Shown here: positions 1 to 64,000 of the stretch, piece by piece
Layout: each line of letters opens with the position of its first letter
Numbering within the stretch: position 1 is the stretch's first letter
Source: Roseibium sp. Sym1
Lineage (GTDB): Bacteria > Pseudomonadota > Alphaproteobacteria > Rhizobiales > Stappiaceae
Reading direction: 5' to 3'
Length of the DNA: 64,000 bases
NCBI RefSeq assembly: GCF_027359675.1
Contig: NZ_CP114786.1
Location: 3,942,501-4,006,500, forward strand
Notes under the pieces: model-generated
What the model was told of the DNA's origin: nothing
The model's input: only the letters and a program-made list of their open reading frames with translations
Database searches by the model: none
Program-made: the position numbers and the translations under genes

Positions 1-1
1 C

Positions 2-823
2 TTCAAGTTCCGTGGCGCGTTCAACCGCCTGAACATGATCCCGCCGGAGGACCGCCCGAGAGGCGTTGTCGCCTGTTCCTCGGGCAACCATGCCCAGGGG
101 GTTGCCGCAAGCGCGAAGCTGCTCGGCATGCCGGCGACCATCGTCATGCCGGAGGACGCGCCGCAGATCAAGCTGGCGCGCACCAGGGGCTACGGAGCCC
201 GGGTGGTGACCTATGACCGGGAAACCGAAAGCCGGGATGTCATAGCCCGCGCGCTTTGCGACGAGAGCGGTGCGACATTCGTCCATCCCTACAACGATCC
301 AGGCGTGATCGCAGGGCAGGGGACCGTCGGCCTTGAGCTGGCCGCGCAGGCAGCTGCGCTCGGGGTCCGGCTCGACGATGTGCTGGCCTGTACCGGCGGC
401 GGCGGACTGGCCAGCGGCGTTGCCCTGGCCCTGGCGCATAAAACACCGGGGACCTGCTTTCACACAGCCGAGCCGGCGCTGTTCGACGACTACAAGCGCT
501 CCCTGGAAAGCGGGACCATCCGGACAAACGCCGTCAAATCCGGATCGGTCTGCGACGCGCTCCTGACCGAAGCACCGGGAGAACTGGGCTTTTCCATCCT
601 GCGCAAACTGGCCGGCGCAGCCGTCACGGTGACAGACGACGAGGCGCTGGCCGCGGTTGCGTTCGCGTTTACGGAACTGAAGCTCGTCGTCGAGCCCGGC
701 GGCGCCGTTGCGCTCGCGGCGCTGCTTTCGGGAAAACTTCCGCTTGAAGACAAGACCGTCGGGATCGTCCTGACAGGTGGCAATATCGATCCCCAGATGC
801 TGATGACGGCGCTGAACCGGTAA
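2..823 (+). CDS. Threonine/serine dehydratase (PLP fold type II), 5' end outside the window
   Basis: The frame is already open at the window edge and reads FKFRGAFNRLN, the family motif in which this Lys binds pyridoxal phosphate, so roughly the first 50 residues are missing. SSGNHAQG (phosphate/substrate loop) and a glycine-rich TGGGGLASG loop follow. The enzyme deaminates threonine or serine (or threo-3-hydroxyaspartate) to a 2-oxo acid plus ammonia in the cytoplasm. The protein ends soon after LTGGN, so it has no C-terminal ACT domain. This points to the short catabolic or hydroxyaspartate-dehydratase type rather than the isoleucine-inhibited biosynthetic IlvA; the substrate cannot be settled from sequence. 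Its stop codon touches the left end of the 822-1087 repeat. Confidence 0.9.
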   Translation, partial: FKFRGAFNRLNMIPPEDRPRGVVACSSGNHAQGVAASAKLLGMPATIVMPEDAPQIKLARTRGYGARVVTYDRETESRDVIARALCDESGATFVHPYNDPGVIAGQGTVGLELAAQAAALGVRLDDVLACTGGGGLASGVALALAHKTPGTCFHTAEPALFDDYKRSLESGTIRTNAVKSGSVCDALLTEAPGELGFSILRKLAGAAVTVTDDEALAAVAFAFTELKLVVEPGGAVALAALLSGKLPLEDKTVGIVLTGGNIDPQMLMTALNR

Positions 824-1087
824 TACCAACCGCACTTAATAGGAACCCATCTGACCGCGTTTGGAGACTGTTCGGCAAGGAGCAGATTGCAGGGCGATAC
901 GGGGTATCGTCCAAAATCTGCGACGCGGCAGAACAGCCTCCAAACGCGGCCTTCGGTGGCCTGTTCCGGCCCGCCGGACGGCGTTGCGCCGCTTGAACGG
1001 CCAACCAGGCCGTCCTGCGCAACGCGCCTTGCCGGCAAACCGGAACAACGACATCAGATCGGTTCCTATTAATTGCGATTGGTATAA
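822..1087. repeat. Palindromic MITE/REP-like element with nested hairpins
   Basis: Imperfect terminal inverted repeats of about 33 bp face each other: the left arm contains ATACCAACCGCACTTAATAG (823-842) and the right arm is its near complement, ending CGATTGGTAT. Inside are two further long stems. One pairs CGCGTTTGGAGACTGTTC (857-874) with its near complement ending at 948. The other pairs GTTCCGG and GCGTTGCGC (963-990) with GCGCAACGC and CCGGAAC (1017-1046). The whole folds as a three-stem cloverleaf. No credible gene lies inside. The dehydratase stop codon is at its left boundary. Confidence 0.75.
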
Positions 1088-1185
1088 CGTGCGAGCGCAT
1101 CGTCAGAGCCCGTCTGCCGGCGTTTCGGATGACCGGAAGGCCGTCTTGTGCAGTCGCAATGGCGGCTGACGCTCGTCCAAACTGA

Positions 1186-1213
1186 AAGGGCGCCGCCAGC
1201 CGGCAGCGCCCTT
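1186..1213 (-). terminator. Hairpin terminator after cheZ
   Basis: AAGGGCGC at 1186-1193 pairs with GCGCCCTT at 1206-1213, about 25 bp beyond the cheZ stop codon. Only a weak T-rich run follows on the minus strand. Confidence 0.55.
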
Positions 1214-1236
1214 CCGTAAAACTCGAAAAACCAGGT

Positions 1237-2502
1237 TCAGTTGAAGAGAGCCTGGCGCTCGGCTTCCGACAGGTTTTCCAGCGGATCTTCTCCGTCTTCC
1301 TCGGCTGCCTCTTCGGTCAGCTCCCAGTCCGCGTCGGCTTCCGCCTCGGCTTCATCGGTGTCGGTGCCGACCTCGCTGTCGAACAGGGCCTCGATGGCCG
1401 CTTCGTCGAGGGTTGCGTCCGGGTCGGCGCCTGCCAGGTCGCTGTCCTCAACGGCCGCTTCCTCCGCATCTGCTGAGGGCGCGGAAGCGAACATGTCGTC
1501 GATGGCAGCCTCGTCCATGGTCGCGTCAGGATCGGAACCGGCAATGTCCGCGGCGGCATCGTCTTCCGCGGCCGGCGCGGCCGCGAACATGTCGTCGATT
1601 GCGGCGGCGTCCATCGGCTCGTCGCCGCCGGACATGATGGCATCGACATCTGCGTCGCTCGCGTGGGTCTCCGCAGCCGCCGGCGGTTCGACAGCGGCGT
1701 CAGCCCTGGTTTCCTTCATCGCGGCGTCGAAGACGTCGTCACTGGCGGAAAACAGTTCGTCGACACTGTTCTGGCAAACACCGCCCTGGAGCTGCGGACC
1801 GTTCAGAAGGTGGGCGTCCGGACGGCTGTCCACGGGACCGGCCGTGTCTTCGGCCTCCATTTCCTCGATGCCCCAGATGTTGATCATCAGGTTGATGCGG
1901 CTTTCCAGGTAACGCAGCACCTGAACGACCTTGTTGGTACGCTGGCCGGTCAGATCCTGGAAGGAGCAGGCCATGAAGATTTCGGTTGCCTTGGCGTCGA
2001 TATCATCGCAGGTCGCGTCGTCGGCACCGTTTTCGCGCAGGACCCAGGCTTTTTCCTGGATCTGCTCGGCGGCTTCCAGAATGGACTGGGTGGCGCCTTC
2101 GGTCTGTGTGACAATCGCGTCCAGCTCATGGGAGGCATCGACAAAGCGGTTGCTCTCGTCGCCTTCCTGCTTGATGTTTGCGATCTCGGCCTTGGTCCGC
2201 TCGATCGCCTCGTGCATGTCGGCAATATCGAGACGGATCTTGTCGAGATCGGGCACCTTGCGCTGGCGGGTGACGACTTTTTCGAGCCGATGAATCGCAC
2301 CAAGGATTTCCGTGGTTTCGGGGGTCTTGTTGCGATTGAGGAATTCCCTCAGAAACCGACGGCCGCGGTCGGATTCCATCAGGGTCTGTTCGAGAGTCTG
2401 ATACTCGGCTTCGCCGATCAGCTCCGGTTCTTCCTGTCTAGCTTCCGCTTTCATGTGGACGCGAATCTCAACTTGCCTAAGGGTCGTTTGTTGCCGTAAC
2501 AC
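1237..2502 (-). CDS. cheZ: CheZ-family protein phosphatase with repeated acidic C-terminal motifs
   Basis: CheZ dephosphorylates CheY-P and resets the flagellar motor signal. The signature QDLTGQR (about residues 182-188), inside a long helical region (about 25-210), is the CheZ family hallmark with its catalytic Gln. The C-terminal half is an Ala/Asp/Glu-rich tail carrying six copies of a short motif such as DEAAIDDMF and DADVDAIMSG. These resemble both the CheY-binding tail of enterobacterial CheZ and the FliM N-terminal CheY-binding peptide. The GTG at 2502 is chosen because GGAGGAG lies just upstream; an ATG at 2454 is possible. The open frame running further upstream to 2730 would overlap the divergent MFS gene and is unlikely to be used. 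No chemotaxis genes are adjacent. Confidence 0.8.
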   Translation of the reverse strand: MLRQQTTLRQVEIRVHMKAEARQEEPELIGEAEYQTLEQTLMESDRGRRFLREFLNRNKTPETTEILGAIHRLEKVVTRQRKVPDLDKIRLDIADMHEAIERTKAEIANIKQEGDESNRFVDASHELDAIVTQTEGATQSILEAAEQIQEKAWVLRENGADDATCDDIDAKATEIFMACSFQDLTGQRTNKVVQVLRYLESRINLMINIWGIEEMEAEDTAGPVDSRPDAHLLNGPQLQGGVCQNSVDELFSASDDVFDAAMKETRADAAVEPPAAAETHASDADVDAIMSGGDEPMDAAAIDDMFAAAPAAEDDAAADIAGSDPDATMDEAAIDDMFASAPSADAEEAAVEDSDLAGADPDATLDEAAIEALFDSEVGTDTDEAEAEADADWELTEEAAEEDGEDPLENLSEAERQALFN

Positions 2503-2575
2503 GGACAACTTCTCCTCCAAGGTAAGGTGAAAATCGTTAACATCCTTTTTAGCAATCCGCCTTGCCCGGGATTTC

Positions 2576-3742
2576 ATGTCCGTCAACATGTCCAGTATTA
2601 GTGCCCGTGTCTCCGGCCTGTTTGCGAGCCACTTCTTCGGAGTTGGCCTGTTTCTGCCGTTCTTTCCTGTCGTCCTGGGGTTTCGGGGGCTTGACGCCAC
2701 CGAGATCGGACTTGTCCTGGGGATCGGCACGATCGCCCGAATCGGTGCCAGCCCGATTCTGTCGAACCTCTCCGACAGGACCGGCCAGCGGCGCCTGTCG
2801 ATCCTGATCTACTCACTGGCGGCAGCCGCTTTCATAGCGCTCTACTTCCTGCCCTTCGGCCTCGTTTTTCTTTCGATTGCCGTTGTCGGATACATGGTCA
2901 TGAATGCGCCGGTGGTGCCGCTCAGCGATGCTTATGCGCTCGATGTCCAGCGCAACACGGGCGCGGATTATGCCAGGATGCGCTTGTGGGGATCGGCAGG
3001 CTTCGTCGTTGCCAGCATCGTTGGCGGAACGCTTGCCTCGGAGGGAACGTCGTGGCTGCTGGTGGTTGCCGTGGGTCTTGCCTCGCTGGCGACGGGAGCG
3101 GTTGCCATGTCGCTGCCGCGTCAGAAACGCGGCGCGAAGCCGACCGACGCCGATTTGGCGGACGCGGACAGGGGCACACCATTCCGAAGCGTCTGGTTCT
3201 GGCCGCTGCTTGTGGTGCTCGGCCTCTACCAGGCAAGCCACTCGGCCTTCTACGGGTTCGGAACGATCTACTGGCAGGCCATGGATGTCCCCGATTTTGC
3301 CATCGGAGTTCTGTGGGCCACGGGTGTTGCGGCCGAGATTGCCCTGTTCACCATCGCGGGCAAGCTGGCGCAGCGGTTCGACCCGCCGATCTTCCTGCTG
3401 GCCGCAGGGGCGGCGGCAACCGTGCGCTGGCTGCTGTTTCCCTTCGCCGGCACGCTGCCGGCCATGGCGGCGCTGCAGACCCTGCACGGCCTGTCCTTCG
3501 GCGCGGCGCATCTGGGCGCGGTCGCGATCCTGGCGCGGGTGGTGCCGAGCCGCTGGGCCGGAACCGGCCAGGGCCTCCTTGCCACATCCGTCGGCATCCA
3601 GATGGCCATCGGCCTCAGCATTTCCGGTGCGCTCTATGAACTCAACCCGGACTGGCCGTTCTACCTGATGTCCATGGTGGCGGCGATTGGCACCCTTGCG
3701 ACGCTGGTGATGACACCGATGCTGCGGCGGCGGATGGGGTAG
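2576..3742 (+). CDS. MFS transporter (HcaT/MFS_1-like)
   Basis: This is a polytopic inner-membrane carrier of 388 residues with about 12 hydrophobic segments. The first helix pair is followed by an A-loop-like segment, SNLSDRTGQRR, at about residues 62-72, a major facilitator hallmark. The overall look matches the phenylpropionate-transporter-like (HcaT) branch, but the substrate is unknown. ATG 2576 is used; a second ATG at 2588 is an alternative. It diverges from cheZ with a short or overlapping leader. The next gene downstream is convergent and belongs to the AT-rich island. Confidence 0.8.
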   Translation: MSVNMSSISARVSGLFASHFFGVGLFLPFFPVVLGFRGLDATEIGLVLGIGTIARIGASPILSNLSDRTGQRRLSILIYSLAAAAFIALYFLPFGLVFLSIAVVGYMVMNAPVVPLSDAYALDVQRNTGADYARMRLWGSAGFVVASIVGGTLASEGTSWLLVVAVGLASLATGAVAMSLPRQKRGAKPTDADLADADRGTPFRSVWFWPLLVVLGLYQASHSAFYGFGTIYWQAMDVPDFAIGVLWATGVAAEIALFTIAGKLAQRFDPPIFLLAAGAAATVRWLLFPFAGTLPAMAALQTLHGLSFGAAHLGAVAILARVVPSRWAGTGQGLLATSVGIQMAIGLSISGALYELNPDWPFYLMSMVAAIGTLATLVMTPMLRRRMG

Positions 3743-3759
3743 CACTCCAAAGTCACTAG

Positions 3760-4551
3760 CTAAAGTGAGAATGCTTCTCTGATTGACTGGGCTTTCCAGT
3801 AGCCACTTCGCGGGAACAACAAATCAGTTAAAATACCATTTGAACGTAAGACTTCTTTCAGACGAGAAAAGTCGCTAGCTTCAATTCGGACGTCAACCTT
3901 CGAGATGAAACAATCCAACGAACCGGACCGAATTTCGGACTTCTTATCTTGGAGGTACTGCTCAAAGGTATCTGTCGAAAGCTGAAGATTACCCGCATCC
4001 ATTTTTCCAAAACAAGAGACACCGCCTAATTGCGAACGGATTCTATTAAATGATACTTCAGAATAATCTGTGAAAATAACGTCGTCAGGATTTGTGCTTC
4101 GATCAAGCCGATAGATTCCAATCACTCCAGGCGATCTTCTAAAATTCGTCGCCATGTATGCTGCGATTAGCGGACTTTTGGTCCAGTCCAAGAGTGGTGT
4201 CGGAACACCAAAGTGTTGCGCAATTACCATAAGCTGCAATCGCTTGTAGTCAGCACCTTTGAGGCTGCGTACGTTTTCGCGCTCCTTCAGGATCATACGA
4301 AGTTCTTTGCATTCAGCTAAGAAATCGTCACTTTGAAACATGCGAATACGAGAGTTTCGTTCCGTCTCTGAGGCAATGTCGCCTGTGCTCGTACGAAAGC
4401 CCGAAGGAACGAGACGCCAAGTTGAGTCTGCTTGACCCCGAAAAACAAATTTCTCTTCACATCCGAGTAGGCAGCCGTTCAGGAATTTGTCTAGAGATAT
4501 CTCATTGACTGCAGTCGGCAAACCAGCACGGGTTAATATCGGCTTAAACAC
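3760..4551 (-). CDS. FRG-domain protein, second gene of the AT-rich island
   Basis: The FRG domain (Pfam family of unknown biochemical function) is clear: VFRGQ at residues 36-40, W45 and P49, then AQHFGVPTPLLDW at 111-123 followed by PLIAAYMA. The rest (about 140-263) shows no domain I recognise. The start is GTG, sharing one base with the stop of the ATPase gene (TAGTG), so the two are almost certainly co-translated. Base composition is clearly more AT-rich than the flanking genes, indicating acquisition. FRG proteins often occur in variable genomic islands; a role as effector partner of the ATPase is inference. Confidence 0.85.
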   Translation of the reverse strand: MFKPILTRAGLPTAVNEISLDKFLNGCLLGCEEKFVFRGQADSTWRLVPSGFRTSTGDIASETERNSRIRMFQSDDFLAECKELRMILKERENVRSLKGADYKRLQLMVIAQHFGVPTPLLDWTKSPLIAAYMATNFRRSPGVIGIYRLDRSTNPDDVIFTDYSEVSFNRIRSQLGGVSCFGKMDAGNLQLSTDTFEQYLQDKKSEIRSGSLDCFISKVDVRIEASDFSRLKEVLRSNGILTDLLFPRSGYWKAQSIREAFSL

Positions 4552-6530
4552 TATATCACTGACTCTATTTTTGAAATTTGATTTGAGACACTTTTGAATA
4601 GTTGTTCATTTTGAACGTGTAGCCGCTCTCCCATGGATTGGTTTGGAATGCTGCCGCCACTACGACGATCAGTGAGATCTTCGCGATCTTGTGCAATGCG
4701 TCGTCGCCAGAAGGGAATCAACTTCGGTTTAAAGCGGCTTGAAAATGGTTTTAACGCAACACCGCTCGATCTGTTCATTTCGGCGAGCTGCTCTTCTCGC
4801 TTGAGGATGTCTTTGATGAACACAAGATTGAGGAGGCACTCATATTTGAAAGAATCCAACTTAGAGTAATACCCACAGCCATATTTTAGCCGAACGGAAG
4901 CATTGAAGTACTGAATTGAACGCTCTAAGTCGTCACAGCATGTCAAAGAAAAATATGCAGCAACGGAGCGGTCATCAACTATATACTGTTCTCGAAGCTC
5001 ACGGCTGTCGCCGTCGCCTTGCAACAAAACGCCACTACTCGGTACGGCCCTTAAGATTCCAGCTAAAGTAAAGGTTTCAAACAAGTCACGAACGCCGCCG
5101 CTTGTGTATCCTATCTTCCGCAATTTCTTCACGAACGGTTCGGCGTACATACACTTTGCAAAGTGAACGTCATCCGCCGCAAACTCCTCCCAATTCTCGG
5201 ATAATTGAGCAATGGCTATAACACCAAGAAGTGGGTTTCGACGGAACTCATCGTCCTCTGAGACGACTCTAAAAATGTTCACTGGAAATCCAACCGAGAT
5301 GGCATTGTCTATATTTCCGGCGACCCGAAAATCAAAAAGACTTTCCAGCAATCGACGACGAAGGTATTTGGGATCGTTTTTTGTGATTCCTACGACGTTC
5401 TCTTTTTCAAGATAAGATAGCATGGCGATTATGGGACTTGCGTAAGCACGCAAACCATAGATTTTCATCCTCCTAATCGATCTGCCGCAAAACGGCTTAA
5501 TTACAGAGTTGACCTCTTTCTCGGACTTTAGCAACCAATTACTTATCGTCTCAACGTAATTCGAGAAAGATACCTGCATAGTGGCGTCGCGCCGAAAAAT
5601 GGGAATTTGCTGAGGATCATGTCTGACTTTTTGAAATTCCGAGTCGTTCTCAAATGTTAAAAACCGATGCATCAGTTTTGGGACGCTTAGCTTATCTCTT
5701 GTATCGTCTTCAGCTAAGACCAACTTGGGTTTCGAATTGACAAACATACCCGTTGATATCGAAGACACATGCCGGTACGTGGTAGTTCGGCAGGACACGA
5801 TGTACCTTAGAGGCGAAATCCTTTCTTCGCCCAAAGCGGTGGCCTTTTTGTCAAGTGCGGTATTCAATTGATTTAGGTAAACAAACACCATTCGACCGGC
5901 GTCTACTGACAAGCTGTCAATATTATCTAAAATAAAGTATAGTTTTCTATTCTTAACAACATTCAGCCAGCATACGATATTCTGAAATATTTCTTCGGGT
6001 CTCTCGTTTGCAAATCGGGCTCTCGATAAACTATCTTTTTTTTGCGTGGCTACTATCCATTCTTCAAATTGTCGATTTTCTTTCTCATTCAGTAAGATGC
6101 TAATTGCCTCGACCAAACGATTTAGTAACGAAGTCAAAAAGAATTCTTCACCGACTGGAACTTCTAGATCACTTGTATCAACGTACAAAAAACGACCGAA
6201 ATCTTGGTACGTGCCCACCACTCGGTGAATTAAGGTGGTTTTGCCACTGCCTTCACACCCCAAAACGACAATATTGTTATTGTTATTAATTTGCTTTCTT
6301 AGGTCACCCTCGATCTTTGTTCGCGGTAAATAGAAGCTGTTTTCTAAAAGGTTTTTGGGCAAAGGATATCCATGTAGACGAACATGGTAGTGGTAGGCGC
6401 TATGATAAGCCTGAGATTTGTACGAAACCAACACGTCATCAAATACTCGTTCCAAGAGCTTTGTAGCCGATCTATTCGGGGAAGAGCTTTCAGCTTCGGA
6501 AATAAGGTCAATCTCAGGTCGAGTGCTCAA
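4551..6530 (-). CDS. STAND/AAA-like P-loop ATPase, first gene of the AT-rich island
   Basis: A 659-residue protein. The Walker A motif GCEGSGKT is at residues 91-98 after a hydrophobic strand, and Walker B LYFILDNID at 197-205. SCRTTTYR at about 246-253 resembles the arginine-containing sensor strand of STAND NTPases. The C-terminal 350 residues are helical without a recognised domain and could be a sensor or effector-binding region. The start is TTG at 6530, the only plausible initiator before the P-loop, with a GA-rich stretch upstream. It overlaps the FRG gene by one base. Codon use and base composition are AT-rich. Function is unknown; a sensor ATPase of a two-gene defence-like cassette is the working idea. 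Confidence 0.8.
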   Translation of the reverse strand: MSTRPEIDLISEAESSSPNRSATKLLERVFDDVLVSYKSQAYHSAYHYHVRLHGYPLPKNLLENSFYLPRTKIEGDLRKQINNNNNIVVLGCEGSGKTTLIHRVVGTYQDFGRFLYVDTSDLEVPVGEEFFLTSLLNRLVEAISILLNEKENRQFEEWIVATQKKDSLSRARFANERPEEIFQNIVCWLNVVKNRKLYFILDNIDSLSVDAGRMVFVYLNQLNTALDKKATALGEERISPLRYIVSCRTTTYRHVSSISTGMFVNSKPKLVLAEDDTRDKLSVPKLMHRFLTFENDSEFQKVRHDPQQIPIFRRDATMQVSFSNYVETISNWLLKSEKEVNSVIKPFCGRSIRRMKIYGLRAYASPIIAMLSYLEKENVVGITKNDPKYLRRRLLESLFDFRVAGNIDNAISVGFPVNIFRVVSEDDEFRRNPLLGVIAIAQLSENWEEFAADDVHFAKCMYAEPFVKKLRKIGYTSGGVRDLFETFTLAGILRAVPSSGVLLQGDGDSRELREQYIVDDRSVAAYFSLTCCDDLERSIQYFNASVRLKYGCGYYSKLDSFKYECLLNLVFIKDILKREEQLAEMNRSSGVALKPFSSRFKPKLIPFWRRRIAQDREDLTDRRSGGSIPNQSMGERLHVQNEQLFKSVSNQISKIESVI

Positions 6531-6835
6531 GGTTTATCTCTCAAAACAAAATTGTGTTCCTATCACTGCAACACGTTAAAGTATATTTCGCCGTTTTAAA
6601 AGACATAGGTACACGCGATTTAGTCGTGATATGCGTTCGCCTTTCACTCCATTTCTCAATCAGGATGCACGGCGCTTAAGACTACGGGGAGGGCCAATCC
6701 AAGACGGGAACTGAGAAAATGCTTGCACCAAGCCAAAAAAACCACATTTAGTTCGCCCTGTGTTGAAATCTTCTTTGATGTCTTTGCAGATAAGGCTCCA
6801 TCTCTGAACTCGGTCTCTTTGCGAAGCTTTCACAC
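6531..6835. other. Intergenic AT-rich spacer upstream of the island
   Basis: About 300 bp between the ATPase start and the dgcA stop. It shares the AT-rich composition of the island. It should contain the island promoter, but I see no convincing -35/-10 pair, no integrase remnant and no direct repeats marking an attachment site. A 61-codon open frame here overlaps the end of dgcA and is not credible. Confidence 0.4.
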
Positions 6836-7819
6836 CTACCCCCACAGCTCCGGCTCGGGGGGATAGAGGGTGCTGCCTTCGAAGCGCAGGCCGGGAGAGC
6901 GGTCCTCGGCCAGCAGAAGCGGCCCGTCGAGGTCGACATAGTCGGCCTCTTGCGCGATGACGACGGCGGGCGCCATGGCCAGCGAGGTGCCGAGCATGCA
7001 GCCCACCATTACCTTGAGGTCCTGGGCTCTCGCATCCTCGACAAGCTTCAGCGCGGCGGTCAGTCCGCCGGCCTTGTCGAGCTTGATGTTGACCGCGTCG
7101 TATTTCTCACGCAGTCCGTCGATGCTCTTGCCCGGGTGCAGGCTTTCATCGGCACACAGGGTCACGCGCCGCTCGAGGCCCGCGAGAAGACCGTCGTTTT
7201 TCGACGGCAGCGGCTGTTCGATGAGGGCGACACCGGCGGCCTCGCAGGCGGCCATGTTGACCTCGAAACAGCTCTCGTCCCAGGCCTCGTTGGCATCGAC
7301 AATCAGGGTGCTGTCGGGGGCGGCCTTGCGCACGGCGGCGATGCGGGCATCGTCGCCCGTTCCCGCCAGCTTGATCTTGAGCAACGGCCGGTGCGCGGCC
7401 GCACGCGTCTTTTCGGCCATGGCGTCGGGCGTGTCGACACTGATGGTAAAAGCCGTCGTGACCGGTGCGAGCGTGGCAATGCCGGCCAACTCGTGAGCCC
7501 GCTTGCCGGTGCGCTTGGCCTCCAGGTCCCACAGGGCGCAATCGACGGCGTTGCGGGCCGCGCCGGCGGGCATGATCTCCAGCAACTGTTCCCGGGACAG
7601 GCCTTCCTTGAGAAGTTCCGAGATTTCGCCGATCTGTGTCTGGACGCTTTCCAGGGTCTCGCCGTAACGGGGATAGGGCACGCATTCGCCGTGGCCGACA
7701 TGGCCGCCGTCGCGCAGCGTGACGACCACGACCTGGGCATGGGTCCGGGTTTCGCGGGAGATCCTGAAACCGCCCGCGATTTCGAAGCGCTCCGCCTCGA
7801 TCTCAACCGAAAGGCTCAT
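6836..7819 (-). CDS. dgcA: N-acetyl-D-glutamate racemase DgcA (enolase superfamily)
   Basis: An enolase-superfamily protein of the dipeptide-epimerase/DgcA group, 327 residues. Visible active-site elements are the KIK pair (K148, K150), acidic ligands in VDANEAW (D175), IEQPLP (E201) and CADES (D224), and a second-face lysine in IKLDKAGG. In the described DgcN-DgcA pathway it racemises N-acetyl-D-glutamate to the L form, feeding D-glutamate into L-glutamate metabolism. It overlaps dgcN by ATGA, so the two are translationally coupled; that pairing is what separates it from an L-Ala-D/L-Glu epimerase. Without the neighbour the substrate would be uncertain. Confidence 0.82.
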   Translation of the reverse strand: MSLSVEIEAERFEIAGGFRISRETRTHAQVVVVTLRDGGHVGHGECVPYPRYGETLESVQTQIGEISELLKEGLSREQLLEIMPAGAARNAVDCALWDLEAKRTGKRAHELAGIATLAPVTTAFTISVDTPDAMAEKTRAAAHRPLLKIKLAGTGDDARIAAVRKAAPDSTLIVDANEAWDESCFEVNMAACEAAGVALIEQPLPSKNDGLLAGLERRVTLCADESLHPGKSIDGLREKYDAVNIKLDKAGGLTAALKLVEDARAQDLKVMVGCMLGTSLAMAPAVVIAQEADYVDLDGPLLLAEDRSPGLRFEGSTLYPPEPELWG

Positions 7820-8829
7820 GGTGCGCCGAACTCGGCGGACACCTTGTCGACGATCGCTTCCATGCCGTAGCGGACCGGATCGGTTGCCGGCAGGCCGTGT
7901 TTCTCGCCAACCTTGGCCAGGTAGGCCAGCGCCTCGTCATCATCGAGCGCGGTCGTGTTGACGGCAATACCGACGCAGCGGATGTCCGGATTGGTGAGCT
8001 TGCCGCACTGGATGGTCATGTCGATCACCTGCTGGATCGTCGGCAGGGGCGTTTCCACACCGCGCATTTTCGTGCGGGTCGGCTCGTGGCAAACGATGAA
8101 GCCATCCGGCTGCGAGCCGTGCAGGAGACCCAGGGTGACACCGGCAAAGGACGGGTGGAACAGGGAGCCCTGACCCTCGACGATCTGCCAGTGATCGTCC
8201 TCCGTTGCCGGAGACAGCCACTCCGCTGCGCCGGAGATGAAATCGGCGACCACCGCATCCAGCGCGACACCGCGCCCGGAAATGAACACGCCGGTCTGGC
8301 CGGTTGCGCAGAAGGAGCTCTTGTAGCCGCGTTCGTTCATGGCCTTGTCCATGGCAAGCGCGGTGTATTTCTTGCCGACGGAACAATCGGTCCCAACGGC
8401 CAGAATGCGCTTGCCCGGCCGTTTCGTGCCCTTTCCGGTGGCAAAGGTCTCATTGTTGTGGCGCACATCATGCAGCTGGCGGCCGTTGCTCTCCGCCGCG
8501 TCCCTGATGGCGGGAATGCTGGCCAGGCGGACATGCAGGCCGGAGGCGACATCCATGCCCGCATTGAGAGCCTCGACGACCGAGTCGACCCAGTGCTCGG
8601 GAAGGCGTCCGCCGGCATTGACCGCACCGATGATAAAGGTCTTCGCGCCGGCGGCGGCACCTTCGGCGATCGACAGGTCTTCCAGTCCGGTATCGGCGGC
8701 GCAGCCGTCCAGGCGGACCTGGCCCAGGCACCAGTCCTTGCGCCAGTCGACAATGCCGATGGCGGTCTTGGCCGCCAGGGCATCGGGAACATCACCGAGA
8801 AACAACAGGTAGGGGTGGGCAATTTCCAT
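7816..8829 (-). CDS. dgcN: D-glutamate N-acetyltransferase DgcN (DUF1611 family)
   Basis: A DUF1611 protein of 337 residues with a P-loop-like GTDCSVGKK at 146-154. Established knowledge: DgcN acetylates D-glutamate and is found next to DgcA in marine Proteobacteria, forming a D-Glu catabolic route. The ATG at 8829 is chosen because the family N-terminus starts there and TGAAAG lies upstream; an in-frame ATG at 8871 would add 14 unlikely residues. It is the first gene of a two-gene operon and diverges from the lipid ABC transporter; the 120-bp gap holds both promoters. Confidence 0.85.
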   Translation of the reverse strand: MEIAHPYLLFLGDVPDALAAKTAIGIVDWRKDWCLGQVRLDGCAADTGLEDLSIAEGAAAGAKTFIIGAVNAGGRLPEHWVDSVVEALNAGMDVASGLHVRLASIPAIRDAAESNGRQLHDVRHNNETFATGKGTKRPGKRILAVGTDCSVGKKYTALAMDKAMNERGYKSSFCATGQTGVFISGRGVALDAVVADFISGAAEWLSPATEDDHWQIVEGQGSLFHPSFAGVTLGLLHGSQPDGFIVCHEPTRTKMRGVETPLPTIQQVIDMTIQCGKLTNPDIRCVGIAVNTTALDDDEALAYLAKVGEKHGLPATDPVRYGMEAIVDKVSAEFGAP

Positions 8830-8952
8830 GGTAAATCTTTCAGGTAGCTTCCGGTTTCGAACCAGAATCATGCTTAATCACGGTTGGTATTGACCTTCTC
8901 CATCAGGTATACGGGGGATGAGGAACCAGCGGCAAGAGGGCAGCCAGCCGGA

Positions 8953-10101
8953 ATGGCATTCTTGGAGAAAAACACGGCACCGTCGATTGGTCTGGAAGCA
9001 GACGGTCCTGACAGGCAGTTCCTGTCCCTTGCCGGTGACTGGACAGTGAGCACCATCGGCGAGGCCGAAAAGGACCTGTCCGGCCTGGAGGTTGCCCCGG
9101 AACGCCTGACCTGCATCGATATCTCGAAAATTGAGCATCTGGACACCAGCGGCGCCTGGCTTATTCACCGGACGCGGGGACGCCTGGAATTCGAAGGCCG
9201 CAAGGTCGGTCTGGCCGGTGTCACGCCGGTGCGCCAGTCCCTTTTCGACGAGATCGAGAACCATCACCCGCCCAGCTGGAAGCCGGAGCATTCCGGTTTT
9301 TCCATTGCGGGCTTTCTGGAAGCGACCGGCCGGCAAGTGGTGGATGCCGGCAAGGACGCCACCGCGATGCTGCACATCCTGGGCTCTCTGGGACTTGTCC
9401 TGTCGACGGTGCTGTTGCAGCCAAAGCGCCTGCGCAGCATTTCCATCGCGGTGCAGTTCGATCGCAGCTGCATCGGCGCGGTGCCGATCGTCGCCCTGAT
9501 GAGCTTCCTGATCGGCGCGATCATCTCCCAGCAGGGCGGCTTCTATCTCAGGCAGTTCGGCGCTGACATCTTCGTGGTCGATCTCGCAGGCATCCTTGTC
9601 CTGCGCGAAATCGGCGTCATCCTGACGGCCATCATGGTCGCGGGCCGGTCGGGGTCGGCATTCACGGCGGAACTGGGGTCCATGCGCATGCAGGAGGAAG
9701 TCGACGCCTTGCACGTGATCGGCCTGAGCGTGACGGAAGTGCTGGTGCTGCCGCGGATCCTGGCGCTGATGATCGCGCTGCCGATCCTGACCTTCATTTC
9801 CGACATTGCGGCGCTGTTCGGATCCGGCCTGGTTACCTGGGCCTACCTGGATATTCCCCCGGCGGCCTTTCTCACCCAGTTGCAGGCCGCGATCACGATC
9901 GAGACATTGGTGGTCGGGCTGGTAAAAGCGCCGTTCATGGCGCTCATCGTGGGCCTGATCGCCTGTGTCGAGGGCCTGAAAGTTGAGGGCTCCTCGGAGT
10001 CGCTCGGCCGGCACACGACCATGTCCGTGGTCAAGGCGATCTTCCTGGTGATTGTCGTTGACGGCTTTTTTGCCATGTTCTTCGCTGCGATTGGAGTTTG
10101 A
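8953..10101 (+). CDS. MlaE-family lipid ABC transporter permease with N-terminal STAS domain
   Basis: The inner-membrane permease of an MCE/Mla-type lipid transporter. Residues about 15-100 form a soluble STAS-like domain (LSLAGDWTV, then IDISKIEHLDTSGAWL), a fusion common in alphaproteobacteria. The MlaE domain follows with about five membrane segments and the conserved AGRSGSAFTAELG motif with MRMQEEVDAL. ATG 8953 is chosen; an in-frame TTG at 8884 would extend it but lacks a better ribosome site. It is first of a four-gene operon with the ATPase, MCE protein and lipoprotein. The complex probably moves phospholipids between inner and outer membranes; direction is not known. Confidence 0.88.
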   Translation: MAFLEKNTAPSIGLEADGPDRQFLSLAGDWTVSTIGEAEKDLSGLEVAPERLTCIDISKIEHLDTSGAWLIHRTRGRLEFEGRKVGLAGVTPVRQSLFDEIENHHPPSWKPEHSGFSIAGFLEATGRQVVDAGKDATAMLHILGSLGLVLSTVLLQPKRLRSISIAVQFDRSCIGAVPIVALMSFLIGAIISQQGGFYLRQFGADIFVVDLAGILVLREIGVILTAIMVAGRSGSAFTAELGSMRMQEEVDALHVIGLSVTEVLVLPRILALMIALPILTFISDIAALFGSGLVTWAYLDIPPAAFLTQLQAAITIETLVVGLVKAPFMALIVGLIACVEGLKVEGSSESLGRHTTMSVVKAIFLVIVVDGFFAMFFAAIGV

Positions 10102-10109
10102 GCCATCCG

Positions 10110-10919
10110 ATGACAGAAAGCTCCGCGACACAACCCGACGCCGCGCCCCTGGCGACCGGTGATGATGCGGGACATGTGCTTTCCGTGCGAAATGTCACGG
10201 TCGGTTTCGGTTCGAAGATCATTCTGCAGGATCTGGACCTCGACGTGCGCCGCGGCGAGGTGCTGGGGTTCGTTGGCGGGTCCGGCACCGGCAAATCCGT
10301 GCTGATGCGCGCCATTCTCGGCCTGACGCCCAAGCGCGCCGGCTTCATCTCCGTCTTCGGGCACGACATGTCCACGGCGAACCAGAAGGAACGCAAGGCG
10401 ATCGAGCGCCGCTGGGGGGTCCTCTTCCAGCAGGGCGCCTTGTTCTCGTCCCTGACGGTCAAGCAGAACATCCAGGTGCCGATGCGCGAGCACCTGAAGC
10501 TGTCACCGCAATTGATGGATGAACTGGCAAGCCTGAAACTGGAGCTGGTGGGTCTGCCCCAGGATGCCGCGGACAAGCTGCCCTCGGAGCTTTCCGGTGG
10601 CATGGTCAAGCGGGCCAGTTTGGCCCGCGCCCTTGCGCTCGATCCGGATTTGGTGTTTCTGGATGAGCCGACATCCGGTCTCGATCCGATCGGGGCGGCT
10701 GCATTTGATTCGCTGATTGCAAACCTGAGTTCGACTCTCGGATTGACCGTTTATATGGTCACACATGACCTCGACAGCCTGCATTCCATTTGCGATCGCA
10801 TAGCTGTTCTTGGGAAAAAGCATGTTCTGGCGATTGGAACACTGGACGACATGATGAAAAACGACGATCCCTGGATCAAGTCATACTTCCGCGGAGAGCG
10901 GGCGTTGCGTCGAGCATAG
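10110..10919 (+). CDS. MlaF-like ABC transporter ATPase
   Basis: Cytoplasmic ATPase of the lipid transporter, 269 residues. Walker A GGSGTGKS, signature LSGGM, Walker B LVFLDEPTSGLDP and the H-loop VTHD are all present and in order. The ATG is 8 bp after the permease stop codon, and the MCE gene begins 10 bp after this stop, fitting a single operon. A 20-30 residue polar N-terminal extension precedes the ABC domain. It energises the MlaE-like permease dimer. Confidence 0.9.
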   Translation: MTESSATQPDAAPLATGDDAGHVLSVRNVTVGFGSKIILQDLDLDVRRGEVLGFVGGSGTGKSVLMRAILGLTPKRAGFISVFGHDMSTANQKERKAIERRWGVLFQQGALFSSLTVKQNIQVPMREHLKLSPQLMDELASLKLELVGLPQDAADKLPSELSGGMVKRASLARALALDPDLVFLDEPTSGLDPIGAAAFDSLIANLSSTLGLTVYMVTHDLDSLHSICDRIAVLGKKHVLAIGTLDDMMKNDDPWIKSYFRGERALRRA

Positions 10920-10929
10920 GTTGGACTGA

Positions 10930-12924
10930 ATGGAAACCCGGGCGAACTACATTCTGATCGGCGCTTTCATGGTGGCCATCCTGGTCGGCGCGTTCGGATT
11001 TGTATATTGGCTCGCGGTGACCGCGGAATCGCGCCAGAACGTGGAATTGAAGATCCTCTATCCCGGGCCCGTGACCGGCTTGCCGGTCGGTGGGCAGGTA
11101 CTGTTCAACGGAATCAAGGTCGGTGACGTCAAGTCACTCGATTTCGCCCCCGATGACCCGACCAAGGTGGTCGCCACGGTGGGCATCAAGCCTTCCACCC
11201 CGCTGCGCGAGGACACCAAGGCAACCCTGAACTTTACCGGCTTGACGGGCGTTGCCTATGTGGACCTGACGGGCGGCACCTCCGATTCTCCGCTGCTGCT
11301 GGGGCATGACGACGGCAAGATACCGGTCATCGAGGCGGAGCGTTCCTTTTTCGACGATATTGTCGATGGCGCGCGGGATGTCCTGAAACGCGCCGATTCG
11401 ACCATGAAGACGGTCGATGACCTCCTCAAGGACAACAGTCCGGCGATCACCAAGATCATCGACAACGCGGAAACCTTTTCCGATGCGCTGGCCGCCAATT
11501 CCGATGGTGTGAAGGACTTCATGGCCAGCATCGGCAAGGCATCGGACGCGTTCTCCAGTCTGTCCGGCCGGCTGGAGAAGCTTGTCGACCAGGGAGAACG
11601 GCTGATGGCTGCGGTGCCGTCCGACAAGGTGACCGCAATCGTCGACGATTTCAGCCAGTTCTCCGAAAGTCTCGGCAAGGCCAGCAAGGACATCGACCTG
11701 TTGATGGCCGATGCGCAGAGCGCCGCCAAGGAACTGGAAACCTTCACCAAGAACCTCAACGAAGGCCTCGACAACGTGCACAAGATTGTCGAAGCGGTGA
11801 AGCCGGAAGACATCGAGAAGGTCATGGCGGGGGCCGCCGCGCTTGGCGAGGTTCTTGAAAAGCGGACAGGCGACATCGACACGCTGATCAGCTCCACCAG
11901 CCAGACCATGGAGAGTGTCAACCAGATCGTCGAAGTGATTCAGCAGCGCGAAGGAACCGTCGTCGAGATCCTGGAAGGCAGCCGTGACGTGGTTGCCAAG
12001 GTCGACACGATCATGAGCCGGGGCGTGGAAATCGCCGCCGCCATCGATCCGCTGCAAGTGGAGCAGGTGGTTGCTTCCGTCAGCACCTTTACCGAGGGCA
12101 TGAATGCCTCGTTGGTGCGCGTCGACGAAATCCTGGCGAGTGTCGACCCGGAGACCATCGGCAAGACCGTCGACAACGTTTCCAGTATCGTCGACAACTT
12201 CAACCAGCAACAGGGCCAGATCAACGAGATCATCGCCTCCACCAAGTCGACCGTGCAGAATTTCGAGGCGGTCTCGGCGACGGTTCGCGGGCAGGACGAC
12301 CGGATCGCGGCATTGATCACCGATGTGCAGGCCGCCGCGGAGCGCTTCGCGACCACGCTTGAAACCGCCAACGAGCTGATGCAGGCGGTCGACCCGGAAA
12401 AGGTTGCCAACATCGTCGGCTCGGTCGAGACGGCGGCTTCGGGCCTCGCCAATCCGGAAGACGGCATCCCGGCGATCCTGGAGAGCGCCCGCAAGGCGGC
12501 GGACAATGTCCAGGAGATGACGGCCAACCTGCAGCAGCGCACCCCGGATGTCGACCAGATCATTACCGATGCCAAGCAGATGACCGCGACGCTGAATTCC
12601 ACGTCCGTGCGTGTGGAAAGCCTGGTGGAGAAAGTCTCCACCATGGTGGACGGCGACGGCGAGGGCCTGATCAAGGAAGCGACGCTCGCCGCCCAGGCTA
12701 TCCGCAAGATCGCGGTGGCCTTCGAAAGCCGGGCGGATTCCATTGCCGGGGGCCTTTCCAAGTTCGCCACCCAGGGGTCGGCCGATTTCACGTCGGCACT
12801 GGGACAGGTCAACCGCACGCTGATCTCGATCCAGCGCGCGGCAGAGAGTTTCGAACGCAGTCCCAACCGTGTCATCTTCGGGGGCGAGGACGTGCCGACC
12901 TACCGGGGTGGGCGCCGGCGATGA
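10930..12924 (+). CDS. MCE-family (MlaD-like) lipid-binding protein with very long helical tail
   Basis: A 664-residue periplasmic protein with one N-terminal membrane anchor (about residues 7-28). A single MCE domain covers about 38-115 (VTGLPVGGQVLFNGIKVG, then LNFTGLTGVAYVDLTGG). The remaining ~540 residues are predicted helical/coiled coil rich in Ile, Val, Asp and Ser repeats. MCE proteins form hexameric rings that channel lipids, and long tails can form a tunnel or needle toward the outer membrane. Compared with E. coli MlaD (about 180 residues) it is much longer, more like single-MCE, long-helix proteins such as LetB/YebT relatives or mycobacterial Mce. It is co-transcribed with the permease and ATPase. 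Confidence 0.88.
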   Translation: METRANYILIGAFMVAILVGAFGFVYWLAVTAESRQNVELKILYPGPVTGLPVGGQVLFNGIKVGDVKSLDFAPDDPTKVVATVGIKPSTPLREDTKATLNFTGLTGVAYVDLTGGTSDSPLLLGHDDGKIPVIEAERSFFDDIVDGARDVLKRADSTMKTVDDLLKDNSPAITKIIDNAETFSDALAANSDGVKDFMASIGKASDAFSSLSGRLEKLVDQGERLMAAVPSDKVTAIVDDFSQFSESLGKASKDIDLLMADAQSAAKELETFTKNLNEGLDNVHKIVEAVKPEDIEKVMAGAAALGEVLEKRTGDIDTLISSTSQTMESVNQIVEVIQQREGTVVEILEGSRDVVAKVDTIMSRGVEIAAAIDPLQVEQVVASVSTFTEGMNASLVRVDEILASVDPETIGKTVDNVSSIVDNFNQQQGQINEIIASTKSTVQNFEAVSATVRGQDDRIAALITDVQAAAERFATTLETANELMQAVDPEKVANIVGSVETAASGLANPEDGIPAILESARKAADNVQEMTANLQQRTPDVDQIITDAKQMTATLNSTSVRVESLVEKVSTMVDGDGEGLIKEATLAAQAIRKIAVAFESRADSIAGGLSKFATQGSADFTSALGQVNRTLISIQRAAESFERSPNRVIFGGEDVPTYRGGRRR

Positions 12925-12951
12925 CAAAAGACACGTAGAAGGCAAGGACGC

Positions 12952-13557
12952 ATGACGAAGACAGGCACAGACATGACCCGCCGGGGCGTTCTCGGAGCGC
13001 TCGGGCTCGGCATGCTCGTCTCCGGTTGCGCGAGTTCCGCACCTTCGGCCTATTACAGCGTCCGCGCCGCCGATGCCGCCGGACTTGGCGGCAGGTCCAG
13101 CCGTGTCCAGGTCCTGGTTGCCGCTCCGCGGGCGTTGAAGGCACTCGACAGCAGCTATATCGCCGTCGTCGACAAGGGCCCCGTCTACAGCTACTTCCCG
13201 GACAGCGCCTGGGCCGACACGCTTCCCAACGTGGTTCAGCTGAAACTGGTCGAGACGCTGCAGAACACCGGCCGCCTGCGCGGCGTCGGCGTTCCGGGTG
13301 ACGGCCTCCTGATCGATTACCAGCTGCAGACCGAAATCCGGGCGTTCGAACTTCGGGTCGACGGCACCGACCGGGGGCTCGTGGAAATCTCCGCCCGCGT
13401 CGTCAACGATCGCAATGGCCGCACGGTGGCCACCAAGGTCTTCCGGGCCGAAACCCCGTCCGGCAGCACCGCGGTCGACAAGGCGGTGGAAGCCATGAAC
13501 GCCTCCGCGGACCGGGTCTTCGGCGAAATGGCAGCCTGGACACTGCGGAACGTGTGA
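12952..13557 (+). CDS. ABC-type transport auxiliary lipoprotein (PqiC-like)
   Basis: The signal sequence ends in the lipobox LVSGC (Cys at about residue 25), so the protein is a lipoprotein, probably of the outer membrane. The body matches the ABC_trans_aux/PqiC-like fold: ARRVQVL-type opening, then WADTLPNVVQLKLVETLQNTGRL and an IRAFEL strand. RBS AAGGA precedes the ATG by 3-4 bases. As the last gene of the MCE operon it would dock the MCE tube to the outer membrane. It ends 4 bp before the convergent MFS gene. Confidence 0.85.
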   Translation: MTKTGTDMTRRGVLGALGLGMLVSGCASSAPSAYYSVRAADAAGLGGRSSRVQVLVAAPRALKALDSSYIAVVDKGPVYSYFPDSAWADTLPNVVQLKLVETLQNTGRLRGVGVPGDGLLIDYQLQTEIRAFELRVDGTDRGLVEISARVVNDRNGRTVATKVFRAETPSGSTAVDKAVEAMNASADRVFGEMAAWTLRNV

Positions 13558-13561
13558 GGGC

Positions 13562-14836
13562 TCAGGTCCCGATCTTCACCGTCTCAGCCTCGACATGGAT
13601 TGCCCGTCCCGCGTACCAGCCGTTGACGGCAACGCCGAGGCCGAGCGCCACGAACAGGGCGGCGCTCCACTCGAAACTGCCTGTCCAGCCACGGATGAAG
13701 CCGACCACGAGCGGACCGATGGCGGCGAGCGTGTAGCCGACGCACTGGGCCATGCCGGAGAGCTGGGCGGCGGCATGCGGGTCCTTTGTTCTCAGCACGA
13801 TCACCGTGAGCGCAACCGCGATCAGGCCGCCCTGGCCGACCCCCTGCAGGATGGCCCAGATCCAGACGGTCGAGAGCGGTGCGAACTGCAGGCCCAGGAG
13901 AGCGACAACGGCGAGACCTGCGAGAACCACATTGATCAGCCGCTGGTCCCTGCCGCGCACCGCAATATGCGGGATGACCAGGCAGGAAGCCGCCTGGACC
14001 ATCACCGAGACGGACACGATCGCGCCGGCCGTGACGCCGTCGAGCCCGCGCGCCCGAAGGATCGGAACGAGCCAGCCGAAAACGCAATAGGCGAGCGCGG
14101 ACTGCAGGCCCATGAAGAGCGTCACGTTCCAGGCCAGCCTGTCACGCCACATGCCCCTGACGGCATAGCGGTCCCTTTTCGCGACGTTGCGTGTCGCCAG
14201 CACCTGGGGGAACCACAGCATGCCGACCAGCAGCGCGGGCAGGGCCCAGACCGCAAGGGCGGCGTTGACAGAACCGTCGAGGACCGACTGCAAGGGGATT
14301 GTCAGGCCGGCGCCGCCGGCAGCGCCCGCGCAAAGGGCCATTGTGTACCAGCCGGTCAGAAGCGCGGCCTTGTCGGGAAAGTCCCGTTTCACAAGACCCG
14401 GCAGCAGGACGTTGCCCACGGCGATACAGGCCCCGGCGAGGGCCGTGCCGAGAAAGAGCAGGGGGACGGAGCCGAACCCGCGCGCGCCGGTTCCGAGCGC
14501 GAGCAGGAAAGCGACGGCCAGCAGGGTGCGTTCCGTGCCGATCCAGCGCGCCAGGATCGGGGCAAGCGGCGAGAACAGGCCCATGCAGACAACCGGCAAG
14601 GTCGTCAGCAGGCTTGTCCCGGCGGCCGACAGGCCGAAACTTTCGGTTATCTCCGGCAGCAGCGCGGAGGCACTTGAAAAGACCGGGCGCAGATTGAAGG
14701 CAATCAGGACGAGACTTGCACCGAGCACGAAGCGGACAAGTGTGCCGGGCATCTGCACGGGTACGCTGACGGCGTCGGCCGCTTCCGCGTCGATCAGTTC
14801 GATGGAGCCCGGATCGATTTGTTCTGTTTCTCTCAT
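13562..14836 (-). CDS. MFS transporter, CynX/NimT-like
   Basis: A 424-residue carrier with about 12 membrane segments. Its FNLRPVFSS segment near residue 50 is characteristic of the CynX/NimT (cyanate / 2-nitroimidazole) branch of MFS. Substrate is unknown; the family name does not prove cyanate transport. The start codon overlaps the stop of the GntR regulator gene by ATGA, so regulator and transporter form one message, and the regulator operator at 15522-15540 should control both. Confidence 0.83.
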   Translation of the reverse strand: MRETEQIDPGSIELIDAEAADAVSVPVQMPGTLVRFVLGASLVLIAFNLRPVFSSASALLPEITESFGLSAAGTSLLTTLPVVCMGLFSPLAPILARWIGTERTLLAVAFLLALGTGARGFGSVPLLFLGTALAGACIAVGNVLLPGLVKRDFPDKAALLTGWYTMALCAGAAGGAGLTIPLQSVLDGSVNAALAVWALPALLVGMLWFPQVLATRNVAKRDRYAVRGMWRDRLAWNVTLFMGLQSALAYCVFGWLVPILRARGLDGVTAGAIVSVSVMVQAASCLVIPHIAVRGRDQRLINVVLAGLAVVALLGLQFAPLSTVWIWAILQGVGQGGLIAVALTVIVLRTKDPHAAAQLSGMAQCVGYTLAAIGPLVVGFIRGWTGSFEWSAALFVALGLGVAVNGWYAGRAIHVEAETVKIGT

Positions 14837-15516
14837 GAGCCGAGCAACCGTTCCAGATCCCGCAGAACCGGTGCCATGAAGTGGCGCACTGCGGCTTCTG
14901 CCCTGTCTGGGTCGCCGGTCTCGATGGCGTCGATGATCGACGCGTGTGCGGCCATGTCCGGTTCCTGCAGGTCCTTTCCCAGCGTCGCCTCGATGGTTTC
15001 GCTGATGAGCGTCGAGAAGAATGCGTACATGTCCGCGAGAACCTTGTTCCGGGAGGCGGCCACCACGGCCTGGTGAAAGGCGAAATCCCGGGCGACGAAA
15101 CCGGCCTTGTCGCTGCCGTCGTAATGGCCGCGCCTGTCGAGAAGGTCACGCAATTCCGCAATGACCGCCGGGGTCTGGCGCAGAGCCGCGAGCCTTGCCG
15201 CTTCCACGTCCAGCGCGAGGCGCGCCTCGAACTGGTCGCGCAGGCCGGCCCGCCGGGCCATGGTCAGCGGACGGGTCGCGTCCGCCGTCGACAGCACATA
15301 GGTTCCGGATCCCTGGCGTGTTTCCAGGTAGCCCTGGGAGACCAGGATGCGAACCGCTTCACGTACGGTTCCCCGGCTGATCGAGAGCTGCTGCGAAAGC
15401 TGCGCCTCATTGGGCAGTTTGTCGCCGACGGGCCAGCGGTTTGAGACGATCTCGTTCCGGATTGCTTCGGCAGCGCGGTCGGTGAGGCTGGTCTTGTTGA
15501 GGGATTGCATCGACAT
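14833..15516 (-). CDS. GntR-family regulator (FadR/FCD subfamily)
   Basis: 227 residues. A winged HTH of GntR type spans about 10-75 (LPNEAQLSQQLSISRGTVREAVRIL), followed by an all-helical FCD ligand domain (about 90-220) with metal-site-like Asp/His residues (FVARDFAFHQAVV). It probably represses its own operon with the CynX-like carrier when ligand is absent: a 19-bp perfect palindrome lies immediately before the start codon. ATG 15516 is used; ATG 15510 is in frame. The ligand is unknown. Confidence 0.87.
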   Translation of the reverse strand: MSMQSLNKTSLTDRAAEAIRNEIVSNRWPVGDKLPNEAQLSQQLSISRGTVREAVRILVSQGYLETRQGSGTYVLSTADATRPLTMARRAGLRDQFEARLALDVEAARLAALRQTPAVIAELRDLLDRRGHYDGSDKAGFVARDFAFHQAVVAASRNKVLADMYAFFSTLISETIEATLGKDLQEPDMAAHASIIDAIETGDPDRAEAAVRHFMAPVLRDLERLLGS

Positions 15517-15521
15517 ATCAC

Positions 15522-15540
15522 CAAGTCATCAGATGACTTG
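15522..15540. promoter_or_regulatory. Perfect palindrome, probable GntR operator
   Basis: CAAGTCATCAGATGACTTG is a perfect inverted repeat of 9-bp arms around one base, ending 5 bp before the GntR gene start. The GTCATC-A-GATGAC core looks like an FCD-type GntR site. Binding here would block the ribosome site or promoter, implying autorepression. Confidence 0.75.
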
Positions 15541-15608
15541 ATAATATAGCAGAAGCGGGCTGCCTTGTCCATGGCCGGTGATCGTGGGCGACAGCCGGAA
15601 ACTCCGCC

Positions 15609-16916
15609 CTACACCAGCAGCAGCGACAGGGCCGGAACCGCGATCAGAAGCGCGAGCCGCAGGATATCGGCCAGCCAGAAGGGCAGGATGCCGGCAAACA
15701 TGGTCCGGAGCGGCACGTCGGTCAGGACCGAGCGCAGCACGAAGACATTCAGGCCGATGGGCGGCGAGATCAGGCTGATCTCAGTCACCACCACGACGAC
15801 AATGCCGAACCAGATCAGCACCATCTCGGGGTCCGACAGGAGACCGGTGCCGAAGTCGAGCGAGGTCACCAGCGGGAAGAACACCGGCACGGTCAGGAGG
15901 ATCATGGAGAGGCTCTCCAGAACGGCGCCGAGCACCACGTAGATCAGCACCAGCACGAGAATGACCACATAGGCGTTGACGTCTAGCGACTGGACGAAGG
16001 CGAGCAGCGCGTCGGGAACCCCGGCATAGCTGATGAAATTGGAGAAGACCTCCGCGCCGATGATGATCGCGAAGATCATCGCGGTGGTGCGGGCGCAGTT
16101 GAGACCGGCGGTGTAAAGCTTCTCCCAGGTCAGGCCGCCGGAGACCAGCGCGATGAGGAGGGCGGCGGCAGCGCCGATGCCCGCGGCTTCGGTGGGCGTG
16201 AAGAAGCCGCCATAGATGCCGATCATGATGATGGCAAAGAGGCCGACCACGGCCAGGACGCCCCAGACATCCTTCTTTTCGAGCTGCAGGTCCTCCGCGT
16301 CCTGCGGGGCGAGGTCCGGTTTGAGGCGCACGGTGACATAGACGGCGCCGAGGTAGAACAGGACGCCGAGGAGGCCCGGAATGATGCCGGCGACGAACAG
16401 CTTGCCGATGTCGGCTTCGGTCAGAAGGCCGTAGATGATCAGGATGACGCTTGGCGGGATCAGGATGCCGAGCGTGCCGCCGGCCGCGATCGAACCGGTG
16501 GCGAGGCTGTCGGCATAACCCGCCTCGCGCATGGACGGCATCGCCACCTTGGACATGGTGGCGGCGGTGGCCAGCGACGAACCGCACACTGCGGAAAAGC
16601 CGCCGCAGGCGACAATCGACGCCATGGCAAGGCCGCCGCGCATCCTGTGCAGAAAGTGATGCGCGGTCGAGAACAGCGATTGGCTGACCCCGGAAATGGT
16701 CAGGAGATTGCCCATCAGGATGAACAGCGGGATCACCGAAAGGGTGAAGGACAGGCCGGTGTCGAACGCGGCATTGCCGAGCAGGTTCAGCGCCGCATTC
16801 CAGTTGCGCAGGGCGGCAAACCCGGCAGTGCCGACGATGATCATGGCGATGGCAATGGGCACGCGCACCAGCACGAGGGCGAACAGCGCGCCAAATCCGA
16901 TCAGAGCTTCAAGCAC
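15609..16916 (-). CDS. TRAP transporter large permease (DctM)
   Basis: About 435 residues with some 12 hydrophobic segments. It is the ion-coupled channel subunit of a TRAP transporter importing organic acids or related solutes. Family features include the AGGTLGILIPPSVILIIYG region and PTEAAGIGA. GTG 16916 is chosen because the family N-terminus (a hydrophobic helix) begins there and it falls 4 bp after the DctQ stop; the open frame upstream to 16997 overlaps dctQ. Last gene of the dctP-dctQ-dctM operon. Confidence 0.9.
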   Translation of the reverse strand: MLEALIGFGALFALVLVRVPIAIAMIIVGTAGFAALRNWNAALNLLGNAAFDTGLSFTLSVIPLFILMGNLLTISGVSQSLFSTAHHFLHRMRGGLAMASIVACGGFSAVCGSSLATAATMSKVAMPSMREAGYADSLATGSIAAGGTLGILIPPSVILIIYGLLTEADIGKLFVAGIIPGLLGVLFYLGAVYVTVRLKPDLAPQDAEDLQLEKKDVWGVLAVVGLFAIIMIGIYGGFFTPTEAAGIGAAAALLIALVSGGLTWEKLYTAGLNCARTTAMIFAIIIGAEVFSNFISYAGVPDALLAFVQSLDVNAYVVILVLVLIYVVLGAVLESLSMILLTVPVFFPLVTSLDFGTGLLSDPEMVLIWFGIVVVVVTEISLISPPIGLNVFVLRSVLTDVPLRTMFAGILPFWLADILRLALLIAVPALSLLLV

Positions 16917-16920
16917 GGGC

Positions 16921-17430
16921 TCAGGCCTTTTCGCGGAAACGTTTGGTGAAGAAGTAAAGGGCGGCCAGCGCCGACAGGCCGAAGGATACCGCGCCAAGCC
17001 AGCCGACCAGCGAGAGCGGGATCTCCAGGGAATCCGTTACCCGGCCGCGGCGGGCCAGCTTGCCGGCATGATCGGCCATTTCCAGCGCGATGACGGCGAA
17101 GACGCCGATGGTGCAGATCGCCGCCGCCATCGTACCGAGCCGCTTGAGGATGCTGCTCTTCATGCCGTCCAGCAGTTCCACCTCGATATGTTCGCCGGCG
17201 GCGGTCGTCAGCGGCAGGGCGAGGAAGATCAGGGTTGCCAGCAGGATCTCGGTCAGCTCATAGGCGCCGGTGACCGGGCTGTTGAAGGCATAGCGCGCGA
17301 TGACGTCGACGCAGGTCAGCCCGATCAGCGCGGCCAGCACCAACAGGCAGGCAAGACCGAGCAAAAAGGCGGCCCCGCGCCGGATCCTTGCGATCCGGCC
17401 CGGAGCGTTCGTGTGCGGCTGAGACAGCAT
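16921..17430 (-). CDS. TRAP transporter small permease (DctQ)
   Basis: 169 residues with four membrane helices, the usual DctQ size and topology (helices near 20-40, 60-80, 95-115, 135-155). ELTEILLATLIFLALPLTTAAGEHIEVELL is diagnostic in general pattern. It sits 2 bp from the dctP stop and 4 bp before dctM, so the three are one operon. It forms the membrane complex with DctM. Confidence 0.88.
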   Translation of the reverse strand: MLSQPHTNAPGRIARIRRGAAFLLGLACLLVLAALIGLTCVDVIARYAFNSPVTGAYELTEILLATLIFLALPLTTAAGEHIEVELLDGMKSSILKRLGTMAAAICTIGVFAVIALEMADHAGKLARRGRVTDSLEIPLSLVGWLGAVSFGLSALAALYFFTKRFREKA

Positions 17431-17432
17431 GA

Positions 17433-18461
17433 TCAGGGCTGGATGCCGGTCTGGTCACGGAAGGCGGCAAGGGCGGCGGTGCCGTCAAAGCCGGTTTTCT
17501 GGACCGCGTCGGCCCAGGTGGCTTCATGCTTGGCAGCCAGCGCCCTGATGGCCTCGAGTACCGGGGCAGGGGCGTCATAGACCTCGATGTCCTTGTCAGC
17601 GATATAGGCCGCGCCGCGCGTGTCGGCACCGTCCCAGACACTGCCGGCAAGCTCGGCAAGCGCCGCACCGGACACGCCTTCGATGGCAGCCTGGTCCTCT
17701 TCGGAAATGCCGTCCCAGATGTCCTCGTTCATGACCATGAACCAGGAGGTGTTGTAGATGCCGCCCGGGATGCGCATGGAGTATTTGATGTGGTCGGTCA
17801 GGTTGAACGCCTGCAGCGCTTCCATCGGGAAGGTGACGCCGTCAATGACTCCACGGGAGAGCTTTTCATAGACCTCGCCCGGGCCCATGAACTGGGTGAT
17901 GATGTCGAGATCCTGGGCGAGGCCGGCAATGTAGCCGCCGGGTGTGCGGACCTTCAGGCCGGAGAAGTCCTCCGGCGTCTCGATCTTGCGCTGGTTGTTG
18001 TGGAACATGCCCGGACCGTGCACCCACAGGCCCAGCAGCTTGGTGCCCTGGTGTTCTCCTTGCGCGTCCAGCGTGCCGGCATAGACATCCCAATAGGCCT
18101 TGGAACCTTCGGTGGCCGTGTCGGCGATGAAGGAGAACTGGCCGATGCGCGAGCGCAGGAAACGGTCGTCCTTGGTGAAGGAGTGCAGGCCGTAGGTGAT
18201 GTCGACGATGCCTTCGGCGGCAAGGTCAAAATGCTCCGGCGGCGAGCCGACCGGCTTCGGTAGGACGCGCACCGTGACACGGCCCTCGGTGGCCTCGGCG
18301 ACCTGCTCGGCCCAAGGCTCGATCACACCCGTGACGATCGGGTGTTTCGGCGGCAACCAGGACGACAGCACGAGTTCATCCGCGCTTGCGGCCGAGACCA
18401 GCCCGGTCAATGCGCCTGCCGCGACACCTGCCAGAATGGAAAGACATTTCAGCTGATTCAA
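17433..18461 (-). CDS. TRAP transporter substrate-binding protein (DctP)
   Basis: Periplasmic binding protein of about 342 residues with a signal peptide ending near SAASA. The family segment GLKVRTPG is present, as is the helix with EVYEKLSRGVIDG. A TTG start at 18461 is chosen because GGGGAGGAG lies 6 bp upstream and the signal peptide starts right there; the longer frame to 18509 would put charged residues before it. The ligand cannot be predicted safely. First gene of the TRAP operon, divergent from the MarR regulator. Confidence 0.87.
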   Translation of the reverse strand: MNQLKCLSILAGVAAGALTGLVSAASADELVLSSWLPPKHPIVTGVIEPWAEQVAEATEGRVTVRVLPKPVGSPPEHFDLAAEGIVDITYGLHSFTKDDRFLRSRIGQFSFIADTATEGSKAYWDVYAGTLDAQGEHQGTKLLGLWVHGPGMFHNNQRKIETPEDFSGLKVRTPGGYIAGLAQDLDIITQFMGPGEVYEKLSRGVIDGVTFPMEALQAFNLTDHIKYSMRIPGGIYNTSWFMVMNEDIWDGISEEDQAAIEGVSGAALAELAGSVWDGADTRGAAYIADKDIEVYDAPAPVLEAIRALAAKHEATWADAVQKTGFDGTAALAAFRDQTGIQP

Positions 18462-18537
18462 GGGTTTCTCCTCCCCAACGTTTATGATGGCCGCTCTTGC
18501 CGGTATCATCCGTGCCAGAAACGTGACGCCATAGATA

Positions 18538-18571
18538 GTTTCATTTGAAACAAAATAGTTGCAACTGAAAC
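18538..18571. promoter_or_regulatory. Tandem palindromes between TRAP operon and marR
   Basis: GTTTCATTTGAAAC (18538-18551) is a perfect palindrome. AGTTGCAACT (18557-18566) is a second one, followed by GAAAC. Half-sites (GTTTCA/TGAAAC) recur. Their place in the divergent intergenic region suggests MarR binding sites controlling both directions. Confidence 0.7.
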
Positions 18572-18624
18572 CAAGTCAATCGTAAAATCGCGTATCCTAG
18601 CCAAACGGACACCATGGACCCCAG

Positions 18625-19158
18625 ATGAAAAAGCTGACTGACCCGGGAAACGGAACATCGGAACCTTTTGAAAACACGCGAGAAAACCAGGATGCAGCGC
18701 ACTCCGATTTCGAGCTTGAAACTTTTTTCCCGTACCTGGTGCGCGTGTTCTATTCCGATGTCACCCGTGCCTTGTCGGCGGTTTATCAACGCGACTACGG
18801 CATGATGCCGGCCGAGTGGCGCACCATGGCCATTCTCGGGTCGGCCACGTCCGGGCTTCAGGCGACGGAGATCGTCTCGCGATCCAGCATGGACAAGGTG
18901 GTGGTCAGCCGCGCCGTGAAACGCATGGAGGAGCGCGGTTTCCTGGTGCGCGAGAGCAACGCCGCCGACGGACGCAGCTTTCTGCTGAAGCTGTCCGAAG
19001 AGGGCAGGGCGGTCTATGAGGATCTCGGCCCCAAGCTCAAGGCCGTCGAGCAGCGGATGCTGAGCGGGCTCAAGGAACAGGAGATCGAAGGGTTCCTGAC
19101 CGTAACCCGGCGCATCCGGGAGAACCTTGCCGGCGAGCTGGAAGGCGTGAGTGACTAG
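18625..19158 (+). CDS. MarR-family transcriptional regulator
   Basis: 177 residues. The winged HTH is around residues 55-120: ATEIVSRSSMDKVVVSRAVK is the recognition region and the wing follows at RESNAADGRSF. A polar N-terminal extension of about 35 residues precedes the dimerisation helix. It diverges from the TRAP operon with palindromes between them, so it probably regulates the transporter in response to the imported compound or a product. ATG 18625 has only a weak ribosome site. Confidence 0.87.
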   Translation: MKKLTDPGNGTSEPFENTRENQDAAHSDFELETFFPYLVRVFYSDVTRALSAVYQRDYGMMPAEWRTMAILGSATSGLQATEIVSRSSMDKVVVSRAVKRMEERGFLVRESNAADGRSFLLKLSEEGRAVYEDLGPKLKAVEQRMLSGLKEQEIEGFLTVTRRIRENLAGELEGVSD

Positions 19159-19205
19159 GGCAAGCGTTTACCGGACGTGGAGCGCTGTTCTCCGCGGCAC
19201 TTTCT

Positions 19206-19360
19206 GGTGTCACCCCGGCCGAGCGCAGCGCGGAGCCTGGGCCCACTCGAAAGGGCGCTTGTTGAAGCGGTGCTAATTTGCGACCCTGCCGCGCCGAAAA
19301 TCAAGGCGCTCTGGAAACGAGTGGGCCCCGGGTCTCGCGATGCTCGCCCGGGGTGACACC
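19206..19360. repeat. Palindromic repeat copy 1, left of GIY-YIG gene
   Basis: About 155 bp bounded by GGTGTCACCCCGG at the left and its complement CCGGGGTGACACC at the right. Internal blocks CGCTTGTTGAAG and GAGTGGGCCCCGGGTCTCGC are shared with copy 2 at 19688-19839, in the same orientation. Confidence 0.85.
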
Positions 19361-19380
19361 AGGGGTAGGGTGTTTTAGAA

Positions 19381-19683
19381 ATGGATACACTCAAAAGGTG
19401 TGTCTTGACCTATTATGTTTACATTCTTGCGAGCCGAAAAAACGGCACGCTTTATGTCGGCGTGACCAATGACCTCGCAAGGCGGGTCGAGCAACACCGC
19501 CTCGGCGAAGGCAGGAGCTTCACGAAAAAGCACAAGGTTGGCAGGCTTGTTTTTGCGGAAGGCTTTGAAGAGATCAACGAAGCGATCGCAACGGAAAAAC
19601 GTCTGAAGAAGTGGCACCGCGCCTGGAAGATCCAGTTGATCGAGCGTTCCAATCCCGAGTGGCTGGATTTGCCCGTCCCCTAA
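19381..19683 (+). CDS. GIY-YIG nuclease-family protein (UPF0213/YhbQ-like)
   Basis: About 100 residues. YVYIL and LYVGVTNDLARRV are the two GIY-YIG strands (here YVY and YVG) with the catalytic Arg in the ARRV helix; E at about position 73 (AIATEKRLKKW) is the expected metal-binding Glu. Small single-domain GIY-YIG proteins of this type are common in alphaproteobacteria with undefined function. ATG 19381 has AGGGTG upstream; TTG 19405 would also fit the family start. The gene begins 20 bp after repeat copy 1 and ends 4 bp before copy 2, so gene and repeats look like one unit. Confidence 0.87.
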   Translation: MDTLKRCVLTYYVYILASRKNGTLYVGVTNDLARRVEQHRLGEGRSFTKKHKVGRLVFAEGFEEINEAIATEKRLKKWHRAWKIQLIERSNPEWLDLPVP

Positions 19684-19687
19684 CCCC

Positions 19688-19839
19688 GGTGTCACCCCGG
19701 CCAAGCGCAGCGCGAGCCGGGGCCTACTCGCAAGGCCGCTTGTTGAAGAGGCCCTTGTGATGGCACTGCCGTGCCCAGGTAAGGGAACTCTGGAAACGAG
19801 TGGGCCCCGGGTCTCGCGTTGCTCGCCCGGGGTGACATC
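19688..19839. repeat. Palindromic repeat copy 2, right of GIY-YIG gene
   Basis: About 152 bp, bounded by GGTGTCACCCCGG (19688-19700) and CCGGGGTGACATC at the right. It shares its end blocks and GAGTGGGCCCCGGGTCTCGC with copy 1, while the middle differs, as in families of REP/MITE-like elements. Confidence 0.85.
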
Positions 19840-19900
19840 GGGGGCGGTGTCCGACGTCGTTTGAGCTTCCCGAAGCTGAATATCCGAACCACCATCAAAA

Positions 19901-19926
19901 AAAAGGCGGCCCGGGGCCGCCTTTTT
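19901..19926 (-). terminator. Rho-independent terminator of the GPR-like gene
   Basis: AAAAGGCGGCC (19901-19911) pairs with GGCCGCCTTTT (19915-19925). On the minus strand it is followed by a run of eight T. It lies about 25 bp after the 19949 stop. Confidence 0.85.
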
Positions 19927-19948
19927 CGTGTGCCCTTGCAGTCCGCCT

Positions 19949-22900
19949 CTAGTCGAGGCGGCCGCTGGCGTGGGCCAGCATGGTGTAGACCTTGCCGGTG
20001 TCCGAAGTCAGGTAGGTCTGACCGAGCATGTTGTCACGGTCGTTGCGTGCCACCTGGGCCAGGAGCTGTTCGAAGTCGGCGACATACCGTTCCACCGCCG
20101 TGCGGAATTCGGGGTCGCGGGAGTACTTCTGACGGATCTCGTCGAAGGTCTGCTGGCCCTGAAGGGTGTAGAGGCGGCGTGTGAACACGTGCCGTTCACC
20201 GTTGCGGTAGCGGTTCCACAGATCGACGAAGGTCTCGTGATCGATGGCACGGGCAATGTCCACGGACAGCGAATTGAGGCTTTCCACCGTCTGCAGCGGG
20301 GTCCGGCTCATGTCGGTGTCCGCACCGGCTTCCTCGTCGCGGGACGCGCGGCGCAGAAGATCCGCCACCCAGCCCTTGCCGCCCGAGGCGCCTGCCGGTG
20401 CAGCCGCAGCGGGCTGCTGGCGGCGGGGCTCGGCCGGGCGCGCCTGCTGCTGCCGCGGCTCACTGGCCGGGGCATAGCTTGCCGGCGCCGGCTGGGGCGC
20501 CGGTTGCTGCGGGGCAGGGGCGGCACTGGCCGTCGCTGCCTGGGCCTGCGGCCGGGAGATGTCCAGCGTGTTGGACTGCTTGGCGACGATTTCCGACAAT
20601 TCGGTCAGCGCGCGGATCTGCTCGTTGACCACCTTGCGCAGCGCTGCGGAGGATTCTTCCGCTTCGTCCGGCAGGTTCAGGACGCCCTGTTTCAGTTCGC
20701 TGCGGGTCGCTTCCAGCTCGCGATGGACCTCACGGGCGACGTCACGCATGCGGGTGGCCGCATCGTTGAAGCGCTCGGAGGCGTCGCTGACCGTGCGCGA
20801 CATTTCCGCGATGATGTCGTCCTGGGCCGAGCGGATGGCTTCGCGGGCCTTCTGGCCCTCCATGCCGGCGGTCAGGCGCATCGACTCGAACTGCTCCGCC
20901 ACCTGCTTGGAGGCGGCTTCCGCGGCGGCCGACAGCATGTTGGCGGCGTCACGGGCCTTGTCGTCTGCCGATTCCAGGGTTTCCGACAGGGTCTGGGTGA
21001 AGGACCGCATGAGCGAGTCGACGGCCTCGGTCTTGGACAGAAGCGTTTCGGCGACTTCCTCGATGGCCGTGCGGCGCTCGGCGACGCGGCCCTCGACGGA
21101 GCGGTTGGTGTCCTCCAGGTGCCGGGCGGCCTTGGTCAGTTCCTCCGACTGGTCGCCGAAGCGGCTGGTCAGGTTCTGGATGTCGGCCAGCGTCGTGTCG
21201 GTGACATCGCGCAGGTTGGAAACCTGCTCGGTGATCAGCGACGTTGTCGAATTGGTTTCCGAAACCGCGCGGTCGACCGCCGAGCGGAATTCTCCGGCGC
21301 GGCGGGCCAGGTTGCCCTCCACTTCGGTGAGGTTCTCGCCGGCCGTCGCAACGATGCCCTGCAGGTTGGAGTTGCTTTCCTCGATCTTGTTGAGGATCTC
21401 GGTAACGTCCGCCTCCAGGCGCTGCTTGGTGTCGGTCAGCAGGGTGGTGGCCTGCTCGCTGCGCTCGTTGATGCTGGCAACGATGCGATCGCCGGCCTCG
21501 ACCAGCGAACGGGTCGCGTCCAGACCGGTATGGGCGAAGGTGTCGGTGACATCGCGGCCCTTGACGGTGATCGCCTCCAGGATGGCGGTGTGGACCTCGG
21601 ACAGGCGTCCGGTCAGGTCGTTGGCGCGCATCTCGATGGCGTTCACCAGTTCGTTGCCGTCGGTGCCGACGATCTTGGCCAGCTCGCCGGAACGGGCACC
21701 AAAGGCCTCGTTGAGGCTGGTGGCCTTTTCAAGCAGCTCGTTGGCAACCTCGTTGCCGCGGCCGACCAGCAGGTCGGCGGCTTCGGCCACCGCGCTGTTG
21801 ACCCGGGCGCGGACCATGCCCGCTTCGCTCGACATCTGACCGCGGATTTCCTCGAGCGTCTTGGCCAGCGTCATGCGGGCCTGCTCGCTTTCCGCGGACA
21901 GGTTGCCGGAGATTTCGGCGATCAGGCCGGACAGCTCGTTGCGGACCTTTTCGCTTTCGCCGGTCAGCGAACCGGTGAATTCGGCCAGGGTGCCAGCGTA
22001 AAGTGTGCGTGCGTTTTCGCTTTCGGCGGCCATCGCGCGGGCGGCATCGCCGACTGCGCTGAGGACAAGATCGCGGATCTTGTCGCTTTCACCGGACATG
22101 GTGCCGGTCGCCTGCTGCATCGCAGCCGTGACCGCGTCCGCCGCCTTCTGGCTTTCGCCCACCAGCACACCCCGCGCTTCGCCAACGGAGCCGAGGACGA
22201 TCTGGCGCATGCGATCGCCTTCGCCGGTGAGCTTTTCCGTGGCCTGGGAGAGGGCACCGTCGACGATCTCGACGGTCTTGGTGCGCTCGTCGGCCAGCGT
22301 CTGGACGGCCGCGGAGACGGCCTCCTGGATCACGTCGCGCAACTGGGTGCTTTCGGTGGACAGCGTCGCGCCGGCTTCGGAGATCACGGCCGTGAGAATG
22401 TCACGGGCGCGCTCGCTCTCACCGGTGAGGGTGCCGGAAATGCTTTCAAGACGCTCGTTGAGCAGGGTTTCCAGCTGGGTGGCCCTGCTGTCGAGGGTCT
22501 CGGCGACCTCGAACACCTTGGCGCCCAGGGAGACGTTGATCTCGGCGATGCGTTCGGAAAGGGATTCCGTCAGCTGTTCGCTCTGCTTGCCGAGCACGCT
22601 GCCGGCTTCCGCGAGACGGTTGTCGAGGGCGGATGTCATTTCGTCCTGGCCGTCGACAAAGGCCTTGGCGATTTCCTTGGTGCGGCTGATCAGCGTTTCG
22701 GAAATCTGGCGGGCCCGGGCATCCAGCGTCTCGTCGATGCGGTCGGTGCCGCTGGTCATGGAGACGGACAGGAGCTCGGCCTTTTCGGCCATGGACGTGG
22801 CGGCGCCATCCACGCGCTCGGACAGGGACTTGCCGATGTCTTCGGCCCGTTCTGCCAGCGTGTTGCCGGCGGCTTCGATCCGCTGGCCGAGCTGAAGCGT

Positions 22901-25444
22901 GATCGCGTCGGAGCGGTCCGCGAGAACATCCGTGATGTTGCGGGTCTTCTCCTCCAGCGCGTCGCTGATGCCGGTCGTGCGGTTCTCGATCGCGTCCGAC
23001 AGGATCTGGGTGCGGGCTTCCAGCGTTGCCTCGAAGGCGGCGGTGCGCTGGTCCAGGGTCAGATCAAGGGTGTTGATGTGGCTGCCGAGCGACGAATCCA
23101 TCGTGGAAATCCGCTCGCTCAGCGAGGTGTCCATGGCGGTGTAGCGCTGTTCCAGCGAGGAATCCATGGTGCTGATACGGTCGGTGAGCGTTGCATCCAT
23201 CATGGAGAAGCGCTGCTCGAGCGAGGTGTCCATGGTGCTGATACGGTCACCCAGCGAGGCATCCATGGCGTCGATCCGGGCCGCGAAGGTGGTGTCCAGC
23301 GTGCCAAGTCGCGAGTCGAGTGCTTCGGACAGGAGCAGGGTCTTGGTGTCGAAGGCATCGATCAGCTGGCCGCCGCGATCCGTGACGATGGTCTCCAGTT
23401 CCGTGAGGCGCGAGGACAGGCCTTCCTGCAGTGCCTGGCCGCGGACTTCCAGTGTTTCGGCGATCTGGCCGCTGATCTGGTTGATGTCGCCGGCAACGCG
23501 GTCGCCGCGGCTGCCGATGAGCTCGGCAAGCTGGGTGCCGGTTTCGGCAAGTTTCTGGGTAAGCGCGCCGGTCTGCTCGCCGAGACTGGCGGAGAACTGA
23601 CCGGAGACGCTTTCCAGCGTATCGCGGAAGTCGATGGTCTGCTGTTCCAGAATGGTGGCCATCTCGTTGCTGCGGGCTGCCAGACGCTCGTCCAGTTCGC
23701 TGCCGTTGATGGAGATGGCGGTGTAGATGCGCTCGGAGATGTTGTCGAACTTCTCGGCAAGCTCGCCGCCGCGGACCGAGATGGTCTCGGTCAGCGAACC
23801 GGCGGTCTCGTCCAGCTTGGAAGCGATTTCGCCGCCGCGCAAGGACAGGTCGACCACGATGCTCTCGCCGGTGCCGCGCAGGATCTCGGCAACTTCCGTG
23901 GAACGGCTGGACAGGGTCTCGACGATTTCCGCGCCGCGGATGGAGATGGTGTCGGTGACCGTCTGGCCTTTTTCGGAAATGCTTTCGACGACACGGTTTC
24001 CGGTTTCCGCCAGCGACTCGTCCAGGGATGTGACCCGGCTGTCGACGGTCATGACCAGATCCTCGGTGCGCGAGGTGATGGTGTCGATCAGGCGGCCCGA
24101 CGTGAGGGAGAGGTTGGCGTTGATCTCTTCGCCACGCGCCGTGATGATGTCGCCGACCGAGGCGCCGGTGTTTTCCAGCGTCAGGCGGAACTCGTCCGCC
24201 TTCTGGCTCAGGGTGTTGATCACCGATGTGCTCGAGGTCGTGAGCGTTTCGTTGATCTCGGTGCTGCGTGCGGACAGGGATTCCACGAAGGTGTTGGCCG
24301 TGTCGGCAAAGCGCTCGTTGACGTCGTTGCCACGGGCCGTCAGCGTCTCCCACATGGTCGCGCCGGTCTCGGACAGGCTGTCGACAAGGTCGTTCCCGGT
24401 GGTGGACAGGCGTGCGACATAGTCCTCGGCGCGGACGGTCAGGCTGTCGACCAGTTCGTTGCCGGAAGCATTCAGGGTTGCGCCGAGAGACTCGATGCGG
24501 CTGTCGACGGTCGAGGTGAGTTCCTCGACGCGGCTGTTGACGGCGTCGATCATGCGCTGGGTGGCCAGGTCGACCGTGTTGCCCAGCTCGCCGGACGTGC
24601 TGGACAGGCGGGAGGCGAAATTCTCGTGTGCGCCGGCAATCGTTTCGCGCACGCGCTCGGCGTTCATCACGATGGACTCGCGCTGGCTGACCAGTTCCTC
24701 GATCAGGGCGCGGATCTTCAGCTCGTTGTCGTTGTAGGACCGTTCGAGCGAGGACACTTCGTTGTGGACGAGCACTTCCAGCTCGCTGGCGCGGGCGATG
24801 GCGCGCTCGATGCCGTCACCCATGGCGGCGACTTCGCGGCGGATCGCCTGGCCGACGCTGAGGATGCTTTCCTTGGCCATGTCTTCCGGCTCTGCCAGCC
24901 GCAGGGCGACCTCGGTCATGCCGCGGGCGACGATGCGCATTTCTTGCGCGCGCCAGATCATCATGGCCATGACGAAGAAGAAGATGATCGGCACGACGAT
25001 ACCGACCGCGGCCAGGATCATCTCCGGAGAGGAGAGCAGGGCCTGGGGATCGGTGAACGAGGTAACCTTGTCGGAAAAGGCGCTCATGAAGAGGCTGCTG
25101 CCGAGCGCGGCCCAGACTGCGCTCAAGGCCAGGGCTCCCCAGAAGGGCGCGGAGGAGGGACGGCGCTGCAAGGCGTAGATGAGGTTGCCGATGTTGCGGC
25201 GATCGTCATTGGCCGCGGGCGGGCGTCCGCCACGGCCGCGCCGGCGGGACTGGCGCTCCTCGCGCTTGTTCGTGTCCCGTGTTTCCGCCTGAGGTCGACG
25301 TTCCGGTTCAGCCTCTGCCGCATTTGACTGCGCAGCGGGCTCCGATGCCGCAGCCTCAGGGCCGCCGAAATCGAGCTTCAGCGCTTCTTCAACTGCTGAC
25401 AGGGCCGCTTCCGCCGGATCTTTCGCCTTTGTCGGATTTGCCAT
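19949..25444 (-). CDS. Giant membrane-anchored hendecad-repeat protein, GPR/RgsE (growth pole ring)-like
   Basis: About 1,831 residues. The N-terminus is acidic then Arg-rich, with two membrane helices at about 101-121 and 143-164. From about 230 to well past 1,300 it is made of 11-residue repeats (for example SRSTEVAEILR, LRGGEIASKLD, VRGGELAEKFD), then more helix, a Pro/Gln/Ala-rich linker and a ~130-residue C-terminal domain. Size, two N-terminal helices and apolipoprotein-like repeats match the Agrobacterium growth pole ring protein and Sinorhizobium RgsE, essential for polar growth in Hyphomicrobiales. ATG 25444 follows GAGG; ATG 25471 is possible. Assignment is by architecture, not by alignment. 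Confidence 0.75.
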   Translation of the reverse strand: MANPTKAKDPAEAALSAVEEALKLDFGGPEAAASEPAAQSNAAEAEPERRPQAETRDTNKREERQSRRRGRGGRPPAANDDRRNIGNLIYALQRRPSSAPFWGALALSAVWAALGSSLFMSAFSDKVTSFTDPQALLSSPEMILAAVGIVVPIIFFFVMAMMIWRAQEMRIVARGMTEVALRLAEPEDMAKESILSVGQAIRREVAAMGDGIERAIARASELEVLVHNEVSSLERSYNDNELKIRALIEELVSQRESIVMNAERVRETIAGAHENFASRLSSTSGELGNTVDLATQRMIDAVNSRVEELTSTVDSRIESLGATLNASGNELVDSLTVRAEDYVARLSTTGNDLVDSLSETGATMWETLTARGNDVNERFADTANTFVESLSARSTEINETLTTSSTSVINTLSQKADEFRLTLENTGASVGDIITARGEEINANLSLTSGRLIDTITSRTEDLVMTVDSRVTSLDESLAETGNRVVESISEKGQTVTDTISIRGAEIVETLSSRSTEVAEILRGTGESIVVDLSLRGGEIASKLDETAGSLTETISVRGGELAEKFDNISERIYTAISINGSELDERLAARSNEMATILEQQTIDFRDTLESVSGQFSASLGEQTGALTQKLAETGTQLAELIGSRGDRVAGDINQISGQIAETLEVRGQALQEGLSSRLTELETIVTDRGGQLIDAFDTKTLLLSEALDSRLGTLDTTFAARIDAMDASLGDRISTMDTSLEQRFSMMDATLTDRISTMDSSLEQRYTAMDTSLSERISTMDSSLGSHINTLDLTLDQRTAAFEATLEARTQILSDAIENRTTGISDALEEKTRNITDVLADRSDAITLQLGQRIEAAGNTLAERAEDIGKSLSERVDGAATSMAEKAELLSVSMTSGTDRIDETLDARARQISETLISRTKEIAKAFVDGQDEMTSALDNRLAEAGSVLGKQSEQLTESLSERIAEINVSLGAKVFEVAETLDSRATQLETLLNERLESISGTLTGESERARDILTAVISEAGATLSTESTQLRDVIQEAVSAAVQTLADERTKTVEIVDGALSQATEKLTGEGDRMRQIVLGSVGEARGVLVGESQKAADAVTAAMQQATGTMSGESDKIRDLVLSAVGDAARAMAAESENARTLYAGTLAEFTGSLTGESEKVRNELSGLIAEISGNLSAESEQARMTLAKTLEEIRGQMSSEAGMVRARVNSAVAEAADLLVGRGNEVANELLEKATSLNEAFGARSGELAKIVGTDGNELVNAIEMRANDLTGRLSEVHTAILEAITVKGRDVTDTFAHTGLDATRSLVEAGDRIVASINERSEQATTLLTDTKQRLEADVTEILNKIEESNSNLQGIVATAGENLTEVEGNLARRAGEFRSAVDRAVSETNSTTSLITEQVSNLRDVTDTTLADIQNLTSRFGDQSEELTKAARHLEDTNRSVEGRVAERRTAIEEVAETLLSKTEAVDSLMRSFTQTLSETLESADDKARDAANMLSAAAEAASKQVAEQFESMRLTAGMEGQKAREAIRSAQDDIIAEMSRTVSDASERFNDAATRMRDVAREVHRELEATRSELKQGVLNLPDEAEESSAALRKVVNEQIRALTELSEIVAKQSNTLDISRPQAQAATASAAPAPQQPAPQPAPASYAPASEPRQQQARPAEPRRQQPAAAAPAGASGGKGWVADLLRRASRDEEAGADTDMSRTPLQTVESLNSLSVDIARAIDHETFVDLWNRYRNGERHVFTRRLYTLQGQQTFDEIRQKYSRDPEFRTAVERYVADFEQLLAQVARNDRDNMLGQTYLTSDTGKVYTMLAHASGRLD

Positions 25445-25721
25445 TTGGGGTCGCCTCACATCCGTACTCATTACACATCGGTATCAATGCCAGGCCGCTG
25501 GCGCAGCCTGTTACAGTTATCTACCGGATGCGTCCTTGTTGCCCGCCGCCCACCTGACAGCGTGGCAAAACCTGTGCGCAGAGAGGGCCGCCGCTGACCG
25601 ACCGCGAACTTTTCGTTCGTCGGTACACTCCCCACCTTGCCGCATCAGTAACTGTAATGGCACAATCTCTCCTAACGAACAAGAAACGGCAATAGCGTGA
25701 GTCACTTAGGGGGCGGTCCGA

Positions 25722-26036
25722 ATGCCAGAATCGAAGAGGGGCGACGTAACGGAAGGCGCTGAAATTGCAACCGTAACCGCCGCGCTCAAAGCGAGTAAAT
25801 TGTCTGCACCCCAAAAGCGCTGGTTGCGGAAGGGGCTCGATCAGCCGGGTGGCAAGCTGCCTCTTTTCGATGATCAGGGACGCGAAATTCCGGCGCGGAC
25901 CATCAGGGCGTGTATCGACGCAGGCTGGGCAGAGCCTTGGTTTTCCAACCCTATCAAGCCCGACTGGCTGGTCTGCAAGCTCACGCCTGCCGCCATCAAG
26001 GTTCTCGCCGCAAGCCAAAAAGACAAAAAAAGTTAA
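25722..26036 (+). CDS. Hypothetical protein, small and basic
   Basis: 104 residues, soluble, no signal peptide or membrane helix. SAPQKRWLRKGLDQPGGKLPLFDDQGREI and a later AGWAEPWFSNPIKPDWLVCKLT look like a compact winged-helix-type fold with conserved Trp residues, but I do not recognise a family. Coding composition matches the chromosome. It is a single gene divergent from the GPR-like gene. Function unknown. Confidence 0.6.
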   Translation: MPESKRGDVTEGAEIATVTAALKASKLSAPQKRWLRKGLDQPGGKLPLFDDQGREIPARTIRACIDAGWAEPWFSNPIKPDWLVCKLTPAAIKVLAASQKDKKS

Positions 26037-26288
26037 CGGCGAATCAGATCATTAAAATTTTAGCGATTCAAAAAACCGGCGGAAACGCAAGGACTTTTTC
26101 AAACGCGATTCGAAAGCCGCGTTAACACGCGTTAACCAAGAATTCAATTTTTTGGGGACTTTGCCGTGATCGACCGGTTTGAACGATCTGCTTAACCCGG
26201 TGTTTGCCGGTTCAGGCTCACTCTGATGCCCAGCAAGAGCTTGCGGCAGGGTGCCGTCAGGCAAGAGTTGAGCAGTTTGGAGCAGCCC

Positions 26289-27088
<800 letters not shown>

Positions 27089-27202
27089 GCCGAAGTTTTC
27101 TAAGAACTTTCAGCAAATCGAGACCCATCCTTGCATGTTGTTTGAGAGGCTTCGGTCCTTGTCAGGATGAGGCTTTTTTGTTCGGTGAGTTCAGTTGACG
27201 CA

Positions 27203-27230
27203 AAAGGGGCGATCGGTTGATCGCCCCTTT
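27203..27230. terminator. Bidirectional terminator between ferredoxin and MFS genes
   Basis: AAAGGGGCGATC (27203-27214) and GATCGCCCCTTT (27219-27230) form a 12-bp stem with a GGTT loop. It serves the ferredoxin gene and the convergent MFS gene. Confidence 0.82.
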
Positions 27231-27264
27231 GCACATTTGCAGCCGGTCGATTGAAGGGACGGTC

Positions 27265-28596
27265 TCACTCCGCCGGCTGGGCTGCCGGTTTGCGGTACCA
27301 GAAGTCGACCTCGTGGCCTTCCTCCGGGTTGCTCGGGATCAGGCTTGCCAGCAGGAGGCTGATCACGGCCATGCCGGCACCGGCCAGGAAGACGGCCGCC
27401 GGGGAGATCAGCCAGATCAGGCCGAACAGGACCGGGATGAACACCGCCGCGATATGGTTGATCGTGAAGGCGACGCCCGCGGTCGGTGCGATGTCCGCCG
27501 GGTCGGCGATCTTCTGGAAATAGGTCTTGATCGCGATCGCGATGGCAAAGAAGGCGTGGTCGATCACGTAGAGGCCGGCCGCCAGGGTCGCATTGGTGAC
27601 AAAGGCGTAGCTGACAAAAACGATGATCAGGCCGATATATTCCAGGATCAGGGCCTTGCGCTCACCGAAGCGGACGATCAGCTTGCCGATGCTCGGCGCC
27701 AGCAACATGTTGAAACCGCCGTTCAACAGGAACAACAGCGCCACCTCGTGGACGTCGTAGCCGAAGCGCTCGACCATCAGGAAGCCGGCGAACACCGTGA
27801 AGATCTGCCGCCGGGCACCGGCCATGAAGGTAAGGGCGTAATAAAGCCAGTAGCGTTTCCTGAGGACCAGCTTCTTGCGCTGGGGCACGCCCTCGCGAAA
27901 ATGCGGATAGGCCATCATCAGGAAGGCGAGCACCACCAGGGTCAGTCCGCCGGCAATGGCAAAGACCGTGGCGAAGGACAGGTCGAAGGTCTTCCAGGCC
28001 ACGAAAATGACGCCGTAGGCGACCAGCTGGGCGAAGGCGCCGACGGAGATGATCTTGCCCATGCTCGCGGCGGCGGTTGCCTTGGGCAGCCATTGCAGCG
28101 ACAGCGACTGGGCCATGGTCTCGTAATAGTGGAACCCGATCGACATGATCAGGGTGGTCACATAAAAGCCCATTGCCGTCGGGAAATAGCCGGTGACGGC
28201 GACGCCGACGCCCAGCAGCAGCAGCGAGACATAGGCCAGCGTCTGCTCGCGCATCAGCAAGAGCAGGTAGATCGCGAGGAAGCTCAGGAACCCGGGAATT
28301 TCACGGATCGATTGCTGGATACCGATTTCGCGGCCGGTGAAATCCAGCTCCTGGACCGCAAAATTGTTCATCAGGTTCCACCAGGCCGCAAAGGACAGCT
28401 GCATGGCGCCTGCCATGATCATCAGGAGAACCGCCGGCGAGCGCCAGCCTGTCATTTCGTTCGGATGGGCGTTTTGCGTGAAGTAGGTCATTCCAAAGCC
28501 AGATAAGAGAAACAGTCCGACAGCGCTGTGCAACGCTTTTATTCCGAAGACGGATTTGCGTGTTAGCGCTGTTTTGTCAGGATATGTCTCTGACAC
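27265..28596 (-). CDS. MFS transporter of unknown substrate
   Basis: A 443-residue polytopic membrane protein with about 12 helices. An MFS loop-like segment IGKLIVRFGERKAL is near residue 310, and REIPGFLSFLAIY and YYETMAQSLSLQWL contain charged or polar residues in membrane segments. The start is a GTG at 28596 with a poor ribosome site, so the true start could be somewhat downstream. It is divergent from the HTH cassette; the twin operators at 28661-28717 lie in the shared intergenic region. Confidence 0.75.
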   Translation of the reverse strand: MSETYPDKTALTRKSVFGIKALHSAVGLFLLSGFGMTYFTQNAHPNEMTGWRSPAVLLMIMAGAMQLSFAAWWNLMNNFAVQELDFTGREIGIQQSIREIPGFLSFLAIYLLLLMREQTLAYVSLLLLGVGVAVTGYFPTAMGFYVTTLIMSIGFHYYETMAQSLSLQWLPKATAAASMGKIISVGAFAQLVAYGVIFVAWKTFDLSFATVFAIAGGLTLVVLAFLMMAYPHFREGVPQRKKLVLRKRYWLYYALTFMAGARRQIFTVFAGFLMVERFGYDVHEVALLFLLNGGFNMLLAPSIGKLIVRFGERKALILEYIGLIIVFVSYAFVTNATLAAGLYVIDHAFFAIAIAIKTYFQKIADPADIAPTAGVAFTINHIAAVFIPVLFGLIWLISPAAVFLAGAGMAVISLLLASLIPSNPEEGHEVDFWYRKPAAQPAE

Positions 28597-28660
28597 GCCA
28601 TTTATACTGTTGTTCGATGCAGTGCGTCATCACCCTATGGAGAGACCGCGCCGGCGCGAA

Positions 28661-28717
28661 AAGTAAAGCAGGCTTTACATGTCGGGCTTTTTGTGAAATG
28701 TAAAGTAAGCTTTACAT
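28661..28717. promoter_or_regulatory. Twin operators upstream of the membrane/HTH cassette
   Basis: Two copies of the inverted repeat (AT)GTAAAG-N4-CTTTACAT occur at 28661-28680 and 28698-28717, with centres 37 bp apart. The second is perfect. They lie just before the membrane-protein gene and are the likely binding sites of the Xre-type regulator encoded by the cassette. Confidence 0.75.
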
Positions 28718-28753
28718 TCGTTGAGTGCTGGAGATTGAGTGCTGGAGATGAGG

Positions 28754-29134
28754 ATGAACAGGTTCGACCGGCTTTCCTATCAGTATGTCGCTGAAACACT
28801 CGGCGCCACGGCGTTGTTTGTCGCGGCAAGCTGGTTTGCGCGGGAGTATCTCCCGGACAAGCCAGGCCTGGCGATCAATGTTCTGGTTTCCCTTGTGGCA
28901 ACGGTCCCCATGCTGCTGGCGCTGTGGGCCATGGTCAGGTACTTCCGCAGGGTGGACGAGCGGGAGCGGCACATCATGGCTGTCGCCGGATCGATCACGC
29001 TTCTGATCGGCGTATCGGTTGCCTTCTTCCTTGCCAAGCTCGAAGCGTTTCTGACGGTGGATCTCAATCTTTACGCGGCCTTCCTGTTCGTCATGTGGTC
29101 GCTGGCAACGGTTGCGGTGCGCTGGAAGGTCTGA
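28754..29134 (+). CDS. Four-helix membrane protein paired with HTH regulator
   Basis: About 126 residues with four predicted membrane helices and a conserved-looking FRRVDERERHIMAVAGS loop between helices 2 and 3. Small membrane proteins like this (DUF2178-like) are often encoded right before or after a YozG-type HTH regulator. ATG 28754 follows GGAG; GTG 28739 and ATG 28748 are alternatives. The stop overlaps the regulator start by one base (TGATG). Function unknown. Confidence 0.7.
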   Translation: MNRFDRLSYQYVAETLGATALFVAASWFAREYLPDKPGLAINVLVSLVATVPMLLALWAMVRYFRRVDERERHIMAVAGSITLLIGVSVAFFLAKLEAFLTVDLNLYAAFLFVMWSLATVAVRWKV

Positions 29135-29331
29135 TGCGCAATCACCTGAAAAGCTTGAGAGGCCAACAAGGCTGGTCCCAGGCGGATCTGGCGGAGAGGC
29201 TCGATGTCAGCCGGCAGACGGTCATTGCCCTGGAAAAGGGCAAGTACGATCCAAGTCTGCCCCTGGCTTTCAGGATTTCGCGGGTGTTTGGTCTTCCCAT
29301 CGAGAAACTTTTCGAACCTGATGATCTGTAG
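29134..29331 (+). CDS. Short Xre/YozG-family HTH regulator
   Basis: 65 residues forming one HTH_3 domain: LRGQQGWSQADLAERLDVSRQ then TVIALEKGKYDPSLPLAF, the exact pattern of the YozG-type regulators. It overlaps the membrane-protein gene by one base. It probably binds the twin GTAAAG/CTTTAC operators upstream of the pair and represses the cassette; the membrane protein may modulate it. The inducing signal is unknown. Confidence 0.88.
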   Translation: MRNHLKSLRGQQGWSQADLAERLDVSRQTVIALEKGKYDPSLPLAFRISRVFGLPIEKLFEPDDL

Positions 29332-29420
29332 CCGCTGTTCTGGGAGGAGCGCGGTATGAAGGGGCCAATCAGAGCGCAGACGTGTTGTCTCTTGCCGACC
29401 GGACCGGGTACCATGCGCCC

Positions 29421-30206
29421 ATGAGCATTCATCCCGAACTTGCCGAATTTCCCAAGGAAGCGATTGCCGCGCCGATCATCGGCTATGCGCGCACGCAGCT
29501 GAAGGGCCGGAACAACGGTTGGCACGCCCATGACGCGGCCCAGTTGTTCCACGTGGTCAAGGGATCGATTGCCATCGATACGGATCTCGGCACCTATTTT
29601 GTCCCGCCGGAGCGCGCCGTCTGGCTGCCACCCCGGGTCAGCCACCAGACCCGTTATCTGACCGATACGGAACTGCGCTACATCTACGTGCAATATGACC
29701 ACACGCGGGACTTGCCTCAGACACCGCAGGTGATGCAGGTAACCACGCTGTTGCGGTCGCTGATCCTGGAGTTCATGTCCTATCCGCGTGCCGAAACAGT
29801 GGAGGGGCCCGCGGCCCGGATTGCGGCCGTTATCCTCGATCAGCTCAAGCTGCTGCCCGCCGCACCGCTGCAATTGCCCATGCCGCAGGACCCGAAGCTG
29901 CGCAACCTGTGTGAGGACGTGGTGCGCTGTCCGGCGCATATACCTTCGCTCAGCGAGGCGGCGGACCGCTGCACCACGTCCGTGCGGTCGTTCGAGCGGC
30001 GGATCAAGGCGGAAACGGGTCTTAGCTACCGGACCTGGTGCCGGCAGGTGAAGCTGTTCCGGGCACTGGAGCTTCTGGCGTCGGGGCGAAGCGTCTCCGA
30101 TGTCTCGCACAAGCTTGGCTATGAAGGCCCGAGCGCCTTTGTGTCGACCTTCAGGAAGGCCTTCGGGGTCACGCCCGGTCGCTATTTCGGCGGCGCAGCC
30201 GATTGA
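29421..30206 (+). CDS. AraC-family regulator with N-terminal cupin domain
   Basis: About 261 residues. The N-terminal cupin-like domain (WHAHDAAQLFHVVKGS, then VPPERAVWLPP) is the YesN/AraC_binding type; the C-terminal HTH_18 covers about 165-255 with LSEAADRCTTSVRSFERRIK and VSHKLGYEGPSAFVSTFRKAFG. The ATG 29421 fits the family start; the frame opens 39 bp earlier. The target is not evident, as neighbours are a universal stress gene and the HTH cassette. Confidence 0.85.
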   Translation: MSIHPELAEFPKEAIAAPIIGYARTQLKGRNNGWHAHDAAQLFHVVKGSIAIDTDLGTYFVPPERAVWLPPRVSHQTRYLTDTELRYIYVQYDHTRDLPQTPQVMQVTTLLRSLILEFMSYPRAETVEGPAARIAAVILDQLKLLPAAPLQLPMPQDPKLRNLCEDVVRCPAHIPSLSEAADRCTTSVRSFERRIKAETGLSYRTWCRQVKLFRALELLASGRSVSDVSHKLGYEGPSAFVSTFRKAFGVTPGRYFGGAAD

Positions 30207-30274
30207 TCTTTCTCATGGCGAGCAGATCCGTCTCGGCCCAAAACAGGTGAGAACCAATTTTGGGGAGACCTGTG

Positions 30275-30703
30275 ATGTTCAAGAAAATCCTCGTACCCGT
30301 CGATCCGGCCGAAACCGGCTTTGCCGAAGACGCGCTCGCCAAGGCGTCGCAGATGGCGCGCGACTATGGTGCCAAGATCCATCTTCTGGCAGTGTGCCCG
30401 GAAGTTCAGAGCTTCGTGGCCAGCCAGCTCCCGGAAGGCTGGCAGGAAGCGGAGTTCCAGGAAACGGCCAAGATCCTCGACACGATCGCCGCCGGCCTTG
30501 ATGCGCCCGAAGGCGCGGTGGACAAGGCCGTTCGCATGGGCTCCGTCTATCATGAAGTGATCGAGGAAGCGGAACGGTCGGGATGCGACCTGGTGCTGAT
30601 GACCTCGCACAAGCCGGGCCTGTCGACCTATTTCGTCGGGTCCAACGCCGCCCATATCGTGCGGCATGCACCCTGTTCGGTGATGGTGCTGCGCGGCAGC
30701 TGA
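30275..30703 (+). CDS. Universal stress protein (UspA family)
   Basis: 142 residues of the Usp fold. FKKILVPVD opens it, and the nucleotide-site G-2X-G-9X-G(S/T) pattern appears near the C-terminus (MTSHKPGLSTYFVGSNAAHIVRHAPCSVMVL), though the classic first G is replaced. ATG 30275 follows GGGGAG by 8 bp. Role: stress survival through nucleotide binding; specific trigger unknown. Confidence 0.88.
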   Translation: MFKKILVPVDPAETGFAEDALAKASQMARDYGAKIHLLAVCPEVQSFVASQLPEGWQEAEFQETAKILDTIAAGLDAPEGAVDKAVRMGSVYHEVIEEAERSGCDLVLMTSHKPGLSTYFVGSNAAHIVRHAPCSVMVLRGS

Positions 30704-31054
30704 CCGGGGCTGCTCAATCACCGGACGGTCCAAGGGAATCAATTGGCCTTCCAGAAGGTGATCGCTTTTCGATACAAAGGGATATCGTGCGTTCAGGTGA
30801 GCGCACGATTTGTCTTTGCCTGAAATGTTTCTCAGGTGTTCAATCAACGATTGAAAAAATACCGGTTCGCATTACGTAAAACAGACGTGTAGTATCGTTT
30901 GATGTCTCGAAATGACTTTCTAACGTAGGGTTTTTTTGTCGATTTCTTGAAGTTTCCTTTGCTCTGGGGTCGACTTCGCCAATTTTTATCTTACAATCGA
31001 ATTTTGCTGCACCGCACACTTCCCGGGCGGGGCCAAATAAAAGGACCAGAGCAC
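30704..31054. other. Gene-free AT-rich spacer
   Basis: About 350 bp between the stress gene and the small Cys-containing gene. It includes AT-rich stretches that would suit a promoter of the downstream gene. I see no repeat, RNA gene or credible ORF. Confidence 0.4.
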
Positions 31055-31282
31055 ATGCTATACACCGCCTATGTGGCCGTGTGTCTTGCAGCCACACCGG
31101 TCCAGGACTGCAACAAGGATACCGCGCTCAACTGGATGGTTGCACCGGGTACGTATGATTTGTCCTATTGCATGATCCACGGACAGCAATTCGCCGCCGC
31201 TTCCGGCGTCGTGAAAGACAGCGACGTTGTGAAGGTCTACTGTCGGGCGCTGAGTCAAAAAAGGGCTTCCCGCGAGCAGTGA
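31055..31282 (+). CDS. Small Cys-containing hypothetical protein
   Basis: 75 residues with a short hydrophobic start (LYTAYVAVCLAAT) and four cysteines, C10, C19, C39 and C62, suggesting two disulfides if exported, though a true signal peptide is not clear. ATG 31055 is preceded by AAGGA at 9 bp. Followed by a hairpin terminator at 31356-31381. No family recognised; it may be one of the short conserved proteins common in Hyphomicrobiales. Confidence 0.55.
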   Translation: MLYTAYVAVCLAATPVQDCNKDTALNWMVAPGTYDLSYCMIHGQQFAAASGVVKDSDVVKVYCRALSQKRASREQ

Positions 31283-31355
31283 CCGGATCATCGCCAAGCT
31301 GATTGTCTGGACCGGCTGGGGCCGGCCACCTGCACCTGAACGTCTCTCCTGAAAA

Positions 31356-31381
31356 CCGGGCGCTCCAGCGGTCGCGCCCGG
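31356..31381. terminator. Bidirectional terminator
   Basis: CCGGGCGC (31356-31363) pairs with GCGCCCGG (31374-31381), flanked by AAAA on one side and ATTTT on the other. It lies between the small protein gene and the convergent VWA gene. Confidence 0.75.
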
Positions 31382-31419
31382 ATTTTCCTGGCCTGGACGG
31401 TCGATCGGAAAACACTGCG

Positions 31420-32595
31420 CTATCGCGCCAGTTCCTTCATCGCCTCGGTGAGGCCCTCCACGGTCATCGGGAACATGCGGCCCTCCATCAGCTCGTTCAG
31501 CATCTGGATGGACTGTGTGTAGTGCCAGTGCTGTTCACGCACGGGGTTGAGCCAGACAGCGCTCTTGTAAAGGCCGGTCAGCCGCTGCATCCAGGCGGCA
31601 CCGGGTTCTTCGTTCCAGTGTTCCACCGAGCCGCCCGGATAGGCGATTTCGTAAGGACTCATGGAGGCGTCGCCGACGAAGATGATCTTGTAGTCGGCGG
31701 GGTACTTGTGCAGCACGTCCATGGTCGAAATGCGTTCGGTGTGGCGGCGGCGGTTCTCCTTCCAGACATATTCGTAAAGGCAATTGTGGAAGTAGAAATG
31801 CTCCATCACCTTGAACTCGGAGCGTGCCGCTGAAAACAGTTCCTCGCAAACCCGGATGTGATCGTCCATCGAACCGCCGATATCGAAAAACAGCAATACC
31901 TTCACCGCGTTGTGCCGCTCCGGGCGCATCTTGATGTCAAGAAGCCCCTTGTGCGCGGTCGCGCGGATGGTGTTGTCCAGGTCCAGTTCGTCGGCCGCGC
32001 CGGTGCGGGCAAAGTTGCGCAGGCGCTTCAGGGCCACCTGGATGTTGCGGGTGCCGAGAAGCTGGGTGTCGTCGAGATCCTTGAACTCGCGCTTGTCCCA
32101 GACCTTGACCGCGCGGCGGTGCCGGCTCTCCTTCTGGCCGATGCGCACGCCCTCGGGATTGTAGCCATAGGCACCGAAAGGCGAGGTGCCGGCCGTCCCG
32201 ATCCACTTGTTGCCGCCCTGGTGGCGCTTTTCCTGTTCCTTCAGGCGCTCGCGCAGGGTCTCCATCAGCTTCTCGAACCCGCCAAGCGCCTCGATCTGCG
32301 CCTTTTCCTCGTCCGTGAGATGTTTTTCGGCAAGCTTGCGCAGCCACTCTTCCGGAATGTCGGTCACAGGCACGTCGCTCATCAGCTCCAGGCCCTTGAA
32401 GACTTGGCCGAACACCCGGTCGAACTTGTCGAGGTTGCTCTCGTCCTTCACCAGCGAGAGGCGCGCGAGATAATAGAAATCCTCGACGCTCTTCTCCGCG
32501 AGATCCTTATCGAGCGCTTCCATCAGGCTCAGGTATTCCCGGAGCGAAACCGGAATGCCTGCGGATTTGAGTTCGGTGAAAAAGGTGATGAACAT
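31420..32595 (-). CDS. VWA-domain protein, CoxE-like
   Basis: 391 residues. The VWA domain is C-terminal, with the MIDAS motif as DIGGSMDDHI near 230 and the metal loop GDASMSPYE near 310. The N-terminal helical part and the central basic segment match CoxE-like proteins, which usually pair with a MoxR AAA+ ATPase to load metals or activate enzymes. The MoxR gene is at 39687, about 7 kb away and on the same strand. The ATG 32595 is used. Confidence 0.85.
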   Translation of the reverse strand: MFITFFTELKSAGIPVSLREYLSLMEALDKDLAEKSVEDFYYLARLSLVKDESNLDKFDRVFGQVFKGLELMSDVPVTDIPEEWLRKLAEKHLTDEEKAQIEALGGFEKLMETLRERLKEQEKRHQGGNKWIGTAGTSPFGAYGYNPEGVRIGQKESRHRRAVKVWDKREFKDLDDTQLLGTRNIQVALKRLRNFARTGAADELDLDNTIRATAHKGLLDIKMRPERHNAVKVLLFFDIGGSMDDHIRVCEELFSAARSEFKVMEHFYFHNCLYEYVWKENRRRHTERISTMDVLHKYPADYKIIFVGDASMSPYEIAYPGGSVEHWNEEPGAAWMQRLTGLYKSAVWLNPVREQHWHYTQSIQMLNELMEGRMFPMTVEGLTEAMKELAR

Positions 32596-32678
32596 GGGGC
32601 GAAGGTAGCGGCGCCCTTCGGGCCTGTCGAGATGGCAAATGAGCGGCGGTGCCGGTCAATCCCGTCACGAGACCGGGA

Positions 32679-35600
32679 TCAGAAGGCGACCTTGCCGCCG
32701 AGGCGGACGGTCGCCGACAGGGTTTCGGCACTGTCATAGCCGCCCTCGATGCCGGCCAGGAAACTGGCGCCGCCATTGGTCTGCCAGACGGCATTTGCGG
32801 CGGCGAAGCCGCGTACAACCGTATCGTCATTGTCGATGGACAGGTTCAGGGCGGTTCCGGAGAGGTTGCCGTCGATGCTGTCGGACAAGGTGAAGATGCC
32901 GTCGACACCCGCCGCGACACCGAAATGGAACGCGCCGCTGTCCCGGATGATCGGTGTGAAATCGAATTCGGTCTGGCCGCGCAGCTCGACGACGTTCAGC
33001 GACCGGCCGGAGACGGTCAGGCCGGTCGAGGTCTCGGTGGCGTCGCCAGTCTGCCAGAGGCCGGAATAGCGCGCCCGCACACTGGGTGTGAATGTGCCCT
33101 GTGCCGACGCGAAGGCGTGGCCGACGCGCGCGGTCGGGCTGACAAACACATAGCCGTAATCGATCGAGAGGTCCTGCAGTCCACCGGCGACCATGTTGTT
33201 AAGCACGGTGACCTCTTCGTCGCTGCCCAGGTACCCGCCCAGCACGCTGACCTGGGCGAAGGTGGCCTGCCAGTTCCGGTTCAGGTAGCCGCCGGCGAAG
33301 ACGCTGTATGTGTCCGCGGAATGGATGTCGTTGTCGCTGTCGGTTTGGCCGAATGAGAAGCCGCCGGTCACGCCGGCGCGCAGATCTGGGGCGAAGCCGC
33401 GTTCCGCGCCGGCCATCAGGCCGCCGAACCTGTGGTCGAAGCCGTCACCGCCACTGCGATTCAGGACACCGCCATAGGGCGTTGCCCAGACCGCCCAACG
33501 GTCCGCCACGGTCTCGGCCGGGGTACCGTTGGTGGCGACAAACCCGGTTTCTCCAAGGCGGTTCAGATCCATTTGCCGCTCAAGGCCATCCGCCAGCTCA
33601 CGTGTCAGCGCCGTGAAGGTCGGGGCCGTGGTCTGCAGCTGGAAATTGTCCGGATTGAGGTAGGTGACAGTGTTGCCGCTTGTCCGAAAGACCAGATCGC
33701 CCGTGCCCAGTGTGCCCGGGACGCTCGAGAAGCCGAAGATCGCGGTCCGGTTGCCCGAATAGGTGAAGGCGGCAGTGGCGGAGTCGGTGAAGGTCAGGAT
33801 GCCGACGGTCCGGGATCCGTCCTGCAGCGTTACCATTGCGTTGGCGCCATCGATATAGATGGCCGATCCGTTGTCGGAGGACACCGTCCCGGACGAGGTC
33901 ACGGTCGCGTCGTCGCCGACAATGGCAATGCCGTGCCCCGAGGCTGCGAGCGTGCCGGTTCTCGAGCCGCTGTTGTCGATGGTGCCGGTGTTGGTGACGA
34001 TTGCACTGTTGCCCGTGACTTCGACGCCGTTGCCGTCTTCGCCCGACGCAGTGATCTTGCCGGAATTGTTGACATCGGCGTTGTCGTTGTCGACCTGGAT
34101 ACCGAAACTGTTGCTGCCGCTCACGGAAATCGTGTCGAAGCTGGTGTTGGAAATGGTTGCGCCACTTCCCGTGGCACTGATGCCATGCGCTTCCGCGCCT
34201 GACGTATGGATCGATCCGGTGTTGGCAATGGTCGCATTGTTGCCGTCGGCGTCGATGCCGTGGCCGCCGACCCCGGTGGTCGTAATCGTTCCGCTGTTGG
34301 TGACGTTCGTGTTGTCGCCGTCGGCATCGATACCGTGCGCGTCCAACCCCCCGGTAGTGATCTTGTTCGAGTTCAGAACCGTCGATCTGTCGCCGTCGGC
34401 ATTGACCCCGTCGGAATCCTCGCCCTCCGTCACGATCGTGCCGGTATTGGTCACCTCGGAGTCGTCCCCCGTCGATCCGATACCGAAGGCATCCTCACCG
34501 GTTGTGGTGATTGTGCTTGAGTTTCGAACGGTTGCGCCTTCTCCAGAGGTGAAGATTCCGTCGGAATCTTCACCCGCGGTTGTGATCGTGCTGGAATTTG
34601 TAATATCCGCGCGCGCGCCTAGGGCGCCGATGCCGAAGGAACTGAAGCCGGTGGTGGTAAGAGTGCCTGAGTTGGTGATGGTGGAATCGTCACCTTGGGA
34701 ACCAATGGCCGGAGCGCCGCTGCCGGCAGTGGTTATCGAACCCGAATTGGTAATGGTGCTGCCGTCGCCTTTGGACTCGATCCCAAGGGCACTGTCGCCC
34801 TGCACGGAGATGGTTCCGCTATTGGTGATGACGGCGTTGGTGGCGCCGCCGTCGGAATCAATTCCGGTGGCGTCGTCATTGGTGGTCGTAATCGTGCCGC
34901 GGTTGAGGACGACGGCATTGGCTCCGTCGGCATCGATGCCGTGGGCGTCGTCTCCCGTCGTCGTCACCGTGCCGGAATTGGTGACGCTGGAATCGTCCCC
35001 CGACGCATTCAGGCCGTCCGCTTCGTCCCCCGCGGTGGAAACCGAACCGTCGTTGGTGATCGTCGCGTCGTCGCCGTCGGCACCGATGCCGTAGGAATAG
35101 TCGCCGGTGGTGGTGATGGTGTCGTTGTTTATGAGCATCGAGGCGGCGCCGTCCGAATAGATCCCGAAGGAATCTTCGCCGCTGGTTTCGATCGTGCCGT
35201 TGTTGGTTGCCGTGCCGTCGTCACCGAACACATAGATACCATCGGACAGGAATCCGTCGGTCATAATGGTGCCGCCGTTCTCGATGCTGGAATTGTCGCC
35301 GTCGATTTCGATCCCGATCGAGAAATCGCCCGACATGTCAACGGTACCGTTGTTGAGAATGGTCGCACCGTCATTGATCGTGACGATGCCGAAAATGTCG
35401 CCACCCGTTCCGGTGACGGTGCCGTTGTTGGTGATCATCGAGTTGGCACCCAGGGAACCGATGCCGGCCAGCGAAGGGCCGGCCGTATATTCGACGTCGA
35501 TGTCGCCATTGTTGACGGCGGTCTGGTCGTCATTGTCGAGAACCAGACCGTCCTCGTCGGTGACGTCGATCGCGCCGCCGTTGTCCACCGTGCCCGTGTC

Positions 35601-35771
35601 GCCGACATCGGTCAGTGTCTGTGTCGTGGTGACTGTCGTGCCGGACGGGATGGTAATGTCACCGGCCAGCGCGCCAGACGGCAAGACGAGCCATAAGGCG
35701 CAGCTTGCCAGCAGCGCTTGGCGCCGTATCTGGCTGGCCCGCAGGCCCGGCCTGTCGCTGCTGGATCTCAC
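32679..35771 (-). CDS. Autotransporter with repeat-rich passenger
   Basis: About 1,030 residues. A long signal peptide (ALLASCALWLVLPSGALAG) is followed by a passenger of about 25-residue repeats of the type ITNSGTITTTGEDAHGI (at least 14 units), probably a beta-helix. The last ~280 residues form a beta-barrel domain (WAVWATPYGG, then RFGGLMAGAERG), ending in RLGGKVAF with a terminal Phe for BAM recognition. GTG 35771 is chosen because GGGGCGG lies just upstream and the Arg-rich N-region starts there; TTG 35885 would add 38 residues. Expected to be an outer-membrane surface protein (adhesin-like). Monocistronic; a GC-rich Asp/Thr/Gly repeat gene. Confidence 0.87.
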   Translation of the reverse strand: MRSSSDRPGLRASQIRRQALLASCALWLVLPSGALAGDITIPSGTTVTTTQTLTDVGDTGTVDNGGAIDVTDEDGLVLDNDDQTAVNNGDIDVEYTAGPSLAGIGSLGANSMITNNGTVTGTGGDIFGIVTINDGATILNNGTVDMSGDFSIGIEIDGDNSSIENGGTIMTDGFLSDGIYVFGDDGTATNNGTIETSGEDSFGIYSDGAASMLINNDTITTTGDYSYGIGADGDDATITNDGSVSTAGDEADGLNASGDDSSVTNSGTVTTTGDDAHGIDADGANAVVLNRGTITTTNDDATGIDSDGGATNAVITNSGTISVQGDSALGIESKGDGSTITNSGSITTAGSGAPAIGSQGDDSTITNSGTLTTTGFSSFGIGALGARADITNSSTITTAGEDSDGIFTSGEGATVRNSSTITTTGEDAFGIGSTGDDSEVTNTGTIVTEGEDSDGVNADGDRSTVLNSNKITTGGLDAHGIDADGDNTNVTNSGTITTTGVGGHGIDADGNNATIANTGSIHTSGAEAHGISATGSGATISNTSFDTISVSGSNSFGIQVDNDNADVNNSGKITASGEDGNGVEVTGNSAIVTNTGTIDNSGSRTGTLAASGHGIAIVGDDATVTSSGTVSSDNGSAIYIDGANAMVTLQDGSRTVGILTFTDSATAAFTYSGNRTAIFGFSSVPGTLGTGDLVFRTSGNTVTYLNPDNFQLQTTAPTFTALTRELADGLERQMDLNRLGETGFVATNGTPAETVADRWAVWATPYGGVLNRSGGDGFDHRFGGLMAGAERGFAPDLRAGVTGGFSFGQTDSDNDIHSADTYSVFAGGYLNRNWQATFAQVSVLGGYLGSDEEVTVLNNMVAGGLQDLSIDYGYVFVSPTARVGHAFASAQGTFTPSVRARYSGLWQTGDATETSTGLTVSGRSLNVVELRGQTEFDFTPIIRDSGAFHFGVAAGVDGIFTLSDSIDGNLSGTALNLSIDNDDTVVRGFAAANAVWQTNGGASFLAGIEGGYDSAETLSATVRLGGKVAF

Positions 35772-35925
35772 TTTGTGCCGCCCCGTTGTTATTATTGCCG
35801 GCCCTGTCAAAGTGACGTATCGAGAGCCGGTTGCCGAACAAGATCTACGGTGTCCTGATGCCTTGTGCAATATGACAAGGTGCAAAAGCGGCTAAACTTA
35901 GGTTCAATCTTTATATCTCAACGAC

Positions 35926-36972
35926 TTAATTGTTCTGCTCGGCTTCCTGCTTGTTGGCGAGCGACGTGAGTTCGACCATGAATTCCTTCACGCTCGGACC
36001 CGATCCGGAAACGAAGGGGGCCGGGCGGCATACCGAGATGGCGGCGATTCCTATGCGGGCGGTCAGCAATCCGTTGATGACGCCTTCACCCAGTCTTGCC
36101 GACAATCGCGCAGCCAGGCCATGGCCGAGAATTTCGGACGCCAGACTGTCTCCGGCCGCCATGCCGCCGGTGACGGCAAGATGGGCGGCAACATGCCTGG
36201 CCAGGCGCAGAAAACCCAGTGTCCCGGGCCGGCCGCCATACAGTGCCGACACCCTGCGGATGATCCTGAGATTTTCAAACAGCACCATCAGAAGATCCAC
36301 CAGCGCGCGTGGACTGACCGCGGTCACGACGGACACGCGCTTGGCGCTGTTGAGGACGATCCGGCGCGCTTCCAGGTCCAGCGGGCCGAGGAGATCCCGC
36401 TCCGCCAGTTTGACCAGGTCGCGCCCGTCAATGACCTCGCGCATATGTCCGCCGAGCAGTTTGCGGCCCTGGGCGGTTTCCGGCCTGTCTGCATAAAGCG
36501 CCATCAGGTCTTTCAGGCCCGCCGTTGCCGCCTTGGCGTCGTCGGCGTCCGCCGCGACTTTCAGGTTTTCGCGCAGGTGGTCGATCTTTCCAAGGCGCGC
36601 CAGTCCGGCGATCTCGCGCACAACGAGGCCGAGAAGGCCGAGCGCCGCAATTCCGGCCAGGGCAATTGCCAGCCAGCCGAGCCAGTCGTTGCGGGCAAAC
36701 AGGTCCCGGACCAGGCTGTCCACCGCCAGGCCGACGGCAAGGGATGCCAGACCCGTCAGCCCGACCAGAAGCCACCTGCCGAAGCGGATGCCGGTTCTCG
36801 GCGTGCTGGCGGCGCGTGGCAGGCGCGGCTCCTCGTCCTCCGCAAAGGCCCTGGTGACCAAGGCCTCGCCGGCGGACGGCATCCGGTCTTCGTCATCGGT
36901 CATGCGCACCTTGGCGTCGTCGAGCCGGAAGGCCGTCGGCTTGCGGCCCGAAGGTGGTCTGGATCCGGTCAT
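35926..36972 (-). CDS. YcjF/TIGR01620 family membrane protein (DUF697)
   Basis: 348 residues. Two membrane helices at about 65-110 (WLLVGLTGLASLAVGLAVDSL, then WLAIALAGIAALGLLGLV) precede a conserved cytoplasmic C-terminal domain ending LTSLANKQEAEQNN. It belongs to the YcjF family, linked in many Proteobacteria with YcjX. It overlaps YcjX by ATGA, so both are co-translated. A stress (Psp-like) role is known for the E. coli ycjXF operon, but the molecular function is unclear. Confidence 0.85.
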   Translation of the reverse strand: MTGSRPPSGRKPTAFRLDDAKVRMTDDEDRMPSAGEALVTRAFAEDEEPRLPRAASTPRTGIRFGRWLLVGLTGLASLAVGLAVDSLVRDLFARNDWLGWLAIALAGIAALGLLGLVVREIAGLARLGKIDHLRENLKVAADADDAKAATAGLKDLMALYADRPETAQGRKLLGGHMREVIDGRDLVKLAERDLLGPLDLEARRIVLNSAKRVSVVTAVSPRALVDLLMVLFENLRIIRRVSALYGGRPGTLGFLRLARHVAAHLAVTGGMAAGDSLASEILGHGLAARLSARLGEGVINGLLTARIGIAAISVCRPAPFVSGSGPSVKEFMVELTSLANKQEAEQNN

Positions 36973-38483
36973 GCCAGTCGGTCTCCGATCAGGAATTCAA
37001 GGGCGCGGTCCAGCCGGATATGCGGCAAAGACAGGGTCAGTCCTTCTGCCGTCGTGTCGAGCTCCGGGGGGCGGAACCGCAAAAACTGAAGCTCGCTCTG
37101 AGCCGATTGAAAACTTGGTCGAAGGTCTTCAGAAACCGATTCAACTTCGCCAAAAAGTGATTCAGGATCTTGCGGCAAGTCACCGGGAAACATGGCGATT
37201 TCCGATTTTCCGTCATAGGTGTCGCCGTTCAGCCTTTCACCGGGCAACGGCGTGCCAAGGATGGCCGGCAGTTCTTCACCGCGGTGTTTCACCGTTGCCT
37301 CCCGGGTGGCGCGCACGGCGGCCAGGGCCAGCACCTCCACCTCGGCGCCCTTGAAACGGGCCCTGTCCTCGGCGCGGGCGACAAGCCGCTTCAGGATAGC
37401 TTCCAGACGGTCATGGTCCGTGCGGTGCAAGTGATCGGCCTTGGTGGCGGCAAACAGGATCCGGTCGATCCGCCGGGTCAGGATCGAGGACAGCCAGCTG
37501 CGCCTGCCCGGGCGAAAGGCGCCGATCACCTCGCTCAGGGCAACTTCCAGGTCGGCAACCGCGTGAGGCCCGGCATTGAGCGCGTGCAGCACATCGACAA
37601 GCACGATCTGACGATCCAGGCGGGCGAAGTGATTGCGGAAGAAGGGGCGCACGACATGGGTCTTGTAGGCCTCATAGCGCCGCTCCATCATGGCGCGGAG
37701 CGTGCCGGCGCGCGCGGGCGGCGCGTCGGCGGGGATGTCGAGAGGCGCGAATGTCAGGGCAGGGGAGCCGTCCAGGTCGCCGGGCATCAGAAAGCGGCCG
37801 GGCGGCAGCATGGACAGTGCGTGAGCATCGGCGCGGCAGGCCGCCAGGTATTCCTTGAAACAGGCCGCCAGCTGCTGCGCGGCGGGTTCGTTTTCCTGAC
37901 CCTCCGGATCATGTCCGCCCAGGACCTTCAGGAAGGGCCCGGCAATCTGGGTCCTGGTCGCGGCCCGGGCATTGCGCAGGGCTTCGGCGGAGAAGGTGGC
38001 GTAGTCCTTGCCCAGCAGGGGCAGGTCCAGCAGCCACTCACCGGGGTAGTCGATCAGGTCGAGATGCAGGCGTCCCGGACCGAGCTTGCGGTAGAAGTAG
38101 GACGCGCTTTCATAGTCGATGGTCAGGCGCAACTCGGAAACCTGGCGGGTGGACTCCGGCCAGATACGGTCCTTGACCAATGCGCGGACATGGGCCTCGT
38201 AGTCGAAGCGCGGCACAGCGTCGTCGGGCTGCGGCTGCAGCTGTGCCCCGGTCATCCGGTGCCCGGCCGCCGCCGCGAACATTGGCAGGCGTCCGCCATG
38301 GACCAGATTGTGAACGAGTGCGGTCAGGAAAACGGTCTTTCCGGCACGCGCCAGGCCGGTGACGCCCAGCCTGATGCTTGGCACGGTCAGGTCGGTCGCC
38401 GCATCGGCCAGGTTGGCCAGGGTCAGCCTGGCCTCTTCCGTCAGTGTCGTCAGTGGGTTCACTTGCGCCTCCAGCGCGTTCAT
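36969..38483 (-). CDS. YcjX-family P-loop protein (DUF463)
   Basis: About 504 residues. The P-loop is GLARAGKTVFLT near residue 50 and a DxxG-like LIDYPGEWLLD segment near 150 suggests a GTPase-type switch. Family: YcjX (DUF463), predicted GTPase acting with YcjF. ATG 38483 is the family start; the open frame continues to 38621 without a better initiator. Confidence 0.85.
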   Translation of the reverse strand: MNALEAQVNPLTTLTEEARLTLANLADAATDLTVPSIRLGVTGLARAGKTVFLTALVHNLVHGGRLPMFAAAAGHRMTGAQLQPQPDDAVPRFDYEAHVRALVKDRIWPESTRQVSELRLTIDYESASYFYRKLGPGRLHLDLIDYPGEWLLDLPLLGKDYATFSAEALRNARAATRTQIAGPFLKVLGGHDPEGQENEPAAQQLAACFKEYLAACRADAHALSMLPPGRFLMPGDLDGSPALTFAPLDIPADAPPARAGTLRAMMERRYEAYKTHVVRPFFRNHFARLDRQIVLVDVLHALNAGPHAVADLEVALSEVIGAFRPGRRSWLSSILTRRIDRILFAATKADHLHRTDHDRLEAILKRLVARAEDRARFKGAEVEVLALAAVRATREATVKHRGEELPAILGTPLPGERLNGDTYDGKSEIAMFPGDLPQDPESLFGEVESVSEDLRPSFQSAQSELQFLRFRPPELDTTAEGLTLSLPHIRLDRALEFLIGDRLA

Positions 38484-38535
38484 GTAAGCGCATGAGCGGC
38501 AGAGTGCAATTGAGGCCGGCGCGATGCCCTTGCGC

Positions 38536-39060
38536 TCAGCCGTTGGCGTCGCGCAGATCGCGGGGCTTGACGAAGCGTTCAAGGTGTCCGGTGCCGGGCT
38601 GGAGTTCGGCCCAGTCGGCAATGTCGAAATCGATCACGGCGAGCGCCGCGGTGGGGTACTTTTCGCCCAGGTCCGCCATGGCCGCCGGATCGCCTGTTCC
38701 CGCCAGGGTCAGCGCCGTGTCTTCCGTGGCCGGGTTGTGCGCGATCACCATCAGATTCTGCGCCCGGCCGCCGTGTTTGCGGATCAGGCCCAGATAATCG
38801 TCCTCGCTCTGGCTGTAGAGGTCGGACAACAGATGGATCTGCGCTTCCTGCGGCAGGCAGACGAGGACCCGTGCCAGGGTTTCCCTGGTCCGCAGCGATG
38901 TCGAGCACAGGATTTGACTGGGCAGCAGTCCCTGGTCGTTGAGGTAGCGGGCCATCTTGACGGCAGCTGTCTTGCCACGGCTGTTCAGCGGACGGTCGAC
39001 GTCGGCAAGACCGGCGTCGCCCCAGTCGGATTTGGCATGTCTGAGAAGGAGAAGCCGCAT
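38536..39060 (-). CDS. SixA-like histidine phosphatase
   Basis: 174 residues. The catalytic motif LLRHAKSDW at residues 5-13 provides the phosphorylated His, and a second His is in IAHNPATEDTALTL. Small RHG/RHA-type phosphatases of this group act on phospho-His of Hpt domains or small molecules. ATG 39060 is used because the family begins with MRLLLLRHAK. No clear operon partner; the stand-alone Hpt protein at 26289 is a possible but unproven substrate. Confidence 0.85.
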   Translation of the reverse strand: MRLLLLRHAKSDWGDAGLADVDRPLNSRGKTAAVKMARYLNDQGLLPSQILCSTSLRTRETLARVLVCLPQEAQIHLLSDLYSQSEDDYLGLIRKHGGRAQNLMVIAHNPATEDTALTLAGTGDPAAMADLGEKYPTAALAVIDFDIADWAELQPGTGHLERFVKPRDLRDANG

Positions 39061-39123
39061 GGTTGGTTCCAAGTGTTTCGCAGGTCGCGGACAAGTCCCG
39101 CAGCATCGATCCGGCTGCCTGGG

Positions 39124-39669
39124 TCAGTTCTGGTTGGCGAGCGCCTCTGTGAAGGCTGCGACCGCGGGGCCGATATCAATTTCCTGCGTCGGCAGCGTAT
39201 AGGAGAGCCAGAGCGTGTAATCGGCCCCGGTGCCGGAAAAGTACCAAAGGGTTTCACACAGGCTGGTTGGCGTCCAGCTTCGGGTGCGGAAGGATATGCC
39301 TGAGGCGGCGGCGCCGCTGAGCTTGATCTGTTCAAAGCCGGCCGTCTTGTAGTTTCGCGAAAAGGCAAGGGCCTCGCGCCGCCCCGTGCCTTCGAGGTGC
39401 TTGCGCAGAACGGCGGTTATGCCATCGCGGCCGGTATAGATGCAGCCGGCCTGGCTGACCTCGTCGCCTTCCATGACCTTGATCCTGTAGAAGGCGCCGA
39501 TCATGTCCGGGCACCGCAGCCCCGTGAAGTGGCGCAGCCCGTCAACGTCGCTCTGCCAGCCGGCGTCCTTTTCAGGCGGCACTTGCGCCCGGGCCGGCGC
39601 AAACCCGGCGGCGCCGGCAAGCAGGCCCGCAAAGGCGAGGCAGATGTATTTTGCGGCTTGTCGCCCCAA
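39124..39669 (-). CDS. Exported hypothetical protein
   Basis: 181 residues with a signal peptide (about 1-28, ending APARAQ). Two Cys in the mature part (GLRCPDMIG and QAGCIYTG) may pair. No family recognised. The start is TTG at 39669 with GGGAG about 7 bp upstream; the window has no ATG in a sensible position. It lies between the SixA-like gene and the MoxR ATPase on the same strand. Confidence 0.65.
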   Translation of the reverse strand: MGRQAAKYICLAFAGLLAGAAGFAPARAQVPPEKDAGWQSDVDGLRHFTGLRCPDMIGAFYRIKVMEGDEVSQAGCIYTGRDGITAVLRKHLEGTGRREALAFSRNYKTAGFEQIKLSGAAASGISFRTRSWTPTSLCETLWYFSGTGADYTLWLSYTLPTQEIDIGPAVAAFTEALANQN

Positions 39670-39686
39670 GACGGTCTCCCGTGCAG

Positions 39687-40532
39687 TCAGGTCCGTTCCC
39701 TGCGCGCCATGAACGCCAGCCTTTCGAACAGGTGGACATCCTGTTCGTTCTTGAGCAATGCGCCATGAAGCGGCGGAATCAGCTTGGAGCTATCTTGTTG
39801 ACGAAGTGTTTCAGGGTCAACGTCCTCGTTCAAAAGCAGCTTGATCCAGTCGATCAGCTCCGATGTGGACGGCTTCTTCTTCAGGCCGGGCACGTCGCGC
39901 ACGTCATAGAACAGCCGAAGGGCTTCCGACAGCAGGCGCTGCTTGATCCCCGGGAAGTGCACGTCCACGATTTCCGCCATCGTGTCTGCGTCGGGAAACT
40001 TGATGAAATGGAAGAAACACCGGCGCAGGAACGCGTCCGGAAGATCTTTTTCGTTGTTGGAGGTGATGATCACCACCGGACGCTGCCTGGCCTTGACCGT
40101 CTCCCCGGTCTCGTAGACGTGGAATTCCATGCGATCGAGCTCCAGAAGAAGATCGTTCGGGAACTCGATATCCGCCTTGTCGATCTCGTCGATCAGCAGG
40201 ACGGGCTTTTCCGGCGCGTCGAAGGCTTCCCAGAGTTTGCCCTTGCGGATGTAGTTGTTGATGTCGTGGACCCGTTCATCGCCAAGCTGGCTGTCGCGCA
40301 GGCGCGAAACCGCGTCATACTCGTAAAGGCCCTGCTGTGCCTTGGTCGTGGATTTGACATGCCATTCGATCAGCGGAGCCTTCAGGGCGGCGGCCACCTG
40401 TTGTGCCAGGACCGTCTTGCCCGTACCGGGTTCCCCCTTGACCAGCAGCGGCCGTTCGAGGGCAACCGCGGCATTGACCGCGACCCTCAGGTCTTCCGTG
40501 GCAATGTAACTGTCAGTTCCTTCAAAGCGCAT
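39687..40532 (-). CDS. MoxR-family AAA+ ATPase
   Basis: 281 residues with Walker A GEPGTGKT near residue 38-45, Walker B VLLIDEIDKAD, sensor-1 VIITSNNEKDLP and an arginine-finger-type RRCF segment. The family acts as a chaperone with VWA proteins. ATG 40532 follows AAGGACGG; the frame upstream to 40643 is not family sequence. The expected CoxE partner is at 31420, same strand but 7 kb away with unrelated genes between. Confidence 0.9.
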   Translation of the reverse strand: MRFEGTDSYIATEDLRVAVNAAVALERPLLVKGEPGTGKTVLAQQVAAALKAPLIEWHVKSTTKAQQGLYEYDAVSRLRDSQLGDERVHDINNYIRKGKLWEAFDAPEKPVLLIDEIDKADIEFPNDLLLELDRMEFHVYETGETVKARQRPVVIITSNNEKDLPDAFLRRCFFHFIKFPDADTMAEIVDVHFPGIKQRLLSEALRLFYDVRDVPGLKKKPSTSELIDWIKLLLNEDVDPETLRQQDSSKLIPPLHGALLKNEQDVHLFERLAFMARRERT

Positions 40533-40661
40533 ATGCGGTCCGTCCTTCGTCAATCCGGCGCAAGGTGGCAGGCCCTGCGCAGAGACGCAAGCCAATAAAA
40601 TGAGGCAAAGCCGGGGACGGCAAAAGGGGACAGTCTTGCCCATCCTGCGGGGAATAAATTG

Positions 40662-40685
40662 CCCGGCAGAGCCTGGCTTGCCGGG
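40662..40685. promoter_or_regulatory. Inverted repeat upstream of flgE, candidate FlbD-type enhancer
   Basis: CCCGGCA (40662-40668), 10 bp, then TGCCGGG (40679-40685). It lies about 85-100 bp upstream of the sigma-54-type promoter, the usual place for an enhancer of a sigma-54 activator such as FlbD. A shorter repeat (GCCG-N4-CGGC) is near 40611. Confidence 0.6.
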
Positions 40686-40760
40686 GTGAAGTTTGCCTCC
40701 GTTGTTCGGGGTATTTTTTTAAGTATCTGAAATTGAACGGTAAAATTTGTTTTCCTCGAA

Positions 40761-40776
40761 TTGGCACGTCCTTTGC
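40761..40776 (+). promoter_or_regulatory. Sigma-54 promoter of flgE operon
   Basis: TTGGCACGTCCTTTGC matches the -24/-12 consensus TTGGCAC-N5-TTGC exactly. It sits 65 bp before the flgE ATG. Confidence 0.85.
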
Positions 40777-40840
40777 GGAGTAGGGCCGACATTGGGCGTA
40801 AGCCCGCGTAGCAGTGCCCAATCTATCAAGAGGACCGACA

Positions 40841-42229
40841 ATGGGTATTTATGGGGCTATCAACTCGGCCGTCTCCGGACTGGCAGCGCAGGCCACGGCT
40901 CTGGAGAATATTTCCGGTAACGTTGCCAACTCGCAGACCACCGGCTTCAAGCGGCTCGACACGACCTTCTCCGATCTCGTTTCCGGTGGCGGATCCATCC
41001 AGGCCCAGCAGGTGTCCGGAACGACCTTCGCCACCTCCCGTGCCACCAACACCGTGCAGGGCGACATCACGTCCGTCGACGTGGACACCTATATGGCGAT
41101 CAACGGCGAAGGCTATTTCGTCGTTACCAAGGCGTCCGACGTTGTTGACGGTTCCACGACCTTTGCCGATGAGACCTACTACACCCGTGGCGGTGACTTC
41201 GAGCGGGACAAGGAAGGTTACCTGATCAATGCGTCGGGATATTATCTGCAAGGCTTTCCGCTTGATCCGGATACCGGCAACGCCATTGGCGACAATCCTA
41301 CGGTGATCCAGATCGAGAACCAGCCGCTGGCCGCATCGGCGACGACGCTGGTCGACTATCAGGCGAACCTGCCCCGCGTTCCGGATACCACGAACTATGA
41401 CGGCACGGACGAAGACACGGCGCTGCTGGATGTCGGGGTCGGTACAGGCAACATTGCCGTCGCCGACGAGCAGGATTTCCTGGACAGCTCCATCTCCGGC
41501 GGATCGATCACCATTTACAACCAGAATGGTACCGCCATGAATGTGGAGGTTCGCTACGCCAAGACAGTGAACTACGATTCCGTCGGACCGGTGAATGACG
41601 AATGGTCGATGTATATCAGCACGGGAGGGGACGCCACCGACGCCTGGTATGATGTCGGCGATATCGAGTTCGATACCACCGGTGAAATGACTGCCCTGAC
41701 GGCGGGTGCCATGACCGGAACCGCGGTCAACGGCACCAGCGACGGCTTCACCATCACCAACCTGACCATTGGCAGCACGACGGCCGCAAGCGTCGAGTTC
41801 TCCTTCGCCAACGGCTCGCTGACGCAGTTTTCCGATCCGGACGGAACCGCAAGCTCCGTTGCGCTTGATCAGGATGGCTACCCGGCCGGTGAATTGACCG
41901 GGGTTGCCGTGGACGATGCCGGCCGTGTGGTGGCGAGCTATTCCAACAACCAGCAGCGCGCGGTCTACCAGATCCCGCTCGCAACGTTCGAGGCCGAGCA
42001 GAACCTGCAGCGTGTGGACGGGGCGGCGTTCGCTGCCACCGCCTCATCCGGCGATCCGGATCTGTCCGGTGGCGGGCAAATCCTGGCCAAGAAGCTGGAG
42101 CTGTCGAACGCGGATATCGCGGACGAGTTTTCCAAGCTGATCATCACCCAGCAGGCCTATTCGGCCAACTCGAGGATCGTCACGTCCGCGGACGAGATGC
42201 TCGACGATGCCCTGAACATGGTCCGGTAA
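40841..42229 (+). CDS. flgE: Flagellar hook protein FlgE
   Basis: 462 residues. The N-terminal rod/hook signature is visible as LENISGNVANSQTTGFKR at about 22-40, and the C-terminal heptads as ELSNADIADEFSKLIITQQAYSANSRIV. The centre (about 90-380) is Thr/Gly-rich beta structure forming the outer hook domains. FlgE polymerises into the hook and is exported by the flagellar type III system. ATG 40841 follows AGAGGA. First gene of flgE-flgK-flgL, driven by the sigma-54 promoter. Confidence 0.93.
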   Translation: MGIYGAINSAVSGLAAQATALENISGNVANSQTTGFKRLDTTFSDLVSGGGSIQAQQVSGTTFATSRATNTVQGDITSVDVDTYMAINGEGYFVVTKASDVVDGSTTFADETYYTRGGDFERDKEGYLINASGYYLQGFPLDPDTGNAIGDNPTVIQIENQPLAASATTLVDYQANLPRVPDTTNYDGTDEDTALLDVGVGTGNIAVADEQDFLDSSISGGSITIYNQNGTAMNVEVRYAKTVNYDSVGPVNDEWSMYISTGGDATDAWYDVGDIEFDTTGEMTALTAGAMTGTAVNGTSDGFTITNLTIGSTTAASVEFSFANGSLTQFSDPDGTASSVALDQDGYPAGELTGVAVDDAGRVVASYSNNQQRAVYQIPLATFEAEQNLQRVDGAAFAATASSGDPDLSGGGQILAKKLELSNADIADEFSKLIITQQAYSANSRIVTSADEMLDDALNMVR

Positions 42230-42302
42230 TGAGAGCGTAGCCGGCGGGTCCCGACCCGCCGGCGCTTTCGGCCAAGTCGCGTAACAGGAAGGAGAAGCCG
42301 CT

Positions 42303-44156
42303 ATGGGTCTGACCAGTGCCATGAACACAGCGGTTTTTGGAATCGCCTACAATCAGCGCCAATTGGACGTGACGGCGACGAACATCGCCAACGCCGATAC
42401 GGCCGGGTATTCCAAAAAGACAATCTCCGCCGAAGTCTATTTCGACGGCCTCGGCAACGTTGCGGGCATGAACGCGACGGAAGTCCGCCGCATTGTGGAC
42501 GAGCAGATCCAGGCCGACTATTTCAATTCCCTTGCAGACACGAATTACGCAAAGCAGATCGCCGACTTTACCGACCGGCTCGACGACATTTTCGGCACGC
42601 TCGGCGACAAGAGCGGCCTGACGACCCTGGCCGGCGAACTTTCCTCGGTCCTGTCCATCCTGGTGAACGATCCCGGCAACTATGCCGCCCAGAGCGATGT
42701 GGTCGCGGTTGCCGATGCCTTTGCCCGCGAACTCAATGCCTCCTATGAGCAGATCGCGGATCTTCGCCAGGAGGCCGACAATGCACTGGCGAGCCAGACG
42801 GACGCGGTCAACGGCCTTCTGTCCAGCATCGAGGACATCGACGAGGCGATCCTGCAGGCGTCCCAGTCTGGCGTTTCGACCGCAGACATGGAAGACGAGC
42901 GCGACCGGCTGATCGAACAGCTCTCCGCCTACCTGGACATCAACGTGTCCAAGGGCGCTAACGAGACACTGTTCATCCAGACGGCGGACGGCCAGCAGCT
43001 CTACGCGGACAACCAGGCCGCAACCCTGAGCTTTTCGCCGACCCATTCCCTGCAGCCCGGACAGACGGGCAACTCGGTGATGGTAACGACACAGGGCGGC
43101 ACCACCTATGACCTGATCGCCGGGTCCAGATCCGGTGCCATGGTTGCGACGGCAGAGCTGCGGGACGATATCCTGACAGAGGCGCAGACCCAGCTGGACA
43201 CGATCGCGGCGGAGATCTCTCTGGCCTTTTCGAACGTGACCGTGGAAAGCACCGATGTGACGGTCGGTCTCGATGACGGTTTCGATCTTGACGTGTCCGC
43301 CCTGCAGCCCGGCAACACCATAACGGTGGAATACACCGATACCGGCGGGATTGCCCAAACGGTGACGCTGGTGGCGGTCGAGGACGCGGCCCTGCTGCCG
43401 CTCGACGACAGCGCCACCTCGAATCCGAATGACACGGTCTACGGAATTGATATCTCGAGCGGAACTCCGGCGACCTATATCACCAACATCATCGCCGCGC
43501 TGGGCGGAACCGGGCTGCAGGTCAGCAACAACGGCTCCGACGAATTGCGGGTCCTGGGCGACAATACCGGGCCGACCACGGTCGAGAGCCTGACCGCGGA
43601 CGTCACGGTGACCGCGCATACGGACCAGGGGCTCGGGCTCGCGATTTTCGTCGACAGCCGGGACGCGCCGGAACTGTTCACCGATTCCCTGGAGGACGGT
43701 GGCCAGCGTGTGGGCTATGCCAACGCGATCGCGGTCAATCCGGACCTGCTTGCCGACAGCGCGCTTCTGGTGAACTACCAGACGACGCCAACCGCCAACA
43801 CGGCCAACGATCCGGCAAGGGCACAGTACCTTTCCGAGGCGCTGACATCAGCTGAGACCTATTTCGACCCGGGCTCGGGCATCGGCAGCTCCTCGACGCC
43901 GTTCCAGGGCAGCGTGATCGGGTTCGTCAACCAGACCGTCGCTTTCCAGGGCAACCAGGCCGAGGATGCGGCAACCTACGCAGACTCCAAGGAAACCCTG
44001 ACCATGAACCTGGCGATCCGCTACGAGGAGAGCTACGCGGTCGACCTGGATACCGAACTCGCCTTCATGGTTCAGCTGGAGAACGCCTACGCGGCCAATG
44101 CGCGTGTCATGCAGACCATCAAGGAGCTCTTCGATGAGCTTCTGAACATCGTATAA
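42303..44156 (+). CDS. flgK: Flagellar hook-associated protein FlgK (HAP1)
   Basis: 617 residues. The N-terminal motif reads NIANADTAGYSKKTI at about 28-42, and the C-terminal amphipathic helix contains FMVQLENAYAANARVMQTIKELFDELL. The central part (about 270-470) is a long beta-rich insertion similar in style to those in FlgL and the flagellins, making the protein bigger than typical rhizobial FlgK (~480). It forms the hook-filament junction. RBS AGGAGAAG precedes the ATG 42303. Confidence 0.92.
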   Translation: MGLTSAMNTAVFGIAYNQRQLDVTATNIANADTAGYSKKTISAEVYFDGLGNVAGMNATEVRRIVDEQIQADYFNSLADTNYAKQIADFTDRLDDIFGTLGDKSGLTTLAGELSSVLSILVNDPGNYAAQSDVVAVADAFARELNASYEQIADLRQEADNALASQTDAVNGLLSSIEDIDEAILQASQSGVSTADMEDERDRLIEQLSAYLDINVSKGANETLFIQTADGQQLYADNQAATLSFSPTHSLQPGQTGNSVMVTTQGGTTYDLIAGSRSGAMVATAELRDDILTEAQTQLDTIAAEISLAFSNVTVESTDVTVGLDDGFDLDVSALQPGNTITVEYTDTGGIAQTVTLVAVEDAALLPLDDSATSNPNDTVYGIDISSGTPATYITNIIAALGGTGLQVSNNGSDELRVLGDNTGPTTVESLTADVTVTAHTDQGLGLAIFVDSRDAPELFTDSLEDGGQRVGYANAIAVNPDLLADSALLVNYQTTPTANTANDPARAQYLSEALTSAETYFDPGSGIGSSSTPFQGSVIGFVNQTVAFQGNQAEDAATYADSKETLTMNLAIRYEESYAVDLDTELAFMVQLENAYAANARVMQTIKELFDELLNIV

Positions 44157-44170
44157 GGTTTAGGTGCGTC

Positions 44171-45706
44171 ATGCCCGTCTCGTCAGTTACCACATCCCGG
44201 ACCTACCTGATCCAGCAATTGGGCCAGCTGAACGACACCCTGTCTGAAAAGACCACGCAGCTCGCTCGCGGCAAGGTCGGAACGACCTATGGCGAAATCG
44301 GCGACCGCCGCCTGCTCGATATCCAGCTGACCCAGAGGGTCAGCATGATCGAGACCTATCAGCAGACCATCACCATTGCCGATCTGCACCTGCAGACCGG
44401 AAGCATGTCGCTCGACAGGCTCGAGGAGATCCGCCAGGACGCAAAATCGGCGCTCGATACCAATGACTTCATCATTCAGGACGACGGTCAGACCCAGACG
44501 CAATCACGGGCCGAGTTGCTGCTGAACGAGACGCTCAACATTCTCAACACCGAGATCGCCGGCTACTATGTCTTTGGCGGCACCGACGCGGTCAACGACC
44601 CGGTGGCGACCATCGATGCGATTCTGGACGGGGAAAACGGGCTTGACGGCCTGCGCACCTACCTGAGCGAGTTCGCCGCGGCCAATCTGGGCACCAACGA
44701 AAACGGACGCCTGGACACATCGGCGCTGGTGACCAACTATGCGGGGGCGGTGCCGACGGATTCGACCTTCACGGTTGCCGAGGACGGAGCTCACGATTTC
44801 GGCTTCGACATATCCGCGGTGACGTCGACGCTCACCAATGTCACGGTCACCGGGCCGCTGGCCGCCGATCCCGACAGTTTCGATGTCCAGTTTACCGGCC
44901 AGCCGGAGCTTGGCGAGACGATCACTCTCGAGCTGACCCTGCCGCCCGATCACACGGACACGATCGAGATCGAATTCACCGCCGCGGCGACCGCTGAAGG
45001 CGAAGGCACCTTCGCGATCGGCGCGGATCTGGAGGAAACCGCCCAGAACCTGCGGGACGCTCTTGAAGCGGAGATCGAAAAACAGGCGCAGACAACTCTG
45101 CGGGCCGTGTCCGACGAGTGGGCCGCCGAAGAGTTTTTCACCACCTATAACGGCGAGGAGCCGCAGCGGATCGACGGTCCGCCCTTTGATACGGCCACGG
45201 CGCTGATGGCGGGCGGATCGACGACGGTTGAATGGTACACGGGACGCAACGACACCACGACGGACCCGCGCAACGACAAGAATGCCGTGATCGACAGCAA
45301 CCTGACCGTCAATTACGGCGTGCGCGCCAATGAAACGCCGCTTCAGGAACTTGTTCAGTCGCTGGCGGCCTTCGTGGCGGCCGACTTTTCGGGCGGAACC
45401 CAGATCGACGAGCAATATTACAACGCGCTGTCGACCAACCTCAGAACCACCCTGCAGCCGGCCGGTGTCGAACAGTCCGGCATAGTGGACATTGCCACCG
45501 ACATTGCGATCACCCACCGGACCGTGTCCCTGACGGATGACCGTCACTTCCAGATGAAAAACACCTACGAAGGAACGATCACGGACATCGAGGGGATCGA
45601 CCAGGACCTGGTTGCCGCGGAGATCCTGCAGCTGCAGACCAATATCGAGGTCTCCTACCGGGCGTCGTCCATCGTTTTCAATCTGACGCTGTCCGACTAT
45701 CTCTGA
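44171..45706 (+). CDS. flgL: Flagellar hook-associated protein FlgL (HAP3)
   Basis: 511 residues with flagellin-like ends: N-terminal QLGQLNDTLSEKTTQLARGK and C-terminal LQTNIEVSYRASSIVFNLTLSDYL. It contains a middle insertion from about 190 to 360, so it is larger than usual FlgL (300-350). It connects FlgK to the filament. ATG 44171 is 12 bp after the flgK stop. The operon ends at a strong bidirectional terminator. Confidence 0.9.
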   Translation: MPVSSVTTSRTYLIQQLGQLNDTLSEKTTQLARGKVGTTYGEIGDRRLLDIQLTQRVSMIETYQQTITIADLHLQTGSMSLDRLEEIRQDAKSALDTNDFIIQDDGQTQTQSRAELLLNETLNILNTEIAGYYVFGGTDAVNDPVATIDAILDGENGLDGLRTYLSEFAAANLGTNENGRLDTSALVTNYAGAVPTDSTFTVAEDGAHDFGFDISAVTSTLTNVTVTGPLAADPDSFDVQFTGQPELGETITLELTLPPDHTDTIEIEFTAAATAEGEGTFAIGADLEETAQNLRDALEAEIEKQAQTTLRAVSDEWAAEEFFTTYNGEEPQRIDGPPFDTATALMAGGSTTVEWYTGRNDTTTDPRNDKNAVIDSNLTVNYGVRANETPLQELVQSLAAFVAADFSGGTQIDEQYYNALSTNLRTTLQPAGVEQSGIVDIATDIAITHRTVSLTDDRHFQMKNTYEGTITDIEGIDQDLVAAEILQLQTNIEVSYRASSIVFNLTLSDYL

Positions 45707-45749
45707 TTTCCCGGGACAGGGTATCGGCGCAGCCATCGGAACCACGCAC

Positions 45750-45786
45750 AAAAAAGGCCGGTCGCGAATGCGCCGGCCTTTTTTCT
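45750..45786. terminator. Bidirectional terminator between flgL and flaF
   Basis: AAAAAAGGCCGG and CCGGCCTTTTTT form a 12-bp stem around an 11-base loop, with A and T runs on both sides. Confidence 0.9.
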
Positions 45787-45801
45787 GACTGTCTGGAGTT
45801 G

Positions 45802-46188
45802 TTACTCGGCTTCCGCAGGTTTGGACCGCAATCCTTCGGCAATCGAACGATTGATGTTGATGAGAACATCGATCTTGTTGCTGTCGTCGGACGTGATGAT
45901 CGACATGGTCTGCTTGAAGACGAAAATACCCAGGGAGGCGATGTTGTTCTTGATGTCCTGAGGCAATTCGCTTTCCTGGCTGGTGGCCGAGGTTACCAGA
46001 ATTGTCCAGAGCTTGCGGTTATAGACCAGCACATCATCCTTTTCGGCGAGCGAAGATTCCTCCCACTCATCCTTGATCAACTGAAGCCGGGCTGCGGCTT
46101 TCATCAGCAGATTCGCTTCCAGCTCCCGAGGTGACACCGCTGCCACCTGGCTCGTTTTCTGGTAAGCCTGCGCTGCCTGTTTGTACAT
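45802..46188 (-). CDS. flaF: Flagellin biosynthesis regulator FlaF
   Basis: 128 residues. The typical start AYQKTSQVAAVSPRELEANLL and the body DEWEESSLAEKDDVLVYNRKLWTILV are recognisably FlaF, a chaperone/regulator required for flagellin production in alphaproteobacteria. It overlaps the 3' end of flbT by 122 bp in another frame, with its ATG 46188 preceded by GAAGGGA inside the flbT gene. Confidence 0.9.
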   Translation of the reverse strand: MYKQAAQAYQKTSQVAAVSPRELEANLLMKAAARLQLIKDEWEESSLAEKDDVLVYNRKLWTILVTSATSQESELPQDIKNNIASLGIFVFKQTMSIITSDDSNKIDVLININRSIAEGLRSKPAEAE

Positions 46189-46564
46189 GACTGATCAGCG
46201 TCCCTTCATACTCGATGAGCTTACGTGCTTCTTTCAGTGCTTTGTAAAAGGCGCCGGTTAGGATGGCGTTACTGATCCTTGTAACGTAGGGGATCGTACT
46301 CGGCGCGGCCTTCACAATGTCGTTGACGAGGGTGAAGTAATTCTCCTGAATTCTTTCGATATCCGTCGACAGATACATCAGCTGCACGGCCAGATAGACA
46401 CGTTTGGCTGGCGTATCCGCAGTGGCCGGCGTGAGAATATCCTTTTCTCTCAGAATGGGAGCCTGGCCTTCGATAAAGAGACGGGTCCGCTGGTTATCAT
46501 TGGTGATGACACTGTCCCCGATGATAATCCGTTCGCCCGGTTTCAGCTCGACCTTGAGCGCCAT
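46067..46564 (-). CDS. flbT: Flagellum biosynthesis repressor FlbT
   Basis: 165 residues. ALKVELKPGERIIIGDSVI at the start is diagnostic. FlbT binds flagellin mRNA leaders and sets their stability. The family domain ends near residue 130 (YKALKEARKLIEYE); the last ~35 residues (HVQTGSAGLPENEPGG onward) are low-complexity and are encoded in the part overlapping flaF in a second frame. ATG 46564 has an ideal GGAGGT 6 bp upstream. Longer than the usual ~140-150 residues because of that tail. Confidence 0.9.
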   Translation of the reverse strand: MALKVELKPGERIIIGDSVITNDNQRTRLFIEGQAPILREKDILTPATADTPAKRVYLAVQLMYLSTDIERIQENYFTLVNDIVKAAPSTIPYVTRISNAILTGAFYKALKEARKLIEYEGTLISHVQTGSAGLPENEPGGSGVTSGAGSESADESRSPASVDQG

Positions 46565-46655
46565 TCCGTGACCTCCACGCGTAAGTATCGCCATGAAACG
46601 TTAACGAAAGCGTTAACGATTACCCCCGACACTTTAGTGATAATTGCCGTCGGTG

Positions 46656-48149
46656 TTAACCGAACAGGCTCAAGACGCTCTGGTCGGCCTGGTTTGCAAG
46701 CGACAGAGCCGTCGATGACAGCTGCTGGCGGGTCTGCAAGGCCAGCATGTTCGCGCCTTCCTCGTTCATGTCGGCAATGGTCAGTTCGCCTGCGCCGACC
46801 TCAAGCGTGTTGATCAGGTTTTCGGTGAAATCGGTGCGGATTTCAACCGTCGACAGCGCCGTACCCATGGATCTTGCCGCGGATCTGAGTTCATCCAGTG
46901 CCGCGTTGATCGCCTGCAGCGTCCGGTCGATATCCGTATCGGTCTTGAATTCCGAAGCGGCAGCCGAAAGTGCGACCGTGCCCACGCCGCTGCCAAGCGT
47001 CATCCGGTTGAAGTCGTCATTGCTGCTGGAAATGTCGAAAGAGACTTCACCGATGAGGGAAATGCTGCCGCCGGAGAAGGTGGCGTCGAGCCCCTTGACG
47101 TTGTCGATAAAGGTGACCAGGTCGCTGACCGTCGTCTCGTCGTCGATTTCCAGCGAGGCGGGCTCGAATCCGTTGCCGTCGGTAATGGTGATCGTGTCAC
47201 CGGCCTGGAAACCGCCGGAAGAGATCAGCGTCGCCGTGGAACTGAGTGGTGACACCGTCAATGTGGTGGTCGTTCCGCCGGTCGCACCGCCGTCCGTCGC
47301 GGTCCCGCCGCCGGCATTGTCCTTCGAGATCGCCAGGGAATTGTCCAGACCCGAGACGATGGTGATGCCGTCCGTGGCTTCGTCGAAACTTGCGTGAACG
47401 CCGTTCAGGTCGTTCAGCGCATCGACATAATCCTGCACGGTGGTGATGTCCGTTCCCACGGTGAAACTCGTGGTTCCGGAGGAATCGGTCACCGTGACAA
47501 CATCGCCGGCCGCCCAGTCGCCGAGATCCGTCAGGTTGGAGGACGCCTGCAGACCGGTCAGGGTCAGCGTTGTGGTGCCGCCATAGAGGTTGAACGCGGA
47601 GGTTCCGGTTCCGCCGACGTCAAGATCATCGAGATTGAGGCCGTCATCCAGTGTCGTGTCGGTGAAGTCGACCGGATTGACTGTCAGGTTGGAGGTGCTG
47701 TCCTCGTTGAAGATGACTTCCAGTTCGTTGCCGGCCCCCGCCAGAAGGTTCTTGCCCTTGTAGCTGGAATCCCGCGCCATGTCCTCGATCTGCTCGAGAA
47801 GGTCGTTGTACTGGCTGGTGAACTGCTTGCGCTCGTATTCACTGGAAGTCTGCAGCGCCTGGTTGGCAATCGCCTTGGCCGATTCGACCAGCTTGGTGAT
47901 TGACGTGATGCCCTTGTCGGCCGCCCGGATCGTCTGCACCGACTGGCCCATGTTGTCGAGCAGTTTGGTGAGATCGCTCGCGCGGTCGTTCAGCGATTGT
48001 GCCGTGAAGAAGGAGTTGGGATTGTCGAGAGCCGTATTGACCTTCAGGCCGGTCGCCAGCCGGGTCTGTGTGATGGATTGCAAATCCGCCGTCTGTTTCA
48101 GCGACAGGAGATTGTCCCGGACGGCACTGGAGAGAACAATATCAGGCAT
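46656..48149 (-). CDS. Flagellin (copy 1)
   Basis: 497 residues. The conserved N-terminal D0/D1 (SSAVRDNLLSLKQTADLQSI, then ALDNPNSFFTAQSLNDRA) and C-terminal helix ending ANQADQSVLSLFG flank a ~250-residue variable middle. The middle holds IN-like/DUF1522-type repeats (GDTITITDGNGFEPASLEIDDE, then VSDLVTFIDNVKGLDATF). It is less similar to copies 2 and 3 than these are to each other. Large alphaproteobacterial flagellin exported to the filament. Confidence 0.92.
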   Translation of the reverse strand: MPDIVLSSAVRDNLLSLKQTADLQSITQTRLATGLKVNTALDNPNSFFTAQSLNDRASDLTKLLDNMGQSVQTIRAADKGITSITKLVESAKAIANQALQTSSEYERKQFTSQYNDLLEQIEDMARDSSYKGKNLLAGAGNELEVIFNEDSTSNLTVNPVDFTDTTLDDGLNLDDLDVGGTGTSAFNLYGGTTTLTLTGLQASSNLTDLGDWAAGDVVTVTDSSGTTSFTVGTDITTVQDYVDALNDLNGVHASFDEATDGITIVSGLDNSLAISKDNAGGGTATDGGATGGTTTTLTVSPLSSTATLISSGGFQAGDTITITDGNGFEPASLEIDDETTVSDLVTFIDNVKGLDATFSGGSISLIGEVSFDISSSNDDFNRMTLGSGVGTVALSAAASEFKTDTDIDRTLQAINAALDELRSAARSMGTALSTVEIRTDFTENLINTLEVGAGELTIADMNEEGANMLALQTRQQLSSTALSLANQADQSVLSLFG

Positions 48150-48263
48150 CAGTCTTCACCGCTTTTCCTGTTCAGTACGCGCCGAGGGTTTTTGCGGGAC
48201 ATGCAAGTTAAGTCCGCGCCCTCGCCGTAAATCTAAATGGAAAGTTAATCACTGATGCACCGG

Positions 48264-48278
48264 TTAACTTACCGTAAA
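48264..48278 (-). promoter_or_regulatory. Conserved TTAA-N7-TAAA motif upstream of flagellin 1
   Basis: TTAACTTACCGTAAA on the plus strand, 115 bp before the ATG. Fits the TTAACT-N4-GTAAA pattern shared by all three flagellin genes and is one mismatch from the CtrA box TTAA-N7-TTAA. Confidence 0.6.
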
Positions 48279-48365
48279 TAAAAGTTACCAAAAGCTTTCT
48301 TTTAACGTATTGAAAAATAAAGAGAAATTTTGTCACGCCTAATTAGGCCTCGAGCCTGGAAACGA

Positions 48366-48392
48366 AAACGGCGGACTCGATGTCCGCCGTTT
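48366..48392 (-). terminator. Terminator of flagellin 2
   Basis: AAACGGCGGAC pairs with GTCCGCCGTTT around a TCGAT loop, followed on the minus strand by a T-rich tail; about 45 bp after the stop. Confidence 0.85.
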
Positions 48393-48438
48393 CCATGTCT
48401 TCTCAAGTGAATCAGCCGTCCGACTGATTCTCCTAGAA

Positions 48439-49941
48439 TTAGAAGAGGGATAGCACTGTCTGGTCGGCCTGGGAGGCGAAGGACAGGGATGTCGAGGCGA
48501 GCTGCTGACGGGTCTGCAGAGCCAGCAGGTTTGCACCTTCTTCGTTGGTATCGGCCAGGGTCAGAAGACCTGCACCTTCCTGCAAAGTATTGATCATCGT
48601 CTTGGTGTAATCTTGACGGATCTCGACAGTGGACAGGTTTGTACCGAATTCGGAGGCCTGGGACCTGAGGTTGCTCAGGGCCGTGTTGAGACGGTCGACC
48701 ACCCGGTTGATGTCGGAATCCGTCGCGAAGCCGCTGTCCGACAGCGCGGACAGTGTCACGCCTGCGGTGTTGGCCGTGAAGGCGTCGCTGGCGAAGTCCG
48801 AGTTGTCACTGGTGAGAGCCAGATCGACGTCGGAGGTGATGTCCAGTCGGCCGGAAGAAGCGTTGAAGGTCGCCTCGACACCGTTGAAGTCGTCAATGAA
48901 GTTTTCAAGGTCATCGACGGTGGTGTCGTCCTCGATTTCCAGCGAGCCCAGTTCGAAGCCGTTGCCGTCCGTCAGGGTCAGCGTGTCGCCGACGGCGAAG
49001 GAACCGGTGTCAGACAGCAGGGCGCCGGTGGAAGCCAGGGCCGTTGCGGCCACTTCGAAGGTGGACAGGGCTGCGGAGTGCGTGTCGACAGTGTCAGAGA
49101 TGTGGAAATCCTGGTCACTGTAGATGGTCAGTTCGCCGCTGGTGTCGTCGAACTCTGCACGAACACCGGAAATGCTGTTGAGGCTGTCGACCAGGTCCTG
49201 AACGGTTGCACCGGCGGTCACGGTATCGGAACCGGAGATGATGGCGTTCGGGCTGTCGATGGCGTCAACGAATTCCAGGGTGGTGGTGGTCGAGATCACG
49301 TTGGATTCCGACAGGGCGGACGCGGAGTTCAGCGTCGTGGTGCCGTCGGTCAGCGTGATGGTCGTCTTGCCGCCCTGAAGGGTGAAGGAGGTCGTGGAAC
49401 CCTGACCTTCCGCCAGATCCGAGAGGTTCAGGCCGGTGGACAGAGCGGTGTCGGTGTAGTCGACCGCCTCGATCGTCAGCTTGGACGTGGAATCTTCATT
49501 GAAGATCGTGGTCAGGTCGTTGCCGTCGCCGGCCAGGAGGTTCTTGCCCTTGTAGGAGCTGTCCTTCGCGACATCTTCGATCTGCTCGAGCAGGTCATTA
49601 TACTGCTCGGTGAATTTCTTGCGCTCGTACTGGCTCTGTGTCTGCAGCGCCTGGTTGGCTTTCGCCTTGGCGGTTTCGACCAGGTCCGTGATGGTCTGGA
49701 TACCCTTGTCGGCAGCCTTGATGGTCTGCAGCGACTGACCCATGTCGTCCAGAAGGGTGGACAGGTCGTTTGCGCGGGAGTTGAGACCGGACGCCGTGAA
49801 GAAGCTGTTCGGATTGTCCAGGGCGGAGTTGACCTTCAGACCGGTCGCCAGTTTGTTCTGGACACCAGACATGAGATCCGCGGTGGACTGAAGCGTGAGG
49901 AGGTTCTGCCGTACGGCAGCTGACAGGGTAATATCCTGCAT
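48439..49941 (-). CDS. Flagellin (copy 2)
   Basis: About 500 residues. MQDITLSAAVRQNLLTLQST begins the D0 helix and SFASQADQTVLSLF ends it. The central section (about 180-340) is nearly identical to copy 3 at both protein and DNA level. The ATG 49941 is chosen over the longer frame to 49965 since it matches the other copies and has AAGGGA upstream. Confidence 0.92.
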   Translation of the reverse strand: MQDITLSAAVRQNLLTLQSTADLMSGVQNKLATGLKVNSALDNPNSFFTASGLNSRANDLSTLLDDMGQSLQTIKAADKGIQTITDLVETAKAKANQALQTQSQYERKKFTEQYNDLLEQIEDVAKDSSYKGKNLLAGDGNDLTTIFNEDSTSKLTIEAVDYTDTALSTGLNLSDLAEGQGSTTSFTLQGGKTTITLTDGTTTLNSASALSESNVISTTTTLEFVDAIDSPNAIISGSDTVTAGATVQDLVDSLNSISGVRAEFDDTSGELTIYSDQDFHISDTVDTHSAALSTFEVAATALASTGALLSDTGSFAVGDTLTLTDGNGFELGSLEIEDDTTVDDLENFIDDFNGVEATFNASSGRLDITSDVDLALTSDNSDFASDAFTANTAGVTLSALSDSGFATDSDINRVVDRLNTALSNLRSQASEFGTNLSTVEIRQDYTKTMINTLQEGAGLLTLADTNEEGANLLALQTRQQLASTSLSFASQADQTVLSLF

Positions 49942-50017
49942 CTGACTATCCCTTTCCTGGGTCACAAATTCATCTGCTCGTCCTGAGCAGGTTGCCTAGG
50001 ATCATTCCTCGTTAACC

Positions 50018-50064
50018 TTAATCAATGGTTAAACGCTTGAATTTTAGGGTTAACTGAGCGTAAA
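50018..50064 (-). promoter_or_regulatory. Two TTAA-N7 boxes upstream of flagellin 2
   Basis: TTAATCAATGGTTAA (50018-50032) is a perfect TTAA-N7-TTAA box, and TTAACTGAGCGTAAA (50050-50064) is the motif shared by the three flagellins, 109 bp before the ATG. Both fit CtrA-type sites. Confidence 0.65.
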
Positions 50065-50450
50065 CGCCGAGACGGGGCTTGCCAGGAATCTCGAGAGGGA
50101 ATCTGGATGGCGGGGGAGTCCGGAATGAGAAAAGTGGCACCGTAAAAAGTGACGGATATCTGGCTGGTCAATTGCCGGCAGTTGCGGGGACCATCTGGAA
50201 GCCGCGGGAAACAGCCATTTCGGTGGCGCATGACCGGCCTTCCCGGTTGCCGGCCGGAAGGCGCGCGAAAAAAAATCCGAGATGGCGCGTCCGGGGCGCG
50301 TTCGAACCGGTTTTCGGGAGAGGGAAGGCAAAAAGGCTGCAGGAGGCAGCCTGTCCGGCGAGGGCGTTCCGGCCGCAGGCGCCGCCGTGCACATATGCGC
50401 CGTTAATACTTTGACGGCGAGAATCGCGGACCGGGCAAGGACAAAAGAAA

Positions 50451-50470
50451 AAGCGGGCCGAAGCCCGCTT
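50451..50470 (-). terminator. Terminator of flagellin 3
   Basis: AAGCGGGC (50451-50458) pairs with GCCCGCTT (50463-50470) with a CGAA loop; the minus strand continues into TTTTTCTTTT. Confidence 0.88.
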
Positions 50471-50497
50471 TCCCCATGATCGCGATGCGCTTGTGGC

Positions 50498-52000
50498 TTA
50501 GAAGAGCCGCAGAACGTTCTGGTCCGCCTGTGCCGCGAAGGACAGCGAGGTGGAGGCCAGGCTCTGACGGGTCTGCAGGGCCAGCAGGTTTGCACCTTCT
50601 TCGTTGGTGTCGGCCAGGGTCAGGAGACCTGCACCTTCTTCCAGCGTGTTGATCAGGTTCTTGGTGAAGTCCTGACGGTTTTCAACGATGGAGAGGTTGG
50701 TACCGAACTCGGAGGCCTGGGTCCGCAGCGAGCCGAGAGCCGTGTTCAGACGGTCAACAACGCGGTTGATGTCGGAATCGGTCGCAAAGCCACTGTCGGA
50801 GATCGCCGAGAGCGAAACACCGGTGGTGTTTGCAGTGAATGCATCACTTGCAAAGTCGGCATTGTCACTGGTGAGCGACAGGTCAACTTCAGAGGTGATG
50901 TCCAGACGGCCCGAAGAGGTGTTGAACGAAGCGGAAACGCCCTGGAAGTCGTTGACGAAGTTCGTCAGGTCATCGACGGACGTGTCGTCCTCGATTTCCA
51001 GCGAACCCAGTTCGAAGCCGTTACCGTCCGTCAGGGTCAGCGTGTCGCCGACAGCGAAGGAACCGGTGTCAGACAGCAGGGCGCCGGTGGAAGCCAGAGC
51101 CGTTGCGGCCACTTCGAAGGTGGACAGGGCTGCGGAGTGCGTGTCGACAGTGTCAGAGATGTGGAAATCCTGGTCACTGTAGATGGTCAGCTCACCGCTG
51201 GTGTCGTCGAACTCTGCACGAACACCGGAAATGCTGTTGAGGCTGTCGACCAGGTCCTGAACGGTGGCACCGGCGGTCACGGTATCGGAACCGGAGATGA
51301 TGGCGTTCGGGCTGTCGATGGCGTCAACGAATTCCAGGGTGGTGGTGGTCGAGATCACGTTGGAGTCGGACAGCGCGGAGCTGGAGTTCAGCGTCGTGGT
51401 GCCGTCGGTCAGCGTGATGGTCGTCTTGCCGCCCTGAAGGGTGAAGGAAGTGGTCGCGCCCTGACCTTCTGCCAGATCCGAGAGGTTCAGGCCGGTGGAC
51501 AGGGAAGAGTCGGTGTAGTCGACCGCGTCGATCGTCAGCTTGGACGTGGAGTCTTCGTTGAAGATCGTGGTCAGGTCGTTGCCGTCGCCGGCCAGAAGGT
51601 TCTTGCCCTTGTAGCCTGCATCCTTCGCCAGGTCTTCGATCTGGGTCAGAAGTTCGTTGTACTGGGACGCAAACTGCTTGCGCTCGTACTGGCTCTGCGT
51701 CTGCAGGGCCTGGTTGGCTTTCGCCTTGGCAGACTCAACCAGCTTGGTGATGCTGGAAATGCCTTCATCCGCAGCTTTCAGGGTCTGAACCGACTGGCCC
51801 ATGTCGTCCAGAAGAGTGGACAGGTCGTTTGCACGGGAAGTCAGGCCGGAAGCCGTGAAGAAGCTGTTCGGATTGTCCAGTGCGGAGTTCACTTTCTTAC
51901 CGGTCGCCAGTTTGTTCTGGACGTCGGACATGAACGAAGCGGTGGACTGAAGGGTGTTGAGGTTCGCACGAACCGCGCTGGACAGAGTAATGTCAGCCAT
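50498..52000 (-). CDS. Flagellin (copy 3)
   Basis: 500 residues; starts ADITLSSAVRANLNTLQSTA and ends SFAAQADQNVLRLF. It has the same architecture as copies 1 and 2, and its central section matches copy 2 almost base for base, so the pair have been homogenised recently or duplicated late. RBS AGAAAGGA sits upstream of ATG 52000. It is the first of three separately terminated flagellin genes reading left. Confidence 0.92.
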   Translation of the reverse strand: MADITLSSAVRANLNTLQSTASFMSDVQNKLATGKKVNSALDNPNSFFTASGLTSRANDLSTLLDDMGQSVQTLKAADEGISSITKLVESAKAKANQALQTQSQYERKQFASQYNELLTQIEDLAKDAGYKGKNLLAGDGNDLTTIFNEDSTSKLTIDAVDYTDSSLSTGLNLSDLAEGQGATTSFTLQGGKTTITLTDGTTTLNSSSALSDSNVISTTTTLEFVDAIDSPNAIISGSDTVTAGATVQDLVDSLNSISGVRAEFDDTSGELTIYSDQDFHISDTVDTHSAALSTFEVAATALASTGALLSDTGSFAVGDTLTLTDGNGFELGSLEIEDDTSVDDLTNFVNDFQGVSASFNTSSGRLDITSEVDLSLTSDNADFASDAFTANTTGVSLSAISDSGFATDSDINRVVDRLNTALGSLRTQASEFGTNLSIVENRQDFTKNLINTLEEGAGLLTLADTNEEGANLLALQTRQSLASTSLSFAAQADQNVLRLF

Positions 52001-52113
52001 GATGTGTCCTTTCTAGGAGTACAAGTTACAAGGATCCTTCCTGGATCCGGCCCACATCTATGCGCGGATCGCCGAAACAAATTCTAAAGAAACTTGGTTA
52101 GCGCGTGTTAACC

Positions 52114-52128
52114 TTAACTAGAGGTAAA
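52114..52128 (-). promoter_or_regulatory. Conserved TTAA-N7-TAAA motif upstream of flagellin 3
   Basis: TTAACTAGAGGTAAA on the plus strand, 114 bp before the ATG, matching the flagellin motif TTAACT-N4-GTAAA. Confidence 0.6.
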
Positions 52129-52631
52129 CCCTTGTAAATAAACATTTTTCCGTTTTTGGTTGAAGTCGTTTTATTTGAGTGGCTTGCGCGGGAACACCTG
52201 GTGACGGGCGCGACGGCAGCCTCGATTCCTTGAACGGACGAGGGGCAGGAAAATGATGCCGCATCTGCCGGAATTGCGGGCCGGGCGACGTTGATCGGGG
52301 CAGGTTTGTTAACTTGCGCCGGGGCTGACGGGGGAAGTTTGGCGGCAGAGGCAGCAAAACGGTCAGCGATTGCGTTGAGATCACGACAGCCGATGGGCGG
52401 TGTCAGCTTCGAACGAGAACATCCCGGCAGGGGACGCGCAGACGGAGCCGTTGCCGGGAAAGTCGCGCAGACATTTCTTGTGTCAGGACGCCGGCGGTCC
52501 ATCGCTTAGGGGGCGGGAGTCCCCACTCGTTCGTCATTGCCGGACTTGATCCGGCAATCCATGCCGTGACCTCGCACAGTCCCGAGACCTTGCAATTGGA
52601 TACGGAACGGCATGGATCCCATGGTCAAGCC

Positions 52632-52943
52632 CACTGCTGTCCGGTTAAGCAGGAGCCTCTGTATGCAAACAGGTTTTGCCGCTTGTACCAGTCTCCCCCC
52701 TGGAGGGGGAGATGTCTCCGGAAGGAGACAGAGGGGGGGCTCAACCTCTCAGCATACAAGGCCTTTTCCGAATACGAGGAACCGCTGCGCCCCCCTCTGT
52801 CCGGTTCCCGGACATCTCCCCCTCCAGGGGGGAGAGGGGTGCAAGTGGTAAGGCACTGCGTGTCCCGGACTAGAAGAAGCGTAAATATCGACAATGAATC
52901 AATGACCTGTTGTAACTGAGCCGCGTTAAACCGGACAGCAGTG
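52632..52943. mobile_element. MITE-like element with 9-bp target duplication
   Basis: Terminal inverted repeat CACTGCTGTCCGGTT (52632-52646) is matched by AACCGGACAGCAGTG at 52929-52943. GGTCAAGCC is directly repeated at 52623-52631 and 52944-52952. 312 bp, no transposase; it contains a second palindrome (52691-52835) with arms around CCCCCCTGGAGGGGGAGATG. Confidence 0.85.
52691..52835. repeat. Inner palindrome within the MITE
   Basis: GTCTCCCCCCTGGAGGGGGA (52691-52710) onward to GATGTC is the reverse complement of GACATCTCCCCCTCCAGGGG onward at 52811-52835. This may be another repeat nested in the MITE, or part of the MITE itself. Confidence 0.75.
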
Positions 52944-53145
52944 GGTCAAGCCATGGGATGACGAGGATGGAGAGGTGTTCCTTCCGGGGCCCGGTCTTGC
53001 CGCTTTCGCGTCATGCCGCGATGACAAATCATCTTGTGTCGAGAGGAGTTGCGCCTCAAACGAACTTGAACGCCCGGATGCGGCTGAGGGTTTCCTCCGC
53101 GCCAAACCGTCTCGGTCAAAGGACCCTTATTGATCGGAAAATGCT

Positions 53146-53535
53146 CTAGACGCGGATGGATTGCGTGAATTGCCGTGTCTGTACCGTATCGACGGATTCA
53201 GCATAGGCGCGCAGACGCAACAGGGTTTCGCTCGGGATTTGCCGAACAACCTGACCGGTTTCCGTGTTGGTTGCGATGTAAACGAGGCTTTCGCTGTCTT
53301 CGTCGATGACGTTCTGACGCTCGACGGTCGGCGTGTACCGCTCCAGCAGCGAACGCCGATCCCGTTCGTTGTTGGCAGACCTCTGGCTGGTTTCCGTCTC
53401 GGTGGACGGGGTCACAGTCTCTTCGGCCGGCAAATCCGTCTTGGCGGACGACTCGTTCTGTTCCGGGGCCCGCGTAGCCGGCGTGATCGCCGTATACGTC
53501 GGCGATGGCGGCCGGGCCAATCCCGTGTCCAACAT
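53146..53535 (-). CDS. flaG: FlaG-family flagellar protein
   Basis: 129 residues. The C-terminal FlaG-like segment VYIATNTETGQVVRQIPSETLLRLRAYAE at about 82-110 is the only conserved part, after a Ser/Thr/Glu-rich N-terminal half. FlaG proteins influence filament length. ATG 53535 follows GGAGGGAAAG directly; the GTG frame to 53565 is less likely. Confidence 0.75.
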   Translation of the reverse strand: MLDTGLARPPSPTYTAITPATRAPEQNESSAKTDLPAEETVTPSTETETSQRSANNERDRRSLLERYTPTVERQNVIDEDSESLVYIATNTETGQVVRQIPSETLLRLRAYAESVDTVQTRQFTQSIRV

Positions 53536-53797
53536 CTTTCCCTCCGGGTCACTCGATACAAACACCCGTTGACGGAGGAATATAACGTAAGGGAATGAAT
53601 CTTCTGTTAACGGAATGATTAGATTTTTAGGGTGTCGGATCTATCCGTCTGCGGCCGTTCCTGATTCGGTCCCGGTGCACCTGAAAGCCAGTATTAGGCA
53701 GCATTGGCAGCATTTCGGAGGAAAGGGAAAAGACACCTTCCCGCGGGGGCTGTGCCTTCATTGTTGGCGTTGCCAGGAGCGGTTTGCCGCGCCTTCC

Positions 53798-54292
53798 TCA
53801 AAGAGACTGGTTGACGGCAATACCGCGCGCCGATTGCGGTCCGGTCGGTGCCGTACCATTGCGGCCATAGGTCGTCGGAGCCGTCGCGTTCTTGGCGCCG
53901 GCCACCTTGGCCACCGTCGAAACGATGTTGTTGGCGACATCGCGGGCAGTGGAAAGCACCGCCAGATTGATGCGCAGGACGGGCTGGAACTCGCCGTGCT
54001 GACGCCGAAGGCTCTGGGTCGCCGCCGGCGCAAGGTTGCCGAGGGCAACCGCGTGTTCCTTCGCCGTCATCATGCCGCGGGTGTATTCATGGATCAGGCG
54101 GGCCTTGTCCGCCTGAAGTTCGCCCGCTTCCTTCAGTTTACCCGCCCGGACGAGATCTGTTTCCATCTCTATGACGGACAACAGCGCTTCCATGGTGCCG
54201 GACAGGGCGGAACAGAAGTTCTCCGCGTCCTGTTGGCTTGTGGGCCGCTCCAGGGAAAACGGAAATGTGGTTGCGTTCGGTTGTGCGGTCAT
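53798..54292 (-). CDS. FlgN-like flagellar chaperone (tentative)
   Basis: 164 residues, mostly helical. The segment ALLSVIEMETDLVRAGKLKEAGELQADKARLIHEYTRGM resembles FlgN/FliT-type export chaperones for hook-associated proteins. It overlaps the rod-binding gene by ATGA at 54289-54292 and is the last gene of flgI-flgJ-type-this. The family assignment is by size, helix pattern and context only. Confidence 0.6.
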   Translation of the reverse strand: MTAQPNATTFPFSLERPTSQQDAENFCSALSGTMEALLSVIEMETDLVRAGKLKEAGELQADKARLIHEYTRGMMTAKEHAVALGNLAPAATQSLRRQHGEFQPVLRINLAVLSTARDVANNIVSTVAKVAGAKNATAPTTYGRNGTAPTGPQSARGIAVNQSL

Positions 54293-54612
54293 TGTGCCCC
54301 CTCCTGCAATGCGATCAGTTCGCGCTCAACGCTGTCGGCAAGACCGATACCGCCGGCCTCCGCGATCGTACGAGCATACTCGTCGATCAAAAGGCTTTGC
54401 CAGGCATCCGATCCTGTTCCGCCACCCCAGGCACCGCCGTCTTCAAGGCCGGTGAACATGTTCTGGAGCATGGTGTTCAGGAAAACCGCCTCGAATTCTT
54501 CCGCAGCCTCGCGGACAGCGGTCTTGTCCGTCCGGTCGACACCGCGCAAGGCGTCCTGCGGGCTGGTCTGGACCGATGCCGGTGAAATCTGCGGTGTAAT
54601 CTGTTGCAACAT
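54289..54612 (-). CDS. Rod-binding protein (FlgJ N-terminal domain type)
   Basis: 107 residues with the conserved REAAEEFEAVFLNTMLQNMF and DAWQSLLIDEYARTIAEAGGIGLA patterns of the FlgJ N-terminal rod-cap/scaffold domain. There is no muramidase half, as is usual in alphaproteobacteria. The ATG 54612 overlaps the flgI stop by one base (TGATG); a GTG three bases earlier is also in frame. Confidence 0.88.
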   Translation of the reverse strand: MLQQITPQISPASVQTSPQDALRGVDRTDKTAVREAAEEFEAVFLNTMLQNMFTGLEDGGAWGGGTGSDAWQSLLIDEYARTIAEAGGIGLADSVERELIALQEGAQ

Positions 54613-55754
54613 CACAGCACCTCGATTTCGGCCTGCAGGGCACCGGATGCCTTGATGGCCTGCAGGATGGAGATCATGTCGCGCGGCCCGATGCCCAGGG
54701 CGTTGAGGCCGTCGACAAGCTGCTTGAGTGTGACAGTCTCTGGAACGATAGCAAGCTTGTTTCCGTCTTCGTTCACCGTGATCTCGGAACGATCCACGAC
54801 TTCTGTCTGGCCGTTGGCGAAGGGCAGGGGCTGAGACACCTGCGGTGTTTCCGCGATTGTCACGGTCAGGTTGCCCTGTGCGACAGCGACCATGGAAACC
54901 TTCACGTCCTGGCCCATCACGATGATGCCGGAGTTTTCGTCAATGACGATGCGCGCCGCCAGGTCGGGTTCGACAATGAGCTGTTCGATGTCGGTCAGAA
55001 GATCGACGATATTGCCGTCATACTGCCTTGGGAGCTCCAGTTGGACGGTTCCCGGATCGAGCGGTTCGGCGGTCGGCATGCCGATCAGTTCGTTGATCGA
55101 CAGGGCGACCCGCCGGGCCGTGGTGAGATCGGGATTGCGCAGCGCCAGACGCATGGTCGTCAGCGAGGCAAGCTTGAACTCAAGCTCGCGCTCCACAAGG
55201 CCGCCATTGGCAATGCGCCCGGCTGTCGGCACACCGCGCACCACCGAAGCCGCGTCCGCCTGGGCGGAAAAACCGCCAATGGCGACCGAGCCCTGCGCAA
55301 TGGAGTAGACCTCACCATCCGCACCGACGAGCGGGGTGACCAGTAGCGTGCCGCCCTGGAGGGAATCCGCATCGCCGAGAGCGCTGACATTGACGTCGAT
55401 CCGCGTGCCCTGTGTGGCGAAGGGCGGCAGGTTTGCCGTCACCATGACGGCCGCCACCGTGTTGGTGTTGAGATCGACGTTTCGTGTGTTCACGCCCAGC
55501 CGTTCCAACATGGCCTGAAGGCTCTGCTGCGTGAAGGGCGAGTTGTTCAGCGAGTCACCGGTCCCGTTCAGGCCAACGACCAGGCCGTAGCCGATCAGCT
55601 GGTTTTCCCGAATGCCTTCGAAATCCGCGATGTCCTTGATGCGCGAGGCGGCGTATGCAGCGGGCGCCAAGGATGACACGCACAGGGCGATGGCCGCCGT
55701 TGCCAGGACGAACCGTGCAAACCTCTTGAAGATCCTGTCGTTGAAATGTCGCAT
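54612..55754 (-). CDS. flgI: Flagellar P-ring protein FlgI
   Basis: 380 residues with a signal peptide (about 1-34, ending AAYAA), then SRIKDIADFEGIRENQLIGYGLVVGLNGTGD, the family signature. It forms the periplasmic P ring. ATG 55754 is chosen because the signal peptide starts there; the frame to 55964 is non-coding. First gene of a three-gene operon behind a sigma-54-type promoter. Confidence 0.93.
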   Translation of the reverse strand: MRHFNDRIFKRFARFVLATAAIALCVSSLAPAAYAASRIKDIADFEGIRENQLIGYGLVVGLNGTGDSLNNSPFTQQSLQAMLERLGVNTRNVDLNTNTVAAVMVTANLPPFATQGTRIDVNVSALGDADSLQGGTLLVTPLVGADGEVYSIAQGSVAIGGFSAQADAASVVRGVPTAGRIANGGLVERELEFKLASLTTMRLALRNPDLTTARRVALSINELIGMPTAEPLDPGTVQLELPRQYDGNIVDLLTDIEQLIVEPDLAARIVIDENSGIIVMGQDVKVSMVAVAQGNLTVTIAETPQVSQPLPFANGQTEVVDRSEITVNEDGNKLAIVPETVTLKQLVDGLNALGIGPRDMISILQAIKASGALQAEIEVL

Positions 55755-55822
55755 TACTGTTTCTGGTCCGCCATTCAAGGATCCGGCATGCAGGCCGGTG
55801 CAATTGTCTCGGCTTGCGCAAT

Positions 55823-55838
55823 GCGAGAGTCGTGCCAC
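55823..55838 (-). promoter_or_regulatory. Sigma-54-type promoter of the flgI operon
   Basis: On the minus strand, GTGGCACGACTCTCGC matches TGGCAC-N5-TTGC with one change (TCGC). It is about 69 bp before the flgI start. Confidence 0.65.
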
Positions 55839-55956
55839 TTTGAAGGTCGCAACGGGTCTTTTCCGCAAATTGCCCGGATTCCGCGCCATTTGCTGGTAGA
55901 ATGACGGGTATATCCACGTAAAACTGACTGAGGCGGGTGGGGAATTGCTTTTGCTG

Positions 55957-55972
55957 CCCGGCAAATGTTGCC
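55957..55972. promoter_or_regulatory. Inverted repeat between flgI and fliX, candidate enhancer
   Basis: CCCGGCAAATGTTGCC contains GGCAA-N3-TTGCC, a perfect inverted repeat. It is about 120 bp upstream of the sigma-54-type promoter and about 100 bp before fliX, so it could serve both. The arms resemble the CCCGGCA arm found upstream of flgE. Confidence 0.5.
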
Positions 55973-56069
55973 TCCTTGATAAGGACTCATTTACCCTTAC
56001 CGGCAGAATCTGACAGGCAAGGCCTTCGTTTGCGTCAGGATTGCCGTCAGTCGGACCGAAAGATCGATC

Positions 56070-56489
56070 ATGCGCATTACAGGCAACAAACCCGTCACCG
56101 GCGTTCAGGGGAAAAGCGCCAAGAAAGGCAGCAGTTCGAGTTCCGAGCAGTTTGCCCCGGACCTCGGAAGTGAAGTGGTGCAGTCCTCGCAGACGGCCGG
56201 CGGTGCATCGATCCAGGGCATGGATGCGCTCCTGGCGCTTCAGGAAGTGGATGAGCGCGCCGAACGCAGGTCGCGCGCGGCCAGATACGGCAACAAGCTG
56301 CTCGACGCACTCGAATCCGTCCGGACCGACCTGCTGGCCGGCCAGGTTTCCGAAGAGCGGCTGGAATTGCTGGCCCAGCAGGTCTCGAAACGCCCCCAGA
56401 GCGGCGATTCCAGAATCGATTCGGTGCTGGAAGAGATTGAATTGCGTGTCAAAGTTGAGCTCGCCAAGCTCGGCCGATTCCCTGAATGA
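56070..56489 (+). CDS. fliX: Flagellar assembly regulator FliX
   Basis: 139 residues. The Ser-rich N-terminus is followed by IQGMDALLALQEVDERAERRSRAARYGNKLLDALE, the conserved FliX core. In Caulobacter FliX links early flagellar assembly to activity of the sigma-54 activator FlbD. Divergent from flgI, as in Caulobacter. ATG 56070 used. This supports the sigma-54 promoters seen here. Confidence 0.88.
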   Translation: MRITGNKPVTGVQGKSAKKGSSSSSEQFAPDLGSEVVQSSQTAGGASIQGMDALLALQEVDERAERRSRAARYGNKLLDALESVRTDLLAGQVSEERLELLAQQVSKRPQSGDSRIDSVLEEIELRVKVELAKLGRFPE

Positions 56490-56654
56490 GCGGTTAGGGA
56501 AACAGCTGCAGTTTGTCTAAAATTGAAGTGAAACTTACGCAACGATTTGAAAGATATAAACTTTTCTTGATACTATTTTTAAGAAATGAACCGTTGTCGG
56601 CTGAGGGAACCACCTATATATTGCGCCCGGCATAACGGTAATCCGGAGCTATCG

Positions 56655-57071
56655 ATGACGGTTGAAATTGAGTCTGAATATCGACCCTCGGAAGACGAGC
56701 CGTTCATGAATGACAGGCAGCGGGAGTATTTCCGAAACAAGCTGCTTGCATGGAAAGAAGAGATCCTGAAGGAGAGCAAGGAAACGCTCACCAACCTTCA
56801 GGAGGAAAGTCAGAACCACCCCGATTTTGCTGACCGGGCCTCCTCTGAAACCGACCGCTCGATCGAGCTGCGGGCCAGGGACCGTCAACGCAAGCTGATT
56901 TCAAAGATCGATGATGCTTTGGAACGGATCGCCGACGGAAGCTACGGTTATTGCGAAGAGACCGGGGAACCTATCTCCCTGCGGCGCCTCGAGGCACGGC
57001 CGATCGCGACCCTGTCCATCGAAGCCCAGGAAGCGCATGAGCGCCGGGAAAAGGTTTACCGCGACGACTGA
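56655..57071 (+). CDS. dksA: DksA-type RNA polymerase-binding factor, reduced-Cys variant
   Basis: 138 residues. The coiled-coil (about 15-75, with DFADRASSETDRSIELRARDR) carries the D-x-x-D/A-type tip, and the zinc-finger region reads GYCEETGEPISLRRLEARPIATLSIEAQ. Only the first of the four zinc-binding Cys is kept (C, T, S, A), a pattern known in alphaproteobacterial DksA. It modulates initiation with ppGpp. ATG 56655 has GGAG 7 bp upstream. Confidence 0.92.
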   Translation: MTVEIESEYRPSEDEPFMNDRQREYFRNKLLAWKEEILKESKETLTNLQEESQNHPDFADRASSETDRSIELRARDRQRKLISKIDDALERIADGSYGYCEETGEPISLRRLEARPIATLSIEAQEAHERREKVYRDD

Positions 57072-57122
57072 TTTCCAGAAAACGGCCAATCCGCCGGCAA
57101 CAGGCGGGTCCAGATCACTTTG

Positions 57123-57154
57123 AAAACCTTCCCCGTCGCGGGAAGGTTTTTTTA
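57123..57154 (+). terminator. Terminator of dksA
   Basis: AAAACCTTCCC pairs with GGGAAGGTTTT followed by a run of T. Confidence 0.88.
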
Positions 57155-57350
57155 TGTCGCTCAAAATCGATGCTGCAAAACAACCTCATCCTGAGGTGGA
57201 CCGTCAGGTCCGTCTCGAAGGATCGGCTACATGTTCGAACAAGCGGCCGGTCAGTCAAGAAAGCGCATTCGCGTTTCCTCAAGTTGCGGTTTTTGTTTTG
57301 GGAGCCGCTCAACAGAAACGGCCCCCATAGTGTATTCCCGGCTGTCGCAA

Positions 57351-59333
57351 TCAGAGCGTGATCCGGTAACGGGCGAAACCGTCGGCGCCGTCGCCGGCAG
57401 GTTCGATCCGCACACCTTCGACGGACGATGCGTGGTCGGTGCCACCCGGGCCGGTTTCGAACAGAACGGTGGTCTCCGGGACGGGCCGGAAACGCCAGTT
57501 GGCGTCGGCGGAGGGGTTGATCGTGCCCTGTTCGACGATGTAGCGCACCAGCACATCCCGGTTGGTGTCCGGGCCGACAAAGACCACGACATCGTCGCTG
57601 ATGCCGGGGAAATTTCCGCCGCCTGCGGCGCGGTAGTTGTTGGTGGCCACGATGAATGTGTCGTCGAAGTTCAGCGGCTTGCCGTTGAACTCCAGCTTGA
57701 CGATGCGACTGGCGTCCGGGTTGATCAGCTCGCCCTTCGAATCGTATTTCGACGGCTGGGTCAGGTCGATCTCGTAGGTGATGCCGTCGATGACGTCGAA
57801 ATTGTAGCTCGGGAATTCCGGATTGATGAGAGGCTGGTCGGCCTTGCCCGGTTCGACCTGAAGGAAGATGCCTGCGGAACGCTCCAGCCATTCCTTGACC
57901 GTGCCGCCCTTGATGGCGACCGCACGCACGGTATTCGGATAGAGATAGAGATCGGCGACGTTCTTGATGGCGACATCGCCGACCGGCACGTCGGTGTAAT
58001 AGGCGGGGCCGCCGCGGCCGCCGGCCTTGAAGGGCGCGGCGGCGGAGAGGATCGGCAGGCCTTCCCACTCGGTGCCCTTCATCATCTGCTCGATATACCA
58101 GGTCTGCGCCTTGGAAACGATCTGGACGCTCGGGTCGTCGGCGACCAGGGCGAAATAGGAATGCAGCGGCGCCGACGTCTTGCCCACGGGCCGGCGAACA
58201 TATTCAAGCGTTGCCTCGTGGTCTTCCCTGACGGCATCGAGCACGTCCTGCTGGCTGTCGACCAGCGGTGTCACCTTGCGGCCTTCCTTCTCGTAGATGG
58301 GACGGGCCTCGGTCATGAAATTGGCAACCCGCCAGCCGTTGCCGTCGCGTTCGATCATCAGGTCGATGACACCCAGATGCGAGCCCCAGAAACCTCCCAT
58401 GGCGGCCGGCTTTCCGAAGAGGGTGCCTTTCTGGCTGTCGATGCCGGGCAGGCCTTCATACTGGGGGCCGGGAAAGACCAGGTGATGGTGGCCGGTGAAG
58501 ACCGCATCGATGCCGTCGACGGCCGCCAGGTGCAGCGAGGCGTTTTCCATGTTTTCGGAAAAGTCGTTGGCGTCGATGCCGGAGTGCGACAGGGCAATGA
58601 CGAGATCGCATCCCTGTTCGCGCATTTCCGGAACGAAGGCCTTGGCCGCCGCAACGATATCGCGGGCATTGGCATTGCCTTCCAGGTGGCGGCGGTCCCA
58701 GTTCATGATCTGGGGCGGCACGAAGCCGATGAAGCCTATCTTGATGGGAGCCGTGTTGCCGGCACCGTCGGTGATCTCCTTGTCGACGATGACGTAGGGC
58801 TTCAGGAACAGGCTGTCGTCGCGTGCGTTGCCGGCGAGCGTGGTGCCCTTGACCAGGTTGGCGCAGACGACCGGGAAATTGGCGCCCGACAGCACCTTCA
58901 TCATGAAGTCCAGACCATAGTTGAACTCGTGATTGCCGAGCGTTCCGGCATCGAAGTTCAGCACGTTCATGCCCTTGATGACCGGATGGACGTCGCCTTC
59001 GCGCATGCCGCGTTCATAGGCGATGAAATCGCCCATCGGATTGCCCTGAAGAAAGTCGCCATTGTCGACCAGCACCGAGTTGGTGGCTTCGTCGCGGATC
59101 TGGCGGATCAGTGTGGCGGTGCGGGCAAGGCCCGCCGTGTCGACCGGTTTGTCGCCGTAATAGTCGTAGGGAAACACGTGGACATGGAGATCGGTGGTTT
59201 CCATCAGCCGGACATGGGCGGTGCCTTCCTTTGCCAGGACGGAATAGGGATGCAGCGCGGCGGCGAAACCGGTCGCCGCGGCTCCCATCAGCAGGCCGCG
59301 CCGTGAGAGTGAAACGTCTTTGATACTGGACAT
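57351..59333 (-). CDS. cpdB: 2',3'-cyclic-nucleotide 2'-phosphodiesterase/3'-nucleotidase (CpdB)
   Basis: 660 residues. A Tat-type signal SRRGLLMG opens it. The metallophosphatase domain shows DLHVHVFPYDYY, NGDFLQGNPMGD, GNHEFNYGLDFM and later GHHH; the C-terminal 5'-nucleotidase domain contains NNYRAAGGGNFPG. It works in the periplasm, hydrolysing 2',3'-cyclic nucleotides and 3'-nucleotides for phosphate or nucleoside scavenging. ATG 59333 follows AGGAGcc. Single gene between dksA and the transglycosylase. Confidence 0.9.
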   Translation of the reverse strand: MSSIKDVSLSRRGLLMGAAATGFAAALHPYSVLAKEGTAHVRLMETTDLHVHVFPYDYYGDKPVDTAGLARTATLIRQIRDEATNSVLVDNGDFLQGNPMGDFIAYERGMREGDVHPVIKGMNVLNFDAGTLGNHEFNYGLDFMMKVLSGANFPVVCANLVKGTTLAGNARDDSLFLKPYVIVDKEITDGAGNTAPIKIGFIGFVPPQIMNWDRRHLEGNANARDIVAAAKAFVPEMREQGCDLVIALSHSGIDANDFSENMENASLHLAAVDGIDAVFTGHHHLVFPGPQYEGLPGIDSQKGTLFGKPAAMGGFWGSHLGVIDLMIERDGNGWRVANFMTEARPIYEKEGRKVTPLVDSQQDVLDAVREDHEATLEYVRRPVGKTSAPLHSYFALVADDPSVQIVSKAQTWYIEQMMKGTEWEGLPILSAAAPFKAGGRGGPAYYTDVPVGDVAIKNVADLYLYPNTVRAVAIKGGTVKEWLERSAGIFLQVEPGKADQPLINPEFPSYNFDVIDGITYEIDLTQPSKYDSKGELINPDASRIVKLEFNGKPLNFDDTFIVATNNYRAAGGGNFPGISDDVVVFVGPDTNRDVLVRYIVEQGTINPSADANWRFRPVPETTVLFETGPGGTDHASSVEGVRIEPAGDGADGFARYRITL

Positions 59334-59438
59334 GAGAGGCTCCTGTTCGACCGCATGGCCGCCGGCGGGTTTTGAAACCCTTTTGTTGCAACCTTATGAC
59401 GGTCAGGCTGCCTCAATGGCCAATTTTGTCAAGGGTGC

Positions 59439-60245
59439 CTACTGCGCGATCCTGGAGGCCATCACCGAGATGGTTTGCACATAGACGCTGGCCTTGTTCC
59501 ATTTCTTCAGGACGTTGTAGTTCGCGGTGCCGGGCCCCCAGCCCTGGCCGCGGCGCCAGCCGTTCTTCTGGAGGTAGTTGGCGGTGGACGCAAGCACGTC
59601 GGGAATGGATCGGATCAGGTCACGGCGGCCGTTGCGGTCATAGTCGACCGCGTATTTCATGTAGGACGAGGCCAGAAACTGGGTCTGGCCGATTTCGCCG
59701 GCCCATGCGCCCTTCATTTCCGCCGGTGTCATGTCCCGGCGCTGCACGATCTTGAGGGCATTGACCAGTTCGTTGGTGAAAAACTTGGAGCGGCGGCAGT
59801 CATAGGCCAGCGTGGCGAGCGACCGGAGAACGGACATGTTTCCGGAGAAACTGCCGAAATTGGTTTCCAGGCCCCAGATCGCCAGAAGGATCGGGGCGGG
59901 CACGCCGTATTTGCGTTCGATGCCCCGGAAGATGCGGGCATAGGTCTTGCCGAGTTTCCGGGCGCGGCGGATCATCGCGTTGTTGACCCGCTTGCCATAG
60001 AACTGCTCGAAGCTCAGCTTGAAGGACTTCTGGTTGCGGTCCAGCCGGACGACCTTGCGGTCGTAGCTGACATTCTGCAGGGCATTCCTCACGACCCGCT
60101 GCTTGAGACCGTAGCCGGATGAATTGGCGATGAAAGCCTGCTTCCAGGCATCGAACCCGCCTGGGCCGTTGCCGCATCTGGCGCTGAGGGCAGGGGAGGA
60201 GGCAACAAGCAGACATGACACAATGGAAACGAACAGGATACGCAT
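59439..60245 (-). CDS. Lytic murein transglycosylase, MltB/SLT_2 family
   Basis: 268 residues with a signal peptide (ending PALSA). ILLAIWGLETNFGSFSGN provides the catalytic Glu, and MKGAWAGEIGQTQFLASSYMKYAVDYDRNGRRDL is the family's second motif. No lipobox, so it is periplasmic. It cleaves peptidoglycan to 1,6-anhydromuramyl products, possibly for flagellar rod passage, but no functional link is proven. ATG 60245 follows GGAG by 5 bp. Confidence 0.9.
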   Translation of the reverse strand: MRILFVSIVSCLLVASSPALSARCGNGPGGFDAWKQAFIANSSGYGLKQRVVRNALQNVSYDRKVVRLDRNQKSFKLSFEQFYGKRVNNAMIRRARKLGKTYARIFRGIERKYGVPAPILLAIWGLETNFGSFSGNMSVLRSLATLAYDCRRSKFFTNELVNALKIVQRRDMTPAEMKGAWAGEIGQTQFLASSYMKYAVDYDRNGRRDLIRSIPDVLASTANYLQKNGWRRGQGWGPGTANYNVLKKWNKASVYVQTISVMASRIAQ

Positions 60246-60459
60246 GGAAACTCCGCAGAATCGCAATTGAGCCCAGGCTGTAGCGACACATTAGCGAATG
60301 GCATCGTTGGTGTCAGGATCGTTCCTGCGGCGCTGCCCATCGACAAAGTGTCACTTCAGCCTGGGGCGTTCCAGCTCAAAACGGCCCGACTTCATCCTGG
60401 CATGCCGGAAAAGGTCAGGCGGATTTTCCCCTGCCCGGCGATGGAGACACGCGAGCGGG

Positions 60460-61221
60460 CTATGGATTCTGCCTTATGAAAAGCGATTGGCCGGGAACAC
60501 CGTCGCGCAACCGGCCGTCCTCGAAATCGCTGTCGGCATTGAACGCCAGTCGCGGCAGGCTTGCATACCGGGACAGGACACCGGCATGCCCAGCCAGTTC
60601 GCCGCGCAGCCGGTTCTCGAGCGCCTCTTTGGCGGTGTCCTTGTGATAGCCGTGCACTCCGTGAACGACCCGGGGCCGCAACACGTCAAAGCCCAGATAC
60701 CGGAAGGTGTAGGCCAGCGGCCAGAGCAGCATCTCAACGTCGCCTTCCTTGCCGTTATGCGCGCTTTCGGCGGCCTTCGAGCCGGTGCTCACACAGAACA
60801 GAACGGATTTGCCGCGGAAAAAGCCGGTGTCGAAGCGGTTGCCGGTGTCATGCATGCCGCCATTCACAAGCACCCGCTCGCACCAGCCCTTGAGCATCGC
60901 GGGCGGTGCGAACCACCAGAGCGGAAAATGGCAGATGATGCGGTCGGCGGCGCGAAGCTTGTCCACTTCGGCTTGAACCCTAGAAGGCAGGCGGTCCGTC
61001 TCGGAGGCAACTTGCTGAGTTTTCAGGACGTCATACGGGTCCGTGGCCGTTCCTTGCGGATAGTGGTCGGCCCGTTCGGCCGGATCGAAGCCGAGCCTGT
61101 AGAGATCGGACAGGAGCACGTCGTCGCCGAAGGAGCGGCACGCTGTTTCGGACGCGCGCGCCCAGGCGGCGTTAAAGGAAGTCTGCGCCGGATGGGAGAG
61201 TACGATCAGGGTGGTGGTCAT
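60460..61221 (-). CDS. NAD(P)H-dependent oxidoreductase (flavodoxin-like, quinone-reductase type)
   Basis: 253 residues. TLIVLSHPAQTSFN at the N-terminus and IICHFPLWWFAPPAMLKGWCERV in the middle are hallmarks of the NQO1/KefF/YwrO group, which bind FMN or FAD and reduce quinones. ATG 61221 used. Physiological substrate unknown. It separates cpdB/mltB-type genes from flgH. Confidence 0.88.
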   Translation of the reverse strand: MTTTLIVLSHPAQTSFNAAWARASETACRSFGDDVLLSDLYRLGFDPAERADHYPQGTATDPYDVLKTQQVASETDRLPSRVQAEVDKLRAADRIICHFPLWWFAPPAMLKGWCERVLVNGGMHDTGNRFDTGFFRGKSVLFCVSTGSKAAESAHNGKEGDVEMLLWPLAYTFRYLGFDVLRPRVVHGVHGYHKDTAKEALENRLRGELAGHAGVLSRYASLPRLAFNADSDFEDGRLRDGVPGQSLFIRQNP

Positions 61222-61293
61222 GCCGGCGCGGTCCTCGTCCGAGTTGTGTGCCAGTCGGTTCTAACCGGCTTGGCCCCGTCTTGAAAACGAGAA

Positions 61294-61329
61294 CGGGCAC
61301 GGCACTCGGGGAGCGAGATGCCGTGCCCG
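61294..61329 (-). terminator. Hairpin after flgH
   Basis: CGGGCACGGCA (61294-61304) and TGCCGTGCCCG (61319-61329) form an 11-bp stem about 75 bp beyond the flgH stop, followed by TTCTCGTTTTC on the minus strand; a plausible though weak terminator. Confidence 0.6.
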
Positions 61330-61402
61330 TCGTCAGCCAGGTCCGGCAACGCTTCTAGAACACGTTGCCGGGTCTTGGCCGGGGGACCGTATCGGGTGGG
61401 GA

Positions 61403-62152
61403 TCAGAACGGCAGCAGGATATCCAGGACCTGGTTGCCGACGCGGGGCTGCTGGACGTCCGTGATCTGGCCGCGGCCGCCATAGCCGATGCGCGCTTCGG
61501 CGATCTGCTCGCTGGCGATGCGGTTGTTGGCGGTGATGTCTTCCGGCCGGACGATACCGGCGACGATCAGCTCGCGGACCTCGTAGTTCACCCTGACTTC
61601 CTGGCGGCCCTCGATGACCATGTTGCCGTTCGGCAGGACCTGGGTCACCACGGCGGCAACGGTTGTTGTCAGGGTTTCGTTGCGGTCTACGCTGCCGGAA
61701 CCTGAGAAACTGGAGTTGCTGTCGACATTGGCGAGGTCGCTGGCGGCGGTGCTCGCGGGCATGAAGATCGTGTCGATCGCTGTGCCGAGCGCACCGCCGA
61801 CGCCTGCGCCGCTGGTTTCGGTGCGGCTGCGTTCGGTCTCGTTGTCGAATTCCGCCTCGTCGTCAATGGTCACGACCACGGTCAGGATGTCGCCGACCTG
61901 GCTGGCGCGCTGGTCCTTGAAGAAGGCGCGGCTGCCCGATTGCCACAGGGAATTCGGATTATAATGTGCCTGCACCGGATCGGGCATGGGCATTTGCACC
62001 GGGCGGTAACCAGGTGTCGTTGTCGGATCCTGAATCGCGTTCAGGGTAGGCTGCTGGCCGACATTGGCGAGTTTGTCGGCGGTGCCGCATCCCGCGACAA
62101 GAGCGCTCAGCGCGATGCTTGCCAACAGGTGTCTGGGGAAGGTGCTCAGCAT
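61403..62152 (-). CDS. flgH: Flagellar L-ring protein FlgH
   Basis: 249 residues with a lipoprotein signal whose lipobox is LVAGC. SLWQSGSRAFFKDQRASQVGDILTVVV and the C-terminal YEVRELIVAGIVRPEDI are FlgH signatures. Outer-membrane L-ring subunit. The ATG overlaps the flgA stop by one base (TAATG), the end of flgF-flgG-flgA-flgH. Confidence 0.93.
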   Translation of the reverse strand: MLSTFPRHLLASIALSALVAGCGTADKLANVGQQPTLNAIQDPTTTPGYRPVQMPMPDPVQAHYNPNSLWQSGSRAFFKDQRASQVGDILTVVVTIDDEAEFDNETERSRTETSGAGVGGALGTAIDTIFMPASTAASDLANVDSNSSFSGSGSVDRNETLTTTVAAVVTQVLPNGNMVIEGRQEVRVNYEVRELIVAGIVRPEDITANNRIASEQIAEARIGYGGRGQITDVQQPRVGNQVLDILLPF

Positions 62153-63135
62153 TAATCGGTCTCGCTGTTCAAGCTTGCGACTATGGGATTGGCGGCATAA
62201 ACGCGTACTTGGCCGCGGGAGGAGACAGTCGCCGGAACGATGCGCCGGGACTGCAGATTTCTGACATCGATGACGTCACCCTTGCCGCCATCTTCCATGG
62301 CCTGGGCGCGGGAGGTCAGTTTCATGCCGGCCATCTCGTAGACGACCGTGACCTTTTCACTGCGTTCGACCAGCATCGGGCGCTGGAAGTCCCTCCGCGC
62401 CAGGGGTGCGTTGGCGCGGATATTCGTGCGCGCTTCCTTGCCGAGGATGTCGTCCGCTTCGGTGAGGGCGCCGGCGGGCACCTTGTTGCGGGCCAGCCGG
62501 ATCACGTCCAGATCCTCTTCCTTGAGGATGTCGCCCCGGCGGAGCGGCTGAAGCAGTGCGACCACGTCGATCATCTCCGTGGCGATGCCGGACAATGTCA
62601 GCGACTGTGTGCCGATTTCGACGGCGACCGTCGCGTGCAATGTGAAATGCCCACTGGTCTCGGACCACTCGACCCGGTCGACCCGAATGGGGTCGTGGAC
62701 TTTGGGATCCGCCAGAACCTGGTCCGGCGCCTGCAGAAGGCGGATGTCGAGCTTGGCGGGATCAAGCCCGGCATTGCGTTCCGCCAGTGTGTTGCGCACC
62801 AGCCCGGCGAGCTGGTCGCGATTGAACCTGGTGGCACCGCGAAAGACCGCGACGGTCCTGAGCCCGTCGGTTCCCGCGGCGGTCAGGCCGGCGGCGCGGG
62901 CGCGTTCGGCGACGAGCGTGGCGGAGACATTTCCGGAAGTGCCCATGTCGGGAGACCGGAACAGCGGCTTTTCTGCCAGCATCCCGGCGTTGGAATAAAA
63001 GTCGCCGATGGTCACGATGTCCGAAAGGGTCATGACCTGGGAGCGCAGAACCGGACGTTCGTCCGCCAGCGCCTGGAAGGCGGCAAGGCTCACCAGCAAC
63101 AGGCCGGTGGCGGCTTTCAGCAGGTGTTTGATCAT
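62152..63135 (-). CDS. flgA: Flagellar basal body P-ring assembly chaperone FlgA
   Basis: 327 residues with a signal peptide (KAATGLLLVSLAAFQALA). The C-terminal SAF/FlgA-type domain is visible (RRGDILKEEDLDVIRL, then RTNIRANAPLARRDFQRP and VTVVYEMAGMKLTSRAQAMEDGGKGD). It helps FlgI assemble in the periplasm. ATG 63135 follows the flgG stop by about 16 bp. Confidence 0.92.
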   Translation of the reverse strand: MIKHLLKAATGLLLVSLAAFQALADERPVLRSQVMTLSDIVTIGDFYSNAGMLAEKPLFRSPDMGTSGNVSATLVAERARAAGLTAAGTDGLRTVAVFRGATRFNRDQLAGLVRNTLAERNAGLDPAKLDIRLLQAPDQVLADPKVHDPIRVDRVEWSETSGHFTLHATVAVEIGTQSLTLSGIATEMIDVVALLQPLRRGDILKEEDLDVIRLARNKVPAGALTEADDILGKEARTNIRANAPLARRDFQRPMLVERSEKVTVVYEMAGMKLTSRAQAMEDGGKGDVIDVRNLQSRRIVPATVSSRGQVRVYAANPIVASLNSETD

Positions 63136-63151
63136 GTCGAGCCTACCAGTC

Positions 63152-63934
63152 TTAGCGAAGGTTGGTGGTCGTGGAGTACATCTCGTCGGCGGCCTGGATG
63201 ATTTTCGAATTCATCTCGTAGGCGCGCTGGGCCGAAATGAGGTCGGCGATTTCCGTCACCGCGTCCACATTGGCCATTTCGAGAAAATACTGCTGCACGG
63301 AGCCGAAGCCGTTGTCGCCGGGGTTGCCGGTCTCGGCCTGGCCGCTGGCGTCGGTCTCCAGGAAAAGGTTGTCGCCGATGGCTTCAAGGCCGGCCTTGTT
63401 GACGAACCTGGCGAGCTGGACCTGGCCGAGCTGGACCGTGTTGCCCGCCTGGTCGACACCCTGAACGACGCCGGTGTTGGAGATCGTTATGTCCTGGGTC
63501 GTTTCCGGGATCGTGATGCCGGGATTGACGGTGTAGCCGTCGACCGTCACCAGCTGTCCGTCCGCATCGCGCTCGAAGGAGCCGTCCCTTGTGTATCCCG
63601 TGGTGCCGTCCGGCAAGTCGATCTGGAAGAAACCCTCGCCGCGGATCGCCACGTCCAGGGCCTTGCCCGTCTGTTCCAGGGAGCCCTGGGACATGATGCG
63701 GGTGGTCGAGGCCAGTTTGACGCCGGAGCCGATCTGAATGCCGGTCGGGACGATGGTGCCGTTGTCGGACGTCTCCGTGCCCATGCGTCTCAGGTTCTGG
63801 TAAAGCAGGTCCTGGAAGTCCGCACGCTGCTTCTTGAAACCCGTCGTGCGCATGTTGGCGACATTGTTGGAAATGACTTCGACGTTCAGTTCCTGGGCCT
63901 TCATGCCCGTCGCGGCAATATGGAGTGCTTTCAT
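63152..63934 (-). CDS. flgG: Flagellar distal rod protein FlgG
   Basis: 260 residues. SNNVANMRTTGFKKQRADFQDLLYQNLR at the start and LISAQRAYEMNSKIIQAADEMY at the end are the FlgG patterns. It forms the distal rod; a normal length for the family. It starts 22 bp after the flgF stop. Confidence 0.94.
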   Translation of the reverse strand: MKALHIAATGMKAQELNVEVISNNVANMRTTGFKKQRADFQDLLYQNLRRMGTETSDNGTIVPTGIQIGSGVKLASTTRIMSQGSLEQTGKALDVAIRGEGFFQIDLPDGTTGYTRDGSFERDADGQLVTVDGYTVNPGITIPETTQDITISNTGVVQGVDQAGNTVQLGQVQLARFVNKAGLEAIGDNLFLETDASGQAETGNPGDNGFGSVQQYFLEMANVDAVTEIADLISAQRAYEMNSKIIQAADEMYSTTTNLR

Positions 63935-63956
63935 GTCTGTGTTCCCCTATTGCCGA

Positions 63957-64000
63957 TCAGGCCTGAAACCGGCCGAGCGACGAAATCGCCTGCTGGCGCA
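63957..64000 (-). CDS. flgF: Flagellar rod protein FlgF, C-terminal end only
   Basis: The last codons read RQQAISSLGRFQA-stop on the minus strand, with the TGA at 63957-63959, in the expected place upstream of flgG. This C-terminal helix fits FlgF. The rest lies beyond the window; the call is by short sequence and context. Confidence 0.7.
   Translation of the reverse strand, partial: RQQAISSLGRFQA

Follow-up and report, generated by a model that had tools for sequence, protein, structure and literature searches.

The FRG cassette and its composition

The analyzed window, a 64,000-nucleotide stretch of the Roseibium sp. Sym1 genome, contains an AT-rich island of 3.1 kb (positions 3743-6835) with two genes, both on the minus strand. 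The upstream gene (4551-6530, TTG start) encodes a P-loop ATPase of 659 amino acids belonging to the ORC/STAND fold class, and the downstream gene (3760-4551, GTG start) a 263-amino acid protein with an FRG domain (PF08867, PDC-S15 in PADLOC); we propose the former as sensor and switch and the latter as effector. As read directly from the sequence, they meet in a TAGTG motif (4549-4553, minus strand), in which one base is common to the stop codon of the ATPase gene and the start codon of the FRG gene. Upstream of both genes lies an AT-rich region of 305 bp (6531-6835, minus strand, GC 0.436) that, judged by its position, is presumed to be the promoter region, and a promoter scan returned zero sites in it.

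In 500-bp windows the GC content is 0.41-0.47 inside the island, as compared with 0.56-0.68 in the flanks. The two cassette genes have GC and GC3 values of 0.432 and 0.448, and 0.453 and 0.436, respectively, while GC3 in six flanking genes is 0.734-0.838. No frames of at least 80 amino acids other than the ATPase and FRG genes were found in the island, and hence no visible gene for a transposase or integrase. Repeats were looked for at the island ends, none of them convincing. For the window as a whole, there were no Rfam matches at gathering score and no tRNA genes, and the PHROGs matches were unnamed ones only.

The insertion site in the genus

The island lies as an insertion between two convergent genes, identified by GC windows and by comparison with relatives. 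By eye, we take the gene at 2576-3742 to encode a major-facilitator transporter and the one at 6836-7819 an enolase-superfamily epimerase. The epimerase gene was present in all 45 genus genomes, including the one studied here, and the flanking genes were convergent neighbors in 42 of the 44 others. These 44 genomes correspond to loci L014-L042 and L091-L107, with L021 and L107 coming from a single genome and L105 representing an additional copy in a genome that is part of the set anyway. For L103 and L104, the two exceptions, no transporter gene was found in the 9 kb read. The preliminary description, which had placed an AT-rich gene pair with a TAGTG overlap between two conserved chromosomal genes, is thereby borne out. 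In the genome of locus L106 (G046), the epimerase gene matches as two overlapping pieces, as if frameshifted (L106:6037-7018).

Neither the ATPase nor the FRG gene was found at this site in any of the 44 other genomes, in the stretch read, and the cassette is present in one genome out of 45, i.e. its own. From one alignment end to the other, the flanking genes are 14-978 bp apart in 41 genomes, and in the genome of L107 the distance is 1,921 bp. DNA similarity to the cassette-free relatives ends at both flanking stop codons; the exact joints cannot be fixed, because the intergenic stretches, compared in nine relatives, vary in both length and letters. The foreign composition, together with the lack of the cassette at this position in relatives, supports its horizontal acquisition.

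Two features of the cassette-free sites were also recorded. The two closest relatives both carry, in the stretch separating the flanking genes, a REP-like palindrome (CCTTCGAGACGG...CCTCCTCAGGATGA; L014:2482-2673 and L015:2482-2684). In L107 (3023-4943), 1.9 kb of other sequence lies between the same flanking genes, in part of which an HTH-like and a repeat-rich frame were recognized by eye; as this is an insert in another genus genome, the site may accept insertions.

An acquired cassette could be cargo with a non-defense role, for example in stress or metabolic regulation, or a decaying remnant. It is indeed solitary, with no mobility gene seen and no defense gene identified in its neighborhood, but both frames are open and carry conserved motifs, and occurrence in one of 45 genus genomes is typical of accessory conflict genes. 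We regard this explanation as highly improbable.

The FRG-domain protein

Against PF08867, with a cut-off of 25 bits, the FRG protein reaches 70.6 bits (E 2.2e-19), confirming the domain that had been recognized from the sequence. It also matches 14 PDC-S15 models in PADLOC (best E 1.1e-21), one of which is covered broadly (E 3.3e-21, residues 32-247 against profile positions 34-235 of 254), as judged by E-value rather than by PADLOC's own thresholds. In an alignment of 24 FRG proteins, comprising the window protein, six close relatives and 17 from other alphaproteobacterial genomes, the residues R38, G39, R53, H113, L121, D122, R170 and Q174 were identical throughout, and the conserved FRG core is therefore present. 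Among 653 candidates, six close (47-59% identity) and five remote relatives were found, and two further matches span the core domain only. No solved structure was significantly related by sequence, and the predicted model, built from seven sequences, has a mean pLDDT of 48.8, which is too poor for judging the fold.

One published study places Frg in the ADP-ribosyltransferase (ART) superfamily as a potential antiviral effector, possibly an NADase (PMC9503650). The earlier argument that FRG biochemistry is unknown, and that the pair may thus be a new type, does not stand in that form, since FRG is already both a PADLOC entry and an ART-superfamily candidate. What is already known is FRG as a listed defense candidate, and the unusual part of the cassette is its very rare ATPase.

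The ATPase

Two nucleotide-binding motifs are invariant in all six aligned members of the ATPase family, namely GCEGSGKT at residues 91-98, a Walker A motif, and LDNID at residues 201-205, which is Walker B-like. None of the Pfam STAND and AAA models reached its cut-off, the scores being 15.5 bits for nSTAND3 (cut-off 27.2), 14.5 for NACHT (26.7) and 11.6 for NB-ARC (23.5). The fold matches include CED-4, APAF-1 and AVAST5, with Orc1/Cdc6 and TnsC among the best, although globally all are weak (all TM-scores by query length under 0.3), and between a STAND and an ORC/AAA+ fold there is a tie, as CED-4 and APAF-1 equal TnsC in Z. The assignment to the ORC/STAND fold class holds. Of the P-loop ATPase with STAND-like features in the preliminary description, the Walker motifs and fold class thus stand, whereas the likeness to STAND proteins applies at the level of fold class only. 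A match to the MADS protein mad8 was rejected as an identity for the ATPase, as it spans only residues 79-201 of 659 (23.3 bits).

The resemblance to TnsC raises the question of whether the system is directed at nucleic acids, with a DNA-binding AAA+ ATPase of the ORC/TnsC kind loading onto foreign DNA and the FRG protein modifying DNA or a DNA-bound protein. TnsC is the best sequence match of the ATPase among solved structures (E 0.0028) and stands with Orc1/Cdc6 among the top fold matches, and a conserved GRSxRRMK stretch (residues 349-356) resembles an AAA+ sensor 2. However, the Z score of TnsC is no higher than those of CED-4 and APAF-1, and no DNA-binding domain was identified by profile search. 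We therefore consider a nucleic acid-directed system quite unlikely.

Rarity and co-occurrence of the two genes

The ATPase has very few relatives. Among 5.8 billion proteins, from which the best 7,997 candidates were scored, only five were found, at 41-67% identity. A full-length match occurred in one of 87 family, one of 385 class and one of 398 phylum genomes, each time the window's own (the three samples partly overlap, and for class and phylum the best three first-look candidates per genome were scored). Ten other matches in the family sample, scoring 19.6-23.4 bits, were dropped, as they comprise only the P-loop and its surroundings (42-61 residues). In 84,980 species genomes, among which the window's own record may be absent, no relative was confirmed, either with the ATPase alone (46 pattern matches checked) or with alignment A1 (123 checked). 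Likewise, none of 117 pattern matches in viral contigs was confirmed, and no relatives were found in plasmids and phages. A hidden relative in the sampled genomes is unlikely. The FRG subfamily is similarly restricted, its profile detecting one of the 398 phylum genomes at E 1e-15 (best six candidates per genome scored).

Because the family is so rare, co-occurrence of the two genes was seen in the window and could be inferred for one metagenome contig only. One ATPase relative (P0003) and one FRG relative (P0008) each come from a single metagenome contig of 7,210 bases, and this equal size suggests that they lie on the same contig. The remaining relatives, five close ones of the FRG protein (with longest contigs of 2,077-30,613 bases) and four of the ATPase (2,800-18,575 bases), have no contig size in common. 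For short contigs a missing partner is to be expected, but it is unexplained for the ATPase contig of 18.6 kb and the FRG contig of 30.6 kb. Moreover, tblastn with the window's ATPase found no relative in any of the 45 other FRG loci described below, within the 6-12.5 kb read around each, while the same method with the FRG protein as query recovered 35 of the 45. The co-occurrence anticipated by the preliminary description is hence weak rather than positive.

FRG genes and their neighbors in other genomes

FRG genes as such are more common. They were found in 16 of 289 genomes of the class sample (E up to 1e-6) and in 30 of 289 of the phylum sample (E up to 1e-8), the genome studied here being included in both. 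We surveyed the immediate neighbors, 87 in total, of FRG genes at 45 further loci, of which 17 belong to the class and 28 to the phylum sample; one locus with an internal stop (G555:C57) as well as six viral and four plasmid loci were excluded from the count. Among these neighbors, Pfam identified five GmrSD_N, three HSDR_N, two CAP12-type TIR and one Eco29kI nuclease domain, and PADLOC five NsnA/PD-T4-2_A, three REase_I, two TIR effectors and one REase_II. For comparison, PADLOC alone was run on 91 control proteins, taken from 19 of 20 stretches of the surveyed genomes, the twentieth (L149) having yielded none. None of the defense types of the FRG neighbors was present among the 25 of 29 control families listed, each represented by one member, and notable among the control proteins are a UvrD-type helicase and an RtcR-like regulator. 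With 11 of 87 neighbors and 0 of 91 controls, Fisher p is 0.0003, the categories having been picked after the tally had been seen; the stricter comparison of GmrSD_N and HsdR only (8 of 87) with all-comers in the controls (2 of 91) gives p 0.054. FRG genes are thus often found close to defense genes, although none was identified at the cassette itself. The suggestion that the island is of the kind typical of anti-phage pairs is supported as regards its acquisition and the company of FRG genes elsewhere.

Certain configurations recur. In five of the 45 loci (L076, L078, L112, L115 and L118), the FRG gene overlaps or adjoins a gene for a GmrSD_N (DUF262) protein of 353-365 amino acids. All five partners match PADLOC NsnA and PD-T4-2_A, and the combination looks like a more widespread two-gene FRG system than that of the window. 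Another FRG gene is situated inside a type I restriction operon in the order HsdM-HsdS-FRG-HsdR (L075:2977-10337), and in L111 and L113 the FRG gene adjoins genes related to the HsdR of this operon. In a Gabija-like neighborhood (L084:826-6390), an OLD-type ATPase/TOPRIM gene, in two open frames, and a UvrD-type helicase are located near the FRG gene. Since its partners vary in this manner, FRG resembles a mobile effector that is combined with various sensors, in the window with an ATPase of the ORC/STAND class.

The same data bear on a toxin-antitoxin-like or stabilization module, in which FRG would act as toxin, with the ATPase restraining it or serving as a kind of chaperone, and the pair would be kept for its own persistence with phage defense at most as a side effect. 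The overlapping two-gene layout would suit such a module, as would an FRG gene with an HTH gene 14 bp upstream (L083) and the candidacy of FRG as an ART-superfamily NADase, as put forward in PMC9503650. On the other hand, the first gene here encodes a 659-residue ATPase and not a small antitoxin, and the several FRG genes that lie within or next to genes for restriction enzymes and GmrSD_N NTPases are a better fit for triggered effectors. We consider a module of this type unlikely.

A putative anti-phage function

We favor, with moderate confidence, the interpretation of the island as a horizontally acquired two-gene anti-phage cassette with the ATPase as sensor and switch and the FRG protein as effector, probably acting in an abortive mode. 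The ATPase would bind ATP through its ORC/STAND-class P-loop domain and recognize a phage product, probably by its helical C-terminal half, while translational coupling may ensure that the FRG protein is made in step with it. Once the phage product acts, the ATPase would assemble in an ATP-dependent manner and the FRG protein would then be switched on. As a predicted ART-superfamily enzyme, the latter would most likely consume NAD+ or ADP-ribosylate a target, upon which the infected cell would stop growing. The genes and their overlap, the insertion, the conserved Walker and FRG motifs, the rarity and the general closeness of FRG genes to defense genes were observed directly; sensing, complex formation, NAD+ chemistry and abortive outcome are inferred.

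A more specific version, which would make this an undescribed type of defense, is put forward as a tentative proposal that may well prove wrong: on sensing a component of the phage, the ORC/STAND-class ATPase would assemble and license the FRG enzyme, a protein separate from it. If true, it would give an FRG effector its first defined trigger and partner. The original reading of the locus was right in direction and is partly supported. FRG is not rare and is listed as a defense candidate, yet our literature search, with preprints and most subscription journals outside its coverage, found neither a demonstrated FRG activity or trigger nor an ATPase-FRG pair. With a cassette this compact, consisting of two genes and including a dedicated ATPase, the chemistry of FRG could be put to a direct test.

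Comparison with known systems

The AAA+ ATPases Orc1/Cdc6 and TnsC share 11-12% identity with the window ATPase, and the cassette differs from their systems in that no transposition or replication partner was seen among its frames of 80 amino acids or more. From the STAND anti-phage proteins, i.e. Avs/AVAST and bNACHT, the ATPase is set apart by the lack of a STAND Pfam match above cut-off, by a proposed effector that is a separate protein and by the absence of recognized sensor repeats. PDC-S15, the FRG-domain phage defense candidate of PADLOC, is similar in that the window FRG protein matches 14 of its models, but presumably it is a single-gene entry, as its letter S appears to indicate, whereas the FRG gene of the window is coupled to an ATPase gene. 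Such PADLOC candidates are called uncharacterized in PMC12482510. PD-T4-2 is given as DUF262 plus HEPN in PMC10952713, with HEPN in the place that FRG takes in the window, and according to PMC9519451 its deletion raises T4 plaquing in the native E. coli strain. Lastly, the FRG and GmrSD_N pairs resemble the cassette in setting an NTPase-type partner beside a small effector, although the partner there is a DUF262 protein and in the window a P-loop ATPase.
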